From contig JANXAL010000131.1 of the NCBI GenBank assembly GCA_025062325.1, positions 1 to 51,622 of the forward strand: DNA of 51,622 nt, given 5' to 3'. Of this stretch, positions 1-51,622 are shown one piece after another. The notes below the pieces were generated by a model that was given only the letters and a program-made list of their open reading frames with translations, did no database searches and had not been told where the DNA came from. Each line of letters opens with the position of its first letter. Position 1 is the stretch's first letter. This DNA comes from Roseiflexus sp. Its GTDB lineage: Bacteria; Chloroflexota; Chloroflexia; Chloroflexales; Roseiflexaceae. The translations under genes and the position numbers were made by a program.

Positions 1-1545
1 GTGCGCCCGCGCCTGCGCTTCGTGCGCCCGCGCCTGCGCTTCGCGCGCCCGCGCTGCGGTTGGATAGCCATTCTGGAACTCCTTTGCCGCTGCCTGCCAC
101 TCCTTTGCCGCCGCGTTCCACTCGTTCGCTGCGTTGTTCCACCCCCGCGCCTTGGCTTCGCGCGCCCACGCCTGCGCTTCGCGCGCCCACGCCTGCGCTT
201 CGCGCGCTCGCGCCTTGGCTTCGTGCGCCTGCGCTGCGGCTTCGTGCGCCTGCGCTGCGGTTCGATTGCCATTCTGCCACTCCTTTGCCGCTGCTTCCCA
301 CTCCTGCGCTGCCGCCTGCCACTCCCGCGCCGCCGCGTCCCACTCGTCCGCTGCGTTGTTCCACCCCTGCGCCCGGGCTTCGTGCGCCTGCGCCTGCGCT
401 TCGTGCGCCCGCGCTGCGGCTTCGTGCGCCCGCGCTGCGGCTTCGTGCGCCTGCGCTGCGGTTCGATTGCCATTCTGCCACTCCTTTGCCGCTGCTTCCC
501 ACTCGCCCGCCGCGTCGTTCCACCCCCGCGCCTTGGCTTCGTGCGCCTGCGCCTGCGCTTCGCGCGCTCGCGCCTCGACTTCATATCGACACCGCGCCTT
601 TGCCGTTTCTTCCCACGCTCCTGCTGCCTCTCTCCACGCCCCCGCTGCGTTATTCCATTTCTGCACTGCGTCCGCCCGCGCCTGCGCTTCGTGCGCCCGC
701 GCCCGGGCTTCGTGCGCCCGCGCCTGCGCTTCGTGCGCCTGCGCTGCGGTTAGATTGCCATTCTGCCACTCCTTTGCCGCTTCCTGCCACTCCCGCGCCG
801 CCTCCTCCCACTCCCACGCCGCGTCATTCCACCCCCGCGCCTTGGCTTCGTGCGCCCGCGCCTGCGCTTCGTGCGCCCGCGCCTGCGCTTCGTGCGCCTG
901 CGCCTGCACTTCGTGCGCCTGCGCTGCGGTTAGATTGCCATTCTGCCACTCCTTTGCCGCTTCCTGCCACTCCCGCGCCGCCGCCTCCCACTTGTCCGCT
1001 GCATCGTTCCACCCCCGCACCCGGGCTTCGTGCGCCCGCGCCTTGGCTTCGTACTTCCGCGCCTTGGCTTCGCGCGCCCGCGCCTTGGCTTCGCACGCCC
1101 GCGCTGCGGTTAGGTCGCCATTCTGGAACTTCTTTGCCGCCGCCTGCCACTCCTTTGCCGCTGCGTCCCACTCGTCCGCTGCGTTGTTCCACCCCTGCGC
1201 CCGGGCTTCGTGCGCCTGCGCCTGCGCTTCGTGCGCCCGCGCTGCGGTTAGATTGCCGTTCTGCCACTCCTTTGCCGCTGCTTCCCACTCGTCCGCCGCG
1301 TCGTTCCACCCCCGCGCTTTGGCTTCGTGCGCCCGAGCCTGCACTTCGTGCGCCTGCGCTGCGGTTCGATTGTCATTCTGCCACTCCTTTGCCGCTGCTT
1401 CCCACTCGCCCGCCGCGTCGTTCCACCCCCGCGCCGCGTCGTTCCACCCCTGCGCCCAGGCTTCGTGCGCCCGCGCCTGCGCTTCGTGCGCCCGCGCTGC
1501 GATTCGATTGCCATTCTGCCACTCCCGCGCCGCCGCTTGCCACGC
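1..1545 (-). repeat. Heptad/hendecad coding repeat tract (AHEAQAR / GWNDAAD / EWEAAAK / EWQNGNRTAAQ)
   Basis: On the minus strand the tract is built from 21-bp units coding AHEAQAR-type heptads. These are followed by GWNDAAD, EWEAAAK and an 11-residue EWQNGNxTAAQ unit. About nine EWQNGNxTAA units are visible, near 65, 250, 457, 746, 926, 1106, 1247, 1360 and 1500. The number of AHEAQAR heptads between them varies, so the spacing runs from about 113 to 289 bp. The 7-residue period with an 11-residue stutter predicts a long alpha-helical rod or coiled coil. The unit array continues past base 1. Confidence 0.85.
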
Positions 1546-2214
1546 CTCCGCCGCCGCTTCCCACCCCCACGCCACCGCTCGCCACTCCTGCGCCACCGCT
1601 TGCCACGCCTCCACAGCCACGACCGACCCCGATCCGGTGACTGCCTCTCTGACCGCAGCGGCCCAGCGGCGGCTGGCTCTTGCCCATATGCGGGTTGCTG
1701 CCGCCCATTGCATGCCTGCGCACGCGCTGCACCACCCTAAGCTCCCTGCTGCCTCCCGCGCTGCCGCCGCCGCTGCTGACCATTTGCTCACATCTGACAC
1801 ATCGGTGAAGAGGCAGTAGAGCGGGGTTTCGTTATTTTCCCGGGCATTGGTGATAAGCGCGTTTGTTTGGCTTCCCTTGTTGTGATGGAGATGCTCGAAG
1901 CGATCCGTCCTCCAATCCACGATTTTCGCCTAGATGCGAAAGCCTACCGCTGTGCGACGTTGGACGTCCAGAAACCACCATGCCCAGTCGGCGCCTCCCT
2001 CGCTCTCCTGGCGGCGGTTGAAGCGGATGACTGTCACTTCGTACCTGTGTTGGTCCGCAAGGTCGATCAGGTTCATCTCGGTCACTGTGTCTTCGGCGAG
2101 GCGAAACCTGGTTTCGCGCGCACGGTAGAGGTCGTGCCCGGTTCGCAGGTTGAGCCGGATGAAGGCGCTGCACAGGTGAAGGAACGACTCAAGCGGGTTC
2201 TGTGACTGTGACAT
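1..2214 (-). pseudogene. Interrupted PD-(D/E)XK-like (DUF6615-like) domain plus giant Ala/Trp heptad-repeat protein; 3' end outside window
   Basis: The reading frame starts at ATG 2212-2214 (MSQSQNPLESF) and runs to an amber TAG at 1930-1932. The same frame then stays open, with no other stop, to the window edge. The N-terminal part contains GADWAWWF and GFRI-stop-AK. After the stop come KIVDWRTDRF, TNALITNARE and NETPLYCLFTD. From memory this order (GADWxWWF, then a Q-A-K motif, then PLYCxY) matches the family called DUF6615. The D...QxK pattern also resembles a PD-(D/E)XK nuclease core; that is inference. CAG to TAG is one transition, so the stop probably replaces the Gln of Q-A-K. From about 1640 downward the protein is almost wholly Ala-rich heptads. 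It may be a decayed gene, a sequencing error, or two polypeptides; GTG 1918-1920 is a possible restart, without a clear Shine-Dalgarno sequence. Long plus-strand frames here are only composition shadows. Confidence 0.72.
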
Positions 2215-2345
2215 GCGTTGACTCCTTTGGAACGTGATGGAGCGGTATTGTTTCCTCGCGGTGCGCCATCGCGTCGAAGCGATCAGGGCAGCCTTTTCTT
2301 AGGTTGTCAGGATCCGTCTGGCACGCAGTCGTTAGGGCCGCAATC

Positions 2346-2444
2346 AACAGGCTCAGCCAGCGCCTGTGCCCAGGATAGCGCAGCAGTGTGACAGGATATG
2401 ACACACGCTGTCATCGACAAGCTCAGCCAGCGCCCGTGCCCAGG
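2346..2444. repeat. Two copies of a GACAAGCTCAGCC-type dispersed repeat
   Basis: Near-identical 29-bp stretches lie at 2346-2374 and 2416-2444, sharing the core GCTCAGCCAGCGC. A third relative lies at 30844-30877, next to the prepilin peptidase gene. Read on the minus strand the core codes for LAEPVE/LAELVD. A similar repeat is, from memory, common in unrelated bacterial genomes. The short open frames over this area look like by-products of it. Confidence 0.65.
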
Positions 2445-2557
2445 TGCGCGGACTCAATCCGTAGACATCCATTGCCGTCCGCATGAATCCGTGCCCCATC
2501 GCAGGTTGGGCGCGCAGGAGCGACCTCCATTTGCGCCATTGCTCAGAGTGCATACCC

Positions 2558-2604
2558 CAATCCATAAGAATCCGTCGCAATCCGCGCGAATCCGTGTGCT
2601 ACTG
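2558..2604. repeat. 10-bp-phased ATCCG array, copy 1
   Basis: The sequence reads as consecutive 10-mers starting AATCC(G/A): AATCCATAAG, AATCCGTCGC, AATCCGCGCG, AATCCGTGTG. Looser copies lie around 2480-2500. It is one of five such arrays in the window and sits upstream of the broken gene at 1-2214. Confidence 0.7.
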
Positions 2605-2639
2605 CGGGTTACGTTTGGCGGTACGCAGTGCTATCCGCC

Positions 2640-3160
2640 TTTCCGAGGGGTAACACGTTCTAACGCCTGCTTGCCCCTCATCCCCCCTGCTCACACGAGT
2701 AGAGTTTTTGGGGGGTAATAGATGTTTGCCGCGTCCTGACGCCTGTTTTCCCCTCATCCCCCCGCCCCCTTCCTCTCAAGTGTAGGCTTTTTGATATGCG
2801 AAGCGGATTTGCTGCGTCCTGACGCCCTTTTCCCCCTCATCCCCCCGCCCCCTTCTCCCACCAGGGGAGAAGGGGGAGGTTGCGCATCCTGATGCCTGAA
2901 ACGGGCAATGCCGGGTAAGGGCTTGCCGAAAATGCTCCACTTGTGAGCTGCCCCCTTCTCCCACAAGGGGCGAAGGGGGAGGTTGCGCATCCTGATGCTC
3001 AAAACGGGCGATGCACCATAAGGGCGTGCCAAAAAATCTACACTTGTGAGCTGCCCTCTTCTCCCACGCTGCAGGAGAAGGGGGAGTTGGGGCGCCCTGA
3101 TGCCAGAAGCGGACGACTCAACACGAGGGTTTGCCAAACAACTTTACCCTTGCGAGGCGC
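2640..3160. repeat. Dispersed CCCCTCATCCCCCC / GGGGAGAAGGGGG element, cluster 1
   Basis: This cluster tandemly mixes two half-unit types of about 100 bp. Left halves begin CAAGTGTAGG-TTTTT and end in C-rich runs such as CCCCTCATCCCCCC. Right halves begin GGGGAGAAGGGGGAGG, carry GCATCCTGATGC and GGGCTTGCC, and end AAAAAATCTACACTTG. Left and right ends are imperfect inverted repeats of each other. Related clusters lie at 41985-42296, 43506-43731 and 45974-46350. No transposase is seen, so it may be a non-autonomous or fossil element. Confidence 0.75.
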
Positions 3161-3173
3161 ACCCCTACCGCGC

Positions 3174-3263
3174 GGGCGCCTATCAGGGGCGCGCCGACTG
3201 CACGGGCATCTGCCAGGGGTTCGCCGACTGCATGGGCGCCTACCAGGGGCATGCCAACGCCGC
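3174..3263. repeat. 30-bp tandem repeat, three copies
   Basis: Units at 3174-3203, 3204-3233 and 3234-3263 share GGGC-CCT--CAGGGG and GCCGACTGCA. The third copy diverges at its end. It lies between the element cluster and the 3' repeat of comEC, and no function is apparent. Confidence 0.75.
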
Positions 3264-3290
3264 CGGTTGCCTGCAACCGGCAACAACCAC

Positions 3291-3384
3291 CCTCCCACCT
3301 TCCCACCTTCCCAACCTTTACCTTCCCAACTTCAACCTTCAACCTTTCGCCTCTCATCGCTCGCCGCTCGCCTCCTCTACACTC
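3291..3384 (-). repeat. Purine-rich 3'-end repeat overlapping the end of comEC
   Basis: On the minus strand the sequence reads GAGGCGAGCGGCGAGCGATG followed by repeated AAGGTTGAAGGTTG-type units. A very similar stretch directly follows the pruA stop at 48433-48503. Here it overlaps the comEC reading frame and supplies its last residues (EEASGER) and its TGA stop. Confidence 0.65.
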
Positions 3385-4847
3385 GCATTCCACACCCACG
3401 CCCCCACAACAATCGCATAGTACGCCAGCAGCAACCAGAGCGGAAACGGCGGCAATTGCACCGCAGCCCACGGCAACTGCCCGAACAAACGCGCCCCCTC
3501 GGTCAACCAGGCGAGGAACAGGTACGCTGGCAGAGCCAGAAGCTGACCCAGCGGCAGCCAGATCATCCCGCCGACCAGCGCAATCGCCCCGAACAACATC
3601 GCCGACGGAACCATCGGCAGCATCGCCACATTCGCCAGCGGCGCGATCAGCGACAGGTTGCCGAAAGCGTAGAGAATGAGCGGGAGCGCCAGGATCTGCG
3701 CTGCCAGCGTCGCCGTGAGCGCCTCACGCGCCCAGTCGAGCCACCCGGCGCGCAGCGGCGTGCGCATCAGCAGCGCCTCGGTCCCTTTGCCATACGCAAA
3801 GAGCGAGGCGGTCGCCAACGCGCTCAGTTGAAACCCCATATCCCACAGCGTCTGCGGGTTCCACAACGTCATCGCCCAGCACGCGACGAAGAGGGTCGTC
3901 CAGGCGTGCGCCGGGCGATCCAGGCGCTGCCCGATCACCACGATGCTGCCCATTACTGCTGCGCGAATGACTGTCGGCGTGGCGCCGACGAACAGGGCGT
4001 AGACCCAGATGGTGATCAGAATGGGCCAGAACGCTTTGCGCCGCTCCAGTCCCATCCTGTCTGCCAGGCCGTATAGCGCCGCGCTGATAATCGTGATGTT
4101 CCAGCCGGAAATGACCAGGATGTGCGAGGTGCCGGTGGCGCTGAAGTGGTCCAGCACCTCATCCGGGATCGACGATTGCAGCCCCAAAAGAATCCCGACT
4201 GCTAGCGCCGCCTGTGGTTCGGGCAGTTCGCGCAGCAACACCCGGCGCGCCTGATCGCGGAACCTGAGCAGCGCCGTTATCAACGGATGCCCCTGATTCG
4301 ATGCAACCAGGCGCGCCTGTTCGGGTTTCATCAGCGAGAAAATGCCGCGTCGCGCCAGGTAGACCCGGTAATCGAAATCGCCGGAGCGCGCCGCTGCGCG
4401 CGGCGTCGTCAGTGCGCCGGTCAACTCCAGCCGATCGCCGTAAAACCGCTCTGGGTAGCGCGGCAACGTTACCAGCGCCAGACCTTCGGCGGGCTGCCAG
4501 GCATTCCCGACACGCACGCTGTCCGCCGCGATCACCACGCGCTGCCCGTCGGCGAGACGGCGCGGGTCTTCGATCACGACGCCGCGGATCTGCACGTCGC
4601 CGCTGTCGTTCAACAGGCGAATGCTGTGGGGTGACACCGGGATCTCCGCTGCTGCCAGGCGCGCGCCGCCAGCTGCAGCCACGCACAATATGAGAAAGAC
4701 CATCCGCAAACGTGGTTTTCGATGAAACACAATTGCAGCAATGCCGAGTCCGATGCCGCCAGCCACCAGATGCCAGAGCGGCAGGTGTAGCACGTCGGCG
4801 AGAAAGATGCCGACCATCCAGGCAATGGCGAGAACGATCAGGGTCAT
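3354..4847 (-). CDS. comEC: ComEC/Rec2-type competence membrane channel, lacking the C-terminal metallo-beta-lactamase domain
   Basis: A 497-residue polytopic membrane protein that would carry transforming single-stranded DNA across the inner membrane. Residues 1-170 form the N-terminal membrane plus soluble DUF4131-like part. Residues about 210-480 match the Competence core, with GTSHILVISGWNI and many membrane spans. Full-length ComEC proteins of other bacteria (about 750 residues) add a C-terminal metallo-beta-lactamase domain, which is absent here. The reading frame ends in a dispersed repeat that codes the last residues. The start ATG has GGGGAGG six bases upstream. The gene is divergent from the amidase gene and is not in an operon with other competence genes in view. 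Function is confident as a family call; activity is unknown. Confidence 0.88.
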   Translation of the reverse strand: MTLIVLAIAWMVGIFLADVLHLPLWHLVAGGIGLGIAAIVFHRKPRLRMVFLILCVAAAGGARLAAAEIPVSPHSIRLLNDSGDVQIRGVVIEDPRRLADGQRVVIAADSVRVGNAWQPAEGLALVTLPRYPERFYGDRLELTGALTTPRAAARSGDFDYRVYLARRGIFSLMKPEQARLVASNQGHPLITALLRFRDQARRVLLRELPEPQAALAVGILLGLQSSIPDEVLDHFSATGTSHILVISGWNITIISAALYGLADRMGLERRKAFWPILITIWVYALFVGATPTVIRAAVMGSIVVIGQRLDRPAHAWTTLFVACWAMTLWNPQTLWDMGFQLSALATASLFAYGKGTEALLMRTPLRAGWLDWAREALTATLAAQILALPLILYAFGNLSLIAPLANVAMLPMVPSAMLFGAIALVGGMIWLPLGQLLALPAYLFLAWLTEGARLFGQLPWAAVQLPPFPLWLLLAYYAIVVGAWVWNASVEEASGER

Positions 4848-5216
4848 CGTCAGCCTCCCCTGCTACTGCTACCGCATTCGTCAAGAAAAAGTTACGACCG
4901 GGATGGGTGATGGAACACGGATACGCACGGATTGAGACGGATTCTGACGGATTGGGATTGTGCGCTACTTATTGGGAGGTTATTCCGACACGGTTGCGCC
5001 GTGCAATGGTCGCAGGTGTGCGGCTTTTCCTGATCGACGCTTACAGTTCCATTACAACCTGACCGTTGCGTTTGCCGCATCAGGACGCCTTATCTCAATC
5101 CCTCACCCTGACTCGGTCAGATTGTTGTCAGGCGGCTATCAGCGGGGCATCAGCAATTCCATTGCGTTGCGTTCTACTATGGAACTGAGAACTGTCCTGA
5201 AGAGGGGGCAAGTCGT
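4848..5216. other. Divergent gap between comEC and the amidase gene, with 10-bp-phased array
   Basis: This 369-bp gap between divergently transcribed genes must hold both promoters. I could not place a convincing -35/-10 pair. It contains a phased array at 4912-4957 (ACGGATACGC, ACGGATTGAG, ACGGATTCTG, ACGGATTGGG). No gene is supported. Confidence 0.6.
4912..4957. repeat. 10-bp-phased ATCCG/CGGAT array, copy 2
   Basis: Four consecutive 10-mers each begin with (C)ACGGAT. The repeat is in the opposite orientation to copy 1 and lies in the comEC/amidase divergent gap. Confidence 0.75.
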
Positions 5217-8111
5217 ATGCGCGTGTGGAAAATGGCGCCATTACGTCTCACCGTCATTGCTGTGCTGATGCTCACGACTACTGCGCTGATTCTGCCGTCG
5301 TACTCATCAAATGCTCAGGAACAGGCAGGCGATCTGCAGCCGGAGCGCACGGTTGCCGCTCCATTCGGCGACTCGATGCTGGCATCAATCAACGCCACCG
5401 GGGAATTCCTCGTCGCGCCAGTGCCAACGTTGCGCCCGTTCAGTCATCTGGTGCTACGCTATGAGGCGCAGGTTCCGGCTGGCGCTGCGTTGCGCCTGTT
5501 TGTGCGCGTCTCTGCTGATGGCGCTGCCTGGACCGATTGGTCCGCCGTGGCAAGCAGTGATGACATGCGCCGTCCCGAAGATAGTCCTAACGTCGTGTGG
5601 AGTGACATCATCGACGCTGGAGCGCTGATGCGCTTCTGGCAGGCGCGCGTGGTTATGGCGCCTGCGGCAGATGGGTCGTTCCCGACCATTGGCGCTATCG
5701 AAGCGCATACCGTCGATGCGCTGACCGGTCCTGTCGCGCCGCCAGCCGCCGACTTCATCAAGCCACAGGGCATCGGTCTGGCAAAACCGCCGGTGGTGTC
5801 ACGCACCGCCTGGGGATCGCCCGACGGCCAGGGGAGCCGCGCCAGCCCGGCGTATTACCCGGTCAACCACATCATTGTCCACCACACTGCCGACGGCAAC
5901 ACCCTCGCGCCAGGGCAGCCCAACTGGGCGGCGCGGGTGCGGGCAATCTGGGCGTACCACGCGATCACGCGCGGGTGGGGAGACATCGGCTATAATTATC
6001 TGATCGACCCCAACGGCGTGATCTACGAAGGACGCGCGGGCGGCGACGATGCAGTTGGGTTCCACGACACCGCCAACTATGGCTCGATGGGTGTTGCGCT
6101 GATCGGAACCTTCTCCGGCGCGGCGCCATCCCCCGCCGCACAGGAGGCGCTGGTGCGCCTGATCGCCTGGAAAGCCGCGCAGAAAGACATCGATCCGCTC
6201 GGACGTTCCTACTACTATGGCTGCTCCCGGTCGAGCCGGTGTCTGCCGTTCAACCCAGGCGCGATTGTGCCGAATATTGCTGGTCACCGCCAGGTGACCC
6301 CGGGGCACACCACATGTCCGGGTGATGCGACAATGGCGATCCTGCCCGATCTGCGCAACCGGGTGCTGGCGCTGCTGCGGGAGAGCGGCGGAACCTCCGA
6401 TAATGGCGATCTGGTTATCGATGAGCGCGAAAGCAGTTTCAGCCGGAGCGTCGCCAACTGGTACAGCGCGGCATGTGGCGCCGGCGACCACGCATTCTAC
6501 ACCTTTGCGACCAACAACCCGGCAGAGAGTTCGAACCGCGGCGTCTGGCGCCCGAACCTGCCGCACCGTGGCGCGTATCGCGTGCTGGCGCACATTCCGC
6601 GCAACTGCGGGCTAGGTCCATTGACAAAGAATGCCAGATATGTGGTGCATAGCGCTGCAGGCAGCGTCGTTGTTCCTGTCAGTCAGGAAAGTGTCGAAGG
6701 ATGGGTCGATCTTGGCGTCTACACCTTCGAGGCGGGGAATGGCGGCGCGGTCGAACTTAACGATCTCACCGGCGAGGCGCTGGCTGCTCGGCGTGTCATT
6801 CTGTTTGACGCGGTTAAGTGGGTTCCCGAAAACCCGCAGGCGTCCGCCCAAATCGTTGCCGTGCGTTTCGAGCGTACCACAATCGCAGCCGGTGAATTGC
6901 TCCGCGTGGATGTAACGGTGCGCAACACTGGATCGACCATCATTACTGGGCAAGACCCGCGGGTTGACCTGACCGCCGGCGGCGGGATGAACGACCCCGC
7001 CAATGCCTATGTCTACGAGCAGCACGAGTGTTTCGCTGGCAGTCCGACCAGCGCATTTCCAGCGTTTCCCAAGGAAGCTGGCAGAATACGCATCACACTC
7101 GGCATGCCCGGCTGGGGCGCGCTCTACGGTAGCGGGTGCACCGCTCCGACCTCCGACTACCCGTGGCGCTGGGGACTGAATAGCGAACTGGCGCCTGGAC
7201 AGGAGCAGACTATCGTCGGGTATGTGCGGTTCCATACCCCTGGCACATACACGCTGCGCGCCGGACTGATCCACGAATATGTGCGCTATCTGGCGCAGGA
7301 TGTTGGCACGACAACGATCACCGTCACCGATGAGCGCATTCCGCCCGATGCCGCCACCTTCGACGAGTGGTTGCGGCCCACAGCGCGCGTGTATCGCCTT
7401 GGTCCCGCACCAGACAGCCTCCTGGCGCGCGCAGGCGACGCACAGGCAATCCCGTTGGGCGCAGAGGTCGGCAGTTTCGCCTGGCAGGGTGAACTAATCG
7501 ATTGGGGCAACAGCGGACCATTGGGATTGACAGATCACTTCGCCGTCGTTCAGACGCGGACATTTTACGCGCCGGTCAGTGGGGAATACACCTTCCGCAC
7601 CATCAGCGACGATGGATCGTGGTTGCTGGTGAACGGGCGCATTGTCGTAGCGAATGGCGGTCTCCATGATCGATCCGAAGCGACCGGAACGATCTATCTC
7701 GACGCTGGACTGCACGCATTGTCAGCCATCTTCTTCGAGCTGCGCGGCACGGCAGCAGCAGGGTACGACGTGCGGCTGCCAGGCTCGTCGGTATTCCAGC
7801 CAGCCCCCGATGGTCTGAGCGGCTCGCTGCGCTTTGGCGGAACTTTTGCTGAGCCGACGACTCTCGCGCTTGCAGCGGACGACCGCGGCGGCAGTGGCGT
7901 TGCAGCGATCCGCTGGCGCCTGAACGAGTCGTTATGGCAGACAACCGCCGGACGAATTGTGCGTCTCGATCTGCCGGGGAATGGGACCTATCGCGTGCGA
8001 TATCAGGCGGTCGATGCGATGGGCAACGAGGGACCCGTCCGCGAATTGACGGCGCGGGTCGATACAAATCTGACGGTCCATCGCATAGCGTTGCCGATGA
8101 TGGTGCGGTAA
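5217..8111 (+). CDS. Secreted N-acetylmuramoyl-L-alanine amidase (PGRP/Amidase_2) with PA14 domain
   Basis: A 964-residue exported protein predicted to cut the lactyl-amide bond between MurNAc and the stem peptide. An N-terminal signal or anchor (about residues 5-30) precedes a beta-rich region. The PGRP domain spans about 190-370, starting VVSRTAWGSP. Its zinc ligands are visible: His in IIVHHTADG (about 221), His in GHRQVTPG and Cys in TTCPGD (about 364). Later come Ig-like segments, a PA14-like domain at about 710-860 (TFYAPVSGEYTFRTISDDGS, then WLLVNGRIV) and a C-terminal beta domain. The start ATG is preceded by GAGGGGG. The combination suggests a surface enzyme that binds sugar and remodels peptidoglycan; the substrate of PA14 is unknown. 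A hairpin follows the stop. Confidence 0.88.
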   Translation: MRVWKMAPLRLTVIAVLMLTTTALILPSYSSNAQEQAGDLQPERTVAAPFGDSMLASINATGEFLVAPVPTLRPFSHLVLRYEAQVPAGAALRLFVRVSADGAAWTDWSAVASSDDMRRPEDSPNVVWSDIIDAGALMRFWQARVVMAPAADGSFPTIGAIEAHTVDALTGPVAPPAADFIKPQGIGLAKPPVVSRTAWGSPDGQGSRASPAYYPVNHIIVHHTADGNTLAPGQPNWAARVRAIWAYHAITRGWGDIGYNYLIDPNGVIYEGRAGGDDAVGFHDTANYGSMGVALIGTFSGAAPSPAAQEALVRLIAWKAAQKDIDPLGRSYYYGCSRSSRCLPFNPGAIVPNIAGHRQVTPGHTTCPGDATMAILPDLRNRVLALLRESGGTSDNGDLVIDERESSFSRSVANWYSAACGAGDHAFYTFATNNPAESSNRGVWRPNLPHRGAYRVLAHIPRNCGLGPLTKNARYVVHSAAGSVVVPVSQESVEGWVDLGVYTFEAGNGGAVELNDLTGEALAARRVILFDAVKWVPENPQASAQIVAVRFERTTIAAGELLRVDVTVRNTGSTIITGQDPRVDLTAGGGMNDPANAYVYEQHECFAGSPTSAFPAFPKEAGRIRITLGMPGWGALYGSGCTAPTSDYPWRWGLNSELAPGQEQTIVGYVRFHTPGTYTLRAGLIHEYVRYLAQDVGTTTITVTDERIPPDAATFDEWLRPTARVYRLGPAPDSLLARAGDAQAIPLGAEVGSFAWQGELIDWGNSGPLGLTDHFAVVQTRTFYAPVSGEYTFRTISDDGSWLLVNGRIVVANGGLHDRSEATGTIYLDAGLHALSAIFFELRGTAAAGYDVRLPGSSVFQPAPDGLSGSLRFGGTFAEPTTLALAADDRGGSGVAAIRWRLNESLWQTTAGRIVRLDLPGNGTYRVRYQAVDAMGNEGPVRELTARVDTNLTVHRIALPMMVR

Positions 8112-8127
8112 CGGATCGCCCCAACCC

Positions 8128-8176
8128 TGCGCGCGGGGAGCGACGTTGCGATGCGACGGCGCTCCCCGCGCGCAGC
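8128..8176 (+). terminator. Strong GC hairpin after the amidase gene
   Basis: The arms CTGCGCGCGGGGAGCG (8128-8143) and CGCTCCCCGCGCGCAG (8161-8176) are perfectly complementary with a 17-base loop. No T-run follows, so it may be a weak terminator or an RNA-stabilising hairpin rather than a classical intrinsic terminator. Confidence 0.55.
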
Positions 8177-8270
8177 ATTGTGTTGAAGACTCGGATTGTC
8201 ACCGCTTTGACACCTGTACGTGCTATGGTAGACTGCAGCGGACATACAACACACGGTTCAGGAGCACACC

Positions 8271-9302
8271 ATGCGCAACATCCTGGTCACCGGCGGCGCC
8301 GGTTTTATCGGCAGCAACTTCGTCGAGTTAATGCTGGAAAAATACCCCGACTACCGGATTGTTGTCTATGATAAATTGACCTACGCAGGGCGGCTGGAAA
8401 ACCTGGCGCGCTTCCGCAACAATCCGCGCTTTGCGTTCGTGCGCGGCGACATCTGTGATCCTGCTGCTGTGCGCGAAACCATCCGCGCCTACGACATCGA
8501 CACGCTGGTCAACTTCGCTGCTGAGACGCACGTGGATCGCTCGATCATGGACCCTGACGCCTTTATTCGCACCGACGTCTACGGGACATACGTGCTGCTC
8601 GAGGCGGTGAAAGAAATGAAACTCGAGCGCGCCCTGTTTGTCAGCACTGATGAAGTCTATGGTCACATTGAACCGGGACACTCGTCGTCCGAAGACGATC
8701 CGCTCAGGCCGCGCTCCCCGTATGCGGCGTCGAAGGCTGGCGGCGAGCATCTGGTGTACGCTTACTACATCACCTATGGGCTGCCGGTGCTGATCACCCG
8801 CGGCACGAACAACATTGGTCCCTACCAGTATCCCGAAAAAGTCGTGCCGCTCTTCATTACGAACGCAATCGACGATATTCCGCTGCCGCTCTACGGCGAC
8901 GGACGGCAGATGCGCGACTATCAGTACGTGATGGATCACTGTGAAGGCATCGACGTGGTGTTACACCGCGGCGCCATCGGCGAAGCATACAACATCGGCT
9001 CAGGCGTTGAGACCGAGAATATCGTCATGGCGAAGGCGATCCTCGATCTGCTGGGCAAGCCCTACTCCTTGATCCAGCCAGTTGCGGATCGACCAGGGCA
9101 CGATCGGCGCTACTCGGTGCGCACCGACAAAATCAAAGCGCTGGGATGGCAGTCGCGCCATACCTTTGCGCAGGCGATTGAAAAGACCGTGCGCTGGTAC
9201 GTCGACAACCAGGACTGGTGGCGCCCTATCAAGTCGGGTGAGTTCAAGGAGTACTATCGCAAACAGTATCTGGAGCGCCAGGCGGTTGCAGCTACACGAT
9301 GA
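8271..9302 (+). CDS. rfbB/rmlB: dTDP-glucose 4,6-dehydratase
   Basis: A 343-residue short-chain dehydrogenase/reductase of the nucleotide-sugar class that makes dTDP-4-keto-6-deoxyglucose, the first committed step to dTDP-rhamnose and other deoxysugars. The NAD-binding motif GGAGFIGSN is at residues 8-16, the family motif TDEVYG near 125, and the YxxxK pair in SPYAASKAGG near 149-153. AGGAG lies about nine bases before the ATG. A perfect TTGACA at 8208-8213 has no well-spaced -10. The rest of the rml pathway is not in the window. The gene is tail-to-tail with the glcDE fusion and their 3' ends overlap by 11 bp. Confidence 0.93.
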   Translation: MRNILVTGGAGFIGSNFVELMLEKYPDYRIVVYDKLTYAGRLENLARFRNNPRFAFVRGDICDPAAVRETIRAYDIDTLVNFAAETHVDRSIMDPDAFIRTDVYGTYVLLEAVKEMKLERALFVSTDEVYGHIEPGHSSSEDDPLRPRSPYAASKAGGEHLVYAYYITYGLPVLITRGTNNIGPYQYPEKVVPLFITNAIDDIPLPLYGDGRQMRDYQYVMDHCEGIDVVLHRGAIGEAYNIGSGVETENIVMAKAILDLLGKPYSLIQPVADRPGHDRRYSVRTDKIKALGWQSRHTFAQAIEKTVRWYVDNQDWWRPIKSGEFKEYYRKQYLERQAVAATR

Positions 9303-11958
9303 ACGCGCCCGGATTGAGCAGTCCGCCTGCGCCCCAGCGTCGCCGCAGCTCCTGCATTCGGTCAAGAGCGTCGGGCGCGTAGCCCCACCGATCAAGGCGC
9401 GCGTGCGCTGGCGCCGCCAGCACGACCGCATAGCCATTGAGCGTTCGCGCGGCAGTGCGCAGGCGATCCAGGGTGCGTCCTGCATCGTCCGGGTGCAACG
9501 CTGGCGCGCGCACATACACCTGCCCTGCCGCCAGATCCACCAGGTAGGACTCCTTTCCGCCAAAACCGGCGCGTTGCATGAACGCTCTGATATCCTTCGG
9601 CGCAACACCAATCCGCACCAGCAGGTCGTCCGGCTGGGCGGCACCGATGAAGGCGCCCCACAGATCGCTGCCGGAAGGCGCATCGATCTGCACAGCCGGG
9701 ATGTCAGCGCTGCGCAGCGCGGCGCGTACAGCGGCAAGTTCCGCCGTCACATCCTCCGCGAGCCCTTCGGCGGTATAGACTAGGAGCGTCGTCGGTCGGC
9801 GCTCCAGCGCTACCGGCAACACCGACAGCCAGCTTCCGCCGTCGGCGATTTCCAGCGCCAGCACTGCCGACGCGATCAGCGATTGCTGCGTAAGCGATGT
9901 GCCGATGTCGAGCGCCTGCGCAATGCGCCGCGGCATTGCAACCACCGTTACACGCGCGCGCGGCAGCGGCGCCAGCTTCAATGTCACATCGCAGAGCAGC
10001 CCTAGCGTTCCGTAAGCGCCAACGTGCACTTTATGCAGATCGTACCCCGCTACGTTCTTCACCACCGGTCGCCCAATGCGCGCCACACGTCCGTCGGGAA
10101 GGGCAATCGTCGCTGCCAGCAGCATGTCGCGGATGCCGCCATAGCGCATGCGGAGCGGAGCGTTTGCATTCGTTGCAATAATGCCGCCAATCGTCGCGGC
10201 AGACCAGGGAGATGCCAGCGGCGCCCACATCCGGTGATTCCGCAACACCGCCTGCAGGTCTTCCAGACGCATCCCAGCGCCGACGGTGACATACAGGTCT
10301 TCGGGAGCAAGCGCACAAATGTCAGACAGGCCTTCTGTGGACAGTACGGCGTCAGCGGGCGGCAGAAGCGCCGATTTTGTGCCGCCGCCCCTGATGCGCA
10401 CGCTCTTTCCCGCATTCGTAAAGGCGCGCAGCGTCTCTGCCGCTTCCTCCGGGCTTCCCGGCACAGCGACCGGAGGTGCAGCAGAAGATGTTTCTGCCGC
10501 CGTTGCAACACGTACTGCTGGCGCTGCAGCCGTTGGATGCGCGCTGTCTGCCGATGCAACGATCTCTTCGCGCGGCGGCAGCACCTTTCCCGGGTTCATA
10601 ATCCCCACTGGGTCGAAGATCTCCTTCACGTCCCACATCAACAAGAGCTCAGTGGGACCGTACATGAGCGACATAAACGCCCGCTTTTCGATGCCGACGC
10701 CGTGTTCACCGGTAATGCTTCCGCCAGCCGCGACGCATGCGGCCAGGATTTTGCGCCCAGTCTCGAGGATGCGCGCAATCAGCGCTCGATCCGACGGATC
10801 ATCAATCAGAATAAGGGGATGCAGGTTGCCGTCGCCAGCATGGAACACGTGACCGGTGCGGAATCCGTCCGCTTCGATAATCCGGTTGACGGTCGCCAGC
10901 GTTTCTGCCAGTTTGCTGCGTGGCACGGTGCCATCGACCAGATAGTAGGCCGGCGCCAGCCGCGCCATGGCGCCAGCCGCACTCTTGCGCGCAAACCAGA
11001 TGCGGTCGCGCTCTGCAGCGCTTTGTGCGATGCGTATTTCGCGCACGTTGCACTCGCGGAGCATCGCTTCGATCTCGGCGATCTGCGGTCCAACGCTTTC
11101 GGGGTAGCCATCGACCTCGATGATCAGAATAGCGCCAGCGTCGAGCGGCAATCCGGGATGGGCATACTCCTCAACAATGCGCACAATGCTCGAGTCCATC
11201 ATTTCCATCGTCGCTGGCACCAATCCGCGCGCAATGATGGCAGACACTGCCTCTCCGGCATGCTCGACGCTGTCGAAAGCTGCCAGCATGGTGCGCACGG
11301 CTGGCGGGTCGCGGAGCACCCGCAGATCGGCGCGTGTAATGATGCCAAGCGTGCCTTCACTACCGACAAACAGCGCGGTCAGATCGTATGCCGGAACATC
11401 AAGCGCGCGCCCGCCGGTGTGAACGATCCGCCCGTCGCTCAGCACAACCTCAAGCCCGGTGACATAGTTGCTGGTGACGCCGTACTTGAAGCAGTGCGGT
11501 CCGCCTGCGTTCGTGCCGATGTTCCCGCCGATCGTTGCTGTACGCTGACTCGAGGGATCGGGCGGAAAGAACAGACCATGCCTGCGCACCTGGTTATCGA
11601 AGATCAGGTTGACCACCCCTGCCTCAACCACTGCACTGCGTCCAACCAGGTCGAGTTCAAGCACCCGGTTCATCAGACCGAGTTGCACCACCAGACCGCC
11701 AATCTCGGGGACCGAGCCGCCAGCCAGCCCGGTGCCCGAACCGCGCGCAATTAGGGGCATGTGATGCGCAGCGGCCCAGCGCACCACCTGAACCACTTCG
11801 TCGACCGAACGAGGAAACACGACGCCGTCGGGATGTCCGCGGTCAAAACTGCCATCGACTTCGTAGGCGATCAATTGCGTCGGATCAACGACAACGCGAT
11901 CAGGACCGAGGCGTGCGGAGAGATCGGCAAGCAGCGCCTGAGTATCAGCAGCGGTCAT
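9292..11958 (-). CDS. glcD-glcE: Fused glycolate oxidase GlcD-GlcE (two FAD-linked oxidase modules)
   Basis: An 888-residue fusion of two vanillyl-alcohol-oxidase/PCMH flavoproteins. Residues about 1-460 match GlcD: PRSVDEVVQVVRWAA, the FAD segment GSGTGLAGGSVP, GGNIGTNAGGPHCFKYG, the C-terminal GEHGVG, and NPGKVLPP. After a low-complexity Ala/Pro linker, residues about 500-880 match GlcE, with IRGGGTKS, WAPLASPWSAATIGG and GLLNPGAFIV at the end. GlcD and GlcE are normally separate subunits that work with the iron-sulfur subunit GlcF to oxidise glycolate; no glcF is in view. The start at 11956-11958 is chosen for GAGGA upstream and family fit; an in-frame ATG at 12015 is less likely. Substrate (glycolate or lactate) is inferred. 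Confidence 0.85.
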   Translation of the reverse strand: MTAADTQALLADLSARLGPDRVVVDPTQLIAYEVDGSFDRGHPDGVVFPRSVDEVVQVVRWAAAHHMPLIARGSGTGLAGGSVPEIGGLVVQLGLMNRVLELDLVGRSAVVEAGVVNLIFDNQVRRHGLFFPPDPSSQRTATIGGNIGTNAGGPHCFKYGVTSNYVTGLEVVLSDGRIVHTGGRALDVPAYDLTALFVGSEGTLGIITRADLRVLRDPPAVRTMLAAFDSVEHAGEAVSAIIARGLVPATMEMMDSSIVRIVEEYAHPGLPLDAGAILIIEVDGYPESVGPQIAEIEAMLRECNVREIRIAQSAAERDRIWFARKSAAGAMARLAPAYYLVDGTVPRSKLAETLATVNRIIEADGFRTGHVFHAGDGNLHPLILIDDPSDRALIARILETGRKILAACVAAGGSITGEHGVGIEKRAFMSLMYGPTELLLMWDVKEIFDPVGIMNPGKVLPPREEIVASADSAHPTAAAPAVRVATAAETSSAAPPVAVPGSPEEAAETLRAFTNAGKSVRIRGGGTKSALLPPADAVLSTEGLSDICALAPEDLYVTVGAGMRLEDLQAVLRNHRMWAPLASPWSAATIGGIIATNANAPLRMRYGGIRDMLLAATIALPDGRVARIGRPVVKNVAGYDLHKVHVGAYGTLGLLCDVTLKLAPLPRARVTVVAMPRRIAQALDIGTSLTQQSLIASAVLALEIADGGSWLSVLPVALERRPTTLLVYTAEGLAEDVTAELAAVRAALRSADIPAVQIDAPSGSDLWGAFIGAAQPDDLLVRIGVAPKDIRAFMQRAGFGGKESYLVDLAAGQVYVRAPALHPDDAGRTLDRLRTAARTLNGYAVVLAAPAHARLDRWGYAPDALDRMQELRRRWGAGGLLNPGAFIV

Positions 11959-12160
11959 AGCATCCTCGCAGTCGGTTTTCTGCTTCGCAGGTGTGTGTCT
12001 CAGTATATCACACATGCGCGTAACGCTGCGTTTGGACCCTTCCTCAAAAAGGCTGACGCATAGGCGCGACGACGCATAGGGAGTATCTGCATGGCTTCGC
12101 GCCTCTGTGTCTTCGCGTTAACCTTTTCGAGAAATGCCAGAGAGCACGCCTGCTTGCATG

Positions 12161-12204
12161 CAAAAAAGCATCTGGCGTCTTGCGACTCGCTAACGCCAGA
12201 TGCT
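12161..12204 (-). terminator. Intrinsic terminator after the FKBP gene
   Basis: On the minus strand a perfect 12-bp stem (AGCATCTGGCGT pairing with ACGCCAGATGCT) with a 14-base loop is followed at once by TTTTTTG. It lies about 25 bases beyond the stop of the FKBP gene. This is the clearest rho-independent terminator in the window. Confidence 0.9.
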
Positions 12205-12227
12205 CACCCGGTGGCGGCAACTGCCTG

Positions 12228-12656
12228 CTATTCAATTGCCACTAACTCGATATCGAACGTCAATGTTGCGCCTGCTAGCGGATGATTGGCGTCGAAGGTC
12301 ACGTCAGACGGCGACACGTCGCGTACTGTAACGATGAAGGTCTGGCCATCGGGACGGCGCATCTGATACTGCTCACCAACTGCCGGATCGATGTGGGGCG
12401 GAAGTTCGTCGCGGCTCAGCGAGAAGACGAGCTCATCGCGATATTCGCCATACGCCTGATCTGGCGTCAGCACAGCGCGACGCGTCTCACCCTCCTGCAT
12501 ACCGATGATAGCATCCTCAAACCCCTGGATGACCTGCCCGCTGCCCAGCGTAAAGACCAGCGGTTCGCGACCATGAGAAGTGTCGAAGACCGTTCCATCT
12601 TCCAGCGTACCGGTGTAGTGCACCACCACAGTGTCGCCAGTTTGTGCCGTTGCCAT
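12228..12656 (-). CDS. FKBP/SlyD-type peptidyl-prolyl cis-trans isomerase
   Basis: A 142-residue cytoplasmic folding helper that speeds Xaa-Pro isomerisation. The FKBP fold shows VVVHYTGTLEDGTVFDTS near the N-terminus, then the segment LGSGQVIQGFEDAI. These are followed by the inserted chaperone flap typical of SlyD-like proteins and the closing NHPLAGATLTFDIEL. It lacks the His/Cys-rich metal tail of E. coli SlyD. The start ATG at 12654-12656 has AGGAG about seven bases upstream; an in-frame extension to 12806 has no family support. It is monocistronic, with the strong terminator at 12161-12204. Confidence 0.92.
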   Translation of the reverse strand: MATAQTGDTVVVHYTGTLEDGTVFDTSHGREPLVFTLGSGQVIQGFEDAIIGMQEGETRRAVLTPDQAYGEYRDELVFSLSRDELPPHIDPAVGEQYQMRRPDGQTFIVTVRDVSPSDVTFDANHPLAGATLTFDIELVAIE

Positions 12657-13007
12657 TGTGTACTCCTGTTTGGTAGCGGCTCTACGATATCGCCGGGCAT
12701 GTGATGCGCATGCACATCCAGGCCAGGAGACGCGCACAGCCATATCTGTTGTTACATAGGTACAGCATACCACGCGAATCGCAAGGGTGCAAAGCGACGT
12801 GCACACTATCTCATCTCCACTTCATCCTCCATGCCCTTCTCTGCGTCATCGCCCCACTCGTGATCGCCCCAATTCCGACCCGCGATGCATCCTGGCAGGA
12901 GCGCCCCGTCTGCGACTTTTCTCGCATTTAAGTGTCGATGGCAGATTGTGGTACGATAGCGGAGTTATCGTTTGCCTGCTCTGATGCAGAAAGTCAAGAC
13001 GTCATCT
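12657..13007. other. Divergent gap upstream of the FKBP gene and rarD; no gene seen
   Basis: This 351-bp gap separates divergent genes and must carry both promoters. A possible -10 (TACGAT at 12952-12957) precedes rarD, and TATGCT (complement of 12764-12769) precedes the FKBP gene. Neither has a good -35. No repeat or gene is evident. Confidence 0.4.
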
Positions 13008-13931
13008 ATGAACAAAGGCGTGCTCTATGCAGCAGGCGCCTATGCCTGCTGGGGACTTCTACCCGTCTTCTGGAAATCGCTGCAGCACATCGATGCGCTC
13101 GAAATCGTCGCCCACCGCATCATCTGGTCACTAGCGTTTGCGGTCATTCTGCTGATAGCAGATCGGCGATGGTCACAAATAAGCACTGCATGGCGCAACC
13201 GACGTGTGCTGGCGACCTTTATGGTTACCGGTGCGCTGCTCGCCGCAAACTGGTTTGTCTACGTCTGGGCAGTGAACAGCAATCATATCGTGGAAACCAG
13301 CCTGGGCTATTTTATCAACCCGCTGGTCAATGTCCTTCTTGGCGCACTGGTATTGAAAGAACGGTTGCGGATTGGTCAGGGCGCCGCAATGAGCGTGGCA
13401 CTGATAGGCGTACTGTATCTGACGTTTCAGTACGGGTCATTTCCATGGATTGCGCTCACCCTGGCGGTCACGTTCGCGCTCTACGGCTTATTGCGCAAAA
13501 CCGCGTCCCTTGATGCGCTCGAGGGCTTTTCGCTCGAAACAGCGCTCCTGACCCTGCCAATGATCGCATATCTGGCATACCGCGAAGTAACCGGACACGC
13601 CACATTGATCCACCACGACCCGCTGACGTGGCTTCTCCTGATCGCTGCCGGTCCAGTCACGGCGGTTCCACTCCTGCTCTTCGCGGCTGGCGCGCGGCGC
13701 GTGTCGTTGATAACGCTAGGGGTGTTGCAGTACATCGCGCCGACGTTGCAGTTTTTGATTGGCGTCGGATGGTACGGCGAACCGCTGACATTGCCGCGTC
13801 TGGTCGGGTTCGCGCTGATCTGGACGGCGCTAGCAATCTATACCTTCGATGGCATCATGCATCGGCAGACGGTCGCTCCGCCGTTACCCGCCGCATCAGA
13901 GACGCCCTGTGACATGTCTTGGAAGGGTTGA
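13008..13931 (+). CDS. rarD: RarD-type EamA-family transporter
   Basis: A 307-residue membrane protein with about ten hydrophobic spans, built from two EamA-like halves. The opening MNKGVLYAAGAYACWGLLPV, with WKSLQHIDALEIVAHR after it, is characteristic of the RarD family; so is the segment NWFVYVWAVNSNHIVETSLG and GYFINPLVNVLLG. E. coli RarD is linked to chloramphenicol sensitivity, but the natural substrate is not known. The start at 13008 is chosen by family alignment; in-frame ATG 12984 and TTG 12972 are alternatives, and none has a clear Shine-Dalgarno sequence. It stands alone between divergent and unrelated genes. Confidence 0.88.
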   Translation: MNKGVLYAAGAYACWGLLPVFWKSLQHIDALEIVAHRIIWSLAFAVILLIADRRWSQISTAWRNRRVLATFMVTGALLAANWFVYVWAVNSNHIVETSLGYFINPLVNVLLGALVLKERLRIGQGAAMSVALIGVLYLTFQYGSFPWIALTLAVTFALYGLLRKTASLDALEGFSLETALLTLPMIAYLAYREVTGHATLIHHDPLTWLLLIAAGPVTAVPLLLFAAGARRVSLITLGVLQYIAPTLQFLIGVGWYGEPLTLPRLVGFALIWTALAIYTFDGIMHRQTVAPPLPAASETPCDMSWKG

Positions 13932-14450
13932 GCGAATGCCCAAATGCACAATTGTTCAAAAACGTGTGGGCTGCAGGCTAAGGGGGTCCGAGAAACAATC
14001 CGGTACTGTCTAGTTAGCCCGCGCAGACGGGCTTCGCATGCGTAGCCCGCCATGCATGAACGTCAGGAAATGAGTCTGGTGCGCCTGTGCCGCCACGTCG
14101 CGCATCCTTTGAGTTGCGGGCTCAAGCCTACGCTCAGGGCGTGGAAGCCCCGGCGGGGCTTTCATGATCTCAGCAAAGGCTTAAGCTCGCAACGTCTCTA
14201 CATTCTATCTTCATCAGCAGTTGCCGGACAGGTGAGCGCAGAGTGGAAAATGGATCCAAAAACCGCAAAGACCCGGCTCAGGTCAGGCAAGCTCCTGCGG
14301 AGCCTGCACACGCTCAGCGCGGGCTTGAGTCCGCAGCAATACGGCGTTTCCTCTCACAACCCGACAGCGCCCCATGTGCGCAGGTCCGTGTGCGCAACCT
14401 TTAGCATGATATAATCCATAGTCTGAAAAACGCTGCGTCGGAGGCTTGAG
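13932..14450. other. Gap before histidine kinase 1, with nested inverted repeats
   Basis: This 519-bp gap holds a small hairpin (AGCCCG/CGGGCT, 14016-14033) and the large nested inverted repeat described separately at 14113-14193. A third related arm (GGGCTTGAGTCCGCAGCAA) lies near 14320. TATAAT at 14410-14415 may be the -10 of the kinase gene, but its -35 is poor. No gene is supported. Confidence 0.55.
14113..14193. repeat. Nested imperfect inverted repeat (possible cruciform)
   Basis: The outer arms GTTGCGGGCTCAAGCCT (14113-14129) and AGGCTTAAGCTCGCAAC (14177-14193) pair at 15 of 17 positions. Inside them AAGCCCC/GGGGCTT (14145-14161) forms a tight hairpin with a 3-base loop. The outer arm type recurs nearby, so it is probably a dispersed intergenic element. 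Confidence 0.65.
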
Positions 14451-16745
14451 ATGACGACTACGCAGCCGCCGCTCGTCGGCGAAATCTGTGAACAACCGGT
14501 CAACGAGGCAGAACAACGAAGCGAAGTATTGGCAAACCTGCTGGATGTTTCGACATACCTCGTATCGGTGCTCGACCCGAACGAATTGTTTGCCGGGCTT
14601 GTCCGGCGCGTCGTCGAAGTCGTTCCTGCAGTCCAGGCTGGTCTCCTCTGGATCTACGACCGACACCAGACGACGTTGCACCTCGAGTCGTTCTATGGTC
14701 TGGATTTCGGTCCGGCAAGTGAGGCAGTGTGTCGTCTGCGTTTGCGTCCCGGCGAAGGGCTGGCGGGAGAAGCGCTGCGACGCGGTGAGCCGCTCCTGAT
14801 TGAGACCCGCTCATCGTACCGCGATCTCGCACGGCGGGTCAGTCCGCGCAGTGAACCGGATGTGTCTGCGTTCCTTGAATGCCTCCCGCGCGAATTGACC
14901 GCTGTGATCCTGCCGTTGCGCATCGGCGCGGAAGTGATCGGAGTGCTGGAATTGATGAACCTCGGCAACCGACCGCCGCTGCGACGCACCGATCTCCAGG
15001 TGCTGCAGACATTTGCCAATCTGGCGGCGGGCGCAATCAAGAACGCCCAACTCCACGCACAGATGCAGGCGCATCAACGTCGCCTGGAGGCATTTGGGGC
15101 AATTGGCACGGTCATCAGCACGGCTGCCGATCTCGATGAACTGCTGCGGAACGTTCTGGACGTCGTGCTGGGCGTAGTGGATGCATCGGTCGGCATTCTG
15201 CTGCTGCTTGATCCTGGTCGTGCAGTGTTGCAACTCGGCGCGTGGCGCGGCGTCCCGTCTCAGTTTATTGAGCAGCAGCGCGAGATTCCTGTCGCGGGAG
15301 CAATGTGCGAGGAAGCGGTACGTTATGGACAACCCATCCGCCGTCCGTTGATTGCTGAGTCGAGCGAGGACGTGTTGATCGAGGCAGGATTGTCGAGTTG
15401 CGCGTATGTACCGCTTCTTGCCGGCGGAACAGTGGTGGGCGTGATTGGAATCTACGGCGATCCCGCTTTGCCGGAGCGTATCGACGTGCAGACGCTCATG
15501 ATGATGAGCAACCTGATTGGCTTTGCCATCGCCAATGTGCGATTGTATCAGGAAAGCCATATCGAACGCCGAAAATTGACTGCCGTGATCAACAGCATCG
15601 TTGAGGGAGTGGTGCTGTGTGACCGTCTTGGGCGGTTGGTGCTTGCCAATCGCAAAGCAATGGAACTGCTCTCATCCGACTCATTCCCCTACCAACAGCC
15701 AATCAGTTCGATGGCGGACTTTTACGCCATTCGCGATCTCGACGGACGTGCGTTGCCGGTTGATCGCTTGCCGCTGGCGCGCGCGCTGGCTGGCGAAGTG
15801 TTCCACGATTATCGAGTGTTATTGCGCGGCGCCAGCGGTGAGGACACGGTGATGAGCTTTAGCGGCGCCCCTGTTTACGGCGAAATGAACACCATCGAGG
15901 GCGCTGTCGTCATTTTCCGCGATATTACCGAGCACCAGAAACTGGAACGGGCAAAGGACGACTTTCTTGCGGTTGCAGCACACGAACTGCGCAGTCCGCT
16001 CGCAGCAGTGCGCAGTTACGCCGATTTGCTGATTCGTCGTGAGCAGCGCCGCGACCGCGATAAGGACGACACCGATCTGCGCGGCTTGACCATTCTGGCG
16101 CAGCAGGTCAGCCACATGCTGCGCCTGGTGGATAATCTGCTCGATATGTCGCGCCTCGATGCCGGTCTTTTCAGCCTCCAACTCCAGCGTGTCAATCTGG
16201 TTGCGCTGACCCAGCAGGTGATCGATCAGTTGCGCCCGACTATCGGCGAACGCGAGGTGACGCTGACGAGCGATGCGCCAGATCTGCTGGTGACCTGCGA
16301 CCCGCTGCGTATTCGCCAGGTCCTGACCAACCTGCTGGTCAATGCCGCGCGCTATAGCGGCTCAGGTTCGCCAATCGAAGTGGCGGAGGTCGTTATCCGG
16401 TCTGACGTGCTGGCCAAGCGGTATGCGCACCAACCGCCAACCACGCTGCGATCATGGCTGATCGGCACGCAGCGTGAACCGCGACCACTGGCGCTGATTA
16501 CAGTACGCGATTATGGGATCGGGATGTCGGAAGAGACCATGCAGCGCCTATTCCGACGGTATGCACGCGGTCGTCAACGCACTGGCGAAGGGCTTGGATT
16601 GGGATTATATCTCAGTTACGAGCTAGTCGTGCGTCATGGCGGAACGATCTGGGCAGAGAGCGTCGAAGGGCGCGGCAGCACCTTCTATGTTGCGCTTCCG
16701 CTAGAAGGTCCGCCGCAGGCAAATGGTTCTGCGCAAACGGCGTAA
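14451..16745 (+). CDS. Cytoplasmic sensor histidine kinase 1 (GAF-GAF-PAS-HisKA-HATPase)
   Basis: A 764-residue soluble two-component sensor. It has two GAF domains (about 35-200 and 212-370), a PAS-like domain (about 375-500), a HisKA helix with the phospho-acceptor in AAHELRSPLAAV (about 511) and an ATPase domain. The ATPase domain shows the N box NLLVNAARYS, G1 DYGIGM and G2 GEGLGLGLYLS. No membrane span or receiver is present. The ligand of the GAF domains is unknown. GGAGG lies upstream of the ATG. A zinc-ribbon membrane protein follows closely in the same direction and may be co-transcribed. No response regulator gene is near, so the partner is encoded elsewhere. Confidence 0.92.
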   Translation: MTTTQPPLVGEICEQPVNEAEQRSEVLANLLDVSTYLVSVLDPNELFAGLVRRVVEVVPAVQAGLLWIYDRHQTTLHLESFYGLDFGPASEAVCRLRLRPGEGLAGEALRRGEPLLIETRSSYRDLARRVSPRSEPDVSAFLECLPRELTAVILPLRIGAEVIGVLELMNLGNRPPLRRTDLQVLQTFANLAAGAIKNAQLHAQMQAHQRRLEAFGAIGTVISTAADLDELLRNVLDVVLGVVDASVGILLLLDPGRAVLQLGAWRGVPSQFIEQQREIPVAGAMCEEAVRYGQPIRRPLIAESSEDVLIEAGLSSCAYVPLLAGGTVVGVIGIYGDPALPERIDVQTLMMMSNLIGFAIANVRLYQESHIERRKLTAVINSIVEGVVLCDRLGRLVLANRKAMELLSSDSFPYQQPISSMADFYAIRDLDGRALPVDRLPLARALAGEVFHDYRVLLRGASGEDTVMSFSGAPVYGEMNTIEGAVVIFRDITEHQKLERAKDDFLAVAAHELRSPLAAVRSYADLLIRREQRRDRDKDDTDLRGLTILAQQVSHMLRLVDNLLDMSRLDAGLFSLQLQRVNLVALTQQVIDQLRPTIGEREVTLTSDAPDLLVTCDPLRIRQVLTNLLVNAARYSGSGSPIEVAEVVIRSDVLAKRYAHQPPTTLRSWLIGTQREPRPLALITVRDYGIGMSEETMQRLFRRYARGRQRTGEGLGLGLYLSYELVVRHGGTIWAESVEGRGSTFYVALPLEGPPQANGSAQTA

Positions 16746-16804
16746 CTTTTCCGTTGTCAGAACGTTCTAATAGAGCGGACGCTTGTTCGCAAGGAGATGG
16801 GTTG

Positions 16805-18145
16805 ATGATCCGCTGTCCGCAATGCCAAGCTGAACTTGCCGAAGGTAAACGCTTTTGCCCTCAGTGCGGCACGCGCCTCCCTGAACCACCAGGTGACGCG
16901 GGGCGCACCATGCTGCTCCCGCCGGAGGGCAACGCCGGAAAACCGGCGGCGCCTCCGTCAGCAACCATAGAGGCCGGGAAGACGCTCGTGGTTCCGCCAG
17001 CGTCAGCAGGCGATGCAGGACGCACCGTGTTACTGCCGCCGGAGAGCGAACCGAGCACATTAGCGACGCCTCCCTCAGCCCCAGATGCCGGAAAGACGAT
17101 CGTGTTTCCGTCGGCGCCTCCTTCCGCCGCTTCATCTGGCAGCACTGAGAAGCTGACAACGTCCTCTCACCCGCCTCAGCCATCACCAGCGCCGACAGCG
17201 GGCGGGGCGCCCGCCTTCTCCCAACCGTCATCAGGCAGCGGATTTGGACCGCCCTCCTCCCCGCCGCCGCTAGCACCGCCAACATCATCGGAACCAAGCA
17301 GAGAATTGGGACTGCCATCATCCCCATCACCCATCGCTGGAAGCGGGTTTGGCTTGCCCTCCTCCGCGCCATCGCCAGCAGCAGGCGGCTCCGTCACTCC
17401 CCCATCTGCGATGACATCCGCTAAAAAGGGACCCAACTGGCTGCTGATCATTGGCATTCTTCTTGGCGTTTTAGCGCTGGGATGCCTCCTGGCGCTCGGT
17501 GGTCTGTACATTATTAGTCAGCAAGCGGCTCGGTCGCTCGGCACTGCCGTCTCCGGCACCGCCGTGAGCGGTAACAATCCGCCGGGGGCGACCAATTTTC
17601 CGAATGTGCTGCTGCGCGACTCACTTGCCAGTGAAGAGAGCAGCCAGTTTGCTGCCGGACGAACCGACAGCGGCGACTATCGGTTCGAGAATGGCGCCTT
17701 CGTCATCGAGGCGCTTACGGCGGATCAGATCGTCTGGCAGATAGCGGATATTACGGTTGATGACGGATCGTTCGAGATCGAAGCAACGGTCAGCAAGCCG
17801 CGCAGTGCGGCCGCAGCGCTTCTGTTTCGCTATCAGGACAAGCAGAACTTCTACGTCCTAAGCATCGACGGCAGGGGACGCTACCGCGTCGCACGTCTGG
17901 TGGACGGTAATTTCTCCGCCCTGCGTGATTGGGAGTCTTCTCCGGCAATCAATTCCGCCGGTTCACCTAATCGGCTGAAGGTCGAGATGGTTGGCGACTC
18001 GCTGACATTTTACTGCAACGGTCAGCGTCTCGCCGATCTACGCGATAGCGCCTTCCGGAGCGGCAATCTAGCATTCGGTACGGAAACTTTCAATGAAGGA
18101 CCGGGTATCGTTCGGTTTACGAACCTCCTGGTGCGTGGTCGATAG
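16805..18145 (+). CDS. Zinc-ribbon, Pro/Ser-rich, single-TM protein with extracellular concanavalin-like domain
   Basis: A 446-residue protein of unknown function. Residues 1-25 form a zinc ribbon (CPQCQ and CPQCG, 15 residues between the pairs). Residues about 30-205 are low-complexity Pro/Ser/Ala with four copies of an (A)G(R/K)T-hydrophobic-P motif: AGRTMLLPPE, AGKTLVVPPA, AGRTVLLPPE, AGKTIVFPSA. One membrane span follows (WLLIIGILLGVLALGCLLAL). The last 190 residues, outside, look like a concanavalin/DUF1080-type beta sandwich (FEIEATVSKP, ALLFRYQDKQNFYVLSIDG). The start at 16805 has AAGGAG upstream. The repeated Thr in a fixed context could be kinase targets; that is inference. It lies 59 bp after kinase 1 and 27 bp before ugd. 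Confidence 0.7.
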   Translation: MIRCPQCQAELAEGKRFCPQCGTRLPEPPGDAGRTMLLPPEGNAGKPAAPPSATIEAGKTLVVPPASAGDAGRTVLLPPESEPSTLATPPSAPDAGKTIVFPSAPPSAASSGSTEKLTTSSHPPQPSPAPTAGGAPAFSQPSSGSGFGPPSSPPPLAPPTSSEPSRELGLPSSPSPIAGSGFGLPSSAPSPAAGGSVTPPSAMTSAKKGPNWLLIIGILLGVLALGCLLALGGLYIISQQAARSLGTAVSGTAVSGNNPPGATNFPNVLLRDSLASEESSQFAAGRTDSGDYRFENGAFVIEALTADQIVWQIADITVDDGSFEIEATVSKPRSAAAALLFRYQDKQNFYVLSIDGRGRYRVARLVDGNFSALRDWESSPAINSAGSPNRLKVEMVGDSLTFYCNGQRLADLRDSAFRSGNLAFGTETFNEGPGIVRFTNLLVRGR

Positions 18146-18172
18146 CTCTAGTGCTCGAGGAGTCTGCGTTCT

Positions 18173-19585
18173 ATGAAAATCATCGTTGTTGGCACCGGTT
18201 TCGTCGGTCTGACTCACGCGGCAGTCTGCTCGGAGTATGGTCACGAAGTCTATGCATACGATATTGATCGTCAGCGGATCGAGGCGTATCGATCGTGTCG
18301 CCCTGAAGCGATCGAGCAGTATGTTCACGAACCAGGACTGACGAACATCATTGTGGAGAACCATGGACGATATCTCTTCTTTGTTGACGACATCGAGCCG
18401 GTGATTGAGGGGGCCGATGCGATCTTCCTCTGCTTGCCAACGCCACCCAAGCCCGATGGCTCGTCGGACCTCAGCTACTACTTCGCTGCAGTGAACCATC
18501 TGGCGGAATTGCTGGCTCGTCGCCGGGATCAGCGCCGGGTGGTGGTGATCAATAAGAGTACGGTGCCTATTGGGACAGCGCGGCAGCTCGAGCGCGTGCT
18601 GCGCGACTACCGCGTGCCTAATGCAGGAATCGCCTCGAACCCTGAGTTCCTCCCTGAGGGCGACGCGGTCGAGAAGTCACGCCGTCCCGACCGTGTGGTC
18701 GTTGGCGCCGATTACGAGGAGGACTTTCGCATCCTGCGGCGGATCTACTCACAGTTCGTCAACCACGTGCGGATTCGCTACATCGAGACCACACCGGAGA
18801 CGGCAGAGGCGATCAAGTACGTCGCCAATACGCTGCTGTTAACATATATCTCATTCTGGAACGGGGTCGGCGCGCGTGTTGCCGAGACATTTCCCAATGT
18901 CATTATGGAAGATCTAAAGCGCGGCGTCACGGCTGATTCGCGTATTAGCACCTGGGGATCATATGTCTCAAATGGCGCTGGCGGCTCATGTTTCGGAAAG
19001 GATATTCAGTCGCTCATTTATCAACTAAAGACGGCAGGGCAGTCAGTCGATATTCTGCAATCGGTCTACGGCATTAACGAGTACCAGAAGACCTACCTGA
19101 TTGATCGCGCGATCCGGGAAGCCGGGGTCAGTTTCAACAACAAAACGGTCGCCTTGCTGGGGCTAGCATTCAAACAGCGCACCAACGATATGCGCGACTC
19201 GTCGGCGCTCAAAGTGGTCGAGGCGCTGTTGGGCAGGGGCGTGCGCGCCATTCGCGCTTACGATCCGATGGCACTGCGTGAGGCGCGCAAGTTCTTCGAC
19301 CCTGAGAAGAACCATCTGTTCGAGCGCATTTCCTACCATACCTCGGTGCGCGAGGCGCTCACCGGAACCGATATGCTCTTCATCTCCACCGATTGGGAGG
19401 AATTTCGCGGTCTTTCGCGCACGATTGAAGAGACAGTCTCACCGCCATACCTGGTCATCGACGGTCGGCGGATGATTCCCGATTACGCGGAACTAGTCGC
19501 CGCTGGCTATGGGTATCTCGCCGTCGGTTCGCCATACATGCCTCCAGGCGAAGTACCCTCGCGCTGTGCTCGACCCCGTGTCTAA
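18173..19585 (+). CDS. ugd: UDP-glucose/nucleotide-sugar 6-dehydrogenase
   Basis: A 470-residue NAD-dependent enzyme that oxidises a nucleotide hexose (typically UDP-glucose) twice at C6 to the uronate. The Rossmann motif VVGTGFVGLTHAAVC is at the N-terminus, and family motifs STVPIGTARQLE and NPEFLPEGDAVE follow. The catalytic Cys is in GAGGSCFGKDIQSL (about 272). The C-terminal UDP-binding domain opens with ALLGLAFKQRTNDMRDSSA. GAGGAG precedes the ATG. It probably serves exopolysaccharide or glycan synthesis; UDP-glucose as substrate is the default guess. Confidence 0.92.
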   Translation: MKIIVVGTGFVGLTHAAVCSEYGHEVYAYDIDRQRIEAYRSCRPEAIEQYVHEPGLTNIIVENHGRYLFFVDDIEPVIEGADAIFLCLPTPPKPDGSSDLSYYFAAVNHLAELLARRRDQRRVVVINKSTVPIGTARQLERVLRDYRVPNAGIASNPEFLPEGDAVEKSRRPDRVVVGADYEEDFRILRRIYSQFVNHVRIRYIETTPETAEAIKYVANTLLLTYISFWNGVGARVAETFPNVIMEDLKRGVTADSRISTWGSYVSNGAGGSCFGKDIQSLIYQLKTAGQSVDILQSVYGINEYQKTYLIDRAIREAGVSFNNKTVALLGLAFKQRTNDMRDSSALKVVEALLGRGVRAIRAYDPMALREARKFFDPEKNHLFERISYHTSVREALTGTDMLFISTDWEEFRGLSRTIEETVSPPYLVIDGRRMIPDYAELVAAGYGYLAVGSPYMPPGEVPSRCARPRV

Positions 19586-19620
19586 GCAATCGATCTGTCA
19601 TCATTCTGTAGTACGCTGGT

Positions 19621-19649
19621 GTCACAGGCAGACGCGGATACGATATAAT
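19621..19649 (+). promoter_or_regulatory. Candidate sigma70-type promoter of histidine kinase 2
   Basis: GTCACA (19621-19626) and a perfect TATAAT (19644-19649) are 17 bp apart. They lie about 78 bp before the kinase ATG and 36 bp after the ugd stop. Confidence 0.55.
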
Positions 19650-19726
19650 TGGCGTGAGTGCACTTCTTAAGCCAAGATCAGCACGTTGCGCCATGCTGAT
19701 GGTCGCACCCGAAGGCAACGAACGGC

Positions 19727-21907
19727 ATGAATGACGTCCTAGACAGCCAAACCTGCTACGTCGTTGAGCAGTCTTCCAGCCCTAACCCGCAACTGGAAGG
19801 CTTGATGCGCATCGCACAGGCGGTTGAGGCTGCAACGACACTTGAACAGTTGCTGCACCTGTCGTTGATCGAACTGAACTCCGTCTGTCAATCAGATTGC
19901 GCTGTTGCGCTCCTGGTGGACGCTCAAGGTCGAGAGACGCTGGTGTGTGAACATCCACCGCCTAGCGATGCGCCTGCTCTGACGCTCGACAGTCTCAACG
20001 GCGCCATGGATGTGATGCGGTTGCGACGCCTGGTTGCGATTGATGTCCCCAGCATGCAGAATGGTCAGGTCAGCGTCGCGCTTCAGAAGCGCGGCATACG
20101 GACGCTTACGGCGGCGCCGCTCATCTCCCGTCAGGAAGTGCTTGGGGTGCTTGCAATCGGCCGCACGCGCTCGGGACGGGCGTTTGGTGAGGAAGATGTC
20201 GCCTTGCTCAGAGTATTGAGCAGCCAGATAGCGCTGGCGATTGCCTCGTTTCGCAGCCGTGACGCTGCAGAACGACGCACGCAGGAACTCAAAACCCTCA
20301 ACGAAATCGCAGCCGCTATCACGTCAACGCTCGATACCCGTGAAGTGTACCGCTTGGTCGTTCAGCAACTCAGCGATTATTTTCAGGTCGAAGCCGGCTC
20401 ACTGTTGCTCCTCGACGAATCAACCGGCGATCTCGAATTTGTGATGACCATCGAGGGAGGTGAAGAGAAACTGGCTGGCATGCGCGTACCGGCCGGTCAG
20501 GGCGTTGTCGGGCATGTGGTACGCACCGGTCAGTGGGAAATCGTCCACGATGCCACCCGTGATCCCCGATTTTATCGCAAAATCAGCGAAGAGACCGGTT
20601 TTCCGACGCGCTCAATCCTCTGCGTGCCGATGATCGCAAAGGGGCGCGTGATTGGCGCCATCGAACTGCTCAACAAAATCGGCGGTGATTTTGAGGAGGA
20701 AGAAGCGCTGCGATTAATGCGAATGGCAGCATTCATAGCGGTTGCCATCGAGAATGCGCGGCTCTTCCAACAGGTCACCGCCGGGCGCGACCGTATGGCA
20801 TCGATCCTGCGTTCTACTGCCGATGGCATCCTAATGGCGGATATGCGCGGCGACATCCAACTGGCCAATCCGCTGGCGGCGCGGATATGCGAGTGCACAG
20901 AAGAGGAATTGATCGGACGGCGGATCGACGATATCGTGGCGGAATTGCAGGCGCGCGCCCATGACGTATCGGCGCCCGCATGGAGACAAGATACGGCAAT
21001 GCCAGTTCAGATCATCGATCTGGCGCTGACCAGCGGGGCGCATCGCTATGTGCGTCTGCTGCGGTTGCCCGTCTACGACGCCCAGAACGAACCGCACGGC
21101 GAACTGCTTATCCTGCGCGATATCACACAAGAACGCGAATTGGAGCAATTGCGCGAAGATTACACCAGCATGCTGGTGCACGACCTGCGCGCACCGTTAA
21201 CGTCGATTATGAATGGCGTCATGATGCTCCAGCGCGGCATTGTCGGGCCAGTGAACGAACAGCAGCAGGAATTGCTGAAGATCGCATATCAGGGTAGCCA
21301 GACCATGCTCCAATTGATCAACACGCTGCTCGACATCTCAAAACTGGAACAGGGGCAGATGACGCTGGATCTCAAGCCGCTGCCCATTTTCAGCGTGATT
21401 GATCAGGCAATTGAACGGCTGCAGAACCTTGCTAGCAGTCGTCACATCACCATCGAGCAGCGTCTGGCATCCTATCTGCCGCCTGTTGAGATCGATGGCG
21501 AGAAAATTGTGCGCGTGCTCCAGAATCTGCTAGATAACGCGATTAAGTTCTCTCCGCCGCATAGCGTGGTAACGGTTGGAGCGTTTCTGGCGGGCGGCGC
21601 CTCCCCGCCGCCGGAACATGTCCCAGTCCATGTTCCGCCTGCGGACGAGGAACGCCTGGTGGTATGGGTGCAGGATCGCGGTCCAGGAATACCATCGGCC
21701 TACTTTCAGCGCATTTTTGAAAAGTTTGGTCAAGTGCGCGGTCGCAACAAAGTCCGAGGGACTGGGCTAGGGCTAGCGTTCTGCCGTCTGGCAGTTGAGG
21801 CGCACGGCGGGCATATCTGGGTCGAGAGCGTCGAAGGCGCGGGCAGCGTCTTTGCATTTGCTCTGCCGGTGCGACACGATACGGGCATGCCTCCCGGTCT
21901 CGAATGA
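19727..21907 (+). CDS. Cytoplasmic sensor histidine kinase 2 (GAF-GAF-PAS-HisKA-HATPase)
   Basis: A 726-residue soluble sensor. GAF1 is at about 27-180 and GAF2 at about 190-350 (PAGQGVVGHVVRTGQWEIV). A PAS domain lies at about 358-470 (TADGILMADMRGDIQLANP). The HisKA motif is LVHDLRAPLTSIMNG (His about 485). The ATPase shows NLLDNAIKFSPP, DRGPGIP and GTGLGLAFC. There is no transmembrane segment or receiver domain. It has its own likely promoter. Signal and partner are unknown. Confidence 0.92.
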   Translation: MNDVLDSQTCYVVEQSSSPNPQLEGLMRIAQAVEAATTLEQLLHLSLIELNSVCQSDCAVALLVDAQGRETLVCEHPPPSDAPALTLDSLNGAMDVMRLRRLVAIDVPSMQNGQVSVALQKRGIRTLTAAPLISRQEVLGVLAIGRTRSGRAFGEEDVALLRVLSSQIALAIASFRSRDAAERRTQELKTLNEIAAAITSTLDTREVYRLVVQQLSDYFQVEAGSLLLLDESTGDLEFVMTIEGGEEKLAGMRVPAGQGVVGHVVRTGQWEIVHDATRDPRFYRKISEETGFPTRSILCVPMIAKGRVIGAIELLNKIGGDFEEEEALRLMRMAAFIAVAIENARLFQQVTAGRDRMASILRSTADGILMADMRGDIQLANPLAARICECTEEELIGRRIDDIVAELQARAHDVSAPAWRQDTAMPVQIIDLALTSGAHRYVRLLRLPVYDAQNEPHGELLILRDITQERELEQLREDYTSMLVHDLRAPLTSIMNGVMMLQRGIVGPVNEQQQELLKIAYQGSQTMLQLINTLLDISKLEQGQMTLDLKPLPIFSVIDQAIERLQNLASSRHITIEQRLASYLPPVEIDGEKIVRVLQNLLDNAIKFSPPHSVVTVGAFLAGGASPPPEHVPVHVPPADEERLVVWVQDRGPGIPSAYFQRIFEKFGQVRGRNKVRGTGLGLAFCRLAVEAHGGHIWVESVEGAGSVFAFALPVRHDTGMPPGLE

Positions 21908-21963
21908 CAATCTATTCATACAATGATTGACACTCTTCTCATCCCCGATGTGCACGTTCACGA

Positions 21964-21992
21964 TTGAGGCCTTATCCTGAGAAGGCTGTAAA
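21964..21992 (+). promoter_or_regulatory. Weak candidate promoter of histidine kinase 3
   Basis: TTGAGG (21964-21969) and TGTAAA (21987-21992) are 17 bp apart, in the 147-bp gap before the kinase. Each matches four or five of six consensus bases. Confidence 0.35.
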
Positions 21993-22054
21993 TAGACCTG
22001 TCAAGTCGGGATATTTATTGTCAAGTGTTGACTCGGTCGGAAAGCAGGCGGGGT

Positions 22055-24757
22055 ATGCGCGGGCTCGTATCGGTTATTCGCTCCCAGATCCGATACAAAA
22101 TTATCTTTCCCTACCTGGCGCTAACGCTTGTCGTGATGATGGCAGGAGCTGCAATCGCCGCTGGTTTAGTAGCGGCCTCATGGGAAGAGCGACTGCAGAA
22201 CCAACTGGCGCAGGTAGCGCGCAACACGACGGACGCACTCGTGCGGCGCGAACGCAATCATCTCGAGTTTCTGCGTCAAGTAGTCTTTGCACCTGCACAT
22301 AACGATATCCCAGCAGTGGCAGATGCGTTTGCCAGCGGCGACGATGATCAGGTGACTCGGGCGCTCGATCCATATTATCGGTTCGGCGTCGGAAGCGTTA
22401 ATCTGGACTTTGATCGGATGATTGCCTTTGATCGCAGCGGCAAAACCCTGGTCGACTGGCTCCGTGTTTCGGAAAACCCTGCCGACCCTCCCCAGCGCAT
22501 CCTGACGACCGATCTCTCGAGTCTGGATTTCGTACGGTTGATCGTTACAGGTGGAACCATCGATGGGAATGACAAGTTCTCGGGTCTGATCTATTTTGCG
22601 CCTGATGTGCAACCATATTTTTATACCGCTGTGCCAGTGCGCAAGAACAACCAGGCGGTCGGCGGGATTTTGATTGCCGTCAAGTGTGATCGTTTGCTGC
22701 TGTCGCTCGAACGCAGCAGCCAGGCGGCAGTAACGACGTTTTACGACCTGTCTGGTCGAGCGATCAGCACCACTCTGTTGCCACGCGCAGAGCTGAAGGC
22801 GCTCGACATGCCGCCGCAGGTCGTGCAGGCGTTGTTTAGCGGTCAGGCACAGTCGATTTTCACGGTCGAGTTGCGCCAGCGTGGATATCAACTGGCGTAC
22901 AGCCCGCTGGTTATCGCTGGCGTTCAGGTCGGGTACTTCTCGGTCGGTCTCTCGCGCGATTTTCAGGTGCAGCAGTTGTCACTGAGCCGGAATGCGGTCA
23001 TAGTGATTGCCATGGCGCTGGCAGTCGGATCGGTCGTCTTAGGGTACCAGATTGCGCGCCAAATCACACGACCGCTGGCGGACCTGGTGGCGACAGCAGA
23101 AGCAGTGACTGGCGGCGATCTTGAAGCGCGCTCAACTGTTATGTCGCCCGATGAACTGGGCCGTCTGGCGCTGGCGTTCAATCAGATGACCGAGCACCTG
23201 GCGCGGCTGTATCGCACCAGTCGCGATCTCAATCAGGCGATTGAGGTGACCCCCGTGCTAAAGGTGACCGAACGTGCAGTGCGGTCCTTACTGCCCGACA
23301 CCGACGTGCTGGCGTTGATTGCGGAGGAAGATGCGCTTCGATACCATATCGATGACGAACTGCCAGGCGTTGTCCGCAGCCTACGGCACGTTCGGGTGCC
23401 CATAAGCGACCCCCTGGTGCGCGAGCTTGCCAGAATGCAGCGTGCGGCGCTGGTATCCCCCGCTGAAGAACCGCGTCTGATCTCGTTTGGTCTCGTGCAG
23501 GTCGCCGGGTATCAGAGCCTGTTGTTATCACCGCTAGTTGTGCAGGGAGAACCAGCCGGCGTCCTGATCCTGGCGCATCGCGAACCTGGCGCCTTTAGCG
23601 AAAGCATCCTGCCATCGCTGAATGCCATCGCTAACATGGCGACCAGCGTATTGTACAATGCGCTGCTTTTTGATCGGGTTCAAAGTGAGGCATTGCGGCG
23701 CCGCGCCATCCTCGAGTCGATCGCCGATGGGGTTGTTGTTCTCGATCGTCAGCGGTACATTGTGATCGTCAATCGTGCGGCTGAACAGATGCTGGGCATA
23801 CACGACTGGCAACTCGTGCGACGCTCGTTTGATGAAATCCCGCTGAAGCGCGTGGAGATCCGGCACGAAGTGTTTCATGAGAATGGCATAGGACGTCGTG
23901 ACCATTTTCGTCTTGGCGATCGTGTGGTGAGTCTGAGCAGCGCACCGGTCGTCACTGACGAAGGAGCACAGATCGGCGAAGTGGTAGTGTTGCACGATAT
24001 TTCGGCTGAAGCGGCAATTGATCGCGCGAAAACAGAATTCATCGCAACTGTTTCCCACGAATTGCGTTCTCCGCTCACAGTGATCTATGGCTATACTGAT
24101 CTTTTGTTACGAGGACTGGCTGGCGAGTTGAGCGGCAATCAACGCGATTTGCTCGAAGCAATACGGAATCGCGTCGAGTTGATGAGCAATATTGTCAAAA
24201 ATGTTGTTATGGTCGCCAGTATTGAGGCTAATTCTCTCCAAACTGAACTGGCAGCGCAGGATGTACGGCGCGCAATTGAAGAAGTGGTTGCGCCGATGCG
24301 CAAGGCGTTCGAGTGCAAAGGTCTAACATTGACCGTGAATACGCCCGATGATCTGCCACCGGTGCGCGCAGACCGCGAACAATTGATCATTATGCTTGGA
24401 CATTTGATTGATAATGCGCGCCGCTATACCCAACATGGCGAGGTAGTCATTACCGCGCATCGGCGCGATGATGACATGGTCCAGATCGACATCGCCGATA
24501 CTGGTCCTGGTATTCCTGCCGACCAGCTACCTCGCTTATTTACAACTCGCTTCTTTCGTGTCGAAGGCAATAATTCACCCGAGCGCGGGAGCGGTCTTGG
24601 TCTGGTGATCACACGACAACTGGTTGAGCGCCACGGTGGAAAAGTGTGGGCGCACAGCGACGTTGGGCGCGGCAGTACATTCAGCATAGCACTCCCTATC
24701 GCCCATGAGTACACGAACGCCATTTCCAGCCCACGCGCAACGCAGGCGACAGCCTGA
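22055..24757 (+). CDS. Membrane sensor histidine kinase 3 (Cache-like sensor, HAMP, GAF, PAS, HisKA, HATPase)
   Basis: A 900-residue two-pass membrane kinase. TM1 (about 18-42) and TM2 (about 312-332) flank an external sensor of about 270 residues that resembles a double Cache domain. HAMP ([16 protein letters not shown]), a GAF-like region (about 400-545) and PAS ([20 protein letters not shown]) follow. HisKA carries [20 protein letters not shown] (His about 668). The ATPase shows [19 protein letters not shown] and GSGLGLVIT. The start ATG 22055 has AGCAGG upstream; GTG 22025 is an alternative. The 3' end overlaps the next gene by 53 bp, suggesting coupled translation with that surface protein. 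Confidence 0.88.
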
Positions 24758-26171
24758 ACCGCTGCGCTGGATTATCGCCTTAGCTTTGCTGCTGGCACTT
24801 TTCTCAATCTGCTGTGTGGCAGAAGTCGTGATGCGCGCCCTCGTTCCCTCCAATGTAGCGACAACGCTGAATCTGCTCTCGAAAGATCGCGCCGATTACA
24901 GCCCCTGGCTGATACCCCTTGATATTGCAGCCATCCCGCCTGAACTTGCCGCCGCCGAAGCCGCCGAGCGCGCAACCGCTACCAGTATCGCTGCGCGGGG
25001 AACGCCGACCCCGGTCATCGTCGGTAGCGTTCCAACCGCTCTGGTGCCGGTGGTGCCGCCAGCGCTCGATGCGCCTACCCCAACTCCTGGCGATGTGTTG
25101 ATCGTTGAACCACCAACAGTAACGCCGCGTCCGGTTGGCGTTATTCCTACTAGTACACCGGTCATTGCGACAATCGCGCCAGTTACGAATACGCCAACCG
25201 CGCCGTCGGTGAGTCAACCAACAATCACCAGCACCCAGATCGCCCAACCAACCGATACGCCGCGAGCGGAACAGCAACCGACGGCAACATCTATTCTCCA
25301 GCCAACCAGTACAGTCCAACCGACCAGCACGCCACGACTGCCATCACCTACGCCGCTGCCGCCAACGGCGACGTTCTCGCCAGTTATCCCAACAGTTGTC
25401 CCAACCGAGACGCCTACGCCGGTTCCAACGAACACACCAATGCCACAGCCGACAGATACACCGGTTCCGCCAACGCCAGTGCCGCCAACGCCAGTGCCGC
25501 CAACGCCCACGTTCACCCCGTCGCCCACGTTTACTCCGTCGCCAACGGAGACGCCGACACCCAGCCTAACACCGACGCCAAGCCTAACACCGACACCCAG
25601 CCTAACACCGACGCCAAGCCTAACACCGACACCCAGCCTAACACCGACGCCAAGCCTAACACCGACACCCAGCCTAACACCGACGCCAAGCCTAACGCCG
25701 ACGCCGAGCCTGACGCCGACACCTAGCCTGACACCGACGCCAAGCCCGACGCCGACACCGATCACGGGCGTCCGCGTGATAAAGAGCGCATCAAGCAATC
25801 CTATTCAGGTCGGTCAGACAATGACCTGGACGATTGAGGTGATCAATACAGGATCGGCAGGTGTGACAGTGACCCAGATTTTCGATACTTTTGAGAGTCC
25901 GCCGACTGCGCCTCAGTTCAACATCGCTTCTTGCGGCAGCCCGCAGGGAGGCATCTGTACTCGCAACTTACCGCGCGAGGAAGTCACCTGGACAGGCGCC
26001 GTTTCACTGGCGCCCGGACAAACCATGCAACTCCAGATAAGCGGGGTCTTCCTGAGCCAGCCTCCGCCCGGCAGCGATGCCCGGTGCAATATTCGCTGGG
26101 AGGTCACAGTGCAGGAGATAGGCACAATTCCATCAGAGACGCCCGCACTGTGCGTCGAGGTATTACCGTAG
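24705..26171 (+). CDS. Membrane-anchored Thr/Pro-rich surface protein with C-terminal DUF11-like domain
   Basis: A 488-residue protein with one N-terminal membrane span ([20 protein letters not shown], about 23-42). A long outside stretch follows, dominated by PT/TPTP sequence (about 100-350) with a strict TPTPSL array. It ends in a beta domain of about 125 residues, [20 protein letters not shown] onward, resembling DUF11/Ig-like repeats of cell-surface proteins; Cys residues in [11 protein letters not shown] may bridge. The rod plausibly spans the cell wall. Function is unknown. It begins within the 3' end of kinase 3 in another frame. Confidence 0.78.
25555..25760 (+). repeat. 18/36-bp coding tandem repeat (TPTPSL)
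   Basis: An 18-bp unit coding TPTPSL is repeated about eleven times. Through most of the tract two unit variants alternate (CCGACACCCAGC and CCGACGCCAAGC), giving a 36-bp higher-order repeat with near-perfect identity. This suggests recent slippage or duplication. Confidence 0.9.
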
Positions 26172-26198
26172 ACCGGAGCGCATCATCGTTTGCAGGTT

Positions 26199-26270
26199 GT
26201 CCCTACGTGTTGCGCCGTGGCATCAAACTCCAGTAGGGACGAATAAACGAATGATGTGTGCTCATTCGTT
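26199..26270. terminator. Inverted repeats between convergent genes
   Basis: GTCCCTAC (26199-26206) pairs with GTAGGGAC (26233-26240). AACGAATGA (26246-26254) pairs perfectly with TCATTCGTT (26262-26270). The pair lies between the Thr/Pro-rich protein gene and the subtilase gene, where a two-way terminator is expected. There is no long T-run. Confidence 0.45.
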
Positions 26271-26313
26271 CCTAGTTGCTCGTTGACGCCGCGCGGATGA
26301 CGGGCATCGGTCT

Positions 26314-29300
26314 TCACGGCGTTACAATCATTGGCAGGCAGACTCGATGACGATACTCAAGCTCAGGCGACGTCGGACCAGACATTCGCAGGCTTTGCAG
26401 CGTCACTACTTCAGCCTGAGTGCCGACAGAATTGTGGTGGTAGAGCAGCAGAATGTCCTGGGTGCGGCGCAATGCCAGCATGTCCTGATTGACCATGCCG
26501 GTGATTTGTGCGCCATCAACGCCGAAGAAAAAGGGTGTTGGCAGCCCGACCCGGATCACGCCAGTAGCAGGCAGAGTATTGAGCGGCGCAACTGCCGCTG
26601 AGCGGAGATCGTAAGTGATAACGCCATTGGCGGGCACACGATCGATCCGCTCGGTAAATCCGCCCGCATCGCGCGCATACGTTTCTACATAGTAGTTGAA
26701 CACTGGCGCACCCGGTGAGAGATCGAGAAACCCCGCTGTTGTCATCAATACCATGACCGAAGTATCGAACGGCGCACTATCGAGAAACGGCGCAAGCGAG
26801 GGTGGAGGGATGAAGCTCCAGTCTGCCAGGCGTTGTACCGTCAGCGTGCCGTCCGACTCGATGCGATAGAGAATAGCGCGGAACACATCATTTGGACGGG
26901 TGAACCTGTCTGTACCGCTCACAGGGAGCACCGCGCCAAGGCTTGTATTAACCAGCACGAACTCGGGAATATCGTCCGGCAGTCCTGATCCGCCTGGACC
27001 AGTAGTGCTGATATAGACGCGATATTGAACTTCGTTTGGCGTCGCCCAGGCGCCGTACCCTGCCAGACCGAAAAAGATGACGGTATTGTCGCCTTCCCAG
27101 CCGCGCGCCAGGTAACTGCTGGTCACACCGACGTAGCGCAGATCGGCGGAGCGCAGGCTGGGCGCCAATCCCGCAATCTGGGGACTGCGACCTTCGGGAG
27201 CAAGTTCATAGGCGCTCACCAGCGGTGTTTGTGCGCCACGCGGCGACGAGGACTGATTGCGCGCACCGCTGTTGCGCAATGCAATGCTGAATGTCGTTGC
27301 GTCGGGCATGATTGCATGTTCAGACTGCGTCGCGGCGATCTCCGAAGCGGATTTGGGAATGATCTGGAAGGGAACGCGCGTTGTCTGTTCGTTGATCAAT
27401 CGTCCGCGAGCGGTAAAGCCGCGTAGTGACCACGATACATGGCCGCCGCCGATCACCAGTATCACTTCGCCAGAACCGGCGATAAACTCTTTGCTAGCAG
27501 CCGATGTTGACGTAGCTGGCGAACTGCCAGCACGGAAGAAGCGCACCTTATGTTTGCCAGGACTCGTCGCACTGAACGCGCTCACTGCGCCGACCGGCAA
27601 ATTTGCAACCAGCAATGCGCCGTCGAGATAAACATCGACCGCAGAACCGTCGCGCAGCGGATCGCCGTTGAAGACATGCAGCATAACTCTATCGCGCCGC
27701 ACAGACGGATCGGGTATTTCATCGATCAGCGCCAGTTGCGGATTGGACCATGAGCCATACACCACAATGGTGTAGTCGCGTCCATCAGCTACATCAAACT
27801 CTCTGGCAACTAGCGGTGGAGACGTCAGCGGCGCCTCTGGCTGAAACACACGCACCAGTTTGCGCCCGGGACTGAATGTGCGATACCTGCCAGCTCGTCC
27901 AGGCCCAATTGAGGACTCAAGCACCTGTTCATCGATATGAACGGTGACCCCATCAAAATCACCGGCGTGCACAACGCGCATCCGCGCGCCAAGCGTGCTG
28001 CGGATTTCGATGATCCCGCTGTGTTCCGCCATATAGTACCGCTCAAAGACAGGCGGATCGCCAGTTTGACGCGGCGGCGTCGTCGCGTCACGCGTAAAAT
28101 CGAGCGCTGCCGGATCGACCGAAACGTTGACCGGCACATCCAGCACGCGCCCTGGCGACAATGCATATGGACCAGGTGACACTTCGACGCGAACACCCTG
28201 CTCCTCGGCGGCTGTGACAGGAGCAATACGCAAGGTGCGCGTATGGCTGCCAGTATTGGTAATGCGCAACGTCTTCTGAAATTGCTGCGGACGGCTGATC
28301 CATCGCGCACCAAACGACAACGCGACGGCGGAAGGATCGTTGGCATCGAACGCCAGCACATCATAGGCAAACAACTTCGACACATCGAGCCTGCCAGCGC
28401 CGGTGAGCGACGGCGGATACAGATTGCCAGCCGCATCGCGTGTGGGGCGAGCCGCATTCATCAGCGCCGCCTTGATCTGGGCTGGCGTCCAGGAAGGACG
28501 CAGTTGACGCAGGAGCGCCGCAGCGCCTGCCACCTGCGGTGCAGCGATTGACGTACCACTGAGAGACCGTGCACCGACGCCTGAACCGGCAGCTGCTGAG
28601 CGAACCGCCACCCCCGGCGCAACTAGGTCGGGTTTGAGCATTCCAGCACGCTGTGGTCCGCGAGAAGTCAACAGATCAAGAGTATCGGACGGCAACAACG
28701 GGTCACGTTCGGCGTCGACCGATGCGCCAACGGCAATAGCCTGCACAGCCGATGCGGGAGAACTGACGCTGTAGAAGGTGTTGCCGGTATCGCCTGCCGC
28801 GACTACGACCACGATGCCAGCTTCTACTGCCCGATTGACCGCAACAACGTCAGGATCGGTCTCACCGCCGAATGGAGAACCGAGTGAGATATTTAAGACA
28901 TCAACCAGGCGATCACTGGTGTCGCCGTCGCCATTCGGGTCGATGGCATAGTCGATAGCACGGGTGAGGAACGTCGTTGTTCCACGACAGCCAAAGATTT
29001 TCAGAGCAACCAGCGTTGCACCCGGAGCGACGCCCGGCGCGACCATGAAATCGGCGAACGACACGCTTGCTGAATAGAGACCGCGATAGGTTCTCCCCGA
29101 CGCATCGACGCCATAGCCCGCAGCAACGCCAGCCACATGCGTGCCATGACCGCCGCTGATGCGTCGTGCGGCATCAGCGCCATCTCCGGCGCAATCGAGC
29201 GGATCGGGATCGGGATTGGGGAGCGGCGAACCGAACTGCCCCGAAGCATCATACGAATCGCCGACAAAATCATAGCCTGCAATCACTTTTTCGGTTGGGA

Positions 29301-29904
29301 ACGTACCGGGTTCGATTATTGTCGGATTGTTCGCGCGGAATGCTTCGGGCGTGCCTGGCCCTCCAAATGTTGCGTGGGTATAGTCGATGCCGCTGTCGAT
29401 AATGCCAATACGAACGCCAGCTCCAGTCAGATGACCGGTGGCGCTCCAGAATTCCGGCGCTCCAATGAACGATATGGCGCGCGCTGTCGAGCGTTCCTTT
29501 GGCGGGATGATGTGGATGCCAGCAATGCCTGGCAAACGGCGGAGTAGAGCAAGCTGATCCGGTGTGGCTGCTACAGCAATGCCGTTGTAAGCAGTGCGCG
29601 TCTGAAAGAGCACAGGAATATTCGCTGCTTCAAGCAATCGCCGGATTTCCTTGCCGTCAACCGGCACACTCTGCGGTGCGCTAATGCCTTCCGGCGATGC
29701 TTCCTGGGCGCTGTCGCCCAAATCGAGCATAATCGTCAGGGGCTGGCGAGGATCAGGATACCCGGGAGGAGCAAGCATGCGTCCCGATGCGTCGGTCGTA
29801 AACGGCAGCGGTTCCGGCTCATCAGCGCGGGAGATGGTGTGGGCGGGCATTGCAGACAGGGCAATGCCCAGGACAGCAAGCAGCAGCGTCAGCCGTTGTC
29901 GCAT
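26314..29904 (-). CDS. Secreted subtilisin-like serine protease (S8) with DUF4397-like region and Asp at the oxyanion position
   Basis: A 1196-residue exported protease. A signal peptide (LTLLLAVLGIALSAMPAHT) and a possible I9-like prodomain (about 80-140) precede the S8 domain. The triad is visible: Asp in IGIIDSGIDYTH (about 170), His in SGGHGTHVAG (about 255) and Ser in LSGTSIAAPQVAG (about 453). Where subtilases usually have AAGN, this protein reads VVVVAAGDTGNTF (about 369), so the oxyanion Asn is Asp. Beyond about 560 come beta domains, including a DUF4397-like one (RVMLHVFNGDPLRDGSAVDV, about 738-825). No wall anchor is seen. It is monocistronic. Confidence 0.9.
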   Translation of the reverse strand: MRQRLTLLLAVLGIALSAMPAHTISRADEPEPLPFTTDASGRMLAPPGYPDPRQPLTIMLDLGDSAQEASPEGISAPQSVPVDGKEIRRLLEAANIPVLFQTRTAYNGIAVAATPDQLALLRRLPGIAGIHIIPPKERSTARAISFIGAPEFWSATGHLTGAGVRIGIIDSGIDYTHATFGGPGTPEAFRANNPTIIEPGTFPTEKVIAGYDFVGDSYDASGQFGSPLPNPDPDPLDCAGDGADAARRISGGHGTHVAGVAAGYGVDASGRTYRGLYSASVSFADFMVAPGVAPGATLVALKIFGCRGTTTFLTRAIDYAIDPNGDGDTSDRLVDVLNISLGSPFGGETDPDVVAVNRAVEAGIVVVVAAGDTGNTFYSVSSPASAVQAIAVGASVDAERDPLLPSDTLDLLTSRGPQRAGMLKPDLVAPGVAVRSAAAGSGVGARSLSGTSIAAPQVAGAAALLRQLRPSWTPAQIKAALMNAARPTRDAAGNLYPPSLTGAGRLDVSKLFAYDVLAFDANDPSAVALSFGARWISRPQQFQKTLRITNTGSHTRTLRIAPVTAAEEQGVRVEVSPGPYALSPGRVLDVPVNVSVDPAALDFTRDATTPPRQTGDPPVFERYYMAEHSGIIEIRSTLGARMRVVHAGDFDGVTVHIDEQVLESSIGPGRAGRYRTFSPGRKLVRVFQPEAPLTSPPLVAREFDVADGRDYTIVVYGSWSNPQLALIDEIPDPSVRRDRVMLHVFNGDPLRDGSAVDVYLDGALLVANLPVGAVSAFSATSPGKHKVRFFRAGSSPATSTSAASKEFIAGSGEVILVIGGGHVSWSLRGFTARGRLINEQTTRVPFQIIPKSASEIAATQSEHAIMPDATTFSIALRNSGARNQSSSPRGAQTPLVSAYELAPEGRSPQIAGLAPSLRSADLRYVGVTSSYLARGWEGDNTVIFFGLAGYGAWATPNEVQYRVYISTTGPGGSGLPDDIPEFVLVNTSLGAVLPVSGTDRFTRPNDVFRAILYRIESDGTLTVQRLADWSFIPPPSLAPFLDSAPFDTSVMVLMTTAGFLDLSPGAPVFNYYVETYARDAGGFTERIDRVPANGVITYDLRSAAVAPLNTLPATGVIRVGLPTPFFFGVDGAQITGMVNQDMLALRRTQDILLLYHHNSVGTQAEVVTLQSLRMSGPTSPELEYRHRVCLPMIVTP

Positions 29905-30022
29905 ACGCCTGAGTCTTCGTCTCTTATCAGGATAACGCTTAGCCTATCTTAGCATACTATACTCCTACGTAGAATGACGATTTCTTCACAAAGACGAGTT
30001 CTCAATCTTAGCAACTCTTTCT

Positions 30023-30787
30023 TTACAGCAGCGGACGCGGACCGGCGAGCCCCCACATGAGCAGGTAGATAAGTGCGCCAATGCACAGGAATGTGCCATA
30101 GGAAATGTACTGCGGCACATCACGCCTGCCCAGACGTCGTCTCGCCACAAGGATAGCTGAGAATACGCCAGCCAGGAGCATTCCGTAGAGCAACGCGCCG
30201 GGCAGGTTCGTCAGCCCCAGCGCTGCGCCGATGAACATACCAAGGTATACATCCCCCAGCCCGAAGGGGGCGCGGTGTGCCGGAAAGAGGAGACGCGCCA
30301 GCAGATAGAAAATGACAAATAAGACACCCGCGGCGAATACGCCTGCCAGCGCATTCAGCAAACTGTGGAACGGAACGCTAAAGGCAACAAGAACCACGGC
30401 CAGTGTTGCGCCAAGAGTTGGCAAGGTGTAGATCAGGCGGTGCTGCCAGTCGATAGCGCCGGTCACAATGAGTACGGCAGCTACAGCGGCGCTGTAGACC
30501 ATGCTGATGCTCAGGCGATGCTGGAGATAGAGCAGCACGAGGGTGGCAACAGTAACGAGATCAACGAGGGGATAGAGGGCGTCCAGGCGACGACCGCAAC
30601 AGCGGGCGCGCCCGCCCTGCAGCAACCATCCAAAGAGCGGTATGATCTGCCACCATCTCAGGCGTTGACCACAGCGCGTGCAGCGGGGCCAGCCGCCAAG
30701 CCCCTGCTCACGCGGCAGGCGAATGATGACCAGATTCAGCAAAGCGCCGAGCAGTAGCCCGGCCAGAGCCACAAGCACAACATCCAC
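30023..30787 (-). CDS. Type IV prepilin peptidase (A24 family)
   Basis: A 254-residue polytopic membrane aspartic protease that trims and may N-methylate type IV prepilins. With GTG 30785-30787 as start it opens VDVVLVALAGLLLGALLNLV, as in the family. The cytosolic Cys loop has C36, C39 (CTRC) and C63, C64 (RCCG). The catalytic Asp residues are D113 (GAIDWQHR) and D179 (FGLGDVYLG). An ATG start at 30949 is also open, but it would add an N-terminus coded by a dispersed repeat (LAEPVEAS) and overlap aroE, so I prefer the GTG. It is last in the coaBC-mltG-aroE operon; no pilin gene is near. Confidence 0.85.
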   Translation of the reverse strand: MDVVLVALAGLLLGALLNLVIIRLPREQGLGGWPRCTRCGQRLRWWQIIPLFGWLLQGGRARCCGRRLDALYPLVDLVTVATLVLLYLQHRLSISMVYSAAVAAVLIVTGAIDWQHRLIYTLPTLGATLAVVLVAFSVPFHSLLNALAGVFAAGVLFVIFYLLARLLFPAHRAPFGLGDVYLGMFIGAALGLTNLPGALLYGMLLAGVFSAILVARRRLGRRDVPQYISYGTFLCIGALIYLLMWGLAGPRPLL

Positions 30788-30843
30788 ACCAGCGCAGCTC
30801 TCTTTGGCTGTGCCGCACACTGCCGTCTCGCATTCGGCGCTGG

Positions 30844-30877
30844 CTTCGACAGGCTCAGCCAACGCCGAACGCTGGGG
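30844..30877. repeat. Dispersed GACAGGCTCAGCC repeat between aroE and the prepilin peptidase gene
   Basis: CTTCGACAGGCTCAGCC and GAACGCTGGGG are shared with the copies near 2346 and 2416 in part. On the minus strand it reads through in frame with the peptidase gene as ALAEPVEAS. Confidence 0.65.
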
Positions 30878-30902
30878 AGACAAGCATAGCGAGAAAATAT
30901 GG

Positions 30903-31763
30903 TTATCGCGCCTGTTCAGTCGCATTGCGCGCCTGATCAAATGCAGCAAACATCACATCGAGCGGGGCGGGCGCGCCAGTCCAGCGTTCGAATGATAGCG
31001 CCGCCTGTCGTACCAGCATGCCGCGTCCATCAAGCGTGGCAGCGCCTGCCTGCGCCGCTTCATGCAGCAGGCGCGTTGGCTGGTACACCATGTCGAACAC
31101 CAGCGCTGTTGCCGGGATGAGATGCCCTGGCAACGGAGTTTCGTCAGGATGCCAGCCGAGTGATGTGGCATTGATGATCACATCTGCCGTGCTGATCGCG
31201 TCCGGCACGTCCGGATCATCGGGCGTCAATGCACGCAGGTAGGGATCATGCTCGCTACTGGCGAGCACATCCGCCAGCAACCCTTCAGCGCGCTCGAGAG
31301 TGCGATTGATGACGATCAGCGCAGATGCTCGTGCTCCAATAAGTGCAAATGCCGCAGCACGAGCAGCGCCGCTCGCTCCCAGAATCACCACGCGCCTCCC
31401 GGCCGGGTCAAAACCAGCATCCTCCCGCAGCGTCGCAATCGTAGCGGGCGCGTCGGTGTTGCACCCTTCGAGTTGGCCGTCGGAAAGACGCACAATGGTA
31501 TTGACCGCGCCGATGTGCGCTGCCAGAGGATCGAGCCGATCAAGAAGCGGCACGACGGCGATTTTGTGCGGCAATGTTACATTTGCGCCCAAAATATATG
31601 GCGCCCGTAATGAAGCAATCCGCGCTGGCAGTTCTGCGCTGCTCGTCTGCCAGCGTTCGTAGCGTGCAGCGATGCCAAGATGCGCAAACGCAGCATTGTG
31701 CAGAACAGGCGACAGGCTATGACTCACCGGATCGCCAATCACGCCCGCTACCGCGATGGACAT
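30903..31763 (-). CDS. aroE: Shikimate dehydrogenase
   Basis: A 286-residue NADP-dependent enzyme that reduces 3-dehydroshikimate to shikimate. The substrate motif SHSLSPVLHNAAF is at the N-terminus, NVTLPHK with the catalytic Lys near 67, and the Asp in GCNTDA near 103. The NADP loop is ILGASGAARAAAFAL, with INRTLERAE as the phosphate-binding strand. The C-terminus carries DMVYQPTRLL and GMLVRQAALSFERWTG. The start lies inside the end of mltG (16-bp overlap), so translation is probably coupled. Confidence 0.94.
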   Translation of the reverse strand: MSIAVAGVIGDPVSHSLSPVLHNAAFAHLGIAARYERWQTSSAELPARIASLRAPYILGANVTLPHKIAVVPLLDRLDPLAAHIGAVNTIVRLSDGQLEGCNTDAPATIATLREDAGFDPAGRRVVILGASGAARAAAFALIGARASALIVINRTLERAEGLLADVLASSEHDPYLRALTPDDPDVPDAISTADVIINATSLGWHPDETPLPGHLIPATALVFDMVYQPTRLLHEAAQAGAATLDGRGMLVRQAALSFERWTGAPAPLDVMFAAFDQARNATEQAR

Positions 31764-32854
31764 GTCAGATACTCCTGCTCGAAGCGCTGAAACTCCTCAA
31801 AGGTCACGGCAAAATTGTGCGCGCCGGGGTTCGTACAAGACGCCACGAAATACAGATAGGGCGCCGAGTCATCAGGACGAGCGGCAGCGCGGAGCGCCGC
31901 CAGACCGGGGCTGGCGATCGGACCGGGTGGAAGACCCGGATTGACGCGCGTGTTGTACGGGCTGGCAATCCCGTTGATCTCATCGACGCTCAATGAGTCG
32001 AGGCGAGGCCACCAGTTGCCGCGTTGCCCCAGGATGTACTGCACTGTCGGATCGGCGCCTAACTTGCCGCCGGTCGCGGCGAGGTTTTCCGGCTTGAGCC
32101 GGTTCCAGAAGACCGCGGCGATCTTGGGCATTTCGTCCTCACGCGCCGCCTCGCGCTGCACAATGGACGCCATCGTCACGATGTCGTGGACGGTCACGCG
32201 CGGTACTGTCACATCGCGCTCAAGGGTGGCGTACTGTTCATCAAAGCGATCAAGCATAATTTCGATCACTTCGGTAACGGTCGCAGTCACGGCGAAACGG
32301 TAAGTATCGGGAAACAGATATCCCTCCAGGCTTGCGCCAGGCGGCAGGCTGTTAAGATAGAAGTGCTGCGCCTGAAACGCGGCGCCGTTTCGTGCCGCGC
32401 GCAAGAATGCCTGCTCCGTCACATTAACCAAACCGGCGGCAGCGAGTTGCTCGGCAATTTCTTCGAGCCGCGACCCTTCGATAATGGTGACCTGAACCTC
32501 TTCAACGCGACTGTTCTGCAACGCAGCAATGATCTCGCTCATGGTCATATCGGCGCGCAACAGGTAGCGACCTGCCTGTAATTTGCTGTCGAGACCCTGG
32601 AAGCGCACGAGGATTGTAAAGAGGAGCGGCTGGCGGATAAGGCCAGCGGCGCCGAGGCGGGTCGCAATGACGCTGGCGCTATCGCCAGGCTCGACGATAA
32701 ACTCAACTGGCGAGGCATCGTTTCCTGCAGGACGTCGAATTTCGATCAAAAGAAGGTAACCGACGCATGCCACACTCAGTGCAAGCAGCGCGATGCCCAG
32801 GAAGATCGCGCGTAATGTTTTAGCGAATGCAGCGCTACGGTCCGTATCAGGCAT
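31748..32854 (-). CDS. mltG: Endolytic murein transglycosylase MltG
   Basis: A 368-residue single-pass membrane enzyme (TM LRAIFLGIALLALSVACVGY) that cleaves nascent glycan strands and so ends their polymerisation. A LysM-like segment (VEFIVEPGDSASVIATRLG) precedes the YceG catalytic domain with LEGYLFPDTYRF, TMASIVQREA (conserved Glu in QRE), VFWNRL, LGADPTVQY and YNTRVNPGLPPGPIASPG. The start ATG 32852-32854 has GGAAAG upstream; a longer frame to 33022 overlaps the preceding gene and lacks family support. It is third in the operon, ten bases after the HEAT-SH3 gene. Confidence 0.93.
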   Translation of the reverse strand: MPDTDRSAAFAKTLRAIFLGIALLALSVACVGYLLLIEIRRPAGNDASPVEFIVEPGDSASVIATRLGAAGLIRQPLLFTILVRFQGLDSKLQAGRYLLRADMTMSEIIAALQNSRVEEVQVTIIEGSRLEEIAEQLAAAGLVNVTEQAFLRAARNGAAFQAQHFYLNSLPPGASLEGYLFPDTYRFAVTATVTEVIEIMLDRFDEQYATLERDVTVPRVTVHDIVTMASIVQREAAREDEMPKIAAVFWNRLKPENLAATGGKLGADPTVQYILGQRGNWWPRLDSLSVDEINGIASPYNTRVNPGLPPGPIASPGLAALRAAARPDDSAPYLYFVASCTNPGAHNFAVTFEEFQRFEQEYLTCPSR

Positions 32855-32864
32855 ACGCTTTCCG

Positions 32865-33956
32865 TCAAGGTGCTGGCGTTGGAAGCGGCGGTGGCGTTTC
32901 CACCGGTACACGCGCGGGAGCGCTAACCAGCGACGCACTGATCCACCCGCTCCCATCGACGCTGCGAATCTGCGACGACGCCGCAGCCGGCGAACCAAGC
33001 CGCACGCGATACCAGGCGCCATCGGGGGTCACCCCCAGAAAAATCAACGTGTCTCCGGCCATCACGCTGCCGATGACATTATCGGGCAGGCGCGCCGGTG
33101 TTGCGCGCACGTTTCCCGAGGTGACCGCCATCCCGGTTAATTCTGACGAAACAGCAGGGACAACTGCGTGTGGAGGAGGCAGTGGCGTCGGCGGCGTGAT
33201 CCCCGCCTGTGGCGCCGTCGTCCGTATGGGAGGCGCAATGATTACCGTTCCCGGCTCAACCTGCCCTAGCTGACTCAGCTCGTTGCGCAGCTCGGTCAGC
33301 ACACTCCAGGCAAAGATAAGCGAGACAAGCATGAGGACACAGGCGACGGCAGTTTTGATCAGTTCGGCGACACGCGCCAGCAGGGTGCGGCTCTGCATTT
33401 GATCCAGCACGGCGCGCGCCGTATCGCCAACCGACTCGCCCCAACTGGTTTTGCTCCGATCAGTTCGCGCAACGCGGCGCAGTTCCAGAAGCGCGCGTGC
33501 ATCACCCACAGTCGCCAGCGCGCGCACCGCTCCCCAGCGCACGTTGCTGTTCGGGTGGCGGAGCGCTTCCACGAGCGGCCCGGCAGCGCGGCCATCGCCA
33601 ATCTGGCCAAGCGCCTCAGTCGCACGGTACGCCATCAACCAGGGTTCGTGGGTGCGCAGCGCCGCGATCAACGCGGGCACCGCTGGCTCACCAAGGGCAA
33701 CGAGGTCATCAACAGCGCGCGCATGCAAGGGATGCCCCGGATCGCCGAGGGCGTTGATCAGCAGTGTGATACGCTGCCGTAACGCGGCATCGGCAATGTG
33801 CGCACTCACCCGTCGATCAGACGGGGTCAGCGTGCGAGTCGCCCGCATCAGGCTCCGCATGGCAGGCGGCGCGCCGCCGGTTGACCCATCGCCGGTCTCC
33901 TCTGCAGGTGAGCCATTCACATCGTCTGGCTTTTCGGGATCGTCAGATCGCGTCAT
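32865..33956 (-). CDS. HEAT-repeat, single-TM, SH3-like envelope protein (unrecognised architecture)
   Basis: A 363-residue protein without a named function. Residues about 50-190 hold HEAT-like repeats (ALGEPAVPALIAALR, ALGQIGDGRAAGPLVEAL, AVRALATVGDARALLELR) on the inner side. A membrane span follows at about 203-225 (TAVACVLMLVSLIFAWSVL). Outside come a short coil, a Pro-rich linker and an SH3b-like module (SGNVRATPARLPDNVIGSV, WYRVRL, GWISASLV) near 280-350. SH3b modules often bind wall. The ATG overlaps the coaBC stop in an ATGA arrangement, and mltG begins ten bases after its stop. A role with MltG at the wall is inference. Confidence 0.75.
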   Translation of the reverse strand: MTRSDDPEKPDDVNGSPAEETGDGSTGGAPPAMRSLMRATRTLTPSDRRVSAHIADAALRQRITLLINALGDPGHPLHARAVDDLVALGEPAVPALIAALRTHEPWLMAYRATEALGQIGDGRAAGPLVEALRHPNSNVRWGAVRALATVGDARALLELRRVARTDRSKTSWGESVGDTARAVLDQMQSRTLLARVAELIKTAVACVLMLVSLIFAWSVLTELRNELSQLGQVEPGTVIIAPPIRTTAPQAGITPPTPLPPPHAVVPAVSSELTGMAVTSGNVRATPARLPDNVIGSVMAGDTLIFLGVTPDGAWYRVRLGSPAAASSQIRSVDGSGWISASLVSAPARVPVETPPPLPTPAP

Positions 33957-35200
33957 AGGCGTCGTTGATCGCAAACGGCGCCGGATTCTGGATTGGACGT
34001 GCGAAGTCGTGCGGCGAACCGCTTGATAATTGCGTCGAGCAGGAGTTCCGCCGCCGCAGTTTTAGGCAGCAATGGCAGTCGTTCAACTCCCTGTGCATCA
34101 ATCAGTATCGCTTGAATATCTTCAGCGCCAATACTGGCGACCGCCTCATTTGCCACGATCATGTCAAGCCCTTTGCGCTCGAGTTTATCGCGCGCATATG
34201 CCAGCAGATCGTGGGTTTCCGCAGCGAATCCGATCTTGACCAGATCGCGCCGATGCGCAATACTTGCGAGAATATCAGGATTGCGCACCAAACGGATGAT
34301 CAGCTCTTCGTCGTCACCCTTCTTAATTTTTTGCCCGGCGACCGCGGCTGGTCGAAAATCAGCCACGGCAGCGTTCATGATCAACAGATCGGCATCAGCA
34401 ATGGCGGACTCAACCTCACGTTGCATCTCGATCGCCGTCTCGACGCGCACCAGAGTCACAGCGGCTGGCGGTTGCGCCGTTGCTGGGCCGCTGATCAACG
34501 TCACGGACGCGCCGCGGTCGCGGGCGGCAGCGGCGATAGCGTATCCCATTCTGCCCGATGCGCGATTGCCGATGAAACGGACCGGGTCGATGGGTTCATA
34601 GGTTCCGCCGGCAGTCACCACCACGCGACATCCGCGCAGCGGACCATACGTTCGCCCGAGGAGCGCACGAATCTCTGCTTCAATGATCGCTGGCTCCGGC
34701 AAGCGCCCACGCCCGATCACCGGTTCTGCCATGCGTCCGTATGCCGGTTCGAGCACCGTTACGCCGCGTTGCCGCAGCAGCGCAATGTTCGCCTGCGTCG
34801 CCGGGTGCTCATACATTCGCGGGTTCATCGCCGGGGCAATCAGAATCGGCGCAGTCGTCGCCAGCGCAGTAGTCGTGAGCAGATCGTCACACAGCCCGGC
34901 GGCAAGCCGTGCAATCGTATTGGCAGTGGCCGGAGCAATGACCAGAAGATCGGCGTGCTGACCAAGGGAGACATGCCCGACGACGCCATCTTCGGGCAAC
35001 GACCACATATCAACAAGCACCGGACGCCCGGTCAGCGCCTGAAAGGTGGCTGCTCCGACGAAGCGTTGCGCGGCGGCAGTCATGATAACATCAACGATTG
35101 CTCCATCGAGCGTCAGATTACGGGCGAGTTCGGCGACTTTGTAGGCGGCAATGCTGCCGGTGACACCAAGAATGATCCGTTTTCCGGCAAGGATGCTCAT
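33953..35200 (-). CDS. coaBC: Bifunctional phosphopantothenoylcysteine decarboxylase / phosphopantothenate-cysteine ligase
   Basis: A 415-residue enzyme for two successive steps of coenzyme A synthesis. The CoaC flavoprotein half (1-180) opens GVTGSIAAYKVAELAR. It carries the catalytic-His segment GHVSLGQHADLLVIAPATAN, the motif APAMNPRMY and a Cys in AGLCDDLL. The CoaB half (about 190-400) has VVVTAGGTYEPIDPVRFIGN, NRASGRMG, AAVADFRP and the Lys pair KIKK. First gene of the coaBC / HEAT-SH3 / mltG / aroE / prepilin peptidase operon, read from the promoter at 35251-35279. Confidence 0.95.
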   Translation of the reverse strand: MSILAGKRIILGVTGSIAAYKVAELARNLTLDGAIVDVIMTAAAQRFVGAATFQALTGRPVLVDMWSLPEDGVVGHVSLGQHADLLVIAPATANTIARLAAGLCDDLLTTTALATTAPILIAPAMNPRMYEHPATQANIALLRQRGVTVLEPAYGRMAEPVIGRGRLPEPAIIEAEIRALLGRTYGPLRGCRVVVTAGGTYEPIDPVRFIGNRASGRMGYAIAAAARDRGASVTLISGPATAQPPAAVTLVRVETAIEMQREVESAIADADLLIMNAAVADFRPAAVAGQKIKKGDDEELIIRLVRNPDILASIAHRRDLVKIGFAAETHDLLAYARDKLERKGLDMIVANEAVASIGAEDIQAILIDAQGVERLPLLPKTAAAELLLDAIIKRFAARLRTSNPESGAVCDQRRL

Positions 35201-35250
35201 ATGCTCTGCTCATCAGACGGCAATACGCTGCATATCATGGGCGCGGGCGC

Positions 35251-35279
35251 ATTGTAGCACCGGCGGCAGGCGACGTCAA
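35251..35279 (-). promoter_or_regulatory. Sigma70-type promoter of the coaBC operon
   Basis: On the minus strand TTGACG (35279-35274) and TACAAT (35256-35251) are exactly 17 bp apart. This would start RNA about 40-45 bases before the coaBC ATG. It is the best-matching promoter in the window. Confidence 0.7.
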
Positions 35280-35298
35280 TAAATGGGAGCACAGGGTT

Positions 35299-36465
35299 AT
35301 GCCAGGTTTTCTATACGGCGAGGATCTCTCGCCCAACACCATTGAGCGCGCCCGAAGGGCGACCGGCGAATACATCGATCTGACGAGCAGCAATCCGACA
35401 CATCAGGGTCTGTTGTTTCCAGCGGATGTCCTGCGCGCGGCATCTGATGCGTACTGGTCGAACCGGCGGTACGACCCGGAACCGCGCGGCTTGCGTTCGG
35501 CGCGTCTGGCGATTGCCCGGTACTATGCCGAGCGCACGCCAGCGCTGGCGCTGGACGCCGATCAGATTGTGGTGACGGCCAGCACCAGCGAGGCGTACAG
35601 TTTGCTCTTTGCATTGCTGACCGATCCAGGCGACAATGTGCTAGCGCCAGCAATTACGTATCCGCTCTTTGAGTATCTGGCGATGGCGCATCATATTGAA
35701 CTGCGCCCATATGCGCTGGACGAGCGGCGCGGTTGGCGCATCGATCCGACAAGCCTCCGGCTTCAGGCAGATGAGCGCACCCGCGCTGTGCTGGTCGTGT
35801 CGCCGCACAACCCAACTGGTGCGGTGCTAGCTTCGCGACTGCCTGCGCTGCGCGCGCTCAACCTGCCCATTATCTGCGATGAGGTATTCGCAGCATTCCC
35901 GTATCGCGTCGCGACAGTTCCCCCGCTTGGAGCGCTCTATCCGGACCTGCCGGTCTTCCATCTGAACGGCATCTCGAAGATGTTTGCGCTGCCCGATCTG
36001 AAACTGGGATGGATTGCACTGAATGACGCGGCGCATAACCAGTTTGGCGAACGTCTCGAAGTGTTGAACGATACCTTTCTCAGCGCCAATACGCTGACGC
36101 AAACCATGCTGCCTCTCATCTTCGAACGCGGTCGATCATTCACCGCTGCCATGCACGAACGCATTCGCCAATCGTTGGACATGGCGATTACCTTGTTGTC
36201 CGGCTGCGATGTTGTGCGTGTGCGTCCGCCGGATGGCGGATACTACCTGTTTCCCGAAATTCTCGGATGCAATGACGAAGAGGCGCTGATACTCCACCTG
36301 CTCAAACATGGCGTGCTCGTGCATCCCGGCTATTTCTACGGCTACGAGCAGGGAGCGCATATCGTCATCTCGTGCCTGGTCGAGCCAGCGCAGTTGCGTG
36401 CCGGGATAGAACGCCTGATTGGGGCGCTCTCCGCATGGGTTTCGACGCGCGACTCCTCATCATAA
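35299..36465 (+). CDS. Pyridoxal-phosphate aminotransferase, class I/II
   Basis: A 388-residue cytoplasmic fold-type I PLP enzyme. Visible family features are RYDPEPRGLRSARLAIARYY, the cofactor-binding SPHNPTG, LPIICDEVF (Asp to the pyridine N) and the Schiff-base Lys in HLNGISKMFALPDLKLGW. The C-terminal DGGYYLFPE and HPGYFYGYE complete the fold. Substrate cannot be told from sequence; it is not a clear match to AspC, HisC or a C-S lyase. It is divergent from coaBC and 111 bp upstream of minC. Confidence 0.88.
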   Translation: MPGFLYGEDLSPNTIERARRATGEYIDLTSSNPTHQGLLFPADVLRAASDAYWSNRRYDPEPRGLRSARLAIARYYAERTPALALDADQIVVTASTSEAYSLLFALLTDPGDNVLAPAITYPLFEYLAMAHHIELRPYALDERRGWRIDPTSLRLQADERTRAVLVVSPHNPTGAVLASRLPALRALNLPIICDEVFAAFPYRVATVPPLGALYPDLPVFHLNGISKMFALPDLKLGWIALNDAAHNQFGERLEVLNDTFLSANTLTQTMLPLIFERGRSFTAAMHERIRQSLDMAITLLSGCDVVRVRPPDGGYYLFPEILGCNDEEALILHLLKHGVLVHPGYFYGYEQGAHIVISCLVEPAQLRAGIERLIGALSAWVSTRDSSS

Positions 36466-36576
36466 CCGACCACGCGCCATAGTAGGCGCAAGAAACGCTT
36501 GACAGCAATGGTATGATAGGGAGGAATAGACCGCAACATCTGTTTCGAGCAGCCTCTTGGTGCATCTGTACTGCGC

Positions 36577-37254
36577 ATGACGATGCTGGTTGCGATCAAG
36601 GGCGGGAAAGAAGGGTTGCGACTGCACCTCGACGAAGCGGCCGTGTGGTCTGATGTGCTGGGAGCGTTGCGCAGTCAGCTCAACCAGGGTGCACAATTCT
36701 TCAACGGCGCCCGCGTGATTGTCGATGTTGGCAATCGGTCGCTCTCAGAGGAACAGCTCGCCGAACTGATGGCGCTAATGCGCGAGCATCATCTCGAAGC
36801 CTCGGCGCTGGCGTCAACATCGCGTGAGAGTCGATCAGCAGCACGCGCTGTTGGCGTAGTCGCCCGTCCGGTAACGCGCAGCGCTCTTGCTCCCGAAGCG
36901 CCTGGAGATGCACTGTTTATCTGGCGCACCGTCCGCTCGGGACAGGTCGTTCGCCATCACGGGCATATAACCATTGTCGGCGACGTGAATGCGGGCGCAG
37001 AGGTCGTCGCTGGCGGCAGCGTTGTTGTATGGGGACGGGTGCGCGGAACGGTGCACGCTGGCGCCCTTGGCGATCGCACGGCGATCATCTGTGCAGTCGA
37101 GTTACGTCCAACGCAGTTGCGGATCGCGGATCTGATTGCGCGTGCACCGGATGGCGCTGCTAGCGGACATCCGGAAGTGGCATACATCGATGGCGATCAG
37201 ATCGCCGTAGAACTCTGGGAACGCTACCGAAGGTCGAATCGCAGCGACCCGTGA
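36577..37254 (+). CDS. minC: Septum-site inhibitor MinC
   Basis: A 225-residue inhibitor of FtsZ polymerisation. The N-terminal domain opens VAIKGGKEGLRLHLDEAAVW. The C-terminal beta-helix (about 110-220) carries RSGQVVRHHGHITIVGDVNA, with GAEVVAGGSVVVWGRVRG next, and CAVELRPTQLRIADLIA, which bind MinD. No clear Shine-Dalgarno sequence precedes the ATG. A TTGACA at 36499-36504 has no properly spaced -10. First gene of minCDE. Confidence 0.9.
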   Translation: MTMLVAIKGGKEGLRLHLDEAAVWSDVLGALRSQLNQGAQFFNGARVIVDVGNRSLSEEQLAELMALMREHHLEASALASTSRESRSAARAVGVVARPVTRSALAPEAPGDALFIWRTVRSGQVVRHHGHITIVGDVNAGAEVVAGGSVVVWGRVRGTVHAGALGDRTAIICAVELRPTQLRIADLIARAPDGAASGHPEVAYIDGDQIAVELWERYRRSNRSDP

Positions 37255-37295
37255 CGTCAGGGTCGGGCCATTCACCCTTCAGGGAGAGGAAGAAC

Positions 37296-38108
37296 ATGTC
37301 GCGGGTCATCACGATTACTTCCGGTAAAGGGGGCGTGGGGAAAACGACAGCCACCGCCAATCTGGGCGCTGCGCTGGCTATGCAAGGGCTGAAGGTCGCG
37401 GTAGTTGACGCCGACATCGGCCTGCGCAACCTGGATGTCGTGATGGGTCTGGAGAACCGGATCGTCTATGACCTGGTCGATGTGGTCGAAGGACGCTGTC
37501 GGCTGCGTCAGGCGTTGATCAAGGATAAGCATTTTCCCGATCTCTGTCTGCTTCCGGCAGCGCAAACGCGCGATAAAGATGCTGTGACGGCGGACGACAT
37601 GATTGCGCTCAGCAATCAGTTACGCGCGGAATTCGACTATGTGCTGATCGATAGCCCGGCAGGGATTGAAGCCGGGTTTCGCAACGCCATCGCTGGCGCC
37701 GATGAGGTGTTGATCGTGACAACGCCGGAAGTCGCTTCGGTGCGTGATGCTGATCGAGTCATCGGTCTGGTCGAAGCGTTTGAAAAAGGGCATCCGCGCC
37801 TGATCATCAATCGCCTGAAACCGCGCATGGTCAGTCGCGGCGAGATGATGAGCATTGATGATGTTCTGCAGATCCTGGCTATTGACCTGATCGGCGTGGT
37901 GCCTGACGATGAGCAGATTGTGACCAGCACCAACCGTGGCGAGGTTGCCGTGCTGGATCGCAGTTCGCGTGCGGGGCGGGCGTTTGTCGAGATCGCGCGG
38001 CGCCTTGCTGGCGAAGATGTGCCGATTACTGTCTTTGACGACGCCCCGGGGCTCCTGAACCGGATTTTTGGCGTCTTTGGCATTCGAGCACGAGGCAGTG
38101 AGCGATAG
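37296..38108 (+). CDS. minD: Septum-site ATPase MinD
   Basis: A 270-residue ParA/MinD ATPase. The deviant Walker A SGKGGVGKTTATANL (residues 9-23) has both the signature Lys and the P-loop Lys. Walker A-prime-like DADIGLRNLD, Walker B YVLIDSPAGIE and TTPEVASVRDADRV follow. The C-terminal amphipathic helix LLNRIFGVFGI would target the membrane. The start is fixed by GAGAGGAAG upstream and by the family; an in-frame GTG at 37251 overlaps the minC stop but is less likely. Confidence 0.95.
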   Translation: MSRVITITSGKGGVGKTTATANLGAALAMQGLKVAVVDADIGLRNLDVVMGLENRIVYDLVDVVEGRCRLRQALIKDKHFPDLCLLPAAQTRDKDAVTADDMIALSNQLRAEFDYVLIDSPAGIEAGFRNAIAGADEVLIVTTPEVASVRDADRVIGLVEAFEKGHPRLIINRLKPRMVSRGEMMSIDDVLQILAIDLIGVVPDDEQIVTSTNRGEVAVLDRSSRAGRAFVEIARRLAGEDVPITVFDDAPGLLNRIFGVFGIRARGSER

Positions 38109-38176
38109 CGCGCATTTCCAGGAGACGAGAGTTATCACAGCGTCATTCGACTACTAGGACGCAAACGAGGGGCGCC

Positions 38177-38440
38177 ATGAGTTTTCTGGAAACGTTATTT
38201 GGCAAGCGTGAGCGCAGTTCTGATATTGCGCGCGATCGTCTATTAACCGTGCTGGTGCATGATCGGGTCAAGTTGACACCCGATATGATGGAGCAGCTCA
38301 AAGCTGATCTTTCAGCAGTTATCGCGCGGTATGTGCCATCGGTGGATGCTGGCGCGATTGAGGTGACGCTGCTGCGCGGCGAGACGGTTGATCATCTCAA
38401 AGCGGACATTCCCCTGCGACGGACGCCGCAGAAACTGTGA
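38177..38440 (+). CDS. minE: Cell-division topological factor MinE
   Basis: An 87-residue protein. MSFLETLFGKRERSSDIARD supplies the membrane-binding and anti-MinCD part, and RLLTVLVHDRVKLTPDMMEQ (with LKADLSAVIARY after it) the MinD-stimulating helix. The C-terminal dimer domain has GAIEVTLLRG. It lies 68 bp after minD. The last codons AAACTGTGAGAG match those at the end of pruA, and both are followed by repeat sequence. Confidence 0.93.
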   Translation: MSFLETLFGKRERSSDIARDRLLTVLVHDRVKLTPDMMEQLKADLSAVIARYVPSVDAGAIEVTLLRGETVDHLKADIPLRRTPQKL

Positions 38441-38483
38441 GAGGGACTGAGAACCGGGCGCCAAGAACCAGAAACTGAGAAGC

Positions 38484-38535
38484 GATCGGCGCCCGATCCG
38501 TAAGGATCCGTCCCGATCCGTGCATATCCGCGTTC
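38484..38535. repeat. 10-bp-phased ATCCG array, copy 3, with adjoining AACCGAGAAC-type repeats
   Basis: The 10-mers CGATCCGTAA, GGATCCGTCC, CGATCCGTGC and ATATCCGCG run in phase. Just before them (38440-38480) GAACC/GAAAC-type A-rich units occur, like those at 41375-41485. The array sits in the convergent gap between minE and fabI. Confidence 0.7.
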
Positions 38536-38673
38536 TAGGCCATACTCATCGATCAACGTGAGCCTCGACAGCGAGTCTATTCTCATCTTTGCAATTATCA
38601 CCTTCCTGCCTTCAAGACCCTTGAGGTCAACCCACAGCTTCCGCAAGCGACAATCGCAGAAAGGGGTCCGCGG

Positions 38674-39453
38674 TCACTCCGGCAAACTGATTGAGATAGT
38701 GTGGAATCCTGCGTCCACATAGATGATCTCACCGGTCACTGCCGATGACCAATCACTGCACAGCCAGACGGCGGCATTGCCGACGTCTTCGATGGTGACG
38801 TTGCGGCGCAGCGGTGCAACTTCGGCAAAGCGCTTGTGCAACGTGCGGAACCCGGCGATACCGCTGGCTGCCAGGGTTCGGATCGGACCGGCGCTGATTG
38901 CGTTTACCCGAATGCCACGCGGCCCCAGGTCGTTCGCCAGGTAGCGCACGCTCGCTTCCAGCGCCGCCTTGGCGACGCCCATAACGTTGTAGTTTTGGGC
39001 AACCTGCTGCGACCCGTGGTACGTCAGCGTCACAATTGAAGCGCCAGGCGCCAGCAGGTCCTGTGCGGCTTTGACGACTGCCGTGAGCGAATAGGCGCTC
39101 ACGTCGAGCGCCAGACGAAACCCTTCGCGCGTGGTTTTCAGGTAGGGTCCGTTCAATTCGTCGCGGTTGGCGTAGGCAATCGCGTGAATAATAATGTCAA
39201 GCGAGCCGAAGACATCGCGCACACGCGCCATTAGCGCGTCGATCTCCTCATCACGCTGCACGTCGCATGGTTCGATCAGACGTGCGCCGAGGCTCTCGGC
39301 AAGCGGACGTACACGCCGCTCGAACGCTTCGCCAGCATAGGTGAAGCCAAGCTCAGCGCCTTGGGCATGGAGCGCCCGGGCGATTCCCCATGCGATGGAA
39401 TGGTCATTGGCGACGCCCATCACCAGACCTTTTTTGCCTTTCAGCAGGCTCAT
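38674..39453 (-). CDS. fabI: Enoyl-[acyl-carrier-protein] reductase (NADH), FabI type
   Basis: A 259-residue short-chain dehydrogenase that reduces trans-2-enoyl-ACP in fatty-acid elongation. The N-terminus KKGLVMGVANDHSIAWGIAR is diagnostic of FabI. The catalytic Tyr and Lys are in NYNVMGVAKAALEASVRYLA (Y-x6-K), with the extra Tyr in TLTYHGSQQ. The closing SAVTGEIIYVDAGFH completes the fold. AAGGAGGG precedes ATG 39451-39453; a longer frame upstream overlaps the divergent gene and is not credible. Confidence 0.95.
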   Translation of the reverse strand: MSLLKGKKGLVMGVANDHSIAWGIARALHAQGAELGFTYAGEAFERRVRPLAESLGARLIEPCDVQRDEEIDALMARVRDVFGSLDIIIHAIAYANRDELNGPYLKTTREGFRLALDVSAYSLTAVVKAAQDLLAPGASIVTLTYHGSQQVAQNYNVMGVAKAALEASVRYLANDLGPRGIRVNAISAGPIRTLAASGIAGFRTLHKRFAEVAPLRRNVTIEDVGNAAVWLCSDWSSAVTGEIIYVDAGFHTISISLPE

Positions 39454-39529
39454 AGATCCCTCCTTGACTGTACGGCGGCATTGTGTCGGGTATGATACTA
39501 TGAAGTTCGATTCTGATCGAGGAGCATCT

Positions 39530-40618
39530 ATGCCGCTCTTCTTTCGTGCGTTGCTGTTAGCAGTGATCGTGTACGAGGTCATTTCCGACATTCGCGGATG
39601 GCATGGGCTGAGTTGGGGGCATCCGACGCTGCGACCGTTGCTGGCGCTGGCGGCGCTGGCGTTGCATCCGCGCAATGCATCGTGGCGGCAACGGGCGTCT
39701 GCGCTGGCGCTGGCAGCGTTCCCGGCGCTAATGATTCAGGCGATAGCGGCAAGCGTGCGGCGCCGCTCGCTAGACTCACGAGCGACGCTCAAACCGGGGT
39801 TGTACGACGACTGTACGGTAGCGCGCGTCGATATTCCAATGCCGGAAGCGTTCATGCCAGGGTTGTATGTCGTGCCGCGTGCAGGCGCACAAGCGGCGGT
39901 AGCAGTGCTGCATGGCTCTGGATGCGACAAAACCTATTTTGCGTGGCGTCTGACTAATGCCTTGTTGCGACAGAGGATAGCCATACTGCTGGTCGATCTT
40001 GACGGTCACGGCGAGAACCCGCGTGTGCAGCGCTACCCACAGATACTCGAATGCGCTGTTGAGGCAGTTTGCTGGTTGCGCGACCGCCACCCGCGTGTTG
40101 GCATGCTAGGCATCAGTTTGGGAGGATGCATTGCGGCGCGCGCAGCAGCGGACGGTCTGGCGATCGACGCACTGGCGATCATGGAAGCGCCACCGGTGCT
40201 GCATTTCGACAACCATGACCGGTTGAAAGAGGCGCGTACTCTCCTTCAACCGTATGTTATCGATCTTCTCCGCGAGGCGTCCATCGCTCACCTAGGAAGC
40301 GCTGTCTATCGTCTGGTGCGTGCCCAGCGCACGCCGAACATTCGCGCAGCGATCAGCACGTGGGACCTGATCGCCGCGTGTGATCTGCGTGGCAGCCTGT
40401 CGCGCCTGACGACGCCACTGTTCCTGGTGTACGGTGAACGCGATGCGATCGTCAAGCCGGCACAGGCGGAGGAAGTATGGCGCATAGCGCCTCCCGGCGC
40501 CACAATGTTGCTCGTGCCGGACGCGAGTCATCTGACGCTGATTCTGCACCCGGAGGCGCTTCGGCGGACGGCAGCGTGGATGGCTAGGCAACTGATAGAG
40601 AAATCAACCGGATGCTGA
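39530..40618 (+). CDS. Alpha/beta hydrolase with N-terminal membrane segment
   Basis: A 362-residue hydrolase of unknown substrate. Residues 1-80 contain hydrophobic segments ([28 protein letters not shown]). The hydrolase domain shows LHGSGCDKTYFAWRL, the nucleophile elbow GISLGGCIAARAAA, a likely acid in YGERDAIVKP and the His in DASHLTLILHP. GAGGAG precedes the ATG; an upstream ATG at 39500 is possible. It is divergent from fabI across a 76-bp gap that contains the palindrome-like TATGATACTATG. Esterase, thioesterase or peptidase activity cannot be told apart. Confidence 0.85.
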   Translation: MPLFFRALLLAVIVYEVISDIRGWHGLSWGHPTLRPLLALAALALHPRNASWRQRASALALAAFPALMIQAIAASVRRRSLDSRATLKPGLYDDCTVARVDIPMPEAFMPGLYVVPRAGAQAAVAVLHGSGCDKTYFAWRLTNALLRQRIAILLVDLDGHGENPRVQRYPQILECAVEAVCWLRDRHPRVGMLGISLGGCIAARAAADGLAIDALAIMEAPPVLHFDNHDRLKEARTLLQPYVIDLLREASIAHLGSAVYRLVRAQRTPNIRAAISTWDLIAACDLRGSLSRLTTPLFLVYGERDAIVKPAQAEEVWRIAPPGATMLLVPDASHLTLILHPEALRRTAAWMARQLIEKSTGC

Positions 40619-40703
40619 CCGCTGTTGATCTTGCCTCTGAGCTATCGGCCGCCTGGATGCAATGCGCACGTCCTGATCCAGGATGGGCTGTCCGCACCCT
40701 CGA

Positions 40704-41315
40704 TCAGGCGAGCTTTGACGCCGGGAGTTTCTTCGACTCGAGAATTGCATCGATGAAGCCATATTCGCGCGCTTCCTGCGCAGTCATAAAACGATCGCGA
40801 CTGAAATCGCGGGTGATTTGTTCAACTGTCTTCCCGGTATCTTTGGCCAGCAGACTGTTGCCGAGTTCCTGAATGCGCAGCAATTCTTTGACGATCCGCT
40901 CCATGTCGGGGGCATACCCTTCGGCGCCGCCTCCAGCCGGATGGAAGTGGATCGTGGCATGCGGCAGCGCATATCGCTTGCCGCGTGCGCCGCCGGCGAG
41001 CAGAATCGTGGCCATGCTCCCAGCGCGCCCGATGCAGACGGTGCAGACATCGGGCGAAATAAGCTTCATCGTATCGTAAATCGCGAGTCCGTCGCGCACG
41101 CTCCCGCCAGGACTGTTGATGTAGAACCAGATGTCACGGTCTGGATCGGTATGTTGCAGATACAGGAGCTGCGCAACGATCAATGAAGCGACTTCGTCGT
41201 CAATAGGAGTGCCGAGCAGGATGATGCGCTCCTGCAGCAGGCGCGAGAAAAGATCCCACGAGCGCTCACCGCGCGGGGTGCGCTCGACGATAGTTGGAAC
41301 TGGTATGTATGGCAC
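40704..41315 (-). CDS. clpP: ATP-dependent Clp protease proteolytic subunit
   Basis: A 203-residue self-compartmentalising serine peptidase subunit. The triad is S100 (GRAGSMATILLAGG), H125 (TIHFHPAGGG) and D174 (FSRDRFMTAQEAREYGFID). The start is GTG 41313-41315, with GGGAG seven bases upstream and VPYIPVPTIVERTPRGERSW as in ClpP. A TATACT (complement of 41352-41357) may be the -10. The residue after the catalytic His is Pro where many ClpP have Gln. No clpX or clpA lies next to it, so it could be a second, stand-alone ClpP copy. Confidence 0.93.
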   Translation of the reverse strand: MPYIPVPTIVERTPRGERSWDLFSRLLQERIILLGTPIDDEVASLIVAQLLYLQHTDPDRDIWFYINSPGGSVRDGLAIYDTMKLISPDVCTVCIGRAGSMATILLAGGARGKRYALPHATIHFHPAGGGAEGYAPDMERIVKELLRIQELGNSLLAKDTGKTVEQITRDFSRDRFMTAQEAREYGFIDAILESKKLPASKLA

Positions 41316-41639
41316 GGTTGTCTCCCAGGCTATGGTCTTAATACTGGATGAAGTATACCATACCATGGTCGAGGACCAGGAACCAGGAATCGAAGGATTG
41401 AAGACTGTGAGCGCCGAGCGCCAGGAGTCGGGAGCTGCGAACTAAGAACCGAAAACCGAGAACTGGGAACTTAGGAACCGAGAGCAATCAAAATCAACCT
41501 GGACTTATGACCGCGCCCGATTGGCGGATCGCCTGTGCAACGGCGCGCAAAGTCTCATCCGTGCACATTCGCCTTAGTCTGTGCGTATCCGTATCCTGAT
41601 CACGCACCGTGCTCATCCCACAAATGCAAGGAGGGTGGT
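41316..41639. repeat. Gap with AACCGAGAAC-type repeats and 10-bp-phased array copy 4
   Basis: 41375-41485 is an A/G-rich tract with variants of GAACCGAGAAC and ACTGTGAGCGCCGAGCGCC, related to the tract after minE. 41554-41601 holds ATCCGTGCAC, ATTCGCCTTA, (GT)CTGTGCGT and ATCCGTATCC in loose 10-bp phase. No gene is supported. Confidence 0.6.
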
Positions 41640-41939
41640 ATGACAGCAGAAGAGCCACAACCTGCATGCCGAGTCGGAGTAACGGCAGAAGACCTGGCGC
41701 GCGAAGCGGATCGCGCTGTGCTCTACGGCGCCGTCCTGGCGGCGCAGCGCCCAGGAGTGAAGATCAAGCCCCACCTAGAAGAGGCGGTCGCTAGACTGTT
41801 GCCCGCTGTGCGTGCGTATCTTGAAGGTGAGGAGAACGAATTGTCTGCATACGCGCTAGAGTATGCGCGCGCGTGCGGGGCAGAGGCATTCCTGGAGTCG
41901 AAACGCAAGACTCCCCCATCGTCTCACAGGTCAGGGTAG
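41640..41939 (+). CDS. Small uncharacterised helical protein
   Basis: A 99-residue protein (MTAEEPQPACRVGVTAEDLA start). It is predicted to be mostly helical and soluble, with KIKPHLEEAVARLLPAVRAY and LSAYALEYARACGAEAFLES. I do not recognise a family. The start is well supported by AAGGAGGG eight bases upstream of the ATG, which argues that it is a real gene. There is no signal peptide or metal motif (two isolated Cys). It stands alone between repeat-filled gaps. Confidence 0.6.
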   Translation: MTAEEPQPACRVGVTAEDLAREADRAVLYGAVLAAQRPGVKIKPHLEEAVARLLPAVRAYLEGEENELSAYALEYARACGAEAFLESKRKTPPSSHRSG

Positions 41940-41984
41940 CGTTGCCAAGCGCGCAGGATGTTTTCCATCCCGACATCCTTCGCC

Positions 41985-42296
41985 CCTCATCTTCCCTTTG
42001 CTCAAGGGTAGAGCTTTTCAGATACGCAGCGCGCTTTCCGCGTTTCGACGCCCTTTTCCCCTCATCCCCCCGCCTCCTTCTCCCACGAGGGGAGAACGCT
42101 CAAGGGCAGGCTTTTCGGAGTGCGAAGGGTTTACTGCATCTTGACGCCCTTTGTCCCCCTCATCCCCCTACCCCCTTCTCCCACTCTCCCCAACCCCCCG
42201 CATGCAGGGGGTTGGGGGGAGAAGGGAAAGGCGGGGCATCCTGATGCCTGAAACGAGCGATGCAGCACAAGGACTTGCCAAAACATCCACGCTTGT
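41985..42296. repeat. Dispersed CCCCTCATCCCCCC / GGGGAGAAGGGG element, cluster 2
   Basis: Two left-type halves (CTCAAGGGTAGAGCTTTTC near 42001 and CTCAAGGGCAGGCTTTTCGG near 42099) and one right-type half (GCATCCTGATGCCTGAAACG to CATCCACGCTTG) are present. A near-perfect palindrome, CCCCAACCCCCC-GCATGC-AGGGGGTTGGGG, lies at about 42188-42217. It fills the gap between the small gene and korB. Confidence 0.7.
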
Positions 42297-42327
42297 ATGA
42301 AGGGGGCACTTGGGCATCTGGAGTTGA

Positions 42328-43374
42328 CTACAGAAGCTCCTGCATCGCCCGCTCGAAGCGTTCGCGCGACGGGCGCAACTGCTCTTCCGGCAGATACGCG
42401 AGCGGCGTGTCAGTCAGATGCATCACCTCGTGCAGCGTCTGACGCTGAGTATTGATGTAGAGCAACCCAGTGATAAATTCGTGGTTCTGACGCGCCCGTT
42501 CCAGAAGCTCAATCGCCTGCCACCGATCAGTCGGATCGTAATCGCGTCCCAGTTTGCGCAGCTTGATCACTGGGCCATCGTGCAACTGGACGTAGCGCTC
42601 GTCGCCTTCCTCATACTCAATGTGCACCTCGTCGAAGCGCGGGATGAACTGAATATCCTGCAGGCGCTCCTCGTGCGCCTTACCGTAATCGTAACTCTTC
42701 GTCGAGTCGTGGTGGTTGTTGAACGTCACACACGGGCTGATAATGTCGATCACCGCCGTGCCGTGGAACGACATCGCCGCTTTCAGCAATTCGCGCACCT
42801 GCTTGGCGTCGCCAGCGAAGGAACGCGCAACGAAGCCGCATTCAGCCGCCAGCGCCTCGATGCAGATGTCGATCGGCGGCAGGACATTGGTGCCAGCGTA
42901 CTTCAGCGTCTGACCGACATCAGCGGTTGCCGAGAACTGCCCTTTCGTCAATCCGTAGACGCCATTGTTTTCGACGATGTAAACCACGGGTACGTTGCGG
43001 CGCACCATGTGTTTGAACTGCCCCAGCCCAATGCTGCCGGTGTCGCCGTCGCCGCTGATGCCAATGGCCAGCAGGGTGCGGTTCGCCAGCACGGCGCCGG
43101 TCGTTACCGAGGGCATACGCCCGTGCAGCGTGTTGAAGCCATGCGAGCGGCTCATAAAGTAGGCCGGCGTTTTGGACGAGCAGCCAATCCCGCTCATCTT
43201 GATCACCTGGTGCGGCGCAAGCGACAACTCAAACGCTGCGGCAATAATCTGACTGGTGATCGAGTTGTGGCCGCATCCTTGGCAGAGCGTCGTCTCTCCG
43301 CCGCGATAATCCTGGCTTGTTAGTCCGATTCTATTGACATGCGGCTTGCCATTAGTTTTGGTCTCGACTGTCAT
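42328..43374 (-). CDS. korB: 2-oxoacid:ferredoxin oxidoreductase, beta subunit
   Basis: A 348-residue thiamine-diphosphate subunit. With the alpha/gamma subunit it oxidatively decarboxylates a 2-oxoacid (probably 2-oxoglutarate) to the acyl-CoA with ferredoxin as acceptor. Motifs are TLCQGCGHNSITSQIIAAAF, the TPP/metal signature GISGDGDTGSIGLGQFKHMV with VENNGVYGLTKGQ, and SPCVTFNNH. No 4Fe-4S ferredoxin domain is fused. It lies downstream of korA in the same direction, but a 346-bp gap with a dispersed element separates them. Oxoacid specificity is by family resemblance only. Confidence 0.92.
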   Translation of the reverse strand: MTVETKTNGKPHVNRIGLTSQDYRGGETTLCQGCGHNSITSQIIAAAFELSLAPHQVIKMSGIGCSSKTPAYFMSRSHGFNTLHGRMPSVTTGAVLANRTLLAIGISGDGDTGSIGLGQFKHMVRRNVPVVYIVENNGVYGLTKGQFSATADVGQTLKYAGTNVLPPIDICIEALAAECGFVARSFAGDAKQVRELLKAAMSFHGTAVIDIISPCVTFNNHHDSTKSYDYGKAHEERLQDIQFIPRFDEVHIEYEEGDERYVQLHDGPVIKLRKLGRDYDPTDRWQAIELLERARQNHEFITGLLYINTQRQTLHEVMHLTDTPLAYLPEEQLRPSRERFERAMQELL

Positions 43375-43505
43375 ATCTTCATTCTCCTGTGTGCTGTCGT
43401 GACAACCTTCAGGTTGCTGAACCGGCAGCGCTGCGCCTGTTGGCGCCGATCCGACGCTCTTCCGCCACCGGTTCCATTTCTCGCGGTGATTTTGGGCGCC
43501 CGCAG

Positions 43506-43720
43506 AGGGCGCTCACAGGGAGCCGCCCCTCTCTCACGTGTGAGCTTTTAGGGTGCGAAGCGAGCGTGCCGCATTGTGACGCCCTTGTCCCCTTCATCCT
43601 CCCTGCCTCCTTTTCCCACCCCCCTGCGCCCCTCGCATGCAAGGGGTGGGAGGAGAAGCGGGAGGTGGGGCGTCCAGACGTCTGAAACAGACAACCGGCG
43701 TGAGGGATTGCCAGAAAAAT

Positions 43721-43731
<11 letters not shown>
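43506..43731. repeat. Dispersed C-rich/G-rich element inside the korA-korB gap, cluster 3
   Basis: A left half (CACGTGTGAGCTTTTAGGG to CTTCATCCTCCC) and a right half (GGAGAAGCGGGAGGTGGGGC to AAAAATCTACGCCTG) flank a CCCACCCCCCTGCGCCCCTC stem with its partner GCAAGGGGTGGGAGG. The right end runs into korA and contributes its TAG stop. Confidence 0.7.
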
Positions 43732-45601
<1,870 letters not shown>

Positions 45602-46588
45602 AGACGTTCTCCAGTTGTTGGCAGCAGGCAGAGCGCCAGCCTTATAAAGATACAAACGGGTGATGAAGGTCGCCTTCGATGTGGCGGTCTTCAATCACCC
45701 TTCAAGCCGCAGGCCATCGTGGCCAGATGTATGGTAGCGTTCCATGCATTAAGAGACCATTTCTACGACGCGGAGATGGAAACTCATAGGTTTCTGTTCA
45801 ACATCAACGACATTATACTCCTTTTTTTGTTGCAAAGTGCACAAAGAATGGGGAGAATTCGAGGCGCATGCGGATGTCACGCCGCGCTGTTAGTTGTGCC
45901 GACTTCACATAAGGCGATGTCGGAGTCGATGAGCACGGTGCTATACGTGTCGGTGATTCGGAAGTCCGTCACTTACAGGTGTAAGCTTTTCGGGACGCAC
46001 CAGTGCGTCCTGACGCCCTTTTTTCCTCATCCCCCCGGTCCCCTTCCTCACAAGTGTAGAGTTTTAGGGGACAATCGATGTGTGCCTTGTCCTGACGCCC
46101 TCTTTCCCTTCATCCCCCCGGGCCCCCTTCTCCCACCCCCCTGCGCCCCCTGTGTGCGGGGGGTTGGGGGGAGAAGGGGGAGTATACGCATTCTGACGCT
46201 CAAAACGGGCGATGCAACGTAAGGGCTTGCCCAAAAATCTACACTTGCGAGCTGCCCCCTTCTCCCACAAGGGGAGAAGGGGGAGGTGGGGCGTCCCGAT
46301 GACCAAAGCCAGCGATCTGACACGAGGATTCGCCCGGAAAACTCTACGCTTGAGCGTACCGCACATACCCCGGCATCGTAGGGGCAGGCCCCTGTGCCTG
46401 CCCACATCGGGCGCCTCTACAGCAACGATACCGCGTTTGGGCGCCCACACGACGCGCCTCGACGACCAATGGCAGTGACAGTAGAGGCAGGCTCCATGCC
46501 TGCCTGCCACGGTCCGGATTGCAAATATCCACAGGGGAGCGCCCCTACGTTGGCGCTGCCACATGTGGGCGCCCACAGAGGGGCGCCC
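45602..46588. other. 987-bp gap between the M32 peptidase and korA, filled with repeats
   Basis: 45602-45840 is the likely korA promoter region (TATAAT on the minus strand near 45815; CTTTTTTTG next to it). 45974-46350 is another C-rich/G-rich element cluster. 46376-46592 carries copies of a GTAGGGGC(A/G) repeat. No gene is supported; an open frame across 45587-46222 has no recognisable protein character. Confidence 0.6.
45974..46350. repeat. Dispersed C-rich/G-rich element, cluster 4
   Basis: Left halves start CAGGTGTAAGCTTTTCGGG (45978) and CACAAGTGTAGAGTTTTAGG (46049). Right halves contain GGGGAGAAGGGGGAG and AAAAATCTACACTTGCGAGC. A stem CCCCCCTGCGCCCC/GTGCGGGGGGTTGGG lies near 46137-46170. 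This copy shows best the inverted end pair GTGTAGAGTTTT...AAAAATCTACAC. Confidence 0.75.
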
Positions 46589-46592
46589 CTAC
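46376..46592. repeat. GTAGGGGCAGGCCCCT-type dispersed repeats
   Basis: CGTAGGGGCAGGCCCCTGTG (46378 onward) and later GTAGAGGCAGGCTCCATGCC alternate with inverted forms such as GGGGAGCGCCCCTACG and GAGGGGCGCCCCTACG. The last inverted copy overlaps the end of the M32 peptidase gene and provides its stop codon. Confidence 0.7.
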
Positions 46593-48136
46593 GACACAAC
46601 TGTATCGTGAGAACCGCGCGGAGGCGTGACGCCGTACAACTCGCCGTATTTGCGCCATAGATACTCCAGGTATGGCTGCACATCGAGGGACCTGCCAGTG
46701 GCGCGGCGCAGGATGTCGTCGGCGTCGAGGGCGCGCCCATAGCGGTAAACGCGCTCGCGCATCCACTCGCGGAGCGTGTCGAACCTGCCATTGCTGATCT
46801 GCTGCGGGATGTCGGGATGATCGTGCAGCGCGGCATTGAACAGTTGCACGCTCATGATGTTTCCCAGTGTATAGCCCTGGAATGCGCCGCCGATGAGTCC
46901 GCTGTACCAGTGGACATCCTGCAAAACGCCATCGCGATGATCCGGCGGTGCGACCCCAAGATCGCTGCGGTAGCGTTCGCACCAGGCTTCGGGCAGATCG
47001 CGCACCGCGAGCGTTCCTTCGAGCAGTGCCAGTTCCAGGTCGAAGCGTAGAATGACGTGCAGGTTGTACGTCACTTCGTCCGCCTCGGTGCGAATGAGGG
47101 AGCGTTGCACCTTATTGATCGCCCGGTAGAACGTCTCGAGCGGCACGTTCCCCAACTGATCAGGAAAAGTCGCCTGCAAACTCGGGTAGAAATGTTCCCA
47201 GAACGGGCGGCTGCGTCCGACGATATTCTCCCACAGACGCGATTGACTCTCGTGCATTCCGGCGGATGTGCCGGATGCGAGCGGCGTCCCCTCGAACTCC
47301 TGTGCGATGCCCTGCTCGTACAGTGCGTGCCCGGCCTCGTGGATGGTGCTAAAGAGCGCTAATCCCAGGTCGTGTTCGTCAAAGCGCGTGGTGATGCGCA
47401 CGTCGTTCAGCGAGAATTTGGTCATGAACGGATGTAACGTTTTATCCTGTCGTCCGCGGTTGAAGTCGTAACCCAGCGCCGTGATGACCTCGACGCCAAA
47501 CGCCCACTGTTGCGCTTCGGGAAAGAACTGGCGCAGGCATGAGTCATCCACCGGTGGCTGGCTGGTGATCTGTTCGACCAGCGGGATCAACCCCTGGCGG
47601 AGTTCGGCGAAGATCTGTTTGATCGTCGTGGCGCGCATGCCATAATCCGCCCCATCGATCAGCGGGTCGGCGATGTGCTCGTAGCCGGGAAAGAACTCCG
47701 CAAAGCGGCGGCTGAGGTCGAGGGTGCGTTCCAGGTAGGGCAGCACGGCAGCGATGTCATTCGCCGGACGCGCGCGCGACCAGACATCGTAGCTGGCGGC
47801 AGTGTGCTCGTAGAGTTCGGCGGTGAAAGCGGCGGGAATGCGCGTTGCGCGCTCGTAGTCGCGCCGTGTTACCCGGATGAGCGCGGCGTCGGGAGCGTCG
47901 GGCGGGAGCGACTCTTCGTAAGAACGCAGCGCTTCGAGCAGGCGCCCGATCGCCGGGTCGATCCGCTTCTCGTGAATAATGCGCCCCAGCGTCGCCAGTT
48001 GACGACCACGCGCCGCTGCGCCGCAAGGAGGCATGTAGGTTGTCTGATCCCAGTTCAGCAGCGCAGCCGCCATTTCCAGATCGTAGATCTCGTGGAGCCG
48101 CGCCTTGAGTTCGGTCAGTTGAGGGGGTATGGGCAT
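46589..48136 (-). CDS. Carboxypeptidase Taq-type metallopeptidase (M32)
   Basis: A 515-residue cytoplasmic zinc carboxypeptidase of the Thermus aquaticus CPase family, normal length. The zinc motif HExxH is in STIHEAGHALYEQG (about 264-268), with the third ligand expected in HESQSRLWENIVGRSRPFWE. N-terminal DLEMAAALLNWDQTTYMP and later YTLGNIMSVQLF are also family-typical. The final residues GSHDTVVS precede a TAG that is part of a GTAGGGGC repeat. Upstream lies a 12-bp tandem repeat. Confidence 0.93.
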   Translation of the reverse strand: MPIPPQLTELKARLHEIYDLEMAAALLNWDQTTYMPPCGAAARGRQLATLGRIIHEKRIDPAIGRLLEALRSYEESLPPDAPDAALIRVTRRDYERATRIPAAFTAELYEHTAASYDVWSRARPANDIAAVLPYLERTLDLSRRFAEFFPGYEHIADPLIDGADYGMRATTIKQIFAELRQGLIPLVEQITSQPPVDDSCLRQFFPEAQQWAFGVEVITALGYDFNRGRQDKTLHPFMTKFSLNDVRITTRFDEHDLGLALFSTIHEAGHALYEQGIAQEFEGTPLASGTSAGMHESQSRLWENIVGRSRPFWEHFYPSLQATFPDQLGNVPLETFYRAINKVQRSLIRTEADEVTYNLHVILRFDLELALLEGTLAVRDLPEAWCERYRSDLGVAPPDHRDGVLQDVHWYSGLIGGAFQGYTLGNIMSVQLFNAALHDHPDIPQQISNGRFDTLREWMRERVYRYGRALDADDILRRATGRSLDVQPYLEYLWRKYGELYGVTPPRGSHDTVVS

Positions 48137-48157
48137 AGTGAAAGATTCCGTTGATTG

Positions 48158-48291
48158 TCAGCGAATGAGCGAATGCGTCAGCGAATGCGTCAACGAATGC
48201 GTCAGCAAATGCGTCAACGAATGCGTCAACGAATGGAGAAACGAATAAGCGAATGCCAGCGAATGCGTCAGCGAATAAGCGAATGAACGAG
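48158..48291. repeat. 12-bp tandem array (TCARCGAATGCG) upstream of the M32 peptidase gene
   Basis: At least seven units of the type TCAGCGAATGCG or TCAACGAATGCG, with shortened GCGAATAA/GCGAATGA variants, begin 22 bp upstream of the M32 start codon. This places them in its promoter or 5' leader. Related CGAATAAACGAATGA sequence occurs at 26240-26255. Confidence 0.8.
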
Positions 48292-48432
48292 TGCGCGATT
48301 GTCCAGCTTTTCTTTACGCTTTTGTGCCTTTGTGTGAGATAGGACGGGCAACGTGATTGACGTCAGCGAATAAACAAATGCCAGCACAAGTGAGCGTATG
48401 CGTAAGAACACGGTCACGCTGAACATTCAACG

Positions 48433-48503
48433 TTCAAGTATAACGTTCCCACCTGTAACCTTCAACCTTCGCACCTGCAACCTCTCGCCTCTCGCCTCTT
48501 CTC
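48433..48503 (-). repeat. Purine-rich 3'-end repeat directly after pruA
   Basis: On the minus strand, immediately after the pruA TGA, come GAGAAGAGGCGAGAGGCGAG, AGGTTGCAGGTGCG and AAGGTTGAAGGTTACAGG. It is the partner of the repeat over the comEC end. Confidence 0.65.
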
Positions 48504-50054
<1,551 letters not shown>

Positions 50055-50388
50055 TGGCTTCCTCCTGGGGACTCTCTTGATATAAGGTCATTATACACGA
50101 CTCGCTCCCCCGACGCGATGACCGTCACTTCCACCGCATACCCTGCGTGGGACACGGATTGACACAGGTGCGACGGATTTGCGCGGATCTTCGTGTGGCG
50201 GAGGAATCTATCCGCGCGCATCCGTCCCGATCCGCGCCCATCCGTAGGCGCTTCGGCGCTGCATCTGCCGGAGCGTCCGGCAATGACCGTCGTAGGTCCT
50301 CCACTGATAATTTGTCGCACCATTTCGTTATTAAGAACGTCTGTATCGATGTTGAGTGCGGAGTGTGATCTGAGGTGAGGAGAAGCCC
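50055..50388. other. Divergent gap between pruA and the Asp-box protein gene, with inverted 10-bp arrays
   Basis: This gap carries the TATAAT of pruA near its left end and the largest phased array at 50148-50248. No gene is supported. Confidence 0.55.
50148..50248. repeat. 10-bp-phased ATCCG/CGGAT array, copy 5 (two arms in opposite orientation)
   Basis: The left arm has ACGGATTGAC, ACGGATTTGC and GCGGATCTTC. The right arm has ATCCGCGCGC, ATCCGTCCCG, ATCCGCGCCC and ATCCGTAGGC in exact 10-bp phase. The arms face each other around a short spacer, so the whole is an inverted repeat of phased arrays. Confidence 0.75.
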
Positions 50389-51622
50389 ATGGCGCGCATG
50401 TCACGCAAAACGATGCTCATTGGCGCTGTCGCGGCGCTGGCGCTGCTCGGCGCGCTGGCGGCGGGGTTCGTCCTGCTGCGCCCGCAGCCGACCGACGCCT
50501 GGGAGTTCATCGGTCCGAACCGATCAGAGATTATGACGCTGGTGTTCGACCCGACCACGCCGACCACGCTGTACGCAGTAACTGATAACGACGTGTACAA
50601 AAGCGACGACGGCGGCGTCACCTGGCGCACTATTACGCCCGGCCCGCGGGTCATTTCGCTCGTGGTTGACCCGACGACGCCGACCATACTGTATGCCGGA
50701 GGATTGTGGTGGGGCGTGCGCAAGAGCGAAGACGGTGGCGCCACCTGGCGCGCCATCAACAACGGGCTGGGGGAACGTCCTTCGGTCTATGCGCTGGCGC
50801 TTGATCCGGCGAACAGCCGGATCATCTATGCCAACACCGAAAACGGCGTGTACCAGAGTGAGGACGGCGGCGCGACCTGGCGCGAGACCGAGCGAACAGG
50901 GATTGTCTTTGCGCTGGCGATCAACCCGGCATCGCCAGCGACGCTGTATGCCAGAGGCGGACGGGAGGGCGTGCTCAAAAGCGAAGACGGCGGCGCGACC
51001 TGGCGCCAGATCGGTGACGGTCTGGTCGGAGTGGATATCCTGCGCATCAATCCTGCCAATCCACAGGTGATCTTCGCCGGAACCGACGAGGGGGTGTACA
51101 AGAGCGAGGACGGCGGGGAAACCTGGCGTGCCGTGAACGATGGCCTGCCTGAAGCAGTGGACAACGGTCTGCTCGAAGGCGTTGAGCAGGACGACCGAGG
51201 GGTCACAGGATTATTCATCGATCCGACGGGCGTCGTATACGCTGTTGCTCACAATGACATTTACCGCAGCGCCGATGGCGGCGCCACCTGGACCAGGGTC
51301 GAGGTTTCTGTGCCTGCGCTGCGTCTCGTTGGCGAAGAGAGGCAGGACAGGAGTTTCCGTCTGCTGGCGGTTGATCCGCAGACGCCCGGAACGCTCTATG
51401 TGGCGGATCGGTACATAGATAACGGTCTGTTTCGCAGTCCTGACGGCGGCGCGACGTGGCGACCGCTGGGCTTAGGCGCCGACATCCGGAGTCTGGCGTT
51501 GACGCCGTTGGCGCTCTACGCCGGAACCTACGGCAGCGGGGTGTATCGCAGCGACGACCGCGGCGTCACCTGGCGCGCCGTCAGCGCGGGGCTGACCCAC
51601 TTCCACGTCCCGGCGCTGGTCG
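50389..51622 (+). CDS. Membrane-anchored Asp-box beta-propeller protein (sortilin/Ycf48-like), 3' truncated by the window
   Basis: At least 411 residues. The N-terminus MARMSRKTMLIGAVAALALL carries an uncleaved or cleaved signal segment. The rest is a series of BNR/Asp-box blades: SDDGGVTWR, SEDGGATWR (three times), SEDGGETWR, SADGGATWT, SPDGGATWR and SDDRGVTWR, eight seen before the edge. Strands such as LYAVTDNDVYK and VIFAGTDEGVYK separate the boxes. This is a six- to ten-bladed propeller like Vps10/sortilin or Ycf48-type proteins and is probably exported. Ligand or enzyme activity is not predictable. GAGGAG lies about seven bases before the ATG. Confidence 0.85.
   Translation, partial: MARMSRKTMLIGAVAALALLGALAAGFVLLRPQPTDAWEFIGPNRSEIMTLVFDPTTPTTLYAVTDNDVYKSDDGGVTWRTITPGPRVISLVVDPTTPTILYAGGLWWGVRKSEDGGATWRAINNGLGERPSVYALALDPANSRIIYANTENGVYQSEDGGATWRETERTGIVFALAINPASPATLYARGGREGVLKSEDGGATWRQIGDGLVGVDILRINPANPQVIFAGTDEGVYKSEDGGETWRAVNDGLPEAVDNGLLEGVEQDDRGVTGLFIDPTGVVYAVAHNDIYRSADGGATWTRVEVSVPALRLVGEERQDRSFRLLAVDPQTPGTLYVADRYIDNGLFRSPDGGATWRPLGLGADIRSLALTPLALYAGTYGSGVYRSDDRGVTWRAVSAGLTHFHVPALV

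Follow-up and report, generated by a model that had tools for sequence, protein, structure and literature searches.

A zinc-ribbon membrane protein of Roseiflexus with repeated T-x-x-hydrophobic-P motifs is a candidate docking platform for FHA proteins

The window, as we call the whole stretch of 51,622 nucleotides of a Roseiflexus sp. contig that was analyzed, encodes a one-span membrane protein next to a histidine kinase. The main features of the locus are:

14451..16745, + strand: histidine kinase with GAF-GAF-PAS-HisKA-HATPase_c architecture, a conserved neighbor (Pfam, locus comparison)
16805..18145, + strand: membrane protein of 446 aa with zinc ribbon, Thr repeats, one span and beta sandwich (ORF, profile scan, structure model)
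16814..16879, + strand: zinc ribbon, residues 4-25 (PF13240, E 1.3e-7)
16880..17440, + strand: linker rich in Pro, Ser, Thr and Gly, also in Ala, putatively cytosolic (sequence; KKGPNW ahead of the span)
17441..17509, + strand: membrane span, residues 213-235 (hydrophobicity; directly after KKGPNW)
17603..18142, + strand: outer beta-sandwich domain, nearest solved fold CBM66 of levanase (AlphaFold2; VIA-align)
18173..19585, + strand: gene of the UDP-glucose/GDP-mannose dehydrogenase family (Pfam; neighbor in six fetched loci, L101-L105 and L107)

The gene for the membrane protein runs from an ATG at 16805 to a stop codon closing at 18145. This start was preferred over the TTG at 16754 of the mechanical ORF list because the frame of a relative (L073) opens just one codon ahead of the matching Met. 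The ribbon carries the cysteine pairs C4-x2-C7 and C18-x2-C21 and scores 31.6 bits against a curated cut-off of 25 for Zn_Ribbon_1. We infer from the sequence that ribbon and linker face the cytosol. The Pfam Pkinase profile found no protein kinase domain at E values up to 1, so the protein is not a transmembrane Hanks-type kinase. The original prediction of a zinc ribbon, a Pro-rich linker, one span and a beta sandwich is borne out by Pfam, by hydrophobicity and by an AlphaFold2 model of the outer part, which is a beta sandwich with a mean pLDDT of 92.7 (alignment of 28 sequences). The predicted adjoining histidine kinase is also there and ends 59 bases upstream of the membrane-protein gene. 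Elsewhere in the window (24705-26171) lies a long protein with TPSLTP-type repeats and a DUF11 match, which is another kind of Thr/Pro repeat.

The linker contains four copies of a short threonine motif, found in the sequence and by a DNA pattern:

16898..16924, + strand: copy 1, AGRTMLLPP (T35)
16973..16999, + strand: copy 2, AGKTLVVPP (T60)
17015..17041, + strand: copy 3, AGRTVLLPP (T74)
17087..17113, + strand: copy 4, AGKTIVFPS (T98)

The copies had been described as four evenly styled AG[RK]T-hydrophobic(3)-P repeats; they are alike in style, but their threonines are unevenly spaced, with steps of 25, 14 and 24 residues, and copy 4 closes with P-S where copies 1-3 close with P-P. The DNA pattern for AG-x-T-hhh-P, where h is hydrophobic (GCNGGNMRNACNNTNNTNNTNCC), matches four times in the 4.73-Mb genome, every time within this gene, while the same pattern reversed gives no match. 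Amino acids agree better among the copies than codons do: copies 1 and 3 share 8/9 residues and 4/9 codons, copies 2 and 4 share 6/9 residues and 5/9 codons. By shuffling, this linker alone is expected to hold 0.47 T-x-x-hydrophobic-P sites against the four present (P 0.0005).

The family is widespread in this order of green filamentous bacteria. Matches to the window protein occur in 77 of 82 genomes, many through the outer domain only, and members come from Roseiflexus, Kouleothrix, Chloroflexus, Oscillochloris and relatives of Candidatus Viridilinea. Motif conservation was assessed on 37 ribbon-to-span linkers of families f1, f2 and f3, with the duplicates L122/L215 and L123/L205 collapsed and with family f4 and genus g9 outside the set. 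These linkers contain T-x-x-[VILMF]-P (TxxPhiP) at 92 sites for 339 Thr and the corresponding SxxPhiP at 8 sites for 336 Ser (Fisher P 8e-22, indicative only, as the rows are related). Composition shuffles give a mean of 13.1 TxxPhiP sites and a maximum of 25 in 1000 rounds. At least one site is present in 30/37 linkers and at least two in 22/37; the seven linkers without any are mostly short, several of them from Oscillochloris-type genomes. Wherever a linker has three hydrophobic residues followed by Pro, the preceding residue is Thr (69/69), and under a looser pattern, in which the three may include Ala or Thr, it is Thr in 65/67 cases. Position +2 is V, L, I or M in 72/92 TxxPhiP sites, +3 being hydrophobic by definition of the pattern. 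When a single linker represents each of 13 clades, counted before the double-listed L122/L215 and L123/L205 were removed, 27 sites are observed against 4.2 in shuffles (maximum 12 in 2000), with a site in nine clades and none in four. Since rows are related and copies are often in tandem, the figures for 37 linkers and 13 clades are descriptive.

Copy number ranges from 0 to 7 or 8 across the order, and tandem duplicates are frequent among the copies. In Chloroflexus linkers, PPTVVIPPDQ or PPTTIIPPDR recurs as many as seven or eight times, and the genus of the window has RTVLLPPE and KTMV[AVT]PP repeats, in which Ala or Thr can stand at +3. Where +1 and +2 are not hydrophobic, Thr, the +3 residue and Pro persist, as in TQQVPP and TVRVPP (besides TVMLPP) of genus g3, in TQTFPA or TQAFPT (besides TVVLPP) of the Viridilinea genus and in the single TQALPR or TQAIPR kept by 7/8 family f3 linkers; a second g3 genome has TQQVPA and TVRVTP. 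Judged from these sequences, the constant parts of the motif are Thr, a mostly hydrophobic +3 and Pro at +4, that is, a T-x-x-hydrophobic-P core. The conservation among orthologs on which the original prediction had staked itself thus holds in three families of the order, with Thr at 69/69, but it is this core and not AG(R/K)T that is conserved.

The extracellular stalks of the same proteins, which like the linkers are rich in Thr and Pro, served as an internal control. They contain one TxxPhiP site for 143 Thr against 61 for 236 Thr inside, counted over those 27 of 39 linkers whose stalk could be cut by rule; this subset is without the window's own stalk and includes the motif-free L123 and L205, and the L073 stalk extends slightly into the outer domain. 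Outside the T-hhh-P sites, the hydrophobic share near linker threonines is 0.23 at +3, 0.13-0.15 at +1, +2 and +4, and 0.29 at +8, so that there is no clear +3 signal beyond these sites because +8 exceeds +3.

The search for the motif in other Chloroflexota proteins, which the original prediction had proposed, gave a mixed outcome: orthologs carry it across three families and kinase fusions described below hold a faint echo, but a DNA scan of 82 genomes for PPTV-hh-PP revealed no second protein with this pattern, to which looser variants are possible. The scan returned 30 sites in 12 genomes, 23 of them inside the orthologous gene; the other seven look by eye like chance matches (five in frames of 17-158 aa, one each in frames of 395 and 320 aa), and reversing the pattern as a control gave seven sites as well. 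Among the zinc-ribbon, FHA and kinase frames of the host genome (66 loci, some cut at an edge) there are two extra single T-hhh-P sites, one in a frame seen as both L028 and L057, where it is maybe upstream of the start, and one in L066; none of these frames has the motif in tandem. Outside the order, 7/8 zinc-ribbon relatives examined have no TxxPhiP in the linker. L285 (G092:C410), which lies outside the order and has the same architecture, contains one TGPLP and six tandem PTL-type repeats such as DAPTLMAVP, whose Ala or Thr at +3 breaks the hydrophobic +3 rule and points to a different one. The family can dispense with the motif, as evidenced by the seven linkers in the order and the seven relatives outside it that lack one. 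Readings as a TonB-box-like or LPXTG-like motif were considered and dropped.

The outer domain begins at about residue 267. The closest solved fold to its model is CBM66 of Bacillus subtilis levanase (4azz_A) with a VIA-align Z of 20.9 and an rmsd of 2.2 over 155 aligned residues at 19% identity, after which come galactocerebrosidase, GH43 and further concanavalin-like domains, at Z 19 or lower. The match to CBM66 in sequence is weak (residues 317-423, phmmer E 0.0009), and 3keto-disac_hyd (PF06439) stays below its curated cut-off in the window protein with 17.6 against 26.8 bits; the relative L285 passes with 39.1 bits. The modeled fold suggests that the ligand may be a sugar.

In a phylum sample of 301 genomes, the family profile matches 124 at 1e-8, many through the outer domain only. 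A CBM66-like outside part sits on transmembrane Hanks kinases of other Chloroflexota (L297-L307, L312, L315, L316). This fusion set of 14, assigned by motif or eye, comprises the 12 kinase-reading frames among 18 long frames picked by length, together with L315 and L316, included because shorter stretches already read as kinases. The Pfam Pkinase domain is present in 10/10 scanned fusions with E values no worse than 7e-40, and one of these has an outer domain that aligns with its counterpart in the window protein at 29% identity (E 4e-20). Transmembrane Ser/Thr kinases thus use a relative of the outer domain on their outside. The juxtamembrane stretches of the fusions have eight TxxPhiP sites against 2.8 in shuffles, of which 6 in 1000 reach eight, and three SxxPhiP sites. 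The TxxPhiP sites fall in 6/14 fusions, two of which (L297, L298) are near-identical, and in sequence they would be a weak echo of the linker motif. No histidine-kinase fusion was seen among 20 frames inspected by eye, where the kinase fusions are to Ser/Thr kinases. In L309-L311 a related outer domain ends frames that read by eye as trypsin-like proteases.

The zinc ribbon recurs in the host genome. Seventeen distinct frames, that of the window protein included, carry Zn_Ribbon_1 over the cut-off, and by raw count ten of them have a kinase, FHA or PP2C domain as well (shared frames account for eight, Pfam for two). One cluster (G000:C27, 22.6-30.0 kb; L032, L039, L034, L013) encodes two PP2C proteins, one Hanks kinase and one FHA protein, all with ribbons. 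Zinc ribbons may mark this kinase/phosphatase/FHA signaling set. Around the membrane-protein gene itself, neither an FHA nor a Ser/Thr kinase gene is among the conserved neighbors. The histidine kinase is found within 6 kb upstream in 17/19 loci of the order that have more than 4 kb of upstream sequence (absent in L106 and L123), at 48-96% identity over 723 aa or more. In 10/10 other loci examined, a hisC-like gene (by eye) lies between the two genes. This weakens a strict operon argument; the conserved neighborhood leaves room for a role together with the histidine kinase.

For most bacterial FHA proteins no ligand is known, and the host genome has 15 FHA matches beside 21 kinase matches. One of the FHA proteins is of the FhaA type (L002:886-1725, G000:C35; FhaA_N E 5e-32, FHA E 2e-23), and its nearest solved chain in sequence is GarA. 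This protein is found in 72/82 genomes at E below 1e-30; the remaining ten give weaker FhaA matches, maybe partial copies or other FHA proteins. In 50/50 copies examined (L216-L265) a T-x-x-hydrophobic site precedes the FHA domain, against a mean of 15.7 and a maximum of 27 of 50 in linker shuffles, and with one copy per genus the count is 27/27 against 8.6 (maximum 16). The threonines share one column in 48/50 copies and are offset by one in the other two; every copy has I, M, F, L or V at +3 and 38/50 have Gln at +1, whereas SxxPhi occurs in 13/50 linkers and Glu at -2 in 17/50. Forms include ETTQVI, DTQVIP, MTMIM and others, T-Q-V-[IM] being the commonest. In the AlphaFold model, which says little about docking as it is unphosphorylated, the stretch around the site is disordered (pLDDT under 50) and undocked. 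Together, this site and the linker counts show that FhaA-type and window-family linkers have the Thr motif in common and are otherwise variable. From sequence, the FhaA linker threonine is possibly a GarA-like self-switch, and we infer that FhaA recognizes the membrane-protein motif.

Published FHA ligands provide a yardstick. PMC6733907 describes GarA, OdhI and DgcB as having self-binding tails that are hydrophobic at -3, +2 and +3 and carry Glu at -2 and Ser at +1, and it terms the Val at +3 of DgcB crucial; in the account of PMC4037201, the +3 selectivity of FHA domains is termed controversial. In GarA, as described in PMC5448819 and PMC12321487, the ETTS phosphorylation site precedes the FHA domain on the N-terminal side. 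All four window copies are hydrophobic at +2 and +3 (L/L, V/V, L/L, V/F), and all four have Gly in place of the GarA/OdhI/DgcB-type Glu at -2. Reading the threonines as phosphorylation or docking sites is strengthened by the FhaA linker site, the kinase fusions and this literature on FHA ligands. In the open-licence literature we found nothing on the window protein or on FHA and zinc-ribbon signaling in Chloroflexota, and no phosphoproteome for Chloroflexus (C. aurantiacus included) or for the host group at large, which has many kinase and FHA genes.

Three other readings account for part of these data. The protein could be a membrane accessory of the neighboring histidine kinase, its outer domain sensing a ligand and passing the signal to the two-component system, with the repeats as spacers or a minor tether. 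The same kinase (48-96% identity, 723 aa or more) adjoins in 17/19 loci and the gap in the window is 59 bases, which fits; yet a hisC-like gene intervenes in all ten loci examined, and the fusions among the 20 inspected frames go to Ser/Thr and not to histidine kinases, so we regard this role as unlikely. The same conserved kinase enters a reading in which the repeats are a short linear motif that works without phosphorylation, a Thr-hydrophobic(3)-Pro strand in extended conformation that joins a beta-sheet at its edge or fills a Pro-binding groove of a partner, possibly of this kinase. A disordered linker with hydrophobic triplets is suited to strand addition, and according to PMC6733907 the FHA cleft can also bind an unphosphorylated tail. 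The presence of Thr before hhhP in 69/69 cases speaks against it, as do clades that lose the hydrophobic +1 and +2 yet keep T, +3 and P, and we hold it to be slightly less likely still.

Finally, the repeats could be drift of a Pro-rich tandem array in a neutral low-complexity linker, the protein being simply an outer anchor that binds carbohydrates or surfaces. A copy number of 0 to 7 or 8 and the CBM66 fold are what such an anchor would show. The composition shuffles and the stalk control are not, nor are codons that differ between copies and a core shared by separate genera, which leaves this reading improbable.

The reading we favor, and consider probable but far from assured, is that the window protein is a membrane docking platform of a Hanks-kinase/FHA system, in which linker threonines become phosphorylated and dock FHA proteins in several copies. 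It builds on what is observed of the architecture, of the motif and how it is conserved across the order, of the FhaA site, the fusions and the neighborhood, and it proposes phosphorylation, FHA binding, the topology and control by the outer domain. Against it stand the motif-free linkers inside and outside the order, the eight fusions without TxxPhiP, the SxxPhi sites in FhaA linkers, the missing Glu at -2, the debated +3 selectivity, the many tandem duplicates and a conserved neighbor that is a histidine kinase. The outer domain, with its carbohydrate-binding-module fold, would set when signaling occurs. The disordered inner linker would present several T-x-x-hydrophobic-P sites, a Ser/Thr kinase would phosphorylate their threonines, and FHA domains, such as that of the FhaA-type protein, would bind the phosphothreonine while a second pocket receives the hydrophobic +3 residue. 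The FhaA-type protein itself has one comparable site beside its own FHA domain. Multiple copies would allow multivalent recruitment of readers at the membrane, and the zinc ribbon may connect the protein with other zinc-ribbon members of the kinase/phosphatase/FHA set.

More tentatively, and doubtful as a whole, the protein may be a bacterial multi-site phosphothreonine scaffold that senses glycans or surfaces: phosphorylated tandem sites would draw FhaA and other FHA proteins away from their self-ligand site and concentrate them at the membrane, copy number would tune the response, and the layout would be a prokaryotic counterpart of MDC1-RNF8. With up to seven or eight repeats, Thr over Ser and a likeness to the near-invariant FhaA site, the linear motif is in any case a concrete candidate FHA ligand. 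If the docking platform is real, bacteria would have in it an evolvable example of docking through multivalent phosphothreonine.

The animal protein MDC1 works at DNA breaks and is not known to be a membrane protein. According to the description in PMC11884936, RNF8 and Pellino use their FHA domains to read its TQXF motifs, four in human MDC1 and multiple in orthologs. Several copies of a short Thr motif, a hydrophobic +3 and a Thr-specific reader are the points of likeness. As described there, ATM phosphorylation and FHA binding are proven for MDC1, whereas for the window protein phosphorylation and FHA binding are proposed; MDC1 also has Gln at +1 and no Pro rule, and the likeness is one of layout only, with no homology claimed. 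GarA, OdhI and DgcB, as presented in PMC6733907, PMC5448819 and PMC12321487, likewise have Thr followed by a hydrophobic +2 and +3. Window copies 2 and 4 share Lys at -1 with the DgcB peptide, and the FhaA linkers of the order include ETTQVI forms near the ETTS layout of GarA. In these accounts each of the three proteins has one site region, on the chain that also holds the FHA domain, whereas the window protein has several sites and is a separate membrane protein, whose motif has Pro at +4 and no Glu at -2. PMC12077195 tells of a Mycobacterium case in which FhaA docks on a juxtamembrane segment of PknB. This phosphorylated cytosolic segment beside the span, recognized by the FHA domain of FhaA, has a candidate equivalent in the window sites. 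The PknB segment is part of a kinase, whereas the window protein has a zinc ribbon instead of a kinase domain, although a related outer domain does top a kinase in other Chloroflexota. On the outer side, CBM66 of Bacillus subtilis levanase (4azz, 4b1l, 4b1m) has the same fold with a weak sequence match. Unlike the levanase module, the outer part of the window protein has no attached enzyme and is membrane-anchored, and the modeled likeness is one of fold.
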